Both the position numbers and the translations under genes were made by a program. Source: Gonocerus acuteangulatus (taxonomy: Eukaryota > Arthropoda > Insecta > Hemiptera > Coreidae). From it: a stretch of DNA of 64,000 nucleotides. The notes beneath the pieces were generated by a model. That model made no database searches, was not told the origin of the DNA, and was given only the letters and a program-made list of their open reading frames with translations. This document shows, in pieces, positions 1 to 64,000 of this stretch. The stretch lies in the NCBI GenBank assembly GCA_946811695.1, contig OX328126.1, positions 2,258,771 to 2,322,770 of the forward strand, in the 5' to 3' direction. The stretch's first letter is position 1, and every line of letters starts with the position of its first letter.

Positions 1-72
1 TATTTGGGTTTTTTTTTTTTTTTTTTCTAGATGCAGAAAGTAGGTGTAGCATGGCACGCCGGGTAACAGCTA
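1..72 (+). mobile_element. Possible Helitron-like 3' terminus
   Basis: The window opens with a poly-T run followed by a GC-richer stretch ending in GCCGGGTAACAGCTAG and then T. Many animal Helitrons end in CTRR, here CTAG at 69-72, and insert between A and T; a GGGTAACAGCTAG-type end is familiar from invertebrate Helitrons. Only the terminus is in view, with no Rep/helicase coding. The subterminal hairpin is weak, so this is a tentative assignment. Confidence 0.35.
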
Positions 73-887
73 GTAAATAGATACACAGCAGTCCATTAAC
101 AGGCCGCGAGCGCGGATACTGAAGAAGTATATGATTCTATACTACACGGCCCACTGGGGAGATAGTGTGGTCAGTACTACTTCTGTCACTCATTTTCCCC
201 TTAGCAAATACTCATTAATAAATGAATCAATGGCTGGGTGGACCAAGGGAAGGTGTGGGACCCCAGTTATTGCTCTCGAACGATGACACTAGAAGATAAT
301 ACATTTAATACGATTTCGAGGGTATTTAATACGATCCAGCATACAGGAACTAGACCTCAAGTAGGCTGCATTCTTGGGAATAGCCAAGAAACTTCGCTAT
401 GAAGATGCCCCGAAATTTTGAAAAAGTAGAATCATCAAAATAATATTAGTGACAATTATACGGCAAATCATCTAACAGTTGAAATTTTAATGAATGCCAA
501 TATTATTTTTAATAATTTTTTCTTTAGTATTTGTAGGGAATAAATGTTGATTATATGAACTTGTTTGTCAACTAGTTTTATCTGAAATGCACATTTTTAT
601 TTTAGATACATTAAATAAATAAAGAAAGTTTTCGTTGCTCTGGTCCTAATATTGACATGTTCGGAGTAAGTCGGAGGCTAAGTTTCACATTTCTCTTCCT
701 AAGGATCACAGTCTGGGATGATTTAATCATTTTTTAAGTATTGAAATTTCTAAAAAGATCCTTTATAAAAAACAAGCAATTATATACAAAAATTAACAAA
801 ATATACAGGTAACAACTAGGAAAAGGTCGGATTCCCAATTTTTTCGCGTAGAGTCATTGGTTATGGGAATTAATGTATTTTATCTAT
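73..887. other. AT-rich intergenic DNA, no gene seen
   Basis: No convincing coding region, RNA gene or tandem repeat is visible. The stretch contains only AT-rich, low-complexity sequence between the possible Helitron end and the LINE that starts near 895. Confidence 0.5.
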
Positions 888-894
888 GGTTCGA

Positions 895-1187
895 CATTTT
901 GGGGTGTAGATAAATACCTCCAACTCAGAACTACCTTCTACAAAGCTCGAATCTTGTCTCAGCTGAGATTAGCCAGGAAGTTGGAGCTGAGAATATTTAC
1001 TAATGGAATCTTGTACAAGATTAAATGTGACGAGATATGCTGGATATGCAACCTGTACGAAGAGGAGGATATTGGTCACTTCCTACTCAGGAGTCCGATG
1101 TACACGGAAGCTAGACGCCACTACATCTGCAGCTATTTTCAAGCAGAGGACACCACTGAAGACAGCCTTGTTGCATTACTGGATGTA
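895..1187 (+). pseudogene. LINE ORF2 C-terminal fragment with CCHC-type zinc knuckle
   Basis: Translation from 895 gives a TFWGVDKYL start and then a leucine- and arginine-rich stretch leading to C-x2-C-x9-H-x4-S, with HFLLRSP followed by MYTEARRHYI. This is the C-terminal cysteine motif of I/R1-like LINEs, thought to help nucleic-acid binding in target-primed reverse transcription. The last motif position is Ser (AGT) here, while the array copies downstream have TGT (Cys), so the canonical CCHC was present in the founder. After about 1187 the frame runs into the second array unit; 127 is not a multiple of 3, and the reading stops shortly afterwards. Confidence 0.7.
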
Positions 1188-4100
1188 AGAGGAGGATATT
1201 GGTCACTTCCTACTCAGGTGTCCGATGTACACGGAAGCTAGACGCCACTAAATCTGCAGCTATTTCCAAGCAGAGGACACCACTGAAGACAGGCTTGTTG
1301 CATTACTGGATGTAAGAGGAGGATATTGGTCACTTCCTACTCAGGTGTCCGATGTACACGGAAGCTAGACGCCACTACATCTGCAGCTATTTCCAAGCAG
1401 AGGACACCACTGAATACAGGCTTGTTGCATTACTGGATGTAAGAGGAGGATATTGGTCACTTCCTACTCAGGTGTCCGATGTACACGGAAGCTAGACGCC
1501 ACTACATCTGCAGCTATTTCCAAGCAGAGGACACCACTCAAGACAGCCTTGTTGCATTACTGGGTGTAAGAGGAGGATATTGGTCACTTCCTACTCAGGT
1601 GTCCGATGTACACGGAAGCTAGACGCCACTACATCCGCAGCTATTTCCAGGCAGAGGACACCACTCAAGACAGCCTTGTTGCATTACTGGATGTAAGAGG
1701 AGGATATTGGTCACTTCCTACTCAGGTGTCCGATGTACACGGAAGCTAGACGCCACTACATCTGCAGCTATTTCCAAGCAGAGGACACCACTGAATACAG
1801 GCTTGTTGCATTACTGGATGTAAGAGGAGGATATTGGTCACTTCCTACTCAGGTGTCCGATGTACACGGAAGCTAGACGCCACTACATCTGCAGCTATTT
1901 CCAAGCAGAGGACACCACTCAAGACAGGCTTGTTGCATTACTGGATGTAAGAGGAGGATATTGGTCACTTCCTACTCAGGTGTCCGATGTACACGGAAGC
2001 TAGACGCCACTACATCTGCAGCTATTTCCAAGCAGAGGACACCACTGAAGACATGCTTGTTGCATTACTGGATGTAAGAGGAGGATATTGGTCACTTCCT
2101 ACTCAGGTGTCCGATGTACACGGAAGCTAGACGCCACTACAACTGCAGCTATTTCCAAGCAGAGGACACCACTCAAGACAGGCTTGTTGCATTACTGGAT
2201 GTAAGAAGAGGATATTGGTCACTTCCTACTCAGGTGTCCGATGTACACGGAAGCTAGACGCCACTACATCTGCAGCTATTTCCAAGCAGAGGACACCACT
2301 CAAGACAGGCTTGTTGCATTACTGGATGTAAGAGGAGGATATTGGTCACTTCCTACTCAGGTGTCCGATGTACAGGGAAGCTAGACGCCACTACATCCGC
2401 AGCTATTTCCAAGCAGAGGACACCACTGAATACAGGCTTGTTGCATTACTGGATGTAAGAGGAGGATATTGGTCACTTCCTACTCAGGTGTCCGATGTAC
2501 ACGGAAGCTAGACGCCACTACATCTGCAGCTATTTCCAAGCAGAGGACACCACTCAAGACAGGCTTGTTGCATTACTGGATGTAAGAGGAGGATATTGGT
2601 CACTTCCTACTCAGGTGTCCGATGTACACGGAAGCTAGACGCCACTACATCTGCAGCTATTTCCAAGCAGAGGACACCACTGAATACAGGCTTGTTGCAT
2701 TACTGGATGTAAGAGGAGGATATTGGTCACTTCCTACTCAGGTGTCCGATGTACACGGAAGCTAGACGCCACTACATCTGCAGCCATTTCCAAGCAGAGG
2801 ACACCACTCAAGACAGGCTTGTTGCATTACTGGATGTAAGAGGAGGATATTGGTCACTTCCTACTCAGGTGTCCGATGTACACGGAAGCTAGACGTCACT
2901 ACATCTGCAGCTATTTCTAAGCAGAGGACACCACTGAAGACAGGCTTGTTGCATTACTGGATGTAAGAGGAGGATATTGGTCACTTCCTACTCAGGTGTC
3001 CGATGTACACGGAAGCTAGACGCCACTACATCTGCAGCTATTTCCAAGCAGAGGACACCACTCAAGACAGGCTTGTTGCATTACTGGATGTAAGAGGAGG
3101 ATATTGGTCACTTCCTACTCAGGTGTCCGATGTACACGGAAGCTAGACGCCACTACATCTGCAGCTATTTCCAAGCAGAGGACACCACTCAATACAGCCT
3201 TGTTGCATTACTGGATGTAAGAGGAGGATATTGGTCACTTCCTACTCAGGTGTCCGATGTACACGGAAGCTAGACGCCACTACATCTGCAGCTATTTCCA
3301 AGCAGAGGACACCACTGAAGACAGGCTTGTTGCATTACTGGATGTAAGAGGAGGATATTGGTCACTTCCTACTCAGGTGTCCGATGTACACGGAAGCTAG
3401 ACGCCACTACATCTGCAGCTATTTCCAAGCAGAGGACACCATTAAGACATGCTTGTTGCATTACTGGATGTAAGAGGAGGATATTGGTCACTTCCTACTC
3501 AGGTGTCCGATGTAGACGGAAGCTAGACGCCACTACATCTGCAGCTATTTCCAAGCAGAGGACACCACTGAAGACAGCCTTGTTGCATTACTGGATGTAA
3601 GAGGAGGATATTGGTCACTTCCTACTCAGGTGTCCGATGTACACGGAAGCTAGACGCCACTACATCTGCAGCTATTTCCAAGCAGAGGACACCATTAAGA
3701 CAGGCTTGTTGCATTACTGGATGTGTAAGAGGAGGATATTGGTCACTTCCTACTCAGGTGTCCGATGTACACGGAAGCTAGACGCCACTACATCTGCAGC
3801 TATTTCCAAGCAGAGGACACCACTCAAGACAGCCTTGTTGCATTACTGGGTGTAAGAGGAGGATATTGGTCACTTCCTACTCAGGTGTCCGGTGTACACG
3901 GAAGCTAGACGCCACTACATCCGCAGCTATTTCCAAGCAGAGGACACCACTCAAGACAGCCTTGTTGCATTACTGGATGTAAGAGGAGGATATTGGTCAC
4001 TTCCTACTCAGGTGTCCGATGTACACGGAAGCTAGACGCCACTACATCTGCAACTATTTCCAAGCAGAGGACACCACTCAAGACAGGCTTGTTGCATTAC

Positions 4101-7100
4101 TGGATGTAAGAGGAGGATATTGGTCACTTCCTACTCAGGTGTCCGATGTACACGGAAGCTAGACGCCACTACATCTGCAGCTATTTCCAAGCAGAGGACA
4201 CCACTGAAGACAGGCTTGTTGCATTACTGGATGTAAGAAGAGGATATTGGTCACTTCCTACTCAGGTGTCCGATGTACACGGAAGCTAGACGCCACTACA
4301 TCTGCAGCTATTTCCAAGCAGAGGACACCACTGAATACAGGCTTGTTGCATTACTGGATGTAAGAGGAGGATATTGGTCACTTCCTACTCAGGTGTCCGA
4401 TGTACACGGAAGCTAGACGCCACTACATCTGCAGCTATTTCCAAGCAGAGGACACCACTGAAGACAGGCTTGTTGCATTACTGGATGTAAGAGGAGGATG
4501 TTGGTCACTTCCTACTCAGGTGTCCGATGTACACGGAAGCTAGACGCCACTACATCTGCAGCTATTTCCAAGCAGAGGACACCACTCAAGACAGGCTTGT
4601 TGCATTACTGGATGTAAGAGGAGGATATTGGTCACTTCCTACTCAGGTGTCCGATGTACACGGAAGCTAGACGCCACTACATCTGCAGCTATTTCCAAGC
4701 AGAGGACACCACTGAATACAGGCTTGTTGCATTACTGGATGTAAGAGGAGGATATTGGTCACTTCCTACTCAGGTGTCCGATGTACACGGAAGCTAGACG
4801 CCACTACATCTGCAGCTATTTCTAAGCAGAGGACACCACTCAAGACAGGCTTGTTGCATTACTGGATGTAAGAGGAGGATATTGGTCACTTCCTACTCAG
4901 GTGTCCGATGCACACGGAAGCTAGACGCCACTACATCTGCAGCTATTTCCAAGCAGAGGACACCACTGAAGACAGCCTTGTTGCATTACTGGATGTAAGA
5001 GGAGGATATTGGTCACTTCCTACTCAGGTGCCCGATGTACACGGAAGCTAGACGCCACTACATCTGCAGCTATTTCCAAGCAGAGGACACCACTGAAGAC
5101 AGCCTTGTTGCATTACTGGATGTAAGAGGAGGATATTGGTCACTTCCTACTCAGGTGTCCGATGTACACGGAAGCTAGACGCCACTACATCTGCAGCTAT
5201 TTCGAAGCAGAGGACACCACTGAAGACAGGCTTGTTGCATTACTGGATGTAAGAGGAGGATATTGGTCACTTCCTACTCAGGTGTCCGATGTACACGGAA
5301 GCTAGACGCCACTACATCTGCAGCTATTTCCAAGCAGAGGACACCACTGAAGACAGGCTTGTTGCATTACTGGATGTAAGAGGAGGATATTGGTCACTTC
5401 CTACTCAGGTGTCCGATGTACACGGAAGCTAGACGCCACTACATCTGCAGCTATTTCCAAGCAGAGGACACCACTCAAGACAGCCTTGTTGCATTACTGG
5501 ATGTAAGAGGAGGATATTGGTCACTTCCTACTCAGGTGTCCGAAGTACACGGAAGCTAGAAGCCACTACATCTACAGCTATTTCCAAGCAGAGGACACCA
5601 CTGAAGACAGCCTTGTTGTATTACTGGATGTAAGAGGAGGATATTGGTCACTTCCTACTCAGGTGTCCGATGTACACGGAAGCTAGACGCCACTACATCT
5701 GCAGCTATTTCCAAGCAGAGGACACCACTGAACACAGCCTTGTTGCATTACTGGATGTAAGAGGAGGATATTGGTCACTTCCTACTCAGGTGTCCGATGT
5801 ACACGGAAGCTAGACGCCACTACATCTGCAGCTATTTCCAAGCAGAGGACACCACTCAAGACAGCCTTGTTGCATTACTGGATGTAAGAGGAGGATATTG
5901 GTCACTTCCTACTCAGGTGTCCGATGTACACGGAAGCTAGACGCCACTACATCTGCAGCTATTTCCAAGCAGAGGACACCACTGAACACAGCCTTGTTGC
6001 ATTACTGGATGTAAGAGGAGGATATTGGTCACTTCCTACTCAGGTGTCCGATGTACACGGAAGCTAGACGCCACTACATCTGCAGCTATTTCCAAGCAGA
6101 GGACACCACTCAAGACAGCCTTGTTGCATTACTGGATGTAAGAGGAGGATATTGGTCACTTCCTACTCAGGTGTCCGATGTACACGGAAGCTAGACGTCA
6201 CTACATCTGCAGCTATTTCTAAGCAGAGGACACCACTGAAGACAGGCTTGTTGCATTACTGGATGTAAGAGGAGGATATTGGTCACTTCCTACTCAGGTG
6301 TCCGATGTACACGGAAGCTAGACGCCACTACATCTGCAGCTATTTCCAAGCAGAGGACACCACTCAAGACAGCCTTGTTGCATTACTGGGTGTAAGAGGA
6401 GGATATTGGTCACTTCCTACTCAGGTGTCCGGTGTACACGGAAGCTAGACGCCACTACATCCGCAGCTATTTCCAAGCAGAGGACACCACTCATGACAGC
6501 CTTGTTGCATTACTGGATGTAAGAGGAGGATATTGGTCACTTCCTACTCAGGTGTCCGATGTACACGGAAGCTAGACGCCACTACATCTGCAACTATTTC
6601 CAAGCAGAGGACACCACTCAAGACAGGCTTGTTGCATTACTGGATGTAAGAGGAGGATATTGGTCACTTCCTACTCAGGTGTCCGATGTACACGGAAGCT
6701 AGACGCCACTACATCTGCAGCTATTTCCAAGCAGAGGACACCACTGAAGACAGGCTTGTTGCATTACTGGATGTAAGAAGAGGATATTGGTCACTTCCTA
6801 CTCAGGTGTCCGATGTACACGGAAGCTAGACGCCACTACATCTGCAGCTATTTCCAAGCAGAGGACACCACTGAAGACAGCCTTGTTGCATTACTGGATG
6901 TAAGAGGAGGATATTGGTCACTTCCTACTCAGGTGTCCGATGTACACGGAAGCTAGACGCCACTACATCTGCAGCTATTTCCAAGCAGAGGACACCACTG
7001 AAGACAGGCTTGTTGCATTACTGGATGTAAGAGGAGGATGTTGGTCACTTCCTACTCAGGTGTCCGATGTACACGGAAGCTAGACGCCACTACATCTGCA

Positions 7101-10100
7101 GCTATTTCCAAGCAGAGGACACCACTCAAGACAGGCTTGTTGCATTACTGGATGTAAGAGGAGGATATTGGTCACTTCCTACTCAGGTGTCCGATGTACA
7201 CGGAAGCTAGACGCCACTACATCTGCAGCTATTTCCAAGCAGAGGACACCACTGAATACAGGCTTGTTGCATTACTGGATGTAAGAGGAGGATATTGGTC
7301 ACTTCCTACTCAGGTGTCCGATGTACACGGAAGCTAGACGCCACTACATCTGCAGCTATTTCTAAGCAGAGGACACCACTCAAGACAGGCTTGTTGCATT
7401 ACTGGATGTAAGAGGAGGATATTGGTCACTTCCTACTCAGGTGTCCGATGCACACGGAAGCTAGACGCCACTACATCTGCAGCTATTTCCAAGCAGAGGA
7501 CACCACTGAAGACAGCCTTGTTGCATTACTGGATGTAAGAGGAGGATATTGGTCACTTCCTACTCAGGTGCCCGATGTACACGGAAGCTAGACGCCACTA
7601 CATCTGCAGCTATTTCCAAGCAGAGGACACCACTGAAGACAGCCTTGTTGCATTACTGGATGTAAGAGGAGGATATTGGTCACTTCCTACTCAGGTGTCC
7701 GATGTACACGGAAGCTAGACGCCACTACATCTGCAGCTATTTCGAAGCAGAGGACACCACTGAAGACAGGCTTGTTGCATTACTGGATGTAAGAGGAGGA
7801 TATTGGTCACTTCCTACTCAGGTGTCCGATGTACACGGAAGCTAGACGCCACTACATCTGCAGCTATTTCCAAGCAGAGGACACCACTGAAGACAGGCTT
7901 GTTGCATTACTGGATGTAAGAGGAGGATATTGGTCACTTCCTACTCAGGTGTCCGATGTACACGGAAGCTAGACGCCACTACATCTGCAGCTATTTCCAA
8001 GCAGAGGACACCACTGAATACAGGCTTGTTGCATTACTGGATGTAAGAGGAGGATATTGGTCACTTCCTACTCAGGTGTCCGATGTACACGGAAGCTAGA
8101 CGCCACTACATCTGCAGCTATTTCCAAGCAGAGGACACCACTCAAGACAGGCTTGTTGCATTACTGGATGTAAGAGGAGGATATTGGTCACTTCCTACTC
8201 AGGTGTCCGATGTACACGGAAGCTAGACGTCACTACATCTGCAGCTATTTCTAAGCAGAGGACACCACTGAAGACAGGCTTGTTGCATTACTGGATGTAA
8301 GAGGAGGATATTGGTCACTTCCTACTCAGGTGTCCGATGTACACGGAAGCTAGACGCCACTACATCTGCAGCTATTTCTAAGCAGAGGACACCACTGAAG
8401 ACAGGCTTGTTGCATTACTGGATGTAAGAGGAGGATATTGGTCACTTCCTACTCAGGTGTCCGATGTACACGGAAGCTAGACGCCACTACATCTGCAGCT
8501 ATTTCCAAGCAGAGGACACCACTCAAGACAGGCTTGTTGCATTACTGGATGTAAGAGGAGGATATTGGTCACTTCCTACTCAGGTGTCCGATGTACACGG
8601 AAGCTAGACGCCACTACATCTGCAGCTATTTCCAAGCAGAGGACACCACTCAAGACAGCCTTGTTGCATTACTGGATGTAAGAGGAGGATATTGGTCACT
8701 TCCTACTCAGGTGTCCGAAGTACACGGAAGCTAGAAGCCACTACATCTACAGCTATTTCCAAGCAGAGGACACCACTGAAGACAGCCTTGTTGTATTACT
8801 GGATGTAAGAGGAGGATATTGGTCACTTCCTACTCAGGTGTCCGATGTACACGGAAGCTAGACGCCACTACATCTGCAGCTATTTCCAAGCAGAGGACAC
8901 CACTGAACACAGCCTTGTTGCATTACTGGATGTAAGAGGAGGATATTGGTCACTTCCTACTCAGGTGTCCGATGTACACGGAAGCTAGACGCCACTACAT
9001 CTGCAGCTATTTCCAAGCAGAGGACACCACTCAAGACAGCCTTGTTGCATTACTGGATGTAAGAGGAGGATATTGGTCACTTCCTACTCAGGTGTCCGAT
9101 GTACACGGAAGCTAGACGCCACTACATCTGCAGCTATTTCCAAGCAGAGGACACCACTGAACACAGCCTTGTTGCATTACTGGATGTAAGAGGAGGATAT
9201 TGGTCACTTCCTACTCAGGTGTCCGATGTACACGGAAGCTAGACGCCACTACATCTGCAGCTATTTCCAAGCAGAGGACACCACTCAAGACAGCCTTGTT
9301 GCATTACTGGATGTAAGAGGAGGATATTGGTCACTTCCTACTCAGGTGTCCGATGTACACGGAAGCTAGACGCCACTACATCTGCAGCTATTTCCAAGCA
9401 GAGGACACCACTCAAGACAGCCTTGTTGCATTACTGGATGTAAGAGGAGGATATTGGTCACTTCCTACTCAGGTGTCCGATGTACACGGAAGCTAGACGC
9501 CACTACATCTGCAGCTATTTCCAAGCAGAGGACACCACTGAAGACAGCCTTGTTGCATTACTGGATGTAAGAGGAGGATATTGGTCACTTCCTACTCAGG
9601 TGTCCGATGTACACGGAAGCTAGACGCCACTACATCTGCAGCTATTTCCAAGCAGAGGACACCACTGAAGACAGCCTTGTTGCATTACTGGATGTAAGAG
9701 GAGGATATTGGTCACTTCCTACTCAGGTGTCCGATGTACACGGAAGCTAGACGCCACTACATCTGCAGCTATTTCCAAGCAGAGGACACCACTGAAGACA
9801 GCCTTGTTGCATTACTGGATGTAAGAGGAGGATATTGGTCACTTCCTACTCAGGTGTCCGATGTACACGGAAGCTAGACGCCACTACATCTGCAGCTATT
9901 TCCAAGCAGAGGACACCACTGAAGACAGCCTTGTTGCATTACTGGATGTAAGAGGAGGATATTGGTCACTTCCTACTCAGGTGTCCGATGTACACGGAAG
10001 CTAGTAGCCACTACATCTGCAGCTATTTTCAAGCAGAGGACACCACTCAAGACAGGCTTGTTGCATTACTGGATGTAAGAGGAGGATATTGGTCACTTCC

Positions 10101-10589
10101 TACTCAGGTGTCCGATGCACACGGAAGCTAGACGCCACTACATCTGCAGCTATTTCCAAGCAGAGGACACCACTCAAGACAGGCTTGTTGCATTACTGGA
10201 TGTAAGAGGAGGATATTGGTCACTTCCTACTCAGGTGTCCGATGTACACGGAAGCTAGACGCCACTACATCTGCAGCTATTTCCAAGCAGAGGACACCAC
10301 TGAAGACAGCCTTGTTGCATTACTGGATGTAAGAGGAGGATATTGGTCACTTCCTACTCAGGTGTCCGATGTACACGGAAGCTAGACGCCACTACATCTG
10401 CAGCTATTTCCAAGCAGAGGACACCACTGAAGACAGCCTTGTTGTATTACTGGATGTAAGAGGAGGATATTGGTCACTTCCTACTCAGGTGTCCGATGTA
10501 CACGGAAGCTAGACGCCACTACATCTGCAGCTATTTCCAAGCAGAGGACACCACTGAAGACAGCCTTGTTGTATTACTGGATGTAAGAG
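1060..10589 (+). repeat. 127-bp tandem array, about 75 copies, derived from LINE ORF2
   Basis: Units repeat every 127 bp (for example GTAAGAGGAGG at 1185 and 1312) over 9,530 bp. Each unit is the LINE segment from the EEEDIGHFLLRCP region to LLDV. Because 127 is not divisible by 3, consecutive units are out of frame and the array is non-coding; short open frames within it are artefacts of periodicity. Units differ by a few recurrent substitutions (GAAGAC, CAAGAC or GAATAC; CCTTG or GCTTG; CTGCAG or CCGCAG). The founder junction shows AAGAG at both edges (1060-1064 and 10585-10589), a 5-bp microhomology 127 bp apart in the ancestral LINE. Confidence 0.97.
3730..9360 (+). repeat. Higher-order duplications inside the 127-bp array
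   Basis: Rare variants recur at fixed distances. GGTGTACACG (3891/6431), GCAACTATTTC (about 4048/6588), GAGGATGTTGG (about 4495/7035), the GATGCACACGG variant (about 4909/7449), CCCGATGTAC (5030/7570) and TTCGAAGCAG (5203/7743) are all 2,540 bp apart, which is 20 units. Variants from about 5470 to 6180, such as CGAAGTACAC and GAACACAGCC, recur 3,175 bp later, which is 25 units. The array therefore grew by block duplication as well as single-unit steps. Confidence 0.85.
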
Positions 10590-10666
10590 ACCGTGAGAAG
10601 CTCAACAACCTCTGCGCCTACGTTTTATATGCCCTCAGAATCCGTGCTTTTATCAGATTCGATTAA
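10590..10666 (+). pseudogene. Terminal codons of the LINE ORF2
   Basis: At the downstream edge of the array the frame reads on from LLDVR into DREKLNNLCAYVLYALRIR and a few more residues, then stops at TAA (10664-10666). This is the natural end of the ORF that begins at 895. Skipping the array gives one continuous C-terminal region, which shows that the array was inserted into this ORF by tandem duplication rather than lying beside it. Confidence 0.7.
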
Positions 10667-10962
10667 TTTTTTGTGGCTGTTTCTTTAATGCAGGACTGAA
10701 TGTGCAAAACTGAATTATTTTAATTTGTGTGACTTATTATTATTATTTATTATTATTATTTATTTATTATTATTATATATATGTACATATTTGTTTTTCT
10801 CTCTTCTTCTGTTCTTTTTATTTAGGTATAAACTTTTCATTATAAAACTAGTATTATATTTTATAATTTTTATGTCAAGTTATATTATTTTAAGCACATT
10901 AAGTGGCCTCCCTGTAAAAAGTTAAAACTTAAATACAGCTTTTTATCTATCTATCTATCTAA
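10667..10962 (+). other. LINE 3' UTR with (TCTA)n tail
   Basis: AT-rich sequence with a TTA-rich run at about 10735-10780, ending in TTTTATCTATCTATCTATCT. Simple-repeat tails instead of poly-A are usual for several LINE clades. The small open frame inside (10725-10925) is low-complexity translation of this UTR, not a gene. Confidence 0.6.
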
Positions 10963-10969
10963 GGTTCGA

Positions 10970-12225
10970 AATACAAGAGGATTTAAAATCCAAGTTTACA
11001 AGTAATTTATTTTGTAGTTATTAGAAAATCTTGAGCGGAGAAAACAGTTGTTATTTTATTTCGATCAAGAAGGCACCTAAATTTATGGGAGAAAAGGCCC
11101 TCATCGCTATGCAAACCATGTTTCCGCTCCTGTTTTCCTGAAACTAAAGTTATACAATAATCTAATATTATAAGGTCGACTTTGTTTACAGCTTGCTTAT
11201 CACGGCTCTTATCATCTGTCTAGGTCATTACTGAGGAATGTCTCTTCTCCTTCAACCTTTTCATCGAAATGATCTGCCTGGATTGTTTACATTGATGCTG
11301 GTGTACATACACCTGTTGATTCTACAAAGCTAATGTCAGTGACGTCATTACATCCTTATTTATGGTGATTCATGGAGGGGGGGGACTCCTTCTATGTCAC
11401 ATATCGAGAAGTTTGCATTATCCTCACAACTATGGTGCATTGTAAAAATTGGAAGGTGGAAAAAAATCACCGACAAAATTTAGCAAAATATAAATACCAA
11501 ACCACAAAAATATTTTTGCAGAAAGAACGTAAAATTGAAGTAAATTCAATAAACTGAAACATAAAACCTTGACAAAAGTAATAAAACTACTATAAAAATT
11601 AACTAAAAAAAAGTTTAAAAAAATAAAAGAACATTTATTTCTCTGTGTTGTATTAAAATAAGTTACTGTAAGTAAAGTAGAAAAAGTAAAATAAAGAGAC
11701 TAATGAGAACTTTAACGAGCTCTAGTTAATGTGAATTAAATATTTCAGTCTTGTTTTTACAAATTGTTCAACAAAAATAAAGCAGGCTTTCACAAGGACC
11801 GTTTCAACGACCCGCTTTTAAATCCTCCTTATTTTATACCTTTTAATATTCCTCTTTCATTTCCATGTTTATTTTTTTCTTTATATTCCATTCTATATTA
11901 ATGCCTACAGAAGGAATATGGCTTATAGAAGTTGATCTTATCAACGATTTTTTTTAACAATTTTTATTTTGCCGGTCATGGAAAATTAAAAATTTGGTTC
12001 CCTCTCTCATTTGACCTAAATATTCCATATCAAGTTTTGACCTAAACTCCCAATTCTTACGAACCTTTTATGCTTTTAACCATCTCATCGAGACGATTTA
12101 TGTAGATTTATTCTGAGACCGCTTTCATTTATTATTATTATTTATTTAATGGTGTTCCGCTTAATGACCATGTACGTCTTACATTTTATGTACTTATTAC
12201 AAATATTACATATACATATACACAC
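10970..12225. other. AT-rich intergenic DNA, no gene seen
   Basis: Nothing recognisable is present except short A/T runs and an ATT-rich stretch near 12130-12150. A 61-codon open frame at 11372-11557 is K/N-rich, has no recognisable motif and is best treated as chance. Confidence 0.5.
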
Positions 12226-12229
12226 ACAC

Positions 12230-12231
<2 letters not shown>

Positions 12232-12277
<46 letters not shown>
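12232..12277. repeat. (TA)n microsatellite
   Basis: About 23 TA dinucleotides follow a short (CA)n run at about 12221-12230. Confidence 0.95.
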
Positions 12278-12279
<2 letters not shown>

Positions 12280-12414
12280 CTAAATTACATTACATCAGCT
12301 TATTGTCTATATATTTACATATTTACATTACATTATGCTTAATACAAGTTTGTTTTTATTATTTACACACATATGTACATACACATATAATATTAGATTC
12401 ATGATTTTAAATTA

Positions 12415-12454
12415 AGTTTATTTACATTATGTTAGCACATAATGTAAATAAACT
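12415..12454. repeat. Perfect 18-bp inverted repeat with 4-nt loop
   Basis: AGTTTATTTACATTATGT, then TAGC, then the exact reverse complement. This is a perfect hairpin of 40 bp just beyond the 3' end of the minus-strand LINE. It may be a tiny foldback, a cruciform site or the terminus of a short element; no function is evident. Confidence 0.9.
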
Positions 12455-12479
12455 GGGGTTAATAATGTGGGTTTTTTTT

Positions 12480-13690
12480 TTCATTTGCATCCTAGGAAAA
12501 TCAGTATGGATCAGAAGGTAGATGAATTATCTGCCTACGGTGGGATATTCATGTCTCTATAGGACACTATGGTAAGGAAACATTAAGCTGTGTTCAAATG
12601 AGTTGGTATAATCCTTTGTTGTGTAGGTAATGGAGTATAGAGTGTGTTGGCTATCTTCGCTTAACAACTCGCATAAGTTGTAGGGTAAGTTCAGGTCACG
12701 TCGTCTCATGCATTCTGTAAGTAAGTGTTTTATCGTAAGAGTAGTGTTACATATTTCACATTGCGGCTGTTCTTGTCTTGTCATTAAGTAACTGTGAGTA
12801 AGTCGAGAATGACCAATCCTTAAGCGCGTCAAAACCACTTCTTCTCTTCGGTTTACAGGGGAACTGGATGGCCATTCTTTTACTGTATGTTTGATAGAAC
12901 GGAGTTTATTTTCTGTTAGTTGTGTCCACGAATTTTGCCAGAATAATGTTATAATGTCTCTTGTTCTGTTTGTCCAGTCTTGGTGGGTTAGTCTTGTTAT
13001 TTCTACGTTTGTTTGTTCAGTAGCTGTTTTTGCATGAGAGTCGGCCAACGAACTTTTGCCTAAGTCTTGGTGACCTGGAACCCTGTGGATGGTAACGTGT
13101 CTGTTTGTTCAGTAGCTGTTTTTGCATGAGAGTCGGCCAACGAACTTTTGCCTAAGGCTTGGAGACCTGGTAGCCAGTGGATGGTAACGTGTCTGTTTGT
13201 TCAGTAGCTGTTTTTGCATGAGAGTCGGCCAACGAACTTTTGCCTAAGGCTTGGTGACCTGGTAGCCAGTGGATGGTAACGTGTCTGTTTGTTCAGTAGC
13301 TGTTTTTGCATGAGAGTCGGCCAACGAACTTTTGCCTCAGTCTTGGTGACCTGGTAGCCAGTGGATGGTAACGTGTCTGTTTAGTGTGTGAACCTGAAAT
13401 AGTACTCGTTGTAATAGTGGATGATGTGTGTAGCTGTCAGTTAGTGCTTCAAGTGAGTCCCTGTAAAGCACGATATCCCTTGTATCTGTAACAGGTATAT
13501 TTTCCAGGTCAATAAGGATGCCATAGAGCTCAGCTGTAAAGATACTCGCCTGATTGTTGATTCTTTTTCTTATTACTTGCTCTTCTATTACAGCTGCTGC
13601 TCCTACACCATTATCTGTTTTGGAACCGTCAGTGAAGATAGAGAGTTTTTCTAAATAATTTAATTGAGTGTCGTAATGTTTTTTATTGAT
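12480..13690 (-). pseudogene. Jockey-like LINE ORF2 remnant: RNase H plus C-terminal zinc motif
   Basis: Reading the minus strand from 13690 gives RNase H motifs in order: IFTDGSK (first catalytic Asp), SIFTAELYGI (Glu), IVLYRDS (Asp) and IHWLPGHQDLGKSSLADSHA (His/Asp region). The intact C-terminal frame 13048-12557 then carries RREEVVLTRLRIGHSRLTHS and a cysteine motif C-x2-C-x8-H-x4-C (CEIC, then KHLLTEC), typical of Jockey-like LINEs. The protein ends at 12557. RNase H would remove the RNA strand after target-primed reverse transcription. The copy lacks reverse transcriptase and is broken by the internal 92-bp repeat. An A-rich stretch on the minus strand near 12472-12481 may mark the 3' tail. 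Confidence 0.85.
13010..13385 (-). repeat. 92-bp tandem repeat inside the LINE RNase H region, about 4 copies
   Basis: CTGTTTGTTCAG recurs at 13101, 13193 and 13285, and the partial CTGTTT at 13377, exactly 92 bp apart. Each unit encodes the HVTIHWLPGHQD to ADSHAKTATEQT segment. As 92 is not divisible by 3, each copy shifts the frame and destroys the ORF. Short direct repeats (TGTTT) occur at the edges. Confidence 0.95.
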
Positions 13691-13822
13691 TAATTTTGAT
13701 AATGGAACTCAACCTCGGAAGAGATATACAAATCGCTTCTCACATGCATAAATTCATAGCAACGGGCGCTTCACCTTGTCTTCGAATGAGTCTTAATAAT
13801 CCACAAGTTGAAACATACAGAC

Positions 13823-14320
13823 ACAAACCCCAGGCTGCGAGACCGTTCAGTGTAATATATAGAGAAATACAACTGAAATACAATATTAAGGACTCCGAAA
13901 TATTGACTGACGGCCCCCTAACAAACCCCAGGCTGCGAGACCGTTCAGTGTAACATATAGAGAAATACAACTGAAATACAATATTAAGGACTCCGAAATA
14001 TTGACTGACGGCCCCCTAACAAATCCCAGGCTGCGAGACCGTTCAGTGTAACATATAGAGAAATACAACTGAAATACAATATTAAGGACTCCGAAATATT
14101 GACTGACGGCCCACTAACAAATCCCAGGCTGCGAGACCGTTCAGTGTAACATATAGAGAAATACAACTGAAATACAATATTAAGGACTCCGAAATATTGA
14201 CTGACGGCCCCCTAACAAATCCCAGGCTGCGAGACCGTTCAGTGTAACATATAGAGAAATACAACTGAAATACAATATTAAGGACTCCGAAATATTGACT
14301 GACGGCCCCCTAACAAATCC
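13823..14320. repeat. 98-bp tandem repeat, about 5 copies
   Basis: AGAGAAATACAACTG recurs at 13861 and 13959 and onward every 98 bp. Units are nearly identical, differing for example at CCCCCTAAC versus CCCACTAAC and ATAT versus ACAT. Overlapping 60-codon minus-strand frames shifted by 98 bp are periodicity artefacts. The unit contains CTGACGGCCC; the + strand frame 13696-13953 reads SEILTDGPL, faintly like a LINE pre-RNase H region, which I cannot confirm. Confidence 0.95.
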
Positions 14321-14394
14321 CCCCTCAGACACATTTTCTCACAGCAATTCTGGTTGTTTTCCTGATAACAAATAAAACGCACTCTCACCCACAA

Positions 14395-14407
14395 ACACAC
14401 ACACACA

Positions 14408-14487
<80 letters not shown>
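14395..14487. repeat. Compound (CA)n(TA)n microsatellite
   Basis: An interrupted (CA)n run passes into ATACACATATAT and about 17 TA units. Confidence 0.95.
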
Positions 14488-14490
<3 letters not shown>

Positions 14491-14585
14491 CGTATTTTTC
14501 TCATAGTAGCTTCATCAGGTTAGAGAACTGGTTCTTGTTCAGTGATCTGGATCATCATAGCATCCAACTTATTAGTATTATCAAA

Positions 14586-14678
14586 GAGTTTCGATATAAC
14601 CTTGAGGGAACGCGTAGTACTTATGTTAATGGCATAATTGTAAGGTGTTGCCGCTCGCTCAAGGTTATATCGAAACTC
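14586..14678 (+). mobile_element. 93-bp MITE-like element, copy 1
   Basis: Starts GAGTTTCGATATAACCTTGA and ends with its reverse complement, giving a perfect 21-bp terminal inverted repeat around a core with ACTTATGTTAATGGCATAAT. No coding capacity. No obvious target duplication flanks it. Confidence 0.6.
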
Positions 14679-14920
14679 TAGTCAATCCAACTCGTTGATA
14701 ATATAGATCACTGGGTAATGTAGATCAATGAGGTACAACTATCATGAAATTAAGATAAAGCACCAGGGACTTAACATCTGTTAGCTATTAGTTGTGACTT
14801 AAGCATTTCATATATAACAATAACATTCATTTTAACTTAAACATGAAATATTTGTACATTTTGTAATAAACCTTTCAATTCCACAGAAAAACCATGACCA
14901 TGAACGAGTTGCATTGACTA

Positions 14921-15007
14921 GAGTTTCGATATAACAGAGCGGAAACACATAACAATTATGCCATTAACATAAGTACTAAGCGTTTCCTCAAGGTTATATC
15001 GAAACTC
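14921..15007 (-). mobile_element. 87-bp MITE-like element, copy 2
   Basis: Inverted relative to copy 1. It shares the core ATTATGCCATTAACATAAGT and the right terminus CTCAAGGTTATATCGAAACTC. The opposite terminus is partly eroded: GAGTTTCGATATAAC is kept but CTTGAG is lost. Confidence 0.6.
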
Positions 15008-15799
15008 TTTGATAATATTAATAAGTTGGATGCTATGATGATAATATTAATAAATGGCTTTTCCGTCGCCATATTGGATGGTCCAGATCTCTGAAGAAGA
15101 ACTACTTCCCTAACCTAGTGAACCTAATACTTAAGTACTAGTTGGGATTACTGGGAAGTACTAGTGGGGCCTAGAAGAACTACTTCCCTAACCTAGTGAA
15201 GCTAATACCTAAGTACTAGTTGGGATTACTGGGAAGTACTAGTGGGCCTAGAAGAACTACTTCCCTAACCTAGTGAACCTAATACTTAAGTACTAGTTGG
15301 GATTACTGGGAAGTACTAGTGGGCCTAGAAGAACTACTTCCCTAACCTAGTGAACCTAATACTTAAGTACTAGTTGAGATTACTGGGAAGTACTAGTGGG
15401 CCTAGAAGAACTACTTCCCTAACCTAGTGAACCTAATACCTAAGTACTAGTTGGGATTACTGGGAAGTACTAGTGGGGCCTAGAAGAACTACTTCCCTAA
15501 CCTAGTGAACCTAATACTTAAGTACTAGTTGGGATTACTGGGAAGTACTAGTGGGCCTAGAAGAACTACTTCCCTAACCTAGTGAACCTAATACTTAAGT
15601 ACTAGTTGGGATTACTGGGAAGTACTAGTGGGGCCTAGAAGAACTACTTCCCTAACCTAGTGAAGCTAATACCTAAGTACTAGTTGGGATTACTGGGAAG
15701 TACTAGTGGGCCTAGAAGAACTACTTCCCTAACCTAGTGAACCTAATACCTAAGTACTAGTTGGGATTACTGGGAAGTACTAGTGGGCCTAGAAGAACT

Positions 15800-18100
15800 A
15801 CTTCCCTAACCTAGTGAACCTAATACCGAAGTACTAGTTGAGATTACTGGGAAGTACTAGTGGGCCTAGAAGAACTACTTCCCTAACCTAGTGAACCTAA
15901 TACCTAAGTACTAGTTGGGATTACTGGGAAGTACTAGTGGGCCTAGAAGAACTACTTCCCTAACCTAGTGAACCTAATACTTAAGTACTAGTTGGGATTA
16001 CTGGGAAGTACTAGTGGGCCTAGAAGAACTACTTCCCTAACCTAGTGAACCTAATACTTAAGTACTAGTTGAGATTACTGGGAAGTACTAGTGGGCCTAG
16101 AAGAACTACTTCCCTAACCTAGTGAACCTAATACCTAAGTACTAGTTGGGATTACTGGGAAGTACTAGTGGGGCCTAGAAGAACTACTTCCCTAACCTAG
16201 TGAACCTAATACTTAAGTACTAGTTGGGATTACTGGGAAGTACTAGTGGGCCTAGAAGAACTACTTCCCTAACCTAGTGAACCTAATACTTAAGTACTAG
16301 TTGGGATTACTGGGAAGTACTAGTGGGGCCTAGAAGAACTACTTCCCTAACCTAGTGAACCTAATACTTAAGTACTAGTTGGGATTACTGGGAAGTACTA
16401 GTGGGCCTAGAAGAACTACTTCCCTAACCTGGTGAAGCTAATACCTAAGTACTAGTTGGGATTACTGGGAAGTACTAGTGGGCCTAGAAGAACTACTTCC
16501 CTAACCTAGTGAACCTAATACCTAAGTACTAGTTGGGATTACTGGGAAGTACTAGTGGGCCTAGAAGAACTACTTCCCTAACCTAGTGAACCTAATACTT
16601 AAGTACTAGTTGGGATTACTGGGAAGTACTAGTGGGGCCTAGAAGAACTACTTCCCTAACCTAGTGAAGCTAATACCTAAGTACTAGTTGGGATTACTGG
16701 GAAGTACTAGTGGGCCTAGAAGAACTACTTCCCTAACCTAGTGAACCTAATACTTAAGTACTAGTTGGGATTACTGGGAAGTACTAGTGGGCCTAGAAGA
16801 ACTACTTCCCTAACCTAGTGAACCTAATACTTAAGTACTAGTTGAGATTACTGGGAAGTACTAGTGGGCCTAGAAGAACTACTTCCCTAACCTAGTGAAC
16901 CTAATACCTAAGTACTAGTTGGGATTACTGGGAAGTACTAGTGGGGCCTAGAAGAACTACTTCCCTAACCTAGTGAACCTAATACTTAAGTACTAGTTGG
17001 GATTACTGGGAAGTACTAGTGGGCCTAGAAGAACTACTTCCCTAACCTAGTGAACCTAATACTTAAGTACTAGTTGGGATTACTGGGAAGTACTAGTGGG
17101 GCCTAGAAGAACTACTTCCCTAACCTAGTGAACCTAATACTTAAGTACTAGTTGGGATTACTGGGAAGTACTAGTGGGCCTAGAAGAACTACTTCCCTAA
17201 CCTGGTGAAGCTAATACCTAAGTACTAGTTGGGATTACTGGGAAGTACTAGTGGGCCTAGAAGAACTACTTCCCTAACCTAGTGAACCTAATACCTAAGT
17301 ACTAGTTGGGATTACTGGGAAGTACTAGTGGGCCTAGAAGAACTACTTCCCTAACCTAGTGAACCTAATACTTAAGTACTAGTTGGGATTACTGGGAAGT
17401 ACTAGTGGGGCCTAGAAGAACTACTTCCCTAACCTAGTGAAGCTAATACCTAAGTACTAGTTGGGATTACTGGGAAGTACTAGTGGGCCTAGAAGAACTA
17501 CTTCCCTAACCTAGTGAACCTAATACTTAAGTACTAGTTGGGATTACTGGGAAGTACTAGTGGGCCTAGAAGAACTACTTCCCTAACCTAGTGAACCTAA
17601 TACTTAAGTACTAGTTGAGATTACTGGGAAGTACTAGTGGGCCTAGAAGAACTACTTCCCTAACCTAGTGAACCTAATACCTAAGTACTAGTTGGGATTA
17701 CTGGGAAGTACTAGTGGGGCCTAGAAGAACTACTTCCCTAACCTAGTGAACCTAATACTTAAGTACTAGTTGGGATTACTGGGAAGTACTAGTGGGCCTA
17801 GAAGAACTACTTCCCTAACCTAGTGAACCTAATACTTAAGTACTAGTTGGGATTACTGGGAAGTACTAGTGGGGCCTAGAAGAACTACTTCCCTAACCTA
17901 GTGAAGCTAATACCTAAGTACTAGTTGGGATTACTGGGAAGTACTAGTGGGCCTAGAAGAACTACTTCCCTAACCTAGTGAACCTAATACCTAAGTACTA
18001 GTTGGGATTACTGGGAAGTACTAGTGGGCCTAGAAGAACTACTTCCCTAACCTAGTGAACCTAATACCGAAGTACTAGTTGAGATTACTGGGAAGTACTA
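15800..18100. repeat. 29-monomer block repeat near the left of the satellite
   Basis: The rare AATACCGAAG variant occurs at about 15822 and again at about 18062, 2,241 bp apart (29 monomers), in matching variant contexts. CTGGTGAAG variants at 16431 and 17203 are 772 bp (10 monomers) apart. This shows nested block amplification. Confidence 0.7.
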
Positions 18101-21100
18101 GTGGGCCTAGAAGAACTACTTCCCTAACCTAGTGAACCTAATACCTAAGTACTAGTTGGGATTACTGGGAAGTACTAGTGGGCCTAGAAGAACTACTTCC
18201 CTAACCTAGTGAACCTAATACTTAAGTACTAGTTGGGATTACTGGGAAGTACTAGTGGGCCTAGAAGAACTACTTCCCTAACCTAGTGAACCTAATACTT
18301 AAGTACTAGTTGAGATTACTGGGAAGTACTAGTGGGCCTAGAAGAACTACTTCCCTAACCTAGTGAACCTAATACCTAAGTACTAGTTGGGATTACTGGG
18401 AAGTACTAGTGGGGCCTAGAAGAACTACTTCCCTAACCTAGTGAACCTAATACTTAAGTACTAGTTGGGATTACTGGGAAGTACTAGTGGGCCTAGAAGA
18501 ACTACTTCCCTAACCTAGTGAACCTAATACTTAAGTACTAGTTGGGATTACTGGGAAGTACTAGTGGGGCCTAGAAGAACTACTTCCCTAACCTAGTGAA
18601 CCTAATACTTAAGTACTAGTTGGGATTACTGGGAAGTACTAGTGGGCCTAGAAGAACTACTTCCCTAACCTGGTGAAGCTAATACCTAAGTACTAGTTGG
18701 GATTACTGGGAAGTACTAGTGGGCCTAGAAGAACTACTTCCCTAACCTAGTGAACCTAATACCTAAGTACTAGTTGGGATTACTGGGAAGTACTAGTGGG
18801 CCTAGAAGAACTACTTCCCTAACCTAGTGAACCTAATACTTAAGTACTAGTTGGGATTACTGGGAAGTACTAGTGGGGCCTAGAAGAACTACTTCCCTAA
18901 CCTAGTGAACCTAATACTTAAGTACTAGTTGGGATTACTGGGAAGTACTAGTGGGCCTAGAAGAACTACTTCCCTAACCTGGTGAAGCTAATACCTAAGT
19001 ACTAGTTGGGATTACTGGGAAGTACTAGTGGGCCTAGAAGAACTACTTCCCTAACCTAGTGAACCTAATACTTAAGTACTAGTTGGGATTACTGGGAAGT
19101 ACTAGTGGGCCTAGAAGAACTACTTCCCTAACCTAGTGAACCTAATACTTAAGTACTAGTTGGGATTACTGGGAAGTACTAGTGGGCCTAGAAGAACTAC
19201 TTCCCTAACCTAGTGAACCTAATACTTAAGTACTAGTTGGGATTACTGGGAAGTACTAGTGGGCCTAGAAGAACTACTTCCCTAACCTGGTGAACCTAAT
19301 ACTTAAGTACTAGTTGGGATTACTGGGAAGTACTAGTGGGCCTAGAAGAACTACTTCCCTAACCTAGTGAACCTAATACTTAAGTACTAGTTGGGATTAC
19401 TGGGAAGTACTAGTGGGCCTAGAAGAACTACTTCCCTAACCTGGTGAACCTAATACTTAAGTACTAGTTGGGATTACTGGGAAGTACTAGTGGGCCTAGA
19501 AGAACTACTTCCCTAACCTAGTGAACCTAATACTTAAGTACTAGTTGGGATTACTGGGAAGTACTAGTGGGCCTAGAAGAACTACTGCCCTAACCTAGTG
19601 AACCTAATACTTAAGTACTAGTTGGGATTACTGGGAAGTACTAGTGGGCCTAGAAGAACTACTTCCCTAACCTGGTGAACCTAATACTTAAGTACTAGTT
19701 GGGATTACTGGGAAGTACTAGTGGGCCTAGAAGAACTACTTCCCTAACCTAGTGAACCTAATACTTAAGTACTAGTTGGGATTACTGGGAAGTACTAGTG
19801 GGCCTAGAAGAACTACTTCCCTAACCTGGTGAACCTAATACTTAAGTACTAGTTGGGATTACTGGGAAGTACTAGTGGGCCTAGAAGAACTACTTCCCTA
19901 ACCTAGTGAACCTAATACTTAAGTACTAGTTGGGATTACTGGGAAGTACTAGTGGGCCTAGAAGAACTACTTCCCTAACCTAGTGAACCTAATACTTAAG
20001 TACTAGTTGGGATTACTGGGAAGTACTAGTGGGCCTAGAAGAACTACTTCCCTAACCTAGTGAACCTAATACTTAAGTACTAGTTGGGATTACTGGGAAG
20101 TACTAGTGGGCCTAGAAGAACTACTTCCCTAACCTAGTGAACCTAATACCTAAGTACTAGTTGGGATTACTGGGAAGTACTAGTGGGGCCTAGAAGAACT
20201 ACTTCCCTAACCTAGTGAACCTAATACTTAAGTACTAGTTGGGATTACTGGGAAGTACTAGTGGGCCTAGAAGAACTACTTCCCTAACCTAGTGAACCTA
20301 ATACCTAAGTACTAGTTGGGATTACTGGGAAGTACTAGTGGGCCTAGAAGAACTACTTCCCTAACCTAGTGGACCTAATACCTAAGTACTAGTTGGGATT
20401 ACTGGGAAGTACTAGTGGGCCTAGAAGAACTACTTCCCTAACCTGGTGAACCTAATACTTAAGTACTAGTTGGGATTACTGGGAAGTACTAGTGGGGCCT
20501 AGAAGAACTACTTCCCTAACCTAGTGGACCTAATACCTAAGTACTAGTTGGGATTACTGGGAAGTACTAGTGGGCCTAGAAGAACTACTTCCCTAACCTA
20601 GTGAACCTAATACTTAAGTACTAGTTGAGATTACTAGGAAGTACTAGTGGGCCTAGAAGAACTACTTCCCTAACCTAGTGAACCTAATACTTAAGTACTA
20701 GTTGGGATTACTGGGAAGTACTAGTGGGCCTAGAAGAACTACTTCCCTAACCTAGTGAACCTAATACCTAAGTACTAGTTGGGATTACTGGGAAGTACTA
20801 GTGGGCCTAGAAGAACTACTTCCCTAACCTAGTGAACCTAATACCTAAGTACTAGTTGGGATTACTGGGAAGTACTAGTGGGGCCTAGAAGAACTACTTC
20901 CCTAACCTAGTGAACCTAATACCTAAGTACTAGTTGAGATTACTGGGAAGTACTAGTGGGGCCTAGAAGAACTACTTCCCTAACCTAGTGAACCTAATAC
21001 CTAAGTACTAGTTGGGATTACTGGGAAGTACTAGTGGGGCCTAGAAGAACTACTTCCCTAACCTAGTGAACCTAATACCTAAGTACTAGTTGGGATTACT

Positions 21101-24100
21101 GGGAAGTACTAGTGGGCCTAGAAGAACTACTTCCCTAACCTAGTGAACCTAATACCTAGGTACTAGTTGGGATTACTGGGAAGTACTAGTGGGGCCTAGA
21201 AGAACTACTTCCCTAACCTAGTGAACCTAATACTTAAGTACTAGTTGGGATTACTGGGAAGTACTAGTGGGCCTAGAAGAACTACTTCCCTAACCTGGTG
21301 AACCTAATACTTAAGTACTAGTTGGGATTACTGGGAAGTACTAGTGGGCCTAGAAGAACTACTTCCCTAACCTGGTGAAGCTACTACCTAAGTACTAGTT
21401 GGGATTACTGGGAAGTACTAGTGGGGCCTAGAAGAACTACTTCCCTAACCTAGTGAACCTAATACCTAAGTACTAGTTGGGATTACTAGGAAGTACTAGT
21501 GGGCCTAGGAAGAACTACTTCCCTAACCTAGTGAACCTAATACCTAGGTACTAGTTGGGATTACTGGGAAGTACTAGTGGGGCCTAGAAGAACTACTTCC
21601 CTAACCTGGTGAAGCTAATACCTAAGTACTAGTTGGGATTACTAGGAAGTACTAGTGGGCCTAGGAAGAACTACTTCCCTAACCTAGTGAACCTAATACC
21701 TAAGTACTAGTTGGGATTACTGGGAAGTACTAGTGGGGCCTAGAAGAACTACTTCCCTAACCTAGTGAACCTAATACCTAAGTACTAGTTGAGATTACTG
21801 GGAAGTACTAGTGGGGCCTAGAAGAACTACTTCCCTAACCTAGTGAACCTAATACCTAAGTACTAGTTGGGATTACTGGGAAGTACTAGTGGGGCCTAGA
21901 AGAACTACTTCCCTAACCTAGTGAACCTAATACCTAAGTACTAGTTGGGATTACTGGGAAGTACTAGTGGGCCTAGAAGAACTACTTCCCTAACCTAGTG
22001 AACCTAATACCTAGGTACTAGTTGGGATTACTGGGAAGTACTAGTGGGGCCTAGAAGAACTACTTCCCTAACCTAGTGAACCTAATACTTAAGTACTAGT
22101 TGGGATTACTGGGAAGTACTAGTGGGCCTAGAAGAACTACTTCCCTAACCTGGTGAACCTAATACTTAAGTACTAGTTGGGATTACTGGGAAGTACTAGT
22201 GGGCCTAGAAGAACTACTTCCCTAACCTGGTGAAGCTAATACCTAAGTACTAGTTGGGATTACTGGGAAGTACTAGTGGGGCCTAGAAGAACTACTTCCC
22301 TAACCTAGTGAACCTAATACCTAAGTACTAGTTGGGATTACTAGGAAGTACTAGTGGGCCTAGGAAGAACTACTTCCCTAACCTAGTGAACCTAATACCT
22401 AGGTACTAGTTGGGATTACTGGGAAGTACTAGTGGGGCCTAGAAGAACTACTTCCCTAACCTAGTGAACCTAATACCTAAGTACTAGTTGGGATTACTAG
22501 GAAGTACTAGTGGGCCTAGAAGAACTACTTCCCTAACCTGGTGAAGCTAATACCTAAGTACTAGTTGAGATTACTGGGAAGTACTAGTGGGCCTAGAAGA
22601 ACTACTTCCCTAACCTAGTGAACCTAATACTTAAGTACTAGTTGGGATTACTGGGAAGTACTAGTGGGCCTAGAAGAACTACTTCCCTAACCTAGTGAAC
22701 CTAATACTTAAGTACTAGTTGGGATTACTGGGAAGTACTAGTGGGGCCTAGAATAACTACTTCCCTAACCTAGTGAACCTAATACCTAAGTACTAGTTGG
22801 GATTACTGGGAAGTACTAGTGGGCCTAGAAGAACTACTTCCCTAACCTAGTGAACCTAATACCTAGGTACTAGTTGGGATTACTGGGAAGTACTAGTGGG
22901 CCTAGAAGAACTACTTCCCTAACCTAGTGAACCTAATACCTAAGTACTAGTTGAGATTACTGGGAAGTACTAGTGGGCCTAGAAGAACTACTTCCCTAAC
23001 CTAGTGAACCTAATACCTAAGTACTAGTTGAGATTACTGGGAAGTACTAGTGGGCCTAGAAGAACTACTTCCCTAACCTAGTGAACCTAATACCTAAGTA
23101 CTAGTTGGGATTACTGGGAAGTACTAGTGGGCCTAGAAGAACTACTTCCCTAACCTAGTGAACCTAATACTTAAGTACTAGTTGGGATTACTGGGAAGTA
23201 CAAGTGGGCCTAGAAGAACTACTTCCCTAACCTAGTGAACCTAATACCTAGGTACTAGTTGGGATTACTGGGAAGTACTAGTGGGCCTAGAAGAACTACT
23301 TCCCTAACCTAGTGAACCTAATACCTAAGTACTAGTTGAGATTACTGGGAAGTACTAGTGGGCCTAGAAGAACTACTTCCCTAACCTAGTGAACCTAATA
23401 CCTAAGTACTAGTTGAGATTACTGGGAAGTACTAGTGGGCCTAGAAGAACTACTTCCCTAACCTAGTGAACCTAATACCTAAGTACTAGTTGAGATTACT
23501 GGGAAGTACTAGTGGGCCTAGGAAGAACTACTTCCCTAACCTAGTGAACCTAATACCTAGGTACTAGTTGAGATTACTGGGAAGTACTAGTGGGGCCTAG
23601 AAGAACTACTTCCCTAACCTAGTGAACCTAATACCTAGGTACTAGTTGAGATTACTGGGAAGTACTAGTGGGGCCTAGAAGAACTACTTCCCTAACCTAG
23701 TGAACCTAATACCTAAGTACTAGTTGGGATTACTAGGAAGTACTAGTGGGCCTAGGAAGAACTACTTCCCTAACCTAGTGAACCTAATACCTAAGTACTA
23801 GTTGGGATTACTGGGAAGTACTAGTGGGGCCTAGAAGAACTACTTCCCTAACCTAGTGAACCTAATACCTAAGTACTAGTTGAGATTACTGGGAAGTACT
23901 AGTGGGGCCTAGAAGAACTACTTCCCTAACCTAGTGAACCTAATACCTAAGTACTAGTTGGGATTACTGGGAAGTACTAGTGGGGCCTAGAAGAACTACT
24001 TCCCTAACCTAGTGAACCTAATACCTAAGTACTAGTTGGGATTACTGGGAAGTACTAGTGGGCCTAGAAGAACTACTTCCCTAACCTAGTGAACCTAATA

Positions 24101-24841
24101 CCTAGGTACTAGTTGGGATTACTGGGAAGTACTAGTGGGGCCTAGAAGAACTACTTCCCTAACCTAGTGAAACTAATACTTAAGTACTAGTTGGGATTAC
24201 TGGGAAGTACTAGTGGGCCTAGAAGAACTACTTCCCTAACCTGGTGAACCTAATACTTAAGTACTAGTTGGGATTACTGGGAAGTACTAGTGGGCCTAGA
24301 AGAACTACTTCCCTAACCTGGTGAAGCTAATACCTAAGTACTAGTTGGGATTACTGGGAAGTACTAGTGGGGCCTAGAAGAACTACTTCCCTAACCTAGT
24401 GAACCTAATACCTAAGTACTAGTTGGGATTACTAGGAAGTACTAGTGGGCCTAGGAAGAACTACTTCCCTAACCTAGTGAACCTAATACCTAGGTACTAG
24501 TTGGGATTACTGGGAAGTACTAGTGGGGCCTAGAAGAACTACTTCCCTAACCTAGTGAACCTAATACCTAAGTACTAGTTGGGATTACTAGGAAGTACTA
24601 GTGGGCCTAGAAGAACTACTTCCCTAACCTGGTGAAGCTAATACCTAAGTACTAGTTGAGATTACTGGGAAGTACTAGTGGGCCTAGAAGAACTACTTCC
24701 CTAACCTAGTGAACCTAATACTTAAGTACTAGTTGGGATTACTGGGAAGTACTAGTGGGCCTAGAAGAACTACTTCCCTAACCTAGTGAACCTAATACTT
24801 AAGTACTAGTTGGGATTACTGGGAAGTACTAGTGGGGCCTA

Positions 24842-27800
24842 GAATAACTACTTCCCTAACCTAGTGAACCTAATACCTAAGTACTAGTTGGGATTACTGG
24901 GAAGTACTAGTGGGCCTAGAAGAACTACTTCCCTAACCTAGTGAACCTAATACCTAGGTACTAGTTGGGATTACTGGGAAGTACTAGTGGGCCTAGAAGA
25001 ACTACTTCCCTAACCTAGTGAACCTAATACTTAAGTACTAGTTGGGATTACTGGGAAGTACTAGTGGGGCCTAGAAGAACTACTTCCCTAACCTAGTGAA
25101 CCTAATACCTAAGTACTAGTTGAGATTACTGGGAAGTACTAGTGGGCCTAGAAGAACTACTTCCCTAACCTAGTGAACCTAATACCTAAGTACTAGTTGA
25201 GATTACTGGGAAGTACTAGTGGGCCTAGAAGAACTACTTTCCTAACCTAGTGAACCTAATACCTAAGTACTAGTTGAGATTACTGGGAAGTACTAGTGGG
25301 CCTAGGAAGAACTACTTCCCTAACCTAGTGAACCTAATACCTAGGTACTAGTTGAGATTACTGGGAAGTACTAGTGGGGCCTAGAAGAACTACTTCCCTA
25401 ACCTAGTGAACCTAATACCTAGGTACTAGTTGAGATTACTGGGAAGTACTAGTGGGGCCTAGAAGAACTACTTCCCTAACCTAGTGAACCTAATACCTAA
25501 GTACTAGTTGGGATTACTAGGAAGTACTAGTGGGGCCTAGAAGAACTACTTCCCTAACCTAATGAACCTAATACCTAAGTACTAGTTGGGATTACTGGGA
25601 AGTACTAGTGGGCCTAGAAGAACTACTTCCCTAACCTGGTGAACCTAATACCTAAGTACTAGTTGGGATTACTAGGAAGTACTAGTGGGGCCTAGAAGAA
25701 CTACTTCCCTAACCTAATGAACCTAATACCTAAGTACTAGTTGGGATTACTGGGAAGTACTAGTGGGCCTAGAAGAACTACTTCCCTAACCTGGTGAACC
25801 TAATACCTAAGTACTAGTTGAGATTACTGGGAAGTACTAGTGGGGCCTAGAAGAACTACTTCCCTAACCTAGTGAACCTAATACTTAAGTACTAGTTGGG
25901 ATTACTGGGAAGTACTAGTGGGGCCTAGAAGAACTACTTCCCTAACCTAGTGAACCTAATACTTAAGTACTAGTTGGGATTACTGGGAAGTACTAGTGGG
26001 CCTAGAAGAACTACTTCCCTAACCTAGTGAACCTAATACTTAAGTACTAGTTGGGATTACTGGGAAGTACTAGTGGGGCCTAGAAGAACTACTTCCCTAA
26101 CCTAGTGAACCTAATACTTAAGTACTAGTTGGGATTACTGGGAAGTACTAGTGGGCCTAGAAGAACTACTTCCCTAACCTGGTGAAGCTAATACCTAAGT
26201 ACTAGTTGGGATTACTGGGAAGTACTAGTGGGCCTAGAAGAACTACTTCCCTAACCTAGTGAACCTAATACCTAAGTACTAGTTGGGATTACTGGGAAGT
26301 ACTAGTGGGCCTAGAAGAACTACTTCCCTAACCTAGTGAACCTAATACTTAAGTACTAGTTGGGATTACTGGGAAGTACTAGTGGGGCCTAGAAGAACTA
26401 CTTCCCTAACCTAGTGAACCTAATACTTAAGTACTAGTTGGGATTACTGGGAAGTACTAGTGGGCCTAGAAGAACTACTTCCCTAACCTGGTGAAGCTAA
26501 TACCTAAGTACTAGTTGGGATTACTGGGAAGTACTAGTGGGCCTAGAAGAACTACTTCCCTAACCTAGTGAACCTAATACTTAAGTACTAGTTGGGATTA
26601 CTGGGAAGTACTAGTGGGCCTAGAAGAACTACTTCCCTAACCTAGTGAACCTAATACTTAAGTACTAGTTGGGATTACTGGGAAGTACTAGTGGGCCTAG
26701 AAGAACTACTTCCCTAACCTAGTGAACCTAATACTTAAGTACTAGTTGGGATTACTGGGAAGTACTAGTGGGCCTAGAAGAACTACTTCCCTAACCTGGT
26801 GAACCTAATACTTAAGTACTAGTTGGGATTACTGGGAAGTACTAGTGGGCCTAGAAGAACTACTTCCCTAACCTAGTGAACCTAATACTTAAGTACTAGT
26901 TGGGATTACTGGGAAGTACTAGTGGGCCTAGAAGAACTACTTCCCTAACCTGGTGAACCTAATACTTAAGTACTAGTTGGGATTACTGGGAAGTACTAGT
27001 GGGCCTAGAAGAACTACTTCCCTAACCTAGTGAACCTAATACTTAAGTACTAGTTGGGATTACTGAGAAGTACTAGTGGGCCTAGAAGAACTACTTCCCT
27101 AACCTAGTGAACCTAATACCTAGGTACTAGTTGGGATTACTGGGAAGTACTAGTGGGGCCTAGAAGAACTACTTCCCTAACCTAGTGAACCTAATACTTA
27201 AGTACTAGTTGGGATTACTGGGAAGTACTAGTGGGCCTAGAAGAACTACTTCCCTAACCTGGTGAACCTAATACTTAAGTACTAGTTGGGATTACTGGGA
27301 AGTACTAGTGGGCCTAGAAGAACTACTTCCCTAACCTGGTGAAGCTAATACCTAAGTACTAGTTGGGATTACTGGGAAGTACTAGTGGGGCCTAGAAGAA
27401 CTACTTCCCTAACCTAGTGAACCTAATACCTAAGTACTAGTTGGGATTACTAGGAAGTACTAGTGGGCCTAGGAAGAACTACTTCCCTAACCTAGTGAAC
27501 CTAATACCTAGGTACTAGTTGGGATTACTGGGAAGTACTAGTGGGGCCTAGAAGAACTACTTCCCTAACCTAGTGAACCTAATACCTAAGTACTAGTTGG
27601 GATTACTAGGAAGTACTAGTGGGCCTAGAAGAACTACTTCCCTAACCTGGTGAAGCTAATACCTAAGTACTAGTTGAGATTACTGGGAAGTACTAGTGGG
27701 CCTAGAAGAACTACTTCCCTAACCTAGTGAACCTAATACTTAAGTACTAGTTGGGATTACTGGGAAGTACTAGTGGGCCTAGAAGAACTACTTCCCTAAC

Positions 27801-30800
27801 CTAGTGAACCTAATACTTAAGTACTAGTTGGGATTACTGGGAAGTACTAGTGGGGCCTAGAATAACTACTTCCCTAACCTAGTGAACCTAATACCTAAGT
27901 ACTAGTTGGGATTACTGGGAAGTACTAGTGGGCCTAGAAGAACTACTTCCCTAACCTAGTGAACCTAATACTTAAGTACTAGTTGGGATTACTGGGAAGT
28001 ACTAGTGGGCCTAGAAGAACTACTTCCCTAACCTAGTGAACCTAATACTTAAGTACTAGTTGGGATTACTGGGAAGTACTGGTGGGGCCTAGAATAACTA
28101 CTTCCCTAACCTAGTGAACCTAATACCTAAGTACTAGTTGGGATTACTGGGAAGTACTAGTGGGCCTAGAAGAACTACTTCCCTAACCTAGTGAACCTAA
28201 TACCTAGGTACTAGTTGGGATTACTGGGAAGTACTAGTGGGCCTAGAAGAACTACTTCCCTAACCTAGTGAACCTAATACTTAAGTACTAGTTGGGATTA
28301 CTGGGAAGTACTAGTGGGGCCTAGAAGAACTACTTCCCTAACCTAGTGAACCTAATACCTAAGTACTAGTTGAGATTACTGGGAAGTACTAGTGGGCCTA
28401 GAAGAACTACTTCCCTAACCTAGTGAACCTAATACCTAAGTACTAGTTGAGATTACTGGGAAGTACTAGTGGGCCTAGAAGAACTACTTTCCTAACCTAG
28501 TGAACCTAATACCTAAGTACTAGTTGAGATTACTGGGAAGTACTAGTGGGCCTAGGAAGAACTACTTCCCTAACCTAGTGAACCTAATACCTAGGTACTA
28601 GTTGAGATTACTGGGAAGTACTAGTGGGGCCTAGAAGAACTACTTCCCTAACCTAGTGAACCTAATACCTAGGTACTAGTTGAGATTACTGGGAAGTACT
28701 AGTGGGGCCTAGAAGAACTACTTCCCTAACCTAGTGAACCTAATACCTAAGTACTAGTTGGGATTACTAGGAAGTACTAGTGGGGCCTAGAAGAACTACT
28801 TCCCTAACCTAATGAACCTAATACCTAAGTACTAGTTGGGATTACTGGGAAGTACTAGTGGGCCTAGAAGAACTACTTCCCTAACCTGGTGAACCTAATA
28901 CCTAAGTACTAGTTGGGATTACTAGGAAGTACTAGTGGGGCCTAGAAGAACTACTTCCCTAACCTAATGAACCTAATACCTAAGTACTAGTTGGGATTAC
29001 TGGGAAGTACTAGTGGGCCTAGAAGAACTACTTCCCTAACCTGGTGAACCTAATACCTAAGTACTAGTTGAGATTACTGGGAAGTACTAGTGGGGCCTAG
29101 AAGAACTACTTCCCTAACCTAGTGAACCTAATACTTAAGTACTAGTTGGGATTACTGGGAAGTACTAGTGGGGCCTAGAAGAACTACTTCCCTAACCTAG
29201 TGAACCTAATACTTAAGTACTAGTTGGGATTACTGGGAAGTACTAGTGGGCCTAGAAGAACTACTTCCCTAACCTAGTGAACCTAATACTTAAGTACTAG
29301 TTGGGATTACTGGGAAGTACTAGTGGGGCCTAGAAGAACTACTTCCCTAACCTAGTGAACCTAATACCTAAGTACTAGTTGAGATTACTGGGAAGTACTA
29401 GTGGGCCTAGGAAGAACTACTTCCCTAACCTAGTGAACCTAATACCTAGGTACTAGTTGAGATTACTGGGAAGTACTAGTGGGGCCTAGAAGAACTACTT
29501 CCCTAACCTAGTGAACCTAATACCCAGGTACTAGTTGAGATTACTGGGAAGTACTAGTGGGGCCTAGAAGAACTACTTCCCTAACCTAGTGAACCTAATA
29601 CCTAAGTACTAGTTGGGATTACTGGGAAGTACTAGTGGGGCCTAGAAGAACTACTTCCCTAACCTAGTGAACCTAATACCTAAGTACTAGTTGGGATTAC
29701 TGGGAAGTACTAGTGGGCCTAGAAGAACTACTTCCCTAACCTAGTGAACCTAATACCTAGGTACTAGTTGGGATTACTGGGAAGTACTAGTGGGGCCTAG
29801 AAGAACTACTTCCCTAACCTAGTGAACCTAATACTTAAGTACTAGTTGGGATTACTGGGAAGTACTAGTGGGCCTAGAAGAACTACTTCCCTAACCTGGT
29901 GAACCTAATACCTAGGTACTAGTTGGGATTACTGGGAAGTACTAGTGGGGCCTAGAAGAACTACTTCCCTAACCTAGTGAACCTAATACTTAAGTACTAG
30001 TTGGGATTACTGGGAAGTACTAGTGGGCCTAGAAGAACTACTTCCCTAACCTGGTGAACCTAATACTTAAGTACTAGTTGGGATTACTGGGAAGTACTAG
30101 TGGGCCTAGAAGAACTACTTCCCTAACCTGGTGAAGCTAATACCTAAGTACTAGTTGGGATTACTGGGAAGTACTAGTGGGGCCTAGAAGAACTACTTCC
30201 CTAACCTAGTGAACCTAATACCTAAGTACTAGTTGGGATTACTAGGAAGTACTAGTGGGCCTAGGAAGAACTACTTCCCTAACCTAGTGAACCTAATACC
30301 TAAGTACTAGTTGGGATTACTGGGAAGTACTAGTGGGGCCTAGAAGAACTACTTCCCTAACCTAGTGAACCTAATACCTAAGTACTAGTTGAGATTACTG
30401 GGAAGTACTAGTGGGGCCTAGAAGAACTACTTCCCTAACCTAGTGAACCTAATACCTAAGTACTAGTTGGGATTACTGGGAAGTACTAGTGGGGCCTAGA
30501 AGAACTACTTCCCTAACCTAGTGAACCTAATACCTAAGTACTAGTTGGGATTACTGGGAAGTACTAGTGGGCCTAGAAGAACTACTTCCCTAACCTAGTG
30601 AACCTAATACCTAGGTACTAGTTGGGATTACTGGGATGTACTAGTGGGGCCTAGAAGAACTACTTCCCTAACCTAGTGAACCTAATACTTAAGTACTAGT
30701 TGGGATTACTGGGAAGTACTAGTGGGCCTAGAAGAACTACTTCCCTAACCTGGTGAACCTAATACTTAAGTACTAGTTGGGATTACTGGGAAGTACTAGT

Positions 30801-31740
30801 GGGCCTAGAAGAACTACTTCCCTAACCTGGTGAAGCTAATACCTAAGTACTAGTTGGGATTACTGGGAAGTACTAGTGGGGCCTAGAAGAACTACTTCCC
30901 TAACCTAGTGAACCTAATACCTAAGTACTAGTTGGGATTACTAGGAAGTACTAGTGGGCCTAGGAAGAACTACTTCCCTAACCTAGTGAACCTAATACCT
31001 AGGTACTAGTTGGGATTACTGGGAAGTACTAGTGGGGCCTAGAAGAACTACTTCCCTAACCTAGTGAACCTAATACCTAAGTACTAGTTGGGATTACTAG
31101 GAAGTACTAGTGGGCCTAGAAGAACTACTTCCCTAACCTGGTGAAGCTAATACCTAAGTACTAGTTGAGATTACTGGGAAGTACTAGTGGGCCTAGAAGA
31201 ACTACTTCCCTAACCTAGTGAACCTAATACTTAAGTACTAGTTGGGATTACTGGGAAGTACTAGTGGGCCTAGAAGAACTACTTCCCTAACCTAGTGAAC
31301 CTAATACTTAAGTACTAGTTGGGATTACTGGGAAGTACTAGTGGGGCCTAGAATAACTACTTCCCTAACCTAGTGAACCTAATACCTAAGTACTAGTTGG
31401 GATTACTGGGAAGTACTAGTGGGCCTAGAAGAACTACTTCCCTAACCTAGTGAACCTAATACCTAGGTACTAGTTGGGATTACTGGGAAGTACTAGTGGG
31501 CCTAGAAGAACTACTTCCCTAACCTAGTGAACCTAATACTTAAGTACTAGTTGGGATTACTGGGAAGTACTAGTGGGGCCTAGAAGAACTACTTCCCTAA
31601 CCTAGTGAACCTAATACCTAAGTACTAGTTGAGATTACTGGGAAGTACTAGTGGGCCTAGAAGAACTACTTCCCTAACCTAGTGAACCTAATACCTAAGT
31701 ACTAGTTGAGATTACTGGGAAGTACTAGTGGGCCTAGAAG
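24842..31740. repeat. About 3.25-kb higher-order period (42 monomers) in the satellite
   Basis: GAATAAC variants at 24842, 28092 and 31351, and the rare CTACTTTCC variant at about 25231, 28481 and 31740, share the same spacings of about 3,250 and 3,259 bp. Two independent markers at matching offsets indicate three tandem copies of a roughly 42-monomer block. Confidence 0.8.
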
Positions 31741-34700
31741 AACTACTTTCCTAACCTAGTGAACCTAATACCTAAGTACTAGTTGAGATTACTGGGAAGT
31801 ACTAGTGGGCCTAGGAAGAACTACTTCCCTAACCTAGTGAACCTAATACCTAGGTACTAGTTGAGATTACTGGGAAGTACTAGTGGGGCCTAGAAGAACT
31901 ACTTCCCTAACCTAGTGAACCTAATACCTAGGTACTAGTTGAGATTACTGGGAAGTACTAGTGGGGCCTAGAAGAACTACTTCCCTAACCTAGTGAAGCT
32001 AATACCTAAGTACTAGTTGGGATTACTGGGAAGTACTAGTGGGCCTAGAAGAACTACTTCCCTAACCTAGTGAACCTAATACCTAGGTACTAGTTGAGAT
32101 TACTGGGAAGTACTAGTGGGGCCTAGAAGAACTACTTCCCTAACCTAGTGAACCTAATACCTAGGTACTAGTTGAGATTACTGGGAAGTACTAGTGGGGC
32201 CTAGAAGAACTACTTCCCTAACCTAGTGAACCTAATACCTAAGTACTAGTTGGGATTACTAGGAAGTACTAGTGGGGCCTAGAAGAACTACTTCCCTAAC
32301 CTAATGAACCTAATACCTAAGTACTAGTTGGGATTACTGGGAAGTACTAGTGGGCCTAGAAGAACTACTTCCCTAACCTGGTGAACCTAATACCTAAGTA
32401 CTAGTTGGGATTACTAGGAAGTACTAGTGGGGCCTAGAAGAACTACTTCCCTAACCTAATGAACCTAATACCTAAGTACTAGTTGGGATTACTGGGAAGT
32501 ACTAGTGGGCCTAGAAGAACTACTTCCCTAACCTGGTGAACCTAATACCTAAGTACTAGTTGAGATTACTGGGAAGTACTAGTGGGGCCTAGAAGAACTA
32601 CTTCCCTAACCTAGTGAACCTAATACTTAAGTACTAGTTGGGATTACTGGGAAGTACTAGTGGGCCTAGAAGAACTACTTCCCTAACCTGGTGAAGCTAA
32701 TACCTAAGTACTAGTTGGGATTACTGGGAAGTACTAGTGGGCCTAGAAGAACTACTTCCCTAACCTGGTGAACCTAATACTTAAGTACTAGTTGGGATTA
32801 CTGGGAAGTACTAGTGGGCCTAGAAGAACTACTTCCCTAACCTGGTGAACCTAATACTTAAGTACTAGTTGGGATTACTGGGAAGTACTAGTGGGCCTAG
32901 AAGAACTACTTCCCTAACCTGGTGAACCTAATACTTAAGTACTAGTTGGGATTACTGGGAAGTACTAGTGGGCCTAGAAGAACTACTTCCCTAACCTGGT
33001 GAACCTAATACTTAAGTACTAGTTGGGATTACTGGGAAGTACTAGTGGGCCTAGAAGAACTACTTCCCTAACCTAGTGAACCTAATACTTAAGTACTAGT
33101 TGGGATTACTGGGAAGTACTAGTGGGCCTAGGAAGAACTACTTCCCTAACCTGGTGAAGCTAATACCTAAGTACTAGTTGGGATTACTGGGAAGTACTAG
33201 TGGGCCTAGAAGAACTACTTCCCTAACCTAGTGAACCTAATACTTAAGTACTAGTTGGGATTACTGGGAAGTACTAGTGGGCCTAGAAGAACTACTTCCC
33301 TAACCTGGTGAACCTAATACTTAAGTACTAGTTGGGATTACTGGGAAGTACTAGTGGGCCTAGAAGAACTACTTCCCTAACCTAGTGAACCTAATACTTA
33401 AGTACTAGTTGGGATTACTGGGAAGTACTAGTGGGCCTAGGAAGAACTACTTCCCTAACCTGGTGAAGCTAATACCTAAGTACTAGTTGGGATTACTGGG
33501 AAGTACTAGTGGGCCTAGAAGAACTACTTCCCTAACCTAGTGAACCTAATACCTAAGTACTAGTTGAGATTACTGGGAAGTACTAGTGGGCCTAGAAGAA
33601 CTACTTCCCTAACCTAGTGAACCTAATACCTAGGTACTAGTTGGGATTACTGGGAAGTACTAGTGGGCCTAGAAGAACTACTTCCCTAACCTGGTGAAGC
33701 TAATACCTAAGTACTAGTTGGGATTACTGGGAAGTACTAGTGGGCCTAGAAGAACTACTTCCCTAACCTAGTGAAGCTAATACCTAAGTACTAGTTGGGA
33801 TTACTAGGAAGTACAAGTGGGCCTAGGAAGAACTACTTCCCTAACCTAGTGAACCTAATACCTAAGTACTAGTTGGGATTACTGGGAAGTACTAGTGGGG
33901 CCTAGAAGAACTACTTCCCTAACCTAGTGAACCTAATACCTAAGTACTAGTTGAGATTACTGGGAAGTACTAGTGGGGCCTAGAAGAACTACTTCCCTAA
34001 CCTAGTGAACCTAATACCTAAGTACTAGTTGGGATTACTGGGAAGTACTAGTGGGGCCTAGAATAACTACTTCCCTAACCTAGTGAACCTAATACCTAAG
34101 TACTAGTTGGGATTACTGGGAAGTACTAGTGGGCCTAGAAGAACTACTTCCCTAACCTAGTGAACCTAATACCTAGGTACTAGTTGGGATTACTGGGAAG
34201 TACTAGTGGGGCCTAGAAGAACTACTTCCCTAACCTAGTGAACCTAATACTTAAGTACTAGTTGGGATTACTGGGAAGTACTAGTGGGCCTAGAAGAACT
34301 ACTTCCCTAACCTGGTGAAGCTAATACCTAAGTACTAGTTGGGATTACTGGGAAGTACTAGTGGGGCCTAGAAGAACTACTTCCCTAACCTAGTGAACCT
34401 AATACCTAAGTACTAGTTGGGATTACTAGGAAGTACTAGTGGGCCTAGGAAGAACTACTTCCCTAACCTAGTGAACCTAATACCTAGGTACTAGTTGGGA
34501 TTACTGGGAAGTACTAGTGGGGCCTAGAAGAACTACTTCCCTAACCTAGTGAACCTAATACCTAAGTACTAGTTGGGATTACTAGGAAGTACTAGTGGGC
34601 CTAGAAGAACTACTTCCCTAACCTGGTGAAGCTAATACCTAAGTACTAGTTGAGATTACTGGGAAGTACTAGTGGGCCTAGAAGAACTACTTCCCTAACC

Positions 34701-37700
34701 TAGTGAACCTAATACTTAAGTACTAGTTGGGATTACTGGGAAGTACTAGTGGGCCTAGAAGAACTACTTCCCTAACCTAGTGAACCTAATACTTAAGTAC
34801 TAGTTGGGATTACTGGGAAGTACTAGTGGGGCCTAGAATAACTACTTCCCTAACCTAGTGAACCTAATACCTAAGTACTAGTTGGGATTACTGGGAAGTA
34901 CTAGTGGGCCTAGAAGAACTACTTCCCTAACCTAGTGAACCTAATACCTAGGTACTAGTTGGGATTACTGGGAAGTACTAGTGGGCCTAGAAGAACTACT
35001 TCCCTAACCTAGTGAACCTAATACTTAAGTACTAGTTGGGATTACTGGGAAGTACTAGTGGGGCCTAGAAGAACTACTTCCCTAACCTAGTGAACCTAAT
35101 ACCTAAGTACTAGTTGAGATTACTGGGAAGTACTAGTGGGCCTAGAAGAACTACTTCCCTAACCTAGTGAACCTAATACCTAAGTACTAGTTGAGATTAC
35201 TGGGAAGTACTAGTGGGCCTAGAAGAACTACTTCCCTAACCTAGTGAACCTAATACCTAAGTACTAGTTGAGATTACTGGGAAGTACTAGTGGGCCTAGG
35301 AAGAACTACTTCCCTAACCTAGTGAACCTAATACCTAGGTACTAGTTGAGATTACTGGGAAGTACTAGTGGGGCCTAGAAGAACTACTTCCCTAACCTAG
35401 TGAACCTAATACCTAGGTACTAGTTGAGATTACTGGGAAGTACTAGTGGGGCCTAGAAGAACTACTTCCCTAACCTAGTGAACCTAATACCTAAGTACTA
35501 GTTGGGATTACTGGGAAGTACTAGTGGGGCCTAGAAGAACTACTTCCCTAACCTAGTGAACCTAATACCTAAGTACTAGTTGGGATTACTGGGAAGTACT
35601 AGTGGGCCTAGAAGAACTACTTCCCTAACCTAGTGAACCTAATACTTAAGTACTAGTTGGGATTACTGGGAAGTACTAGTGGGCCTAGAAGAACTACTTC
35701 CCTAACCTGGTGAACCTAATACCTAGGTACTAGTTGGGATTACTGGGAAGTACTAGTGGGGCCTAGAAGAACTACTTCCCTAACCTAGTGAACCTAATAC
35801 TTAAGTACTAGTTGGGATTACTGGGAAGTACTAGTGGGCCTAGAAGAACTACTTCCCTAACCTGGTGAACCTAATACTTAAGTACTAGTTGGGATTACTG
35901 GGAAGTACTAGTGGGCCTAGAAGAACTACTTCCCTAACCTGGTGAAGCTAATACCTAAGTACTAGTTGGGATTACTGGGAAGTACTAGTGGGGCCTAGAA
36001 GAACTACTTCCCTAACCTAGTGAACCTAATACCTAAGTACTAGTTGGGATTACTAGGAAGTACTAGTGGGCCTAGGAAGAACTACTTCCCTAACCTAGTG
36101 AACCTAATACCTAAGTACTAGTTGGGATTACTGGGAAGTACTAGTGGGGCCTAGAAGAACTACTTCCCTAACCTAGTGAACCTAATACCTAAGTACTAGT
36201 TGAGATTACTGGGAAGTACTAGTGGGGCCTAGAAGAACTACTTCCCTAACCTAGTGAACCTAATACCTAAGTACTAGTTGGGATTACTGGGAAGTACTAG
36301 TGGGGCCTAGAAGAACTACTTCCCTAACCTAGTGAACCTAATACCTAAGTACTAGTTGGGATTACTGGGAAGTACTAGTGGGCCTAGAAGAACTACTTCC
36401 CTAACCTAGTGAACCTAATACCTAGGTACTAGTTGGGATTACTGGGAAGTACTAGTGGGGCCTAGAAGAACTACTTCCCTAACCTAGTGAACCTAATACT
36501 TAAGTACTAGTTGGGATTACTGGGAAGTACTAGTGGGCCTAGAAGAACTACTTCCCTAACGTGGTGAACCTAATACTTAAGTACTAGTTGGGATTACTGG
36601 GAAGTACTAGTGGGCCTAGAAGAACTACTTCCCTAACCTGGTGAAGCTAATACCTAAGTACTAGTTGGGATTACTGGGAAGTACTAGTGGGGCCTAGAAG
36701 AACTACTTCCCTAACCTAGTGAACCTAATACCTAAGTACTAGTTGGGATTACTAGGAAGTACTAGTGGGCCTAGGAAGAACTACTTCCCTAACCTAGTGA
36801 ACCTAATACCTAGGTACTAGTTGGGATTACTGGGAAGTACTAGTGGGGCCTAGAAGAACTACTTCCCTAACCTAGTGAACCTAATACCTAAGTACTAGTT
36901 GGGATTACTAGGAAGTACTAGTGGGCCTAGAAGAACTACTTCCCTAACCTGGTGAAGCTAATACCTAAGTACTAGTTGAGATTACTGGGAAGTACTAGTG
37001 GGCCTAGAAGAACTACTTCCCTAACCTAGTGAACCTAATACTTAAGTACTAGTTGGGATTACTGGGAAGTACTAGTGGGCCTAGAAGAACTACTTCCCTA
37101 ACCTAGTGAACCTAATACTTAAGTACTAGTTGGGATTACTGGGAAGTACTAGTGGGGCCTAGAATAACTACTTCCCTAACCTAGTGAACCTAATACCTAA
37201 GTACTAGTTGGGATTACTGGGAAGTACTAGTGGGCCTAGAAGAACTACTTCCCTAACCTAGTGAACCTAATACCTAGGTACTAGTTGGGATTACTGGGAA
37301 GTACTAGTGGGCCTAGAAGAACTACTTCCCTAACCTAGTGAACCTAATACTTAAGTACTAGTTGGGATTACTGGGAAGTACTAGTGGGGCCTAGAAGAAC
37401 TACTTCCCTAACCTAGTGAACCTAATACCTAAGTACTAGTTGAGATTACTGGGAAGTACTAGTGGGCCTAGGAAGAACTACTTCCCTAACCTAGTGAACC
37501 TAATACCTAGGTACTAGTTGAGATTACTGGGATGTACTAGTGGGGCCTAGAAGAACTACTTCCCTAACCTAGTGAACCTAATACCTAGGTACTAGTTGAG
37601 ATTACTGGGAAGTACTAGTGGGGCCTAGAAGAACTACTTCCCTAACCTAGTGAAGCTAATACCTAAGTACTAGTTGGGATTACTGGGAAGTACTAGTGGG

Positions 37701-38039
37701 CCTAGAAGAACTACTTCCCTAACCTAGTGAACCTAATACCTAGGTACTAGTTGAGATTACTGGGAAGTACTAGTGGGGCCTAGAAGAACTACTTCCCTAA
37801 CCTAGTGAACCTAATACCTAGGTACTAGTTGAGATTACTGGGAAGTACTAGTGGGGCCTAGAAGAACTACTTCCCTAACCTAGTGAACCTAATACCTAAG
37901 TACTAGTTGGGATTACTAGGAAGTACTAGTGGGGCCTAGAAGAACTACTTCCCTAACCTAATGAACCTAATACCTAAGTACTAGTTGGGATTACTGGGAA
38001 GTACTAGTGGGCCTAGAAGAACTACTTCCCTAACCTGGT

Positions 38040-41000
38040 GAACCTAATACCTAAGTAATAGTTGGGATTACTAGGAAGTACTAGTGGGGCCTAGAAGAAC
38101 TACTTCCCTAACCTAATGAACCTAATACCTAAGTACTAGTTGGGATTACTGGGAAGTACTAGTGGGCCTAGAAGAACTACTTCCCTAACCTGGTGAACCT
38201 AATACCTAACTACTAGTTGAGATTACTGGGAAGTACTAGTGGGGCCTAGAAGAACTACTTCCCTAACCTAGTGAACCTAATACTTAAGTACTAGTTGGGA
38301 TTACTGGGAAGTACTAGTGGGCCTAGAAGAACTACTTCCCTAACCTGGTGAAGCTAATACCTAAGTACTAGTTGGGATTACTGGGAAGTACTAGTGGGCC
38401 TAGAAGAACTACTTCCCTAACCTGGTGAACCTAATACTTAAGTACTAGTTGGGATTACTGGGAAGTACTAGTGGGCCTAGAAGAACTACTTCCCTAACCT
38501 GGTGAACCTAATACTTAAGTACTAGTTGGGATTACTGGGAAGTACTAGTGGGCCTAGAAGAACTACTTCCCTAACCTAGTGAACCTAATACTTAAGTACT
38601 AGTTGGGATTACTGGGAAGTACTAGTGGGCCTAGAAGAACTACTTCCCTAACGTGGTGAACCTAATACTTAAGTACTAGTTGGGATTACTGGGAAGTACT
38701 AGTGGGCCTAGAAGAACTACTTCCCTAACCTGGTGAAGCTAATACCTAAGTACTAGTTGGGATTACTGGGAAGTACTAGTGGGGCCTAGAAGAACTACTT
38801 CCCTAACCTAGTGAACCTAATACCTAAGTACTAGTTGGGATTACTAGGAAGTACTAGTGGGCCTAGGAAGAACTACTTCCCTAACCTAGTGAACCTAATA
38901 CCTAGGTACTAGTTGGGATTACTGGGAAGTACTAGTGGGGCCTAGAAGAACTACTTCCCTAACCTAGTGAACCTAATACCTAAGTACTAGTTGGGATTAC
39001 TAGGAAGTACTAGTGGGCCTAGAAGAACTACTTCCCTAACCTGGTGAAGCTAATACCTAAGTACTAGTTGAGATTACTGGGAAGTACTAGTGGGCCTAGA
39101 AGAACTACTTCCCTAACCTAGTGAACCTAATACTTAATTACTAGTTGGGATTACTGGGAAGTACTAGTGGGCCTAGAAGAACTACTTCCCTAACCTAGTG
39201 AACCTAATACTTAAGTACTAGTTGGGATTACTGGGAAGTACTAGTGGGGCCTAGAATAACTACTTCCCTAACCTAGTGAACCTAATACCTAAGTACTAGT
39301 TGGGATTACTGGGAAGTACTAGTGGGCCTAGAAGAACTACTTCCCTAACCTAGTGAACCTAATACCTAGGTACTAGTTGGGATTACTGGGAAGTACTAGT
39401 GGGCCTAGAAGAACTACTTCCCTAACCTAGTGAACCTAATACTTAAGTACTAGTTGGGATTACTGGGAAGTACTAGTGGGGCCTAGAAGAACTACTTCCC
39501 TAACCTAGTGAACCTAATACCTAAGTACTAGTTGAGATTACTGGGAAGTACTAGTGGGCCTAGAAGAACTACTTCCCTAACCTAGTGAACCTAATACCTA
39601 AGTACTAGTTGAGATTACTGGGAAGTACTAGTGGGCCTAGAAGAACTACTTCCCTAACCTAGTGAACCTAATACCTAAGTACTAGTTGAGATTACTGGGA
39701 AGTACTAGTGGGCCTAGGAAGAACTACTTCCCTAACCTAGTGAACCTAATACCTAGGTACTAGTTGAGATTACTGGGAAGTACTAGTGGGGCCTAGAAGA
39801 ACTACTTCCCTAACCTAGTGAAGCTAATACCTAAGTACTAGTTGGGATTACTGGGAAGTACTAGTGGGCCTAGAAGAACTACTTCCCTAACCTAGTGAAC
39901 CTAATACCTAGGTACTAGTTGAGATTACTGGGAAGTACTAGTGGGGCCTAGAAGAACTACTTCCCTAACCTAGTGAACCTAATACCTAGGTACTAGTTGA
40001 GATTACTGGGAAGTACTAGTGGGGCCTAGAAGAACTACTTCCCTAACCTAGTGAACCTAATACCTAAGTACTAGTTGGGATTACTAGGAAGTACTAGTGG
40101 GGCCTAGAAGAACTACTTCCCTAACCTAATGAACCTAATACCTAAGTACTAGTTGGGATTACTGGGAAGTACTAGTGGGCCTAGAAGAACTACTTCCCTA
40201 ACCTGGTGAACCTAATACCTAAGTAATAGTTGGGATTACTAGGAAGTACTAGTGGGGCCTAGAAGAACTACTTCCCTAACCTAATGAACCTAATACCTAA
40301 GTACTAGTTGGGATTACTGGGAAGTACTAGTGGGCCTAGAAGAACTACTTCCCTAACCTGGTGAACCTAATACCTAACTACTAGTTGAGATTACTGGGAA
40401 GTACTAGTGGGGCCTAGAAGAACTACTTCCCTAACCTAGTGAACCTAATACTTAAGTACTAGTTGGGATTACTGGGAAGTACTAGTGGGCCTAGAAGAAC
40501 TACTTCCCTAACCTGGTGAACCTAATACTTAAGTACTAGTTGGGATTACTGGGAAGTACTAGTGGGCCTAGAAGAACTACTTCCCTAACCTGGTGAACCT
40601 AATACTTAAGTACTAGTTGGGATTACTGGGAAGTACTAGTGGGCCTAGAAGAACTACTTCCCTAACCTGGTGAACCTAATACTTAAGTACTAGTTGGGAT
40701 TACTGGGAAGTACTAGTGGGCCTAGAAGAACTACTTACCTAACCTAGTGAACCTAATACTTAAGTACTAGTTGGGATTACTGGGAAGTACTAGTGGGCCT
40801 AGGAAGAACTACTTCCCTAACCTGGTGAAGCTAATACCTAAGTACTAGTTGGGATTACTGGGAAGTACTAGTGGGCCTAGAAGAACTACTTCCCTAACCT
40901 AGTGAACCTAATACTTAAGTACTAGTTGGGATTACTGGGAAGTACTAGTGGGCCTAGAAGAACTACTTCCCTAACCTGGTGAACCTAATACTTAAGTACT

Positions 41001-44000
41001 AGTTGGGATTACTGGGAAGTACTAGTGGGCCTAGAAGAACTACTTCCCTAACCTAGTGAACCTAATACTTAAGTACTAGTTGGGATTACTGGGAAGTACT
41101 AGTGGGCCTAGGAAGAACTACTTCCCTAACCTGGTGAAGCTAATACCTAAGTACTAGTTGGGATTACTGGGAAGTACTAGTGGGCCTAGAAGAACTACTT
41201 CCCTAACCTAGTGAACCTAATACCTAAGTACTAGTTGAGATTACTGGGAAGTACTAGTGGGCCTAGAAGAACTACTTCCCTAACCTAGTGAACCTAATAC
41301 CTAGGTACTAGTTGGGATTACTGGGAAGTACTAGTGGGCCTAGAATAACTACTTCCCTAACCTAGTGAACCTAATACTTAAGTACTAGTTGGGATTACTG
41401 GGAAGTACTAGTGGGGCCTAGAAGAACTACTTCCCTAACCTAGTGAAGCTAATACCTAAGTACTAGTTGGGATTACTGGGAAGTACTAGTGGGCCTAGAA
41501 GAACTACTTCCCTAACCTAGTGAACCTAATACTTAAGTACTAGTTGGGATTACTGGGAAGTACTAGTGGGCCTAGAAGAACTACTTCCCTAACCTGGTGA
41601 ACCTAATACTTAAGTACTAGTTGGGATTACTGGGAAGTACTAGTGGGCCTAGAAGAACTACTTCCCTAACCTAGTGAACCTAATACTTAAGTACTAGTTG
41701 GGATTACTGGGAAGTACTAGTGGGGCCTAGAAGAACTACTTCCCTAACCTAGTGAACCTAATACCTAGGTACTAGTTGAGATTACTGGGAAGTACTAGTG
41801 GGGCCTAGAAGAACTACTTCCCTAACCTAGTGAACCTAATACCTAAGTACTAGTTGGGATTACTAGGAAGTACTAGTGGGGCCTAGAAGAACTACTTCCC
41901 TAACCTAATGAACCTAATACCTAAGTACTAGTTGGGATTACTGGGAAGTACTAGTGGGCCTAGAAGAACTACTTCCCTAACCTGGTGAACCTAATACCTA
42001 AGTAATAGTTGGGATTACTAGGAAGTACTAGTGGGGCCTAGAAGAACTACTTCCCTAACCTAATGAACCTAATACCTAAGTACTAGTTGGGATTACTGGG
42101 AAGTACTAGTGGGCCTAGAAGAACTACTTCCCTAACCTGGTGAACCTAATACCTAACTACTAGTTGAGATTACTGGGAAGTACTAGTGGGGCCTAGAAGA
42201 ACTACTTCCCTAACCTAGTGAACCTAATACTTAAGTACTAGTTGGGATTACTGGGAAGTACTAGTGGGCCTAGAAGAACTACTTCCCTAACCTGGTGAAG
42301 CTAATACCTAAGTACTAGTTGGGATTACTGGGAAGTACTAGTGGGCCTAGAAGAACTACTTCCCTAACCTGGTGAACCTAATACTTAAGTACTAGTTGGG
42401 ATTACTGGGAAGTACTAGTGGGCCTAGAAGAACTACTTCCCTAACCTGGTGAACCTAATACTTAAGTACTAGTTGGGATTACTGGGAAGTACTAGTGGGC
42501 CTAGAAGAACTACTTCCCTAACCTAGTGAACCTAATACTTAAGTACTAGTTGGGATTACTGGGAAGTACTAGTGGGCCTAGAAGAACTACTTCCCTAACG
42601 TGGTGAACCTAATACTTAAGTACTAGTTGGGATTACTGGGAAGTACTAGTGGGCCTAGAAGAACTACTTCCCTAACCTGGTGAAGCTAATACCTAAGTAC
42701 TAGTTGGGATTACTGGGAAGTACTAGTGGGGCCTAGAAGAACTACTTCCCTAACCTAGTGAACCTAATACCTAAGTACTAGTTGGGATTACTAGGAAGTA
42801 CTAGTGGGCCTAGGAAGAACTACTTCCCTAACCTAGTGAACCTAATACCTAGGTACTAGTTGGGATTACTGGGAAGTACTAGTGGGGCCTAGAAGAACTA
42901 CTTCCCTAACCTAGTGAACCTAATACCTAAGTACTAGTTGGGATTACTAGGAAGTACTAGTGGGCCTAGAAGAACTACTTCCCTAACCTGGTGAAGCTAA
43001 TACCTAAGTACTAGTTGAGATTACTGGGAAGTACTAGTGGGCCTAGAAGAACTACTTCCCTAACCTAGTGAACCTAATACTTAATTACTAGTTGGGATTA
43101 CTGGGAAGTACTAGTGGGCCTAGAAGAACTACTTCCCTAACCTAGTGAACCTAATACTTAAGTACTAGTTGGGATTACTGGGAAGTACTAGTGGGGCCTA
43201 GAATAACTACTTCCCTAACCTAGTGAACCTAATACCTAAGTACTAGTTGGGATTACTGGGAAGTACTAGTGGGCCTAGAAGAACTACTTCCCTAACCTAG
43301 TGAACCTAATACCTAGGTACTAGTTGGGATTACTGGGAAGTACTAGTGGGCCTAGAAGAACTACTTCCCTAACCTAGTGAACCTAATACTTAAGTACTAG
43401 TTGGGATTACTGGGAAGTACTAGTGGGGCCTAGAAGAACTACTTCCCTAACCTAGTGAACCTAATACCTAAGTACTAGTTGAGATTACTGGGAAGTACTA
43501 GTGGGCCTAGAAGAACTACTTCCCTAACCTAGTGAACCTAATACCTAAGTACTAGTTGAGATTACTGGGAAGTACTAGTGGGCCTAGAAGAACTACTTCC
43601 CTAACCTAGTGAACCTAATACCTAAGTACTAGTTGAGATTACTGGGAAGTACTAGTGGGCCTAGGAAGAACTACTTCCCTAACCTAGTGAACCTAATACC
43701 TAGGTACTAGTTGAGATTACTGGGAAGTACTAGTGGGGCCTAGAAGAACTACTTCCCTAACCTAGTGAAGCTAATACCTAAGTACTAGTTGGGATTACTG
43801 GGAAGTACTAGTGGGCCTAGAAGAACTACTTCCCTAACCTAGTGAACCTAATACCTAGGTACTAGTTGAGATTACTGGGAAGTACTAGTGGGGCCTAGAA
43901 GAACTACTTCCCTAACCTAGTGAACCTAATACCTAGGTACTAGTTGAGATTACTGGGAAGTACTAGTGGGGCCTAGAAGAACTACTTCCCTAACCTAGTG

Positions 44001-45300
44001 AACCTAATACCTAAGTACTAGTTGGGATTACTAGGAAGTACTAGTGGGGCCTAGAAGAACTACTTCCCTAACCTAATGAACCTAATACCTAAGTACTAGT
44101 TGGGATTACTGGGAAGTACTAGTGGGCCTAGAAGAACTACTTCCCTAACCTGGTGAACCTAATACCTAAGTAATAGTTGGGATTACTAGGAAGTACTAGT
44201 GGGGCCTAGAAGAACTACTTCCCTAACCTAATGAACCTAATACCTAAGTACTAGTTGGGATTACTGGGAAGTACTAGTGGGCCTAGAAGAACTACTTCCC
44301 TAACCTGGTGAACCTAATACCTAACTACTAGTTGAGATTACTGGGAAGTACTAGTGGGGCCTAGAAGAACTACTTCCCTAACCTAGTGAACCTAATACTT
44401 AAGTACTAGTTGGGATTACTGGGAAGTACTAGTGGGCCTAGAAGAACTACTTCCCTAACCTGGTGAACCTAATACTTAAGTACTAGTTGGGATTACTGGG
44501 AAGTACTAGTGGGCCTAGAAGAACTACTTCCCTAACCTGGTGAACCTAATACTTAAGTACTAGTTGGGATTACTGGGAAGTACTAGTGGGCCTAGAAGAA
44601 CTACTTCCCTAACCTGGTGAACCTAATACTTAAGTACTAGTTGGGATTACTGGGAAGTACTAGTGGGCCTAGAAGAACTACTTACCTAACCTAGTGAACC
44701 TAATACTTAAGTACTAGTTGGGATTACTGGGAAGTACTAGTGGGCCTAGGAAGAACTACTTCCCTAACCTGGTGAAGCTAATACCTAAGTACTAGTTGGG
44801 ATTACTGGGAAGTACTAGTGGGCCTAGAAGAACTACTTCCCTAACCTAGTGAACCTAATACTTAAGTACTAGTTGGGATTACTGGGAAGTACTAGTGGGC
44901 CTAGAAGAACTACTTCCCTAACCTGGTGAACCTAATACTTAAGTACTAGTTGGGATTACTGGGAAGTACTAGTGGGCCTAGAAGAACTACTTCCCTAACC
45001 TAGTGAACCTAATACTTAAGTACTAGTTGGGATTACTGGGAAGTACTAGTGGGCCTAGGAAGAACTACTTCCCTAACCTGGTGAAGCTAATACCTAAGTA
45101 CTAGTTGGGATTACTGGGAAGTACTAGTGGGCCTAGAAGAACTACTTCCCTAACCTAGTGAACCTAATACCTAAGTACTAGTTGAGATTACTGGGAAGTA
45201 CTAGTGGGCCTAGAAGAACTACTTCCCTAACCTAGTGAACCTAATACCTAGGTACTAGTTGGGATTACTGGGAAGTACTAGTGGGCCTAGAATAACTACT
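38040..45300. repeat. 3,947-bp higher-order duplication (51 monomers) in the satellite
   Basis: Private variants recur at a constant 3,946-3,949 bp: AAGTAATAG (38055/42003 and 40224/44170), TAACGTGG (38651/42598), CTTAATTAC (39133/43080), CTACTTACC (40731/44678) and GAATAAC (39253/43202 and 41344/45292). The GAATAAC at 37163 has no partner at 41110, which places the left edge between 37163 and 38055. Each copy again contains a 28-monomer (2,168-bp) internal repeat. Confidence 0.85.
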
Positions 45301-47534
45301 TCCCTAACCTAGTGAACCTAATACTTAAGTACTAGTTGGGATTACTGGGAAGTACTAGTGGGGCCTAGAAGAACTACTTCCCTAACCTAGTGAAGCTAAT
45401 ACCTAAGTACTAGTTGGGATTACTGGGAAGTACTAGTGGGCCTAGAAGAACTACTTCCCTAACCTAGTGAACCTAATACTTAAGTACTAGTTGGGATTAC
45501 TGGGAAGTACTAGTGGGCCTAGAAGAACTACTTCCCTAACCTGGTGAAGCTAATACCTAAGTACTAGTTGGGATTACTGGGAAGTACTAGTGGGCCTAGA
45601 AGAACTACTTCCCTAACCTAGTGAACCTAATACTTAAGTACTAGTTGGGATTACTAGGAAGTACTAGTGGGCCTAGAAGTACTACTTCCCTAACCTAGTG
45701 AACCTAATACCTAGGTACTAGTTGGGATTACTGGGAAGTACTAGTGGGGCCTAGAATAACTACTTCCCTAACCTAGTGAACCTAATACCGAAGTACTAGT
45801 TGGGATTACTGGGAAGTACTAGTGGGCCTAGAAGAACTACTTCCCTAACCTAGTGAACCTAATACTTAAGTACTAGTTGGGATTACTGGGAAGTACTAGT
45901 GGGCCTAGAAGAACTACTTCCCTAACCTAGTGAACCTAATACCTAAGTACTAGTTGAGATTACTGGGAAGTACTAGTGGGCCTAGAAGAACTACTTCCCT
46001 AACCTAGTGAACCTAATACCTAGGTACTAGTTGGGATTACTGGGAAGTACTAGTGGGCCTAGAATAACTACTTCCCTAACCTAGTGAACCTAATACTTAA
46101 GTACTAGTTGGGATTACTGGGAAGTACTAGTGGGGCCTAGAAGAACTACTTCCCTAACCTAGTGAAGCTAATACCTAAGTACTAGTTGGGATTACTGGGA
46201 AGTACTAGTGGGCCTAGAAGAACTACTTCCCTAACCTAGTGAACCTAATACTTAAGTACTAGTTGGGATTACTGGGAAGTACTAGTGGGCCTAGAAGAAC
46301 TACTTCCCTAACCTGGTGAAGCTAATACCTAAGTACTAGTTGGGATTACTGGGAAGTACTAGTGGGCCTAGAAGAACTACTTCCCTAACCTAGTGAACCT
46401 AATACTTAAGTACTAGTTGGGATTACTAGGAAGTACTAGTGGGCCTAGAAGAACTACTTCCCTAACCTAGTGAACCTAATACCTAGGTACTAGTTGGGAT
46501 TACTGGGAAGTACTAGTGGGGCCTAGAATAACTACTTCCCTAACCTAGTGAACCTAATACTTAAGTACTAGTTGGGATTACTGGGAAGTACTAGTGGGCC
46601 TAGAAGAACTACTTCCCTAACCTGGTGAACCTAATACTTAAGTACTAGTTGGGATTACTAGGAAGTACTAGTGGGCCTAGAAGAACTACTTCCCTAACCT
46701 GGTGAACCTAATACCGAAGTACTAGTTGAGATTACTGGGAAGTACTAGTGGGCCTAGAAGAACTACTTCCCTAACCTAGTGAACCTAATACTTAAGTACT
46801 AGTTGGGATTACTGGGAAGTACTAGTGGGCCTAGAAGAACTACTTCCCTAACCTGGTGAACCTAATACTTAAGTACTAGTTGGGATTACTAGGAAGTACT
46901 AGTGGGCCTAGAAGAACTACTTCCCTAACCTGGTGAACCTAATACTTAAGTACTAGTTGGGATTACTGGGAAGTACTAGTGGGGCCTAGAAGAACTACTT
47001 CCCTAACCTAGTGAACCTAATACTTAAGTACTAGTTGGGATTACTGGGAAGTACTAGTGGGCCTAGAAGAACTACTTCCCTAACCTGGTGAACCTAATAC
47101 CGAAGTACTAGTTGAGATTACTGGGAAGTACTAGTGGGCCTAGAAGAACTACTTCCCTAACCTAGTGAACCTAATACTTAAGTACTAGTTGGGATTACTG
47201 GGAAGTACTAGTGGGCCTAGAAGAACTACTTCCCTAACCTGGTGAACCTAATACTTAAGTACTAGTTGGGATTACTAGGAAGTACTAGTGGGCCTAGAAG
47301 AACTACTTCCCTAACCTGGTGAACCTAATACTTAAGTACTAGTTGGGATTACTGGGAAGTACTAGTGGGGCCTAGAAGAACTACTTCCCTAACCTAGTGA
47401 ACCTAATACTTAAGTACTAGTTGGGATTACTGGGAAGTACTAGTGGGGCCTAGGAAGAACTACTTCCCTAACCTAGTGAACCTAATACTTAAGTACTAGT
47501 TGGGATTACTAGGAAGTACTAGTGGGCCTAGAAT

Positions 47535-47830
47535 AAAGGGTTGTTAAAGAATTTAAGAAATGTTTTAAAACATCTGTTATAAGTGCAACCTGAAAGCCAA
47601 ATTATTTTGCTAGTAGGTTACTGCAATAATAATGTGCCGAACACACTATGTATCAATATATCAATCTAATGATCGAAGCAACTTCTTCATCACCACATTC
47701 CGTACTACATGCGTGTCTAAACGGTATAATACCAAGAGTCTTGTAAACCCGTAATTATGAACGATAATTCACCTTTATCTCAATCTAAAAGTACTGTTAT
47801 TATCTTATCATCCAAATAGCAGATCTACAG
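47535..47830. other. Unique spacer, nothing recognised
   Basis: About 300 bp of AT-rich single-copy-looking sequence between the satellite and the 13-bp minisatellite. Confidence 0.5.
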
Positions 47831-48311
47831 ACTGTGATAAGAGCCTGTGATAAGAGTGAGTGATAAGAGCCGATGATAAGACTGAGTGATAAGAGCTGAT
47901 GATAAGAGCCGGTGATAAGAGTGAGTGATAAGAGCGAGTGATAGGAGCGACTGATAGGAACGAATGATAGGAGCGAGTGATAAGAGCCGGTGATAAGTGC
48001 CGGTGATAAGATTGAGTGATAAGAGCGAGTGATAGGAACGAGTGATAAGAGCGAGTAATAAGAGCGAGTGATAAGAGCCGGTGATAAGTGCCGGAGATAA
48101 GAGTGAGTGATAAGAGCGAGTGATAGGAGCGAGTGATAAGAGCGAGTGATAGGAACGAATGATAAGAGCGAGTGATAAGAGCCGGTGATAAGTGCCGGAG
48201 ATAAGAGTGAGTGATTAGAGCGAGTGATAGGAGCGAGTGATAAGAGCGAGTGATAGGAACGAATGATAAGAGCGAGTGATAAGAGCGAGTGATAAGAGCG
48301 AGTTATAAGAG
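47831..48311. repeat. 13-bp minisatellite, about 36 copies
   Basis: Degenerate units of the type GTGATAAGAGCGA, with variants GTGATAGGAGCGA, GTGATAAGTGCCG and ATGATAGGAACGA. GATA is present in almost every unit. Blocks of several units are themselves repeated. Confidence 0.95.
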
Positions 48312-48610
48312 AGGGTTCGCCTGAGAAGAAGCACTAGTAGAGAGTTAGCTGAAGTCATCAGGCACTCGAAGTGATACTGCTTGTCCTCACGGAGCTCAGA
48401 ACCACTAAGTGCTTTTCACTACTTCCTCCTTAATTCTACACTTCTTGGTGCTTTAGTTAGGGGTTAAGAGATGGTATTTCTGTATAAACTTAACTCCTTT
48501 TCTCGGAGATTGGATAGCTTCAACTTGCCAAATATCATTCTTGCAGCTTTTTATTTTCTTTTTTAGTCTAAATAATTTTCTTTTGGACAAAAATGAAGTC
48601 TTGAGTAGAA
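48312..48610. other. Spacer left of the DNA transposon, nothing recognised
   Basis: Mixed sequence without a convincing gene. The first copy of the transposon's target duplication follows it at 48611-48619. Confidence 0.45.
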
Positions 48611-48619
48611 CAGAGATTC
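48611..48619. repeat. 9-bp target-site duplication, left copy
   Basis: CAGAGATTC immediately before the terminal inverted repeat. The identical 9 bases follow the right terminus at 55863-55871. Nine bases is the usual duplication length of Mutator-superfamily transposons. Confidence 0.9.
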
Positions 48620-49146
48620 GTGTGTGTGAAGCTGGCGTCTCATTTCGTGGAAACTCAAAATTTTTTGAGAGTTCTGGCTTTATTTTGAATAGTTCTAGAG
48701 TTCTTGATAAGTTAAATTAATAGTTCCGGCCTTTAAAGCAAAAAAAATGGCATAACAAATGATTTGCCAAGTTCACACAGCAAATCATTTTGTTTTTCGA
48801 CAATTTCCGTATCAACAATCGTCAGGATTCAAAAAATCATAGATTTGTAAGAGTTCTGAGGATAGTTCTACATTTTAGAAGAAAAAAAAAACGATTAAAA
48901 AAGAAAAACATTTACAGAAATTATCCCGATATAAACACGGTTTGAGATCTAAAGCCAATCAATAACTAGTTGTTTTGATTATTCTAAACGAGTTCTAATA
49001 TAGTTAAAGTCATGTACAATGATTTTCCGACCAGCTCTGATACAAGGATTAATCGGAAGTATTTAAAAAAAAATATTATACTTGTAAAATACGTTCATAT
49101 TTGTAAAATTAAAAAATTCAACGCCGCTCGAAATTTGACAGTTCTG
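48620..49146 (+). repeat. Left terminal inverted repeat of the MULE
   Basis: About 527 bp matching the reverse complement of 55337-55862 with only scattered mismatches, for example around 48807-48820 (TTTCCGTATC versus TTTCCTTATT) and 49031-49036. It contains several GAGTTCT/AGTTCTG words that recur in the subterminal units, suggestive of repeated transposase-binding sites (inference). Confidence 0.93.
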
Positions 49147-51375
49147 ATTATTCCAAAAGAGTTCTGATATAGTTAAAGACATGACTTATGATTTTCCCAA
49201 GAGTTCTGGTACAAGAAATGATGAGAAGTATTTTTGAACAATTATTATACTGGAAAACTGCATGTGGTAAATTTAAAATTGCAACCACGGCCTATAAGAA
49301 GGAGTTCTGATTATTCCAAAAGAGTTCTGAAATAGTTAAAGACATGACTTATGATTTTCCAAAGAGTTCTGGTACAAGAAATGATGAGAAGTATTTTTGA
49401 ACAATTATTATACTGGAAAACTGCATGTGGTAAATTTAAAATTGCAACCACGGCCTATAAAAAGGAGTTCTGATTATTCCAAAAGAGTTCTGATATAGTT
49501 AAAGACATGACTTATGATTTTCCCAAGAGTTCTGGTACAAGAAATGATGAGAAGTATTTTTGAACAATTATTATACTGGAAAACTGCATGTGGTAAATTT
49601 AAAATTGCAACCACGGCCTATAAGAAGGAGTTCTGATTATTCCAAAAGAGTTCTGAAATAGTTAAAGACATGACTTATGATTTTCCAAAGAGTTCTGGTA
49701 CAAGAAATGATGAGAAGTATTTTTGAACAATTATTATACTGGAAAACTGCATGTGGTAAATTTAAAATTGCAACCACGGCCTATAAGAAGGAGTTCTGAT
49801 TATTCCAAAAGAGATCTGAAATAGTTACAGCCATGACTTATGATTTTCCCAAGAGTTCTGGTACAAGAAATGATGAGAAGTATTTTTCAACAATTATTAT
49901 ACTTGAAAACTGCATGTGGTAAATTTGAAATTGCAACCACGGCCTATAAAAAGGAGTTCTGATTATTCCAAACGAGTTCTGATTTAGTTAAAGACATGAC
50001 TTATGATTTTCTAAAGAGTTCTGGTACAAGAAATGATGAGAAGTATTTTTGAACAATTATTATACTGGAAAACTGCATGTGGTAAATTTAAAATTGCAAC
50101 CACGGCCTATAAGAAGGAGTTCTGATTATTCCAAAAGAGTTCTGATATAGTTACAGACATGACTTATGATTTTCCCAAGAGTTCTGGTACAAGAAATGAT
50201 GAGAAGTATTTTTCAACAATTATTATACTTGAAAACTGCATGTGATAAATTTGAAATTGCAACCACGGCCTATAAAAAGGAGTTCTGATTATTCCAAAAG
50301 AGTTCTGATATAGTTAAAGACATGACTTATGATTTTCCAAAGAGTTCTGGTACAAGAATTGATGAGAAGTATTTTTGAACAATTATTATACTGGAAAACT
50401 GCATGTGGTAAATTTAAAATTGAAACCACGGCCTATAAGAAGGAGTTCTGATTATTCCAAAAGAGTTCTGATATAGTTACAGACATGACTTATGATTTTC
50501 CCAAGAGTTCTGGTACAAGAAATGATGAGAAGTATTTTTCAACAATTATTATACTTGAAAACTGCATGTGATAAATTTGAAATTGCAACCACGGCCTATA
50601 AAAAGGAGTTCTGATTATTCCAAAAGAGTTCTGATATAGTTAAAGACATGACTTATGATTTTCCAAAGAGTTCTGGTACAAGAAATGATGAGAAGTATTT
50701 TTGAACAATTATTATACTGGAAAACTGCATGTGGTAAATTTAAAATTGCAACCACGGCCTATAAGAAGGAGTTCTGATTATTCGAAAAGAGTTCTGAAAT
50801 AGTTACAGACATGACTTATGATTTTCCCAAGAGTTCTGGTACAAGAAATGATGAGAAGTATTTTTCAACAATTATTATACTTGAAAACTGCATGTGATAA
50901 ATTTGAAATTGCAACCACGGCCTATAAAAAGGAGTTCTGATTATTCCAAAAGAGTTCTGATATAGTTAAAGACATGACTTATGATTTTCCAAAGAGTTCT
51001 GGTACAAGAAATGATGAGAAGTATTTTTGAACAATTATTATACTGGAAAACTGCATGTGGTAAATTTAAAATTGCAACCACGGCCTATAAGAAGGAGTTC
51101 TGATTATTCCAAAAGAGTTCTGAAATAGTTACAGACATGACTTATGATTTTCCCAAGAGTTCTGGTACAAGAAGTGATGAGAAGTATTTTTCAACAATTA
51201 TTATACTTGAAAACTGCATGTGATAAATTTGAAATTGCAACCACGGCCTATAAATAGGAGTTCTGATTATTCCAAAAGAGTTCTGATATAGTTAAAGACA
51301 TGGAAAATGATTTCCTGAAGAGTTCTGATCGGAAAAAGAATTAGAAGTATTTTTAAACAATTATTTTACTTCCAA
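49141..51375 (+). repeat. Left subterminal array, 163-bp unit, about 13 copies
   Basis: GGAGTTCTGATTATTCC recurs at 49301, 49464 and 49627 and onward at 163-bp steps. Each unit has GAGTTCTGATTATTCCAAAA, AGAGTTCTGATATAGTTA, AAGAGTTCTGGTACAAG and GCAACCACGGCCTATAA. Two unit subtypes (TATTTTTGAACAATT with CTGGAAAAC, and TATTTTTCAACAATT with CTTGAAAAC) alternate over the right half, giving a 326-bp dimer period. The last unit diverges from about 51300. Confidence 0.95.
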
Positions 51376-51809
51376 AATGTATATTTCTGTGCATATACCT
51401 AATGGTAGAATATCTTTAAATAAGTATGTCTAAATATCTTTTAGACTCTAAATAACTTTTAAATAATGTAATTTTTTTTAACTTATAAAATAAATGTTTT
51501 TCTAAAATGTACAACTTCCCTTATATAGTGTTAATAATGAACAACTTAGGTTGATGAAGATTTAATAAATATATTTTTTCTCATTCTTAGCGTTACCCGG
51601 AACTAACGGCGTGGACGTGACGAGAATATAGTCCTTTTTTTTTTTTTTTTTTTTTTTTCTTTTTTTTTAAATAACTTTAAGGAAGTTTGTTAATAATTAA
51701 AATAATTACGGAATATAAAGTACCGTATGGTCAAGAATCAGACACCTCTACAGTATCTGCCCCTCTGGGCCCTTGTGGCCTGTTACGGGACTGATTTTTT
51801 TTTTTTTTT

Positions 51810-51868
<59 letters not shown>

Positions 51869-52086
51869 ATATATATATACATTGTAGTATAATAATAGAA
51901 ATTATATTATAGTATGGTGAGTTGAAATTTAAATAATCATTTGTAATGAGAATAACTTAAAATAATTAATGAAATTTAAACTATTATATAATACAATAAT
52001 AACATATTGTAATTATTTATACATATATATATATGTGTGTATATATATATGTACATATATATAGTATTGTATATAGTGTGGTAAGT
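51376..52086. other. Non-coding AT-rich segment inside the MULE with poly-T and (TA)n
   Basis: Contains a T-rich run at about 51634-51668, another T run at 51788-51810 leading into (TA)n to about 51880, and further TA/TG-rich sequence at 52021-52070. A GC-richer island at 51590-51630 (GTTACCCGGAACTAACGGCG) next to the first T run may be part of a nested small insertion. The 61-codon frame at 51727-51912 is mostly microsatellite and not a gene. Confidence 0.7.
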
Positions 52087-52092
52087 TTTATT
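52087..52092 (-). terminator. AATAAA polyadenylation signal
   Basis: AATAAA on the minus strand lies a few bases beyond the peptidase stop codon (52095-52097), and another overlaps the stop region. The position suits a very compact 3' end for the transposon transcript. Confidence 0.5.
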
Positions 52093-52094
52093 AC

Positions 52095-53012
52095 TTATTT
52101 TATTTGAGAATATATTAAAACGTGTGGTGTGATTTGAAATTTTAAAGGTGATATTTCTCTTCTTTTTGGCTTTAAATCGTCATACTCGTACCAGGCTATG
52201 TTTGTAAATAATAATGACGTGTAATGGCGTATACTATAAATATAATTTATTACGCCTCGAAGTATATATTTATTATTATTAAGGGTAATATGTTTTGCAA
52301 CACTATTTAAATTGTAGGTTTTCTTTGTAAATCCGGAATTATTAATGTAATTATTATCCGTCAGAATACTTGTATCTATTATTATTTGTGGCCCGTATGT
52401 TTCTGTTATATCACATGTGTTTTTACATTTGACACATATGTGCTTGGAAATTGTTTCGTCTATAGCGTTTTGTACATATTCCAATCCTTTATCCAAAATT
52501 ACGTTGACATTTATACTTAATAATATAAATTTAATATTTTTTGAATAGTCACACATTTTGCAGGTTTGGACTCTTTTTAGACTAGGCAAAGAAAGAAATG
52601 TATGTTCTGCTAAGTGAGCAGCGTTACACATTGCATCTAATGTGGTGAATGTCCTAGTATACCTCGTGGACTCGAATAGTGATGTACTATTTAGAAAAGA
52701 AGCTCTTTCCATATAATCGTTCCGTGTTATTTTACCGCGAGATATTATTCTTTCTGCCAATCGTAAAAAATGATCATCGGTACTTTGTGCGATACTTTTA
52801 TATTCGGTGCTCATTCCTATCATATGCGCTGTTATGTGTAAAAGAGAATCGAAAGCGCACGTATTGTGAACCATAATAGTTTTTCCTTGTAATTTAACCC
52901 GTTCACATAAATTGCCGTTTTTGATTATAGGGATGAAAACTGAAACATTCGATTTGACACTATCCCATTCGGGACATTTGTCTAAATAAGTTTTTTTTTT
53001 TAGGAGTGCCAC
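52095..53012 (-). CDS. USP-like (C19-type) cysteine peptidase domain, downstream frame of the MULE gene
   Basis: The 305-codon frame shows the order of motifs of ubiquitin-specific proteases. Counting from the first codon, there is a Cys box VHNTCAFDSLLHI (Cys52), two zinc-type pairs CKMC (151/154) and CVKC (193/196), then YNLNSVAKH, a His box RHYTS (His263) and WYEYDDL (Asp278/279). USPs cleave ubiquitin or ubiquitin-like modifiers using Cys, His and Asp/Asn. The frame opens at GTG rather than ATG and there is an in-frame stop a few codons upstream, so it is not an independent gene; it overlaps the transposase frame by 53 bp across an A11 run and is most simply the C-terminal half of one protein. 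It ends next to AATAAA. The protease assignment rests on motifs I can see, not on a profile search; the substrate is unknown. Confidence 0.75.
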   Translation of the reverse strand: MALLKKKTYLDKCPEWDSVKSNVSVFIPIIKNGNLCERVKLQGKTIMVHNTCAFDSLLHITAHMIGMSTEYKSIAQSTDDHFLRLAERIISRGKITRNDYMERASFLNSTSLFESTRYTRTFTTLDAMCNAAHLAEHTFLSLPSLKRVQTCKMCDYSKNIKFILLSINVNVILDKGLEYVQNAIDETISKHICVKCKNTCDITETYGPQIIIDTSILTDNNYINNSGFTKKTYNLNSVAKHITLNNNKYILRGVINYIYSIRHYTSLLFTNIAWYEYDDLKPKRREISPLKFQITPHVLIYSQIK

Positions 53013-54520
53013 ATGATTTAGAACCTTTATTGGTCAACCCCATCCAGTTTTCCTCATAGTTTAGCGAATCTATAGCATCATTAGAAGAAGAATCCGATAC
53101 ATCATATATAACTGCCTTTACAGCATCCTGTGAATTTTGATTATTTCCATCTGAGCTACTTTTATATAAATCATGGATATTTTCTCGAATATTTTCACAA
53201 TCGGATGTTGCATTAAAGTTATTACTGGAAATAGATAAATCCGAAGTGCATATGCTTATTTGTTCCTGCTTCGGAGATATTTTGTTTTCTTGTTCCAAAG
53301 TAGCAGAGGAAATATTTTCTGCAAAATCTAATCGTAATTTGCCATCGAGATAATTTAGATGGCTAATGACAAATTTTTCTACTCTCATCGGAAGACTACC
53401 TTTAAAAACTCTTGTTTTATATTCCGCAAAGATTGATTCTACCGAAGAAGATGTCGCAATTTCCATATCATTGTTAAAATAAGGACGCATAAGACCGGTC
53501 CACAATGGTAAAATGTTTATTAAATCCTTTATTTTCTTTCCAGCTTCTGAATTATAAAAAGCATTGACAACATTACCATTTTGCGATTTTAACGCAAGAT
53601 TACGAGCTTTATAATATATGTCATTACTCCAATTTTGCCAAGAAGATGGAATTTCTTCGGAATCATAATCGCCTAATGATAATTCATCTTCAGTAATATT
53701 GCTTGGTTCAGGAAAATTCTCAGATTTTATGCAATTATTAAGAGATTGCAAGCATGTCTCGGCTGGTACCGGAGTTTGGTCATCCATGTATCCGATGTCT
53801 TCACTTAAAGCTACTACGATTAAAGAAAATAAAAAAGTTTGTAACACGTTTAAAGATTGCATTTTATATGCTTGTGATATGCATCTAAGATAAAATTGCC
53901 GTACTTTCTTTGGCGAATTCCGCAAACATTCCCAATTGCTCACCATTCTAATAATGTGGCTAACATCTAATCTTAGATACGAAGCAGGCATCACTGTTTT
54001 TATTTTTTGTACAGAAATATTGTAACAACATTGTAAATAATGTTTTAAATCGGCACAATCTGCAAATGCACGTGCTAGAGCCACTAACAATGCGCGACTA
54101 TAATCTGTCACCATTACAGGAGGAACCGTAGCACCGGCTCTACGAATTTCTAGAAGGAAATAAGTCAAGAGTGCTGCGTCGTGTTTGGTAGACAACATTT
54201 GAAATACCGGAACGGCTCGTTTATCTTTTTGAGCAATCATGCATTGATAAAGAAATATATGAGAAGATTGATTTCCGTCAGGTAATATTAATTTCTTTGC
54301 GACACTGCCTGTAGCTTCCATAGTAAAATAGGCATCTTTACTACGACTCATTATTTTCTGCATAATTATCTGCTCCTTAGACCAGTATATAACGTAGAAA
54401 GGATCCAAACCTATTCCATGTATCAATCCGGATAGTATTGTGTATTTAAATTTTAGTAAATTAAGTACTGCATCATTGCTATTAATATCCAAACGATTAT
54501 CAATTTCATGCTGTTTGGCT
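52960..54520 (-). CDS. MULE-type DDE transposase domain, upstream frame of the MULE gene
   Basis: Open from a TGA in the adjacent subterminal repeat; the first recognisable residues, LDINSNDAVLNLL, begin at 54492 on a TTG, with no in-frame ATG near it. So the N-terminus is missing, spliced from elsewhere, or initiated differently. Motifs, numbered from 54492: LIHGIGLDPFYVIYW (23-37), FTMEATGSVAKKL (56-68), HIFLYQC (78-84), QMLSTKHD (98-105), VTDYSRALL (128-136, Asp130), LRLDVSHIIRMVSNW (173-187), and SSSVESIFAEYKTRVF with LPMRVEKFV (348-375, Glu352). The layout fits a MULE-related DDE transposase with Asp130 and Glu352 as catalytic candidates. The first catalytic position is Glu59 where relatives, as I recall them, have Asp (DATG). 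Residues 400-510 are Ser/Asn-rich, linker-like. It stops at 52960 just after the A11 run. Confidence 0.8.
52990..53000 (-). other. A11 homopolymer at the transposase-peptidase frame junction
   Basis: The minus strand has CCT followed by eleven A and CTT. The upstream frame reads through the run and stops about 10 codons later; the downstream frame is open on both sides of it. A run one base shorter would put both domains in a single frame. It may be an indel mutation, a sequencing or assembly error in a homopolymer, or a site of transcriptional slippage or +1 frameshifting. Confidence 0.8.
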
Positions 54521-55345
54521 CAGAACTCCTTTTTATAGGCCGTGGCTGCAATTTCAAATTTATCACATGCAGTTTTCAAGTATAATAATTGTTGAAAAAT
54601 ACTTCTCATCATTTCTTGTACCAGAACTCTTTAGAAAATCATAAGTCATGCCTTTAACTATATCAGAACTCTTTTGGAATAATCAGAACTCCTTCTTATA
54701 GGCCGTGGTTGCAATTTTAAATTTACCACATGCAGTTTTCCAGTATAATAATTGTTCAAAAATACTTCTCATCATTTCTTGTACCAGAACTCTTTGGAAA
54801 ATCATAAGTCATGTCTTTAACTATATCAGAACTCTTTTGGAATAATCAGAACTCCTTTTTATAGGCCGTGGTTGCAATTTCAAATTTATCACATGCAGTT
54901 TTCAAGTATAATAATTGTTGAAAAATACTTCTCATCAATTCTTGTACCAGAACTCTTGGGAAAATCATAAGTCATGTCTGTAACTATTTCAGAACTCTTT
55001 TGGAATAATCAGAACTCCTTCTTATAGGCCGTGGTTGCAATTTTAAATTTACCACATGCAGTTTTCCAGTATAATAATTGTTCAAAAATACTTCTCATCA
55101 TTTCTTGTACCAGAACTCTTTGGAAAATCATAAGTCATGTCTTTAACTATATCAGAACTCTTTTGGAATAATCAGAACTCCTTTTTATAGGCCGTGGTTG
55201 CAATTTCAAATTTATCACATGCAGTTTTCAAGTATAATAATTGTTGAAAAATACTTCTCATCATTTCTTGTACCAGAACTCTTGGGAAAATCATAAGTCA
55301 TGTCTTTAACTATATCAGAACTCTTTTGGAATAATCAGAACTGTC
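54521..55345 (-). repeat. Right subterminal array, 163-bp unit, 5 copies, inverted
   Basis: The same 163-bp unit as at the left end in opposite orientation (CAGAACTCCTTTTTATAGGC and so on). It abuts the transposase frame with almost no spacer, so the promoter of the gene would have to lie in or beyond these repeats. Copy number differs from the left side (5 versus about 13). Confidence 0.95.
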
Positions 55346-55862
55346 AAATTTCGAGCGGCGTTGAATTTTTTATTTTTACAAATATGAACGTATTTTACAA
55401 GTATAATAATTTTTTTTAAATACTTCCGATTAATCCTTGTATCATAACTGGTCGGAAAATCATTGTACATGACTTTAACTATATTAGAACTCGTTTAGAA
55501 TAATCAAAACAACTAGTTATTGATTGGCTTTAGATCTCAAACCGTGTTTATATCGGGATAATTTCTGTAAATGTTTTTCTTTTTTAATCGTTTTTTTTTT
55601 CTTCTAAAATGTAGAACTATCCTCAGAACTCTTACAAATCTATGATTTTTTGAATCCTGACGATTGTTAATAAGGAAAATGTCGAAAAACAAAATGATTT
55701 GCTGTGTGAACTTGGCAAATCATTTGTTATGCCATTTTTTTTGCTTTAAAGGCCGGAACTATTAATTTAACTTATCAAGAACTCTAGAACTATTCAAAAT
55801 AAAGCCAGAACTCTCAAAAAATTTTGAGTTTCCACGAAATGAGACGCCAGCTTCACACACAC
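55337..55862 (-). repeat. Right terminal inverted repeat of the MULE
   Basis: Reverse complement of 48620-49146, ending CGCCAGCTTCACACACAC at 55862. Confidence 0.93.
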
Positions 55863-55871
55863 CAGAGATTC
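55863..55871. repeat. 9-bp target-site duplication, right copy
   Basis: CAGAGATTC, identical to 48611-48619. Confidence 0.9.
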
Positions 55872-55944
55872 CTATATCACAGTAAAACACTGTCAAGTAA
55901 CTGTAGTTTTGGCTGGGCGGTAGGTGGTACTGCATCAAAACAGG

Positions 55945-56232
55945 AAAACAAAAACTCCAGGTCTCCATCAAAAATAATTTTATTTTTCAAAGCCCGCTTT
56001 CGGAGTCAACAGCTCCATCCTCAATGCATCTATAGTCCATCCGCTAACAAAAAAACACCTGTAGTGCGCACACGCAGCATTCAGCCTGTGTGTGGGAAGG
56101 CATATCTCCCCTGCGGCCACGCCCCTTCTTGTTATTTTGCTTGCGGACGGACTATAGCTCTTTATTTCAGGCGGTTCACCCGTAGAGTCCGAAGGCGTGC
56201 AATGAAAAAAGTGGAGACCTGGATTTTTTGGT

Positions 56233-56236
<4 letters not shown>
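55945..56236 (-). mobile_element. Penelope-like terminal fragment with degenerate hammerhead-like motif
   Basis: On the minus strand, 55998-56024 reads TTGAGGATGGAG, CTGTTGA, CTCCGAAA. This has the order of a hammerhead core: CUGANGA with one change (first C to U), a 4-bp stem II GGAG/CTCC, then GAAA. Penelope-like retroelements are known to carry such motifs in their terminal repeats. CCAGGTCTCCA (about 55957) and TGGAGACCTGG (about 56212) form a terminal inverted repeat, and CTATAGTCCATCCGC/GCGGACGGACTATAG an inner imperfect one. No reverse transcriptase or GIY-YIG coding is present, so the element assignment is inferential. Confidence 0.4.

Positions 56237-56296
<60 letters not shown>
56237..56296. 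repeat. (AT)n microsatellite, 30 units
   Basis: Uninterrupted AT dinucleotides of about 60 bp. An open frame reading through it from 55824 is not a credible gene. Confidence 0.97.
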
Positions 56297-56301
<5 letters not shown>

Positions 56302-56440
56302 GGACACGGTACACGCCTGATTTTTTATTTTTTCGTCACGAATCTCGATGTATGGTATTCCCGTAGGAAACGATTGAACGAGTTCGTTAAGCAGGAAAAT
56401 CGGTAAATCTGGAGGGGGGTTTACTCCGGATCCAAATTAC
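56297..56440 (-). repeat. Dispersed repeat end, inverted relative to 61220-61372
   Basis: The minus strand reads ATCCGGAGTAAACCCCCCTCC, CTCGTTCAATCGTTT and TTCGTGACGAAAAA, the same ordered words as 61220-61340 on the plus strand (GGGGTAAACCCCCCCCCTTC, CTCGTTCAATCGTTT, TTTCGTGACGAAAAA). Both copies pass into (AT)n. It is one family in two orientations about 5 kb apart. Confidence 0.75.
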
Positions 56441-56495
56441 TAATTTAATCATATTGTTCTTAATTTCTGTTGCATTGAAAGGCGATACTATATAT

Positions 56496-56939
56496 ACTTG
56501 ATGGGTATCTAAGGAGAAAGAATTGTATTAAATAGTGTATCTTGCATACACAACACTCCTGAAGGAAATACTTGATGGGTATCTAAGGAGAAAGAATTGT
56601 ATTAAATAGTGTATCTTGCATACACAACACTCCTGAAGGAAATACTTCATGGGTATCTAAGGAGAAAGAATTGTATTAAATAGTGTATCTTGCATACACA
56701 GCACTCCTGAAGGAAATACTTCATGGGTATCTAAGGAGAAAGAATTGTATTAAATAGTGTATCTTGCATACACAGCACTCCTGAAGGAAATACTTCATGG
56801 GTATCTAAGGAGAAAGAATTGTATTAAATAGTGTATCTTGCATACACAACACTCCTGAAGGAAATACTTCATGGGTATCTAAGGAGAAAGAATTGTATTA
56901 AATAGTGTATCTTGCATACACAGCACTCCTGAAGGAAAT
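56496..56939. repeat. 74-bp tandem repeat, 6 copies
   Basis: ACTTGATGGGTATC at 56496 recurs at 56570 and every 74 bp; copies vary only at TTGATGG/TTCATGG and CACAACACT/CACAGCACT. Non-coding. Confidence 0.97.
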
Positions 56940-57725
56940 TAATAATTTAGTTTTGTATTTCTATAGGTTATTTTTTCTGTTTGTATTTCTATAGGTTATC
57001 TTAAGCAAATTATTCAGGAATGCAGGTTAAACCCCACCTTCTAGGAAACGTTCTTATTTATGCAGCTCCTGTGTGACGGACTTTCAATTAAATAAGTGCT
57101 GAGAAGTCGAATGAAGGTAGAAAAATAGGAAAAAATGTAAGAAACCTCTTATCTAGGACAGTCTTCAAGTGTAGATTTGTGGAGATAGCACGGAGATTGC
57201 AAAGAAGGTGGGAGAGGAAGAGAAAATGCTGAGAGAGAGAGAGTGGGATGCGCGTGAAATGGAATAGCAAGGTTTGTCCTGGGTCTGATGAAGCCTCCAG
57301 CTTATGGCGTCCCTGGCCACTTTTTAAATTAAAAATTCTGCATTTACTGTAACTTTAAACCCTCTCCCCCTTTCCAGCTCTCTCGCCGAACCTCTTTTAG
57401 CTCTTGTAGGTCTCTCTTAATTAAACTTTTAATAAAATCTAATCAAAGAGAAAGCCCTCATATATCTTCCATAAACCCTTGAGGGTATCTAAAGACTTTC
57501 GCAAATTTACTGTAGAAAAAAGGAAAACGTAATAGGAATAACTTTTAAAATAATATTGGATGAATTATCTTGAAGGAGTTAAAGCAACTTCCGTCAACAT
57601 ACGAGCAAATATTTATTTACAGATAATTTATACATTCAAATAATATTGATAATGAGGATTTTCTGGAACATTTCGTTAAATCTTTATGGGTCTAAGCTGG
57701 CTATTACCAAACGTAATACATATTA
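56940..57725. other. Non-coding stretch with a dispersed-repeat fragment near 57000-57090
   Basis: The segment around TTATGCAGCTCCTGTGTGACGG (about 57058) matches, in reverse complement, the sequence at about 60318-60345 (GTCCGTCACGCAGGAGCTGC). Similarity extends to TTAAGCAAATT on one side. The rest shows no gene; the 60-codon minus-strand frame at 57088-57270 has no recognisable motif. Confidence 0.55.
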
Positions 57726-57726
57726 T

Positions 57727-58235
57727 ATCAGGTCGGGCAAAAGGTCCGTGCGTGTTTTAGGGAAATAAACTTTAACATTTTATTACAGTTTTCATTCCAA
57801 GCTATCCTTTCATCCTAATCCCCTTGTCCAATCCCTTTCCACAGATCCGATCCCTTCCAATCCCCTTGTCCAATCCCTTTCCACAGATCCGATCCCTTCC
57901 AATCCCCTTGTCCAATCCCTTTCCACAGATCCGATCCCTTCCAATCCCCTTGCACAATCCCTTTCCACAGATCCGATCCCTTCCAATCCCCTTGTCCAAT
58001 CCCTTTCCACAGATCCGATCCCTTCCAATCCCCTTGCACAATCCCTTTCCACAGATCCGATCCCTTCCAATCCCCTTGCACAATCCCTTTCCACAGATCC
58101 GATCCCTTCCAATCCCCTTGCACAATCCCTTTCCACAGATCCGATCCCTTCCAATCCCCTTGTCCAATCCCTTTCCACAGATCCGATCCCTTCCGATCCC
58201 CCGAGATGCTTGAAAAGAAAGTGTTCTACAGACCA
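57727..58235 (-). mobile_element. Mariner-like remnant: one terminus plus expanded 3' coding end
   Basis: TCAGGTCGGGCAAAAGGTCC and the following GTGCGTGTTTT (57727-57757), preceded by TATA, resemble a mariner terminal inverted repeat. Immediately inside it on the minus strand lies a 42-bp tandem array whose frame GIGSVERDW resembles the Gly-Ile to Arg-Trp region near the mariner transposase C-terminus; a stop follows about 35 bp from the TIR, as usual in mariner. The other TIR and the catalytic core are not present. The TIR call is moderate and the coding call is tentative. Confidence 0.45.
57816..58200. repeat. 42-bp tandem repeat, about 9 copies
   Basis: The unit CAATCCCTTTCCACAGATCC followed by GATCCCTTCCAATCCCCTTG is repeated with two subtypes, CTTGTCCAAT and CTTGCACAAT, in a non-random order. 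As 42 is divisible by 3, open frames run through on both strands (for example 57802-58236 minus and 57824-58213 plus). They share no recognisable protein beyond the repeat, so I do not treat them as genes. Confidence 0.97.
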
Positions 58236-58262
58236 ACTATAACACTTAAATAAAATATTATT

Positions 58263-58759
58263 AATTCCTTAGGGAGTCAATGGCTGCCTTCTCGCTTCTC
58301 TTCTTCTTTGTGTAATACCTTAGGAGATATGTATTTACATATAGTATTATATGTATACAGATTGTAAATATTCAATACATTAAAATAAAAACAAAACTTT
58401 AATTAAACGACATATTTTTCATCAATACGTAAAACTTTTTTACCACCTTAGAGGGAGCTTGTAAATTTCATTGCTGTAGCAAGACTGGTATCGAGGAAAA
58501 CCAATTTTAAAGTTCATTTAGTACATAATGTTTAGACTTTTACTTTATCTGGAATAAAACGGTTGTAAGGCATGAAGAATGTAAAAATATTTTGGGGTAA
58601 TTTTTCGTCTCGTTTTCGAGTTGTATCATGATGAAATAACACTTTGTTAATATTAAACATTCGAGGGAGGTTTTTATTTCATGAGATAAATGCATCCTTT
58701 CTATCATCTCATTACAGGTGGTTGATCTGAGCCGATCTATTTAATGATCGATTCTTTTT

Positions 58760-58760
<1 letters not shown>
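58263..58760. other. AT-rich intergenic DNA, no gene seen
   Basis: No coding region, RNA gene or repeat recognised. Confidence 0.5.
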
Positions 58761-58761
<1 letters not shown>

Positions 58762-58806
<45 letters not shown>

Positions 58807-59340
58807 CACTTGTCTGTCTGTTTGTTTCTTTGTTTATTTGTTTGTTCCTTATACAAATCCACCCCGTTTGACCGATTTTGACCAAACTTGGAATAATGGT
58901 AGGTCTTGATACAGGAAGTCTCGCAGGCTGTCATACATTTCTCTCTATATATAAAAATCACGTGTCTGTCTGTTTGTTTCTTTGTTTGTTGCTTATACAA
59001 ATCCACACCGTTTGACCAACCTTAGAATAATGGTAGGTCTTGATACAGGAAGTCTCGTAGGCTAAGTCAAAAATTTCTACGAGCTGTCTGTCTGTATGTT
59101 TGTTCCTTATACAAATCCACACCCTTCTTCCGATTTTCACCAAAATGGCACACAGGTAGGTCGTGAGGTTGATACGGGGAGTGTCATAGGCTAGGTCAAA
59201 AACGTCAACCAGCTGTCTCTCGGTATGTTTGTTCCTTATGCAAATCCTCACCGTTTGATCGATTTTGACCAAACATGGCAGACAGGTAGGTCTTCACACT
59301 GGGAGAGTCATAGGATAGGTTAAAATCGTCTATGACTCAC
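58762..59340 (+). mobile_element. Helitron-like 5' end family fragment, four tandem partial units after (AT)n
   Basis: (AT)n at 58762-58800 leads into CACTTGTCTGTCTGTTTG and CAAATCCACCCCGTTTGACC, with GATTTTGACCAAAC following. The same module recurs at about 58963, 59083 and 59215. At 58940 the junction CTCTATATATAAAAATCACG resembles the TCTATATATAAAA 5' end of invertebrate Helitrons, which also continue into CTGTCTGT and GACCGATTT words. The minus-strand frames 58806-59006 and 58958-59272 arise from the repeated module. Non-autonomous and fragmentary. Confidence 0.4.
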
Positions 59341-59540
59341 AGTTCGGACAGCCACGACGCTGGGCCTGAACGTGTTAAACGAACTTACTGCCTACTATTA
59401 ATGAACCAGAAACATGGAGTGAAACATCTGTTTTATATGTATATTCTTTACTAGCCATCCTGAAAGAAAAACCATTAAAAATCCGGAGACCACTGAGTTA
59501 TTCTAATGTTATGGTGACAGTAATGAAATACTATGGAGAC

Positions 59541-60213
59541 AATACTAGGCCATGGATGGATTATAATAGTTGAGGATATTCATCGGCCTGTCAAAGTTCC
59601 TAGAAACTAGATACAATACTAGGCCATGGATGGATTATAATAGTTGAGGATATTCATCGGCCTGTCAAAGTTCCTAGAAACTAGATACAATACTAGGCCA
59701 TGGATGGATTATAATAGTTGAGGATATTCATCGGCCTGTCAAAGTTCCTAGAAACTAGATACAATACTAGGCCATGGATGGATTATAATAGTTGAGGATA
59801 TTCATCGGCCTGTCAAAGTTCCTAGAAACTAGATACAATACTAGGCCATGGATGGATTATAATAGTTGAGGATATTCATCGGCCTGTCAAAGTTCCTAGA
59901 AACTAGATACAATACTAGGCCATGGATGGATTATAATAGTTGAGGATATTCATCGGCCTGTCAAAGTTCCTAGAAACTAGATACAATACTAGGCCATGGA
60001 TGGATTATAATAGTTGAGGATATTCATCGGCCTGTCAAAGTTCCTAGAAACTAGATACAATACTAGGCCATGGATGGATTATAATAGTTGAGGATATTCA
60101 TCGGCCTGTCAAAGTTCCTAGAAACTAGATACAATACTAGGCCATGGATGGATTATAATAGTTGAGGATATTCATCGGCCTGTCAAAGTTCCTAGAAACT
60201 AGATACAATACTA
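59541..60213. repeat. 74-bp tandem repeat, 9 copies, almost identical
   Basis: AATACTAGGCCATGGATGG recurs at 59541 and 59615 and every 74 bp until AATACTAGGAGTTTCTAGG at about 60205. No differences are apparent between internal copies by eye, so the expansion is recent or homogenised. It is unrelated in sequence to the other 74-bp repeat at 56496. Confidence 0.97.
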
Positions 60214-60315
60214 GGAGTTTCTAGGAAGAAGGACTTAGAGATTAGGAGGTTCTATATTGAATCGAATCACATCTATAGAGTAAACAATGTACAAAAGATA
60301 TTTCATTATAGAAAA

Positions 60316-60420
60316 AGTCCGTCACGCAGGAGCTGCATAACTAAGCACTTTCCTCAGAATTTGGGTAGTGTAGACTGCTTTCCAGAACAATTTGCTTAAA
60401 ATATCCTACATAAATAAAAT
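60316..60420 (-). repeat. Dispersed-repeat fragment, inverted copy of about 57000-57090
   Basis: GTCCGTCACGCAGGAGCTGC at 60318 pairs in reverse complement with the segment at about 57058, and AATTTGCTTAA further on pairs with TTAAGCAAATT. Family unknown. Confidence 0.55.
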
Positions 60421-60663
60421 AAAAACGTGAATAGTTCTCATTTTGTAATGAGTAACTGATCAATTATTAATTTGCATCCAGAGTTATGTTTACACATGGT
60501 ACCTACTACACTACGTAATAAATACAAAAATCCTCATATTATCGTATTTTGATCTAACGCAGGAACAGGATACAGTCACTCTAGTGGTAGAAAGCGCTCC
60601 TTGCGGCGGCTTTGTGAACCTACGTCTGCCGGCTTTTCTATTCAAATATATTACAAATTAAAC

Positions 60664-61372
60664 CCCCGCTTTCCGATTGACCGATTCAGCTCATTTTTAC
60701 AACACTTCTTTCTCATGAGTTACCCACGACGTATACCGCGTTTCGTTACAATGCAGCAGAAATTACGACCGGTATGAGTAAATTAGGAATATGGGTCCGG
60801 AGTAAACCCCCCCTTCTAATGAACCGATTTAGTTTATTTTTGCAACACATATTTACCTATAGATTACCACTACGAATACCGAGTTTCGTCGAAATATACC
60901 AAAAATCACGGCTGGTAGTGGCGAATTGGTATTGTGGGTCCGGAGTAAACCCCCCCCCCTCCTAATGAACCGATTTCGTTTATTTTTACAACACATATTT
61001 ACCTGTGGATTAGCACTACGAATACCGAGTTTTGTCGAAATATACCAAAAATCACGGCTGGTAGTGGCGAATTGGTATTGTGGGTCCAGAGTAAACCCCC
61101 CCTTCTAATGAACCGATTTAGTTCATTTTTATATCTCACTTTCCTCTCTATATTAACACTACGAATACCAAGTTTCGTTGAAATATAACAAATATTACGG
61201 CTGACATAGTCAAATAAGTGTTTTGGGTTCGGGGTAAACCCCCCCCCTTCCGGTGGACCGACTTTGGTGGTTAACGGACTCGTTCAATCGTTTGCTAATT
61301 GAATGCTATATACCAAGTTTCGTGACGAAAAACCAAAAACTCTGGCCGCTATCGTGTTAACAGACACACATA
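60664..61372 (+). repeat. About 145-bp diverged tandem module, 4 units, leading into (TA)n
   Basis: GTCCGGAGTAAACCCCCC recurs at 60795 and 60938, with variants at 61084 (GTCCAGAG) and 61227 (GTTCGGGG), 143-146 bp apart. Each unit has AATGAACCGATTTAGTT, ACGAATACCGAGTTTCGTCG and ATACCAAAAATCACGGCTGG. It looks like the terminal module of an interspersed element (possibly Penelope-like) that continues at 61373. Frames 60774-60965 and 60926-61108 are repeat-derived. Confidence 0.8.
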
Positions 61373-61510
61373 TATATATATATATATATAAGTACAGATG
61401 GAATGGTTGGGATTCGGCTAAATAAACCTCAATATGATTTTGTTTTAAAAAAATCTATATTTCGGACGTTTCGGCTACTCATTGGTAGCCTTCGTCAGCT
61501 AAAATGACAA
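61373..61510 (-). mobile_element. Penelope-like terminal fragment
   Basis: After (TA)n at about 61371-61390, sequence AGATGGAATGGTTGGGATTC to AAATCTATATTTCGGACG leads into the hammerhead-like motif annotated at 61465-61498. On the minus strand GACGAAGGCTACC followed by GTAGCCGAAACGT is a familiar signature of Penelope-like element ends in animals. No coding sequence of the element was found nearby. Confidence 0.5.
61465..61498 (-). ncRNA. Minimal hammerhead ribozyme-like motif
   Basis: The minus strand reads CTGACGA, then a perfect 6-bp stem II GGCTAC-CAATGA-GTAGCC, then GAAAC and GTC. CUGANGA and GAAA are the invariant hammerhead core blocks and GUC is the favoured cleavage triplet. Stem III is reduced to the self-complementary ACGU, so cleavage would need a dimer, as described for Penelope-like elements. 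Stem I is weak: after C-G there is a G-A mismatch and then three U-A pairs. Core present, activity uncertain. Confidence 0.6.
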
Positions 61511-63112
61511 AAAAAAGAAATTAATACAGAAACAATCAAGAAAAATTTATAATTGTGATAGGTAACAGAACTATAGATACAGTTTAACTTATAACAGAAC
61601 ATATCGTCTTAAAATTCTTAGAATGAGTAGAATGAAAAAGAAAATAGGTACAGTAATTGATTTTAATAGTAATTAGTAACATTAATTGATTTTACAAAGA
61701 AATAAGAGAACTATATACCAATGACAAATATACTAGCTAATAGTAACATTAATTAATTTTACAAAGAAATAAGATACTACATACCAATGGAAATGCCGAG
61801 CGGCAGAGGAAGACCAAGGTTGGCAATTAAGTAACCATTGTGAAAGTGTCTAAGGAAAAAAGGAATCTGCAAGGGTTATATGTAACTGGAAACAGCAAGA
61901 GGTGGGGGAAAACGGGCGGTAGGATCAAACAGATGTTTATGACATTTTATGACAGGAAAGGAGAAAAGGTGTTAATGGAAGGATACCCAAGGGGCAAGGT
62001 AAAAATCTAGGTAGGTGGTCGGGCGAGTATTTGGAAAATATTAGCGTACATAGGAGAAATGCCTTGTTGGTCAGTTTTGTAATTTATATTGTTTTTGTTT
62101 AAGTTTATGTGTACACATTCCGAGATCTGTAGTCTCAGACTACATATATATAGATATATATAAATTTTAACGGGGGTCATTTTCGGTGTCTACTAGGTAG
62201 GATCGATAAAGATTTGAAGACATTTTTCGAAAATTCCGTCATGAGTCCAACCTCAATAGCTACTTTCCTTCGGAGGAAAGTGCTAAAAACGCTGATCAAC
62301 TCTAGTCAGAAAATATTATAGTTCATCTTACTATTGTAACAGTTACATAAATAAACCTACACGAAAACACTAGAAAACTCGATCCTTTACAAGAAAAATT
62401 AATAATTAGACACTGATTTTCTTTCATAACGTACAAAAATTGATTTTTGTGTATTAAGGAGCCAATTATGTCCAAAAAAACCTAAATTTGTATTATTAAA
62501 CCTTAAAAGACTGGAATCTTACTTGTTGAGAGTTTTTCAGAGTCTTCACTGGCTTTTTATTTACAACTATTTATTGATTTCATAGACAGTTTTATGTCTC
62601 ATTTATTTTCGTTCTGAATCGCTGGTTAAAGATAGGAGCTTGAATCAATACTTCTGGTAATTTCTTCATGTTACCCTGCTTTATTATCTTCCTTGTCCAT
62701 ATTTCCTTCTTAACCCTGGATCAGGAGCAATCCCCCGAGTATCGTGATCGGCCGCAACCTTCCTAACAGGACTGCTGGTTTTAGCTGAGAGCAGAGTTTT
62801 TGGTAGCACAGTGCCAGATCTCCCAATCCATACTGAGTCCCGTACTTATATCGGAAGATGGATTGGGAAATTTAGACCTGTGCATTGGACGACCGAAAAC
62901 CCTAATCTGAATTTTATAACTTTGTTGGGATTCGGCAGACTGCAGGATTTATTTTGGAAGAGTAGTGATTTTCTAAAATTTGTCGCTAACCAGAAGCTTT
63001 TATCAATTTATACATTTGGGATTGATATTACCGTCTGAATGAGATAATTGTGTGCATTGAATGTGCATTAAACTTAAAGAAAATTTAATGCTGATTTCAA
63101 AAATATAATGAA

Positions 63113-63117
<5 letters not shown>
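61511..63117. other. Non-coding stretch, small duplication at 61674-61790
   Basis: TAGTAACATTAATT recurs 67 bp apart (61674 and 61741), giving two copies of a TTTTACAAAGAAATAAGA module. A purine-rich GC-richer patch lies at 61790-62020. The 75-codon frame at 62811-63038 has no recognisable motif. ATTAAA at about 63066 lies 50 bp before the poly-A run. Confidence 0.5.

Positions 63118-63198
<81 letters not shown>
63118..63198 (+). repeat. 81-nt poly-A tract
   Basis: An uninterrupted run of 81 A residues. ATTAAA lies about 50 bp upstream, so this could be the tail of a retroposed transcript; no identifiable parent sequence precedes it. The F-rich minus-strand frames across it are artefacts. 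Confidence 0.95.
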
Positions 63199-63199
<1 letters not shown>

Positions 63200-63439
63200 C
63201 AGAGAAAATTGTATTTTTACACCCCAAAACATGGTTTTCTGTAAAGAACCATTAGAAGGGCATATGTCTGGTACGAAATGAGATAGAAATGGGTGGTTGG
63301 TAGTGTTCAACTATATATTTCTCTATGTTTACCACCTCAAGGATTCTCATTAACTTGCGATACGTCCTGTTTATATATTAATTATATTGGAGATTGATAT
63401 AATCTATATGTATGTTTGTCGTTTATTTCGGAGGCTTGG

Positions 63440-63660
63440 GGTGGATAAGGCAACAAACCTTTTCTCTTTATAACTAGTTTATTGTAATTTTTCGCCCGAC
63501 ACGTTTCGTGCCTCTTCACTTTACTTCAAGGGCAGTTCTTGTTAGGACCACATAGAGACGAGAAGGCTTCCTAGCAAGAGGTGGATCTGATACGGTGAGA
63601 AAAGCCACGAAACTGTTCGCTGTGAGAAAATGTTCGCTTCCTTATCGACCCAATACAACC

Positions 63661-63663
<3 letters not shown>
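63440..63663 (-). mobile_element. Penelope-like terminal fragment
   Basis: The minus strand contains GAAGAGGCACGAAACGTGTC and GGGCGAAAAATTACAATAAA, words typical of Penelope-like terminal regions (CGAAACGTGTCGGGC). A full hammerhead core is not recognisable here: the CUGANGA block is degraded. (TA)n follows at 63664. Confidence 0.4.

Positions 63664-63702
<39 letters not shown>
63664..63702. repeat. (TA)n microsatellite
   Basis: About 19 AT units next to the Penelope-like end. Confidence 0.95.
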
Positions 63703-63705
<3 letters not shown>

Positions 63706-63900
63706 ACGAATGTACAAACAGGTTACGTTAATGTATGAACTGATTCATTGAACATAGCTTACCAAGAGTCATACTTAACGAATTCTTCATTACCTGAAAC
63801 AAACGAAAATACTATATGAGTAATATGACAGGAAAAGTCATCGCTCAGGGGCGGTATAATTAGGCACAATAATAATATCTACTGTATATTTGTCAAATAC

Positions 63901-63930
63901 CACTCACTCACTCACTCACTCACTCACTCA
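63901..63930. repeat. (CACT)n microsatellite
   Basis: About seven CACT/ACTC units. Confidence 0.95.
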
Positions 63931-64000
63931 ATCACTGACCTATCATCCCCCAACCCAAAACCACTTGACGGAAAATGTAGAAATTTTGCATGGACGCACT

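What the first reader, a model, noticed from the sequence alone, without database searches (positions are those of the whole stretch)
52095..54520. DNA transposon whose gene joins a MULE-type transposase to a USP-like deubiquitinating peptidase
Directly seen: a transposase-like frame with ordered motifs (EATGS, VTDYS, SSSVES) and, overlapping and downstream on the same strand, a frame with a USP-type Cys box NTCAFDSLL, CKMC/CVKC pairs, HYTS and YDDL. Both lie between TIRs with a 9-bp duplication, so they move as a unit. Known: some plant MULEs carry a Ulp1-like (C48) SUMO protease. A C19-like peptidase here would be a parallel acquisition of a deconjugating enzyme by an animal MULE-related lineage. 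Inference: it may protect the transposase from degradation or act on host chromatin ubiquitin.
Basis: partly seen in the sequence, partly recalled or inferred. Interest (0 to 1): 0.9.

Follow-up and report, generated by a model that had tools for sequence, protein, structure and literature searches.

The report
Foldback transposase with deubiquitinase-like domain
This is a broken copy of a Foldback-type jumping gene whose movement enzyme carries a built-in domain with the shape and active-site residues of a ubiquitin-removing enzyme; the same domain sits at the end of the long-known Drosophila Foldback (NOF) protein, where the sources I could search do not mention it.

The parts
48611..48619 (+). 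left copy of the 9-bp target-site duplication CAGAGATTC
   Evidence: only two occurrences in the window
55863..55871 (+). right copy of the 9-bp target-site duplication CAGAGATTC
48620..55862 (.). whole FB-NOF/Rehavkus-type element, 7,243 bp, starting GTGTGTGTGAAGC and ending with its inverse
   Evidence: outer 900 bp of the two ends match at 884 of 900 positions
48620..49139 (+). left terminal inverted repeat, outer non-tandem part
49140..51370 (+). left array of 163-bp tandem repeats, 13.7 copies, with oriented AGTTCTG motifs
   Evidence: TRF; 43 AGTTCTG on the + strand of the element, the 40 printed ones all at 48670-51158
54520..55342 (-). right array of the same 163-bp repeat, inverted, 5.0 copies
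   Evidence: inverted match to the left array; 18 inverse AGTTCTG at 54521-55806
55343..55862 (-). right terminal inverted repeat, outer non-tandem part
52963..54519 (-). transposase frame (519 aa), DDE type, lacking the first 273 residues of P0001
   Evidence: profile of 34 relatives E 5.6e-149; weak Pfam MULE PF10551, E 0.0072, under its cut-off
54316..54318 (-). codon of the first catalytic acid, Glu here (EATGS), Asp in 34 of 34 relatives
54103..54105 (-). codon of the second catalytic Asp (VTDYS), Asp in 34 of 34
53437..53439 (-). codon of the catalytic Glu (SSSVES), Glu in 33 of 34
52991..53001 (-). run of 11 A on the coding strand where the transposase frame and the USP frame part (frameshift in this copy)
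   Evidence: single ORFs in relatives
52098..52997 (-). USP (peptidase C19)-like domain, 300 aa
   Evidence: AlphaFold2 pLDDT 91.3, pTM 0.88; USP fold matches; PDB profile hits of the family
52857..52859 (-). codon of the predicted nucleophile Cys (NTCAFD); Cys in 44 of 44 domains
52224..52226 (-). codon of the predicted catalytic His (RHYTS here; Gly before His in 32 of 44); His in 44 of 44
52179..52181 (-). codon of the predicted third triad residue (YDDL); Asp in 33, Asn in 11 of 44
52551..52562 (-). first CxxC of the zinc ribbon (CKMC)
   Evidence: 42 and 42 of 44 domains keep the two Cys
52425..52436 (-). second CxxC of the zinc ribbon (CVKC)
   Evidence: 42 and 43 of 44 domains keep the two Cys

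Best explanation
It is a decayed copy of a Foldback-type (FB-NOF/Rehavkus) DNA transposon. Fuller relatives encode one protein of about 1,000-1,250 aa: an N-terminal region that is probably DNA-binding (inferred), a DDE transposase, a linker that the model leaves disordered, and a C-terminal USP (C19-fold) domain with Cys-His-Asp/Asn triad and zinc ribbon. Shown by computation: homology, single-ORF fusion, USP fold, triad conservation, co-inheritance. Inferred: the transposase binds the repeated motif in the long inverted ends, cuts the element out and inserts it with a 9-bp stagger, while the tethered USP domain removes ubiquitin (more likely than SUMO) from the transposase or from proteins at the excision and insertion sites. 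The likeliest role is protecting the bound transposase and its complex from ubiquitin-dependent removal; next likeliest is editing ubiquitin on histones or repair factors at the break. My odds: identity 0.95, catalytic activity on ubiquitin 0.75, the cis-protection role 0.4. The window copy is not expected to carry out either reaction as one protein.
Against: The Asn five residues before the Cys, which I recall as the oxyanion residue of USPs, is Asn in only 3 of 44 domains, so the active site departs from the textbook box. Scanned as whole proteins, 4 of 36 family members (some are fragments) match Pfam UCH at E up to 0.1 and none reaches its cut-off; the window's own piece has no UCH hit, nor has D. 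melanogaster NOF, whole or as a domain piece. Unrelated Pfam families reach E 0.003 on such pieces (GFA, PHP), so single weak UCH hits mean little. The profile matches cover the zinc ribbon and His box rather than the Cys box. Two strongly supported conflicts exist between the two trees. In P0099, one of the 44, the frame leaves the family soon after the His, so its Asp is an alignment guess. Most homologues come from unnamed sequence-archive contigs. No activity, expression or mobility data; a shared fold shows no function. The domain HMM was iterated on family members, so its presence counts are partly self-confirming; the independent support is the PDB, Pfam and fold searches.
Confidence: 0.75

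Rival explanations
1. The fused domain is catalytically active, but its main substrate is chromatin or DNA-repair ubiquitin (H2A/H2B, PCNA, FANCD2-type marks) at the excision or target site, not the transposase itself.
For: With the domain-only profile the best solved relative is Ubp8 of the SAGA DUB module, chain 4zux_U (E 3.8e-9; entry titled as nucleosome-bound); USP1 on FANCD2 is among the fold matches. Bao et al. 2010 proposed that Ulp1/OTU domains of transposases act on repair pathways (PMC2836005, passages read).
Against: Subfamily rank is unstable: USP12 and USP21 lead, USP30 and USP46, USP18. None of the SAGA partner proteins was looked for.
Confidence: 0.35
2. The domain works on SUMO (USPL1/C98-like) or another ubiquitin-like modifier, which would parallel plant MULEs with Ulp1.
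Against: Pfam UCH matches 9 of 14 pieces (best 1.3e-7), C98 only 2; USPL1 scores E 0.0048 in the PDB profile search against 3.8e-9 for Ubp8. The four zinc Cys are kept.
Confidence: 0.15
3. The domain is a pseudo-enzyme: a ubiquitin-binding module or DNA/protein-binding appendage without proteolysis.
For: No Asn at the usual oxyanion position in most members (3 of 44 have it); no activity data.
Against: Cys and His in 44 of 44 and Asp/Asn in 44 of 44 near-complete domains, although the domains of 34 of these proteins share only about 28% identity on average; a binding-only module would be expected to lose the triad in some members.
Confidence: 0.12
4. The two frames are separate genes (or use programmed frameshifting) and merely lie side by side in the element.
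For: In the window they are in different frames, meeting at an A11 run.
Against: Relatives such as P0001, P0006, P0008, P0009, P0011, P0012 and P0013 have both in one ORF, and similarity runs across the junction.
Confidence: 0.03
5. The USP match is a convergent short motif in an unrelated C-terminal domain.
For: Single-sequence searches with the window piece gave no relevant hit.
Confidence: 0.02

Closest known systems
FB-NOF (Foldback) element of Drosophila melanogaster, 120.7 kDa NOF protein
   Same: Homologous transposase over nearly the full length and the same C-terminal USP-like domain (P0104); Foldback ends are described as long and internally repetitive (abstract of PMC3573991 in the listing).
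   Different: Distant: the window's USP domain is 25% identical to that of P0104. The USP domain is not flagged by Pfam in P0104. I had no FB DNA to compare.
Rehavkus elements (Repbase), e.g. Rehavkus-1_TC of Tribolium
   Same: 9-bp duplication, transposase grouped with or near MULEs, and tandem satellite in the inverted termini: 164-bp unit, mostly five and eight copies in Tribolium (PMC10218199 passages) against 163 bp, 5.0 and 13.7 copies here; minisatellite noted also in PMC6446971 (section 8 read).
   Different: PMC6446971 lists a PHD finger, TIRs of 26-400 bp and a minisatellite before the 3' TIR for Rehavkus; here Pfam found no PHD finger in the window frames or in P0001, the ends are about 1.3 and 2.8 kb, and both carry arrays. 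I had no Rehavkus sequence to compare.
MULEs with Ulp1 (C48) or an ovarian-tumour (OTU) motif, Ginger1 with OTU or Ulp1
   Same: A DDE transposase or integrase-like transposase with a C-terminal deconjugating cysteine peptidase (PMC2836005 passages; the table of PMC6446971 lists 'Ovarian Tumour Gene' for one MULE group).
   Different: C48 and OTU are other peptidase families; here it is C19/USP-like.
Trichomonas vaginalis XP_001314237 (transposase_11 plus Peptidase C19), cited in PMC2836005
   Same: The only printed transposase-C19 association that my searches brought up.
   Different: A transposase_11 (pfam01609) type in a protist, not a MULE/FB element; seen only as a sentence in that paper.
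Helitron-encoded VTD deubiquitinases (PMC9741609)
   Same: Transposon-encoded deubiquitinases with measured activity; the authors suggest that they may keep proteins required for transposition from the proteasome (passages read).
   Different: Rolling-circle transposons and another DUB class with a different active-site layout.
Host USPs (Ubp8/USP22, USP12/46, USP30)
   Same: Fold, triad residues and zinc ribbon.
   Different: Cys box mostly (N)TC.FD instead of the usual USP box (recalled), no conserved Asn at -5; identity 10-17% in the 50 structural alignments listed.

Membership tests
FB-NOF / Rehavkus group | Transposase homologous to the NOF protein over most of its length | tested here: met
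   Window transposase frame scores E 5.6e-149, positions 270-740 of 753, against a profile of 34 family members that includes D. melanogaster NOF
FB-NOF / Rehavkus group | 9-bp target-site duplication | tested here: met
   CAGAGATTC on both sides; 9 bp listed for Rehavkus in PMC6446971
FB-NOF / Rehavkus group | Inverted ends with internal tandem repeats | tested here: met
   163-bp units, 13.7 and 5.0 copies; inverted
FB-NOF / Rehavkus group | TIR length 26-400 bp (listed for Rehavkus in PMC6446971) | tested here: inconclusive
   Here about 1.3 and 2.8 kb with the arrays, 520 bp without. The listed range cannot be a strict limit, since arrays of five and eight 164-bp units lie in the inverted termini of Rehavkus-1_TC
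FB-NOF / Rehavkus group | PHD finger in the transposase (listed for Rehavkus in PMC6446971) | tested here: inconclusive
   No Pfam PHD in the window frames, in P0001 or in D. melanogaster NOF; the window copy lacks its N-terminus; P0047 has a Znf_SCAND3 finger and P0179 a weak PHD_4
MULE superfamily | DDE transposase with MULE domain PF10551 | tested here: inconclusive
   PF10551 E 0.0072, 17.2 bits against a cut-off of 27.6; 4 of 23 relatives match weakly; ISCth4 (an IS256 type, recalled) and P-element folds in the list; DDE residues 34, 34 and 33 of 34. Whether Rehavkus counts as a MULE is left open in PMC6446971
MULE superfamily | 8-11 bp target-site duplication | tested here: met
   9 bp; range from PMC6446971
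USP / peptidase C19 | USP papain-like fold | tested here: met
USP / peptidase C19 | Cys-His-Asp/Asn triad in Cys and His boxes | tested here: met
   44 of 44 at each position; 16 of the 59 proteins with a domain match were dropped as too partial; geometry in the model was not measured
USP / peptidase C19 | Zinc ribbon of four Cys in the fingers | tested here: met
   42, 42, 42 and 43 of 44; aligned to the ribbon of USP12 and Ubp8
USP / peptidase C19 | Asn five residues before the Cys (oxyanion hole; recalled) | tested here: not met
   Asn in 3 of 44. I therefore call it USP-like, a divergent C19-fold domain, not a USP proper
USP / peptidase C19 | Pfam UCH above the gathering score | tested here: inconclusive
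   Window piece none; best whole protein 23.5 bits against 23.9; 9 of 14 domain pieces match at E up to 0.1, best E 1.3e-7 (bits not shown)
USP / peptidase C19 | Cleaves ubiquitin conjugates | not testable with these tools
   needs an enzyme assay
USPL1 / peptidase C98 (SUMO) | Closest match to C98 rather than UCH | tested here: not met
   C98 in 2 of 14 pieces against UCH in 9 of 14; USPL1 E 0.0048 against Ubp8 3.8e-9

The most novel reading that the evidence does not exclude
The classic Foldback/NOF transposases as a group are two-enzyme proteins: a DNA-cutting transposase permanently tethered to an active deubiquitinase that is needed for transposition. A related transposase has other deconjugase-type modules behind it (Ulp1, a PHD finger and possibly OTU in P0179), so local removal of ubiquitin or SUMO would be a recurrent requirement of this transposition mechanism.
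Probability: 0.4. Interest if true: 0.85.

Novelty: new variant of a known kind. Interest (0 to 1): 0.7.

Why it matters
Foldback elements have been known in Drosophila since 1980 (Potter et al. 1980 as cited in PMC4079207), yet their NOF protein carries no Pfam domain in the listing. Giving its C-terminal part a fold, a predicted active site and an old, conserved linkage to the transposase turns 'how do Foldback elements move' into a direct test: mutate one Cys. It also adds a USP-type peptidase to the Ulp1 and OTU domains reported on MULE-type transposases, which supports the idea that transposition often has to fight or exploit host ubiquitin signalling.

Tried and rejected
Ordinary-artefact readings: chance ORFs (rejected: the two longest frames of the window, with 59% identical relatives); two unrelated genes side by side (rejected: single ORFs in relatives); short-motif coincidence (rejected by fold and profile).

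Phantom/Muta and plain MULE families: considered first because of long ends and an insect-like host; dropped because the relatives that bear a transposon-family name are NOF-FB and the structure matches Rehavkus. I had no Phantom sequence to compare, so this is not an exclusion.

The window's own genome could not be searched: the genome search did not answer in any of 12 tries; the fetch from genomes was not tried. So copy number, intact copies in this host and DNA-level selection are untested.

Domain counts: 59 of 179 proteins match the final domain profile. Of the 120 that do not, 118 are under 950 aa; I did not check each for truncation. The two longer ones are P0175 and P0179. P0175 has an ENTCTIDNALTILH stretch near its end that looks like a worn Cys box (read by eye), not counted. 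In 7 of the 41 long proteins with the domain the match is partial (41 less the 34).

Literature: 10 of 10 searches used. 'NOF-FB' with 'ubiquitin' gave 0 papers; 'foldback, transposon, ubiquitin, peptidase' gave 1 paper, on Drosophila aneuploidy (listing only). All 8 papers naming Rehavkus were listed and passages of 3 of them seen. Passages were also seen of PMC2836005, PMC8277862, PMC4079207, PMC3169594, PMC7642927, PMC9741609 and PMC5225508; no paper was read whole. The library holds open-licence papers only; Repbase Reports and the papers of Badal et al. on FB-NOF (seen as references) were not read, so 'not in print' is not claimed beyond these searches.

Full report
What is there. They lie inside a larger element, 48620-55862 (7,243 bp), flanked on both sides by CAGAGATTC, a 9-bp duplication found nowhere else in the window. 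The outer 900 bp of the two ends match at 884 positions. Each end has an outer non-tandem part of about 520 bp and an inner array of 163-bp tandem repeats: 13.7 copies on the left, 5.0 on the right, in inverted orientation. The arrays are rich in an oriented AGTTCTG motif (43 forward and 18 inverse in the element, 2 elsewhere in the window), a candidate binding site (inference).

One gene, broken. The transposase frame and the USP-like frame part at a run of 11 A on the coding strand (52991-53001). Read as one protein they match P0001, a single ORF of 1,078 aa, at 59% identity over 100% of the query; six further relatives in that search, 1,023-1,089 aa, cover 97% or more. In this copy the first 273 residues are missing, the open frame starts exactly at the edge of the repeat array (54519/54520), and the first catalytic acid is Glu where 34 of 34 relatives have Asp. 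So this copy is a relic with three visible defects.

What family. Three rounds of search (23, 73 and 104 hits) gave 179 proteins. The ones that bear a transposon-family name are 'NOF-FB transposable element' proteins of ants (Ooceraea, Camponotus, Harpegnathos, Formica) and, in the third round, the D. melanogaster 120.7 kDa NOF-FB protein (P0104). Others with an organism name come from further ants, a moth, a butterfly, aphids, thrips, a stick insect and pipefish. Foldback elements were first described in D. melanogaster (PMC4079207, passage). All 180 sequences examined (179 plus the window frame) match a transposase profile built from 34 of them. The published Rehavkus-1_TC of Tribolium has a 164-bp satellite in short arrays in its inverted termini (PMC10218199, passages), close to the anatomy seen here, and Rehavkus is listed with 9-bp duplications and a minisatellite (PMC6446971, table passage and section 8). 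The same table gives TIRs of 26-400 bp and a PHD finger, which this element does not show. I file it as FB-NOF/Rehavkus-type on the transposase, the duplication and the arrays. The named ant hits suggest an ant host; this is inference.

How general and how old. Of 43 proteins of 950 aa or more, 41 have the domain, 34 of them nearly whole (the profile was iterated on family members). The exceptions are P0175, with a possible worn remnant, and P0179. P0179 has a NOF-like transposase (E 5.5e-42) followed by Ulp1 (E 3e-7), a weak PHD finger (0.0017) and a very weak OTU match (0.08): a related transposase with other deconjugase-type modules. In 34 proteins with both parts the two regions diverge in step (r 0.89; mean identity 32% and 28%), and 16 of 31 tree splits are shared, against a mean of 0.16 and a maximum of 2 in 200 label shuffles; 2 strongly supported conflicts remain. 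The simplest reading is one old fusion followed by co-inheritance, with little exchange.

Transposase half. The full-length model of P0001 (pLDDT 80.6, pTM 0.55; 676-778 under pLDDT 50) brings up ISCth4 (E 2.4e-5) and Drosophila P-element (E 2.0e-4) transposases behind the USPs, at low TM-scores and high rmsd; this fits a DDE RNase H-like enzyme but is weak evidence. The second look by VIA-align was filled by USPs and barely tested this half.

How it probably works. Shown by computation: element anatomy, fusion, fold, residue conservation, co-inheritance. Inferred: transposase assemblies bind the repeated motif in the long ends, excise the element and insert it with a 9-bp stagger; the tethered USP domain removes ubiquitin locally. 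I favour protection of the transposase complex from ubiquitin-dependent turnover (0.4), then editing of chromatin or repair ubiquitin (0.35). The nearest experimental precedent is the Helitron VTD deubiquitinases, for which activity was measured and protection of transposition proteins from the proteasome is suggested (PMC9741609, passages). Bao et al. suggested repair functions for Ulp1/OTU on transposases (PMC2836005, passages).

Novelty. Transposases with Ulp1 or OTU, and one T. vaginalis transposase with C19, are in print. A C19/USP domain on FB-NOF/Rehavkus did not appear in my ten literature searches (listed under Tried and rejected); in particular NOF-FB with ubiquitin gave 0 papers. 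The main text of PMC6446971 has no word beginning with ubiquitin, peptidase or protease, though its table names an ovarian-tumour motif for one MULE group. PMC13359780, a 2026 survey of arthropod MULEs that uses Rehavkus as an outgroup, has no ubiquitin, peptidase or NOF. Repbase Reports and the FB-NOF papers of Badal et al. were not read. So: a new variant of a known kind, in an element group known for decades.

Limits. The window's genome could not be searched, most relatives are from unnamed archive contigs, DNA-level selection could not be measured, triad geometry in the model was not measured, and no activity has been shown.

Noticed in passing
window 15095-47533: A satellite of about 77 bp, 419 copies (32 kb), fills half of the window.
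   Followed up: no
window 1060-10589: A 127-bp satellite, 75 copies; its unit reads EEDIGHFLLRCPMYTEARRHY in one frame, which resembles the Cys/His end of a non-LTR retrotransposon reverse transcriptase (recalled), so the satellite may have grown from a retrotransposon fragment.
   Followed up: partly
window 49140-51370 and 54520-55342: The element carries 61 oriented AGTTCTG motifs, mostly in the two arrays; the left array is almost three times longer than the right one. Could be transposase-binding arrays or promoters.
   Followed up: partly
P0179: A NOF-like transposase followed by Ulp1 (E 3e-7), PHD_4 (E 0.0017) and a very weak OTU (E 0.08): several deconjugase-type modules on one related transposase.
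   Followed up: partly
P0047: Two Znf_SCAND3 stretches (best 944-982) between transposase and USP domain, in a tandemly duplicated segment.
   Followed up: no
P0130 and P0138: NOF-like transposase fragments in pipefish (Syngnathus) under unrelated gene names (orai-2, wdr4): gene-model fusion, domestication or horizontal transfer into vertebrates is open.
   Followed up: no
A0A7G9IR81 (rank 8): A protein of Thrips tabaci associated virga-like virus 2 matches the USP model with the highest query TM-score of the 50 listed viral hits (0.55), suggesting a USP-like domain in an insect-associated virus.
   Followed up: no
window 12560-13108, minus strand: A 183-aa stop-free frame beginning TNRHVTIHRVPGHQDLGKSSLADSHAK; the 'VPGH' and 'ADSHAK' parts look like a retrotransposon RNase H fragment (recalled).
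   Followed up: no
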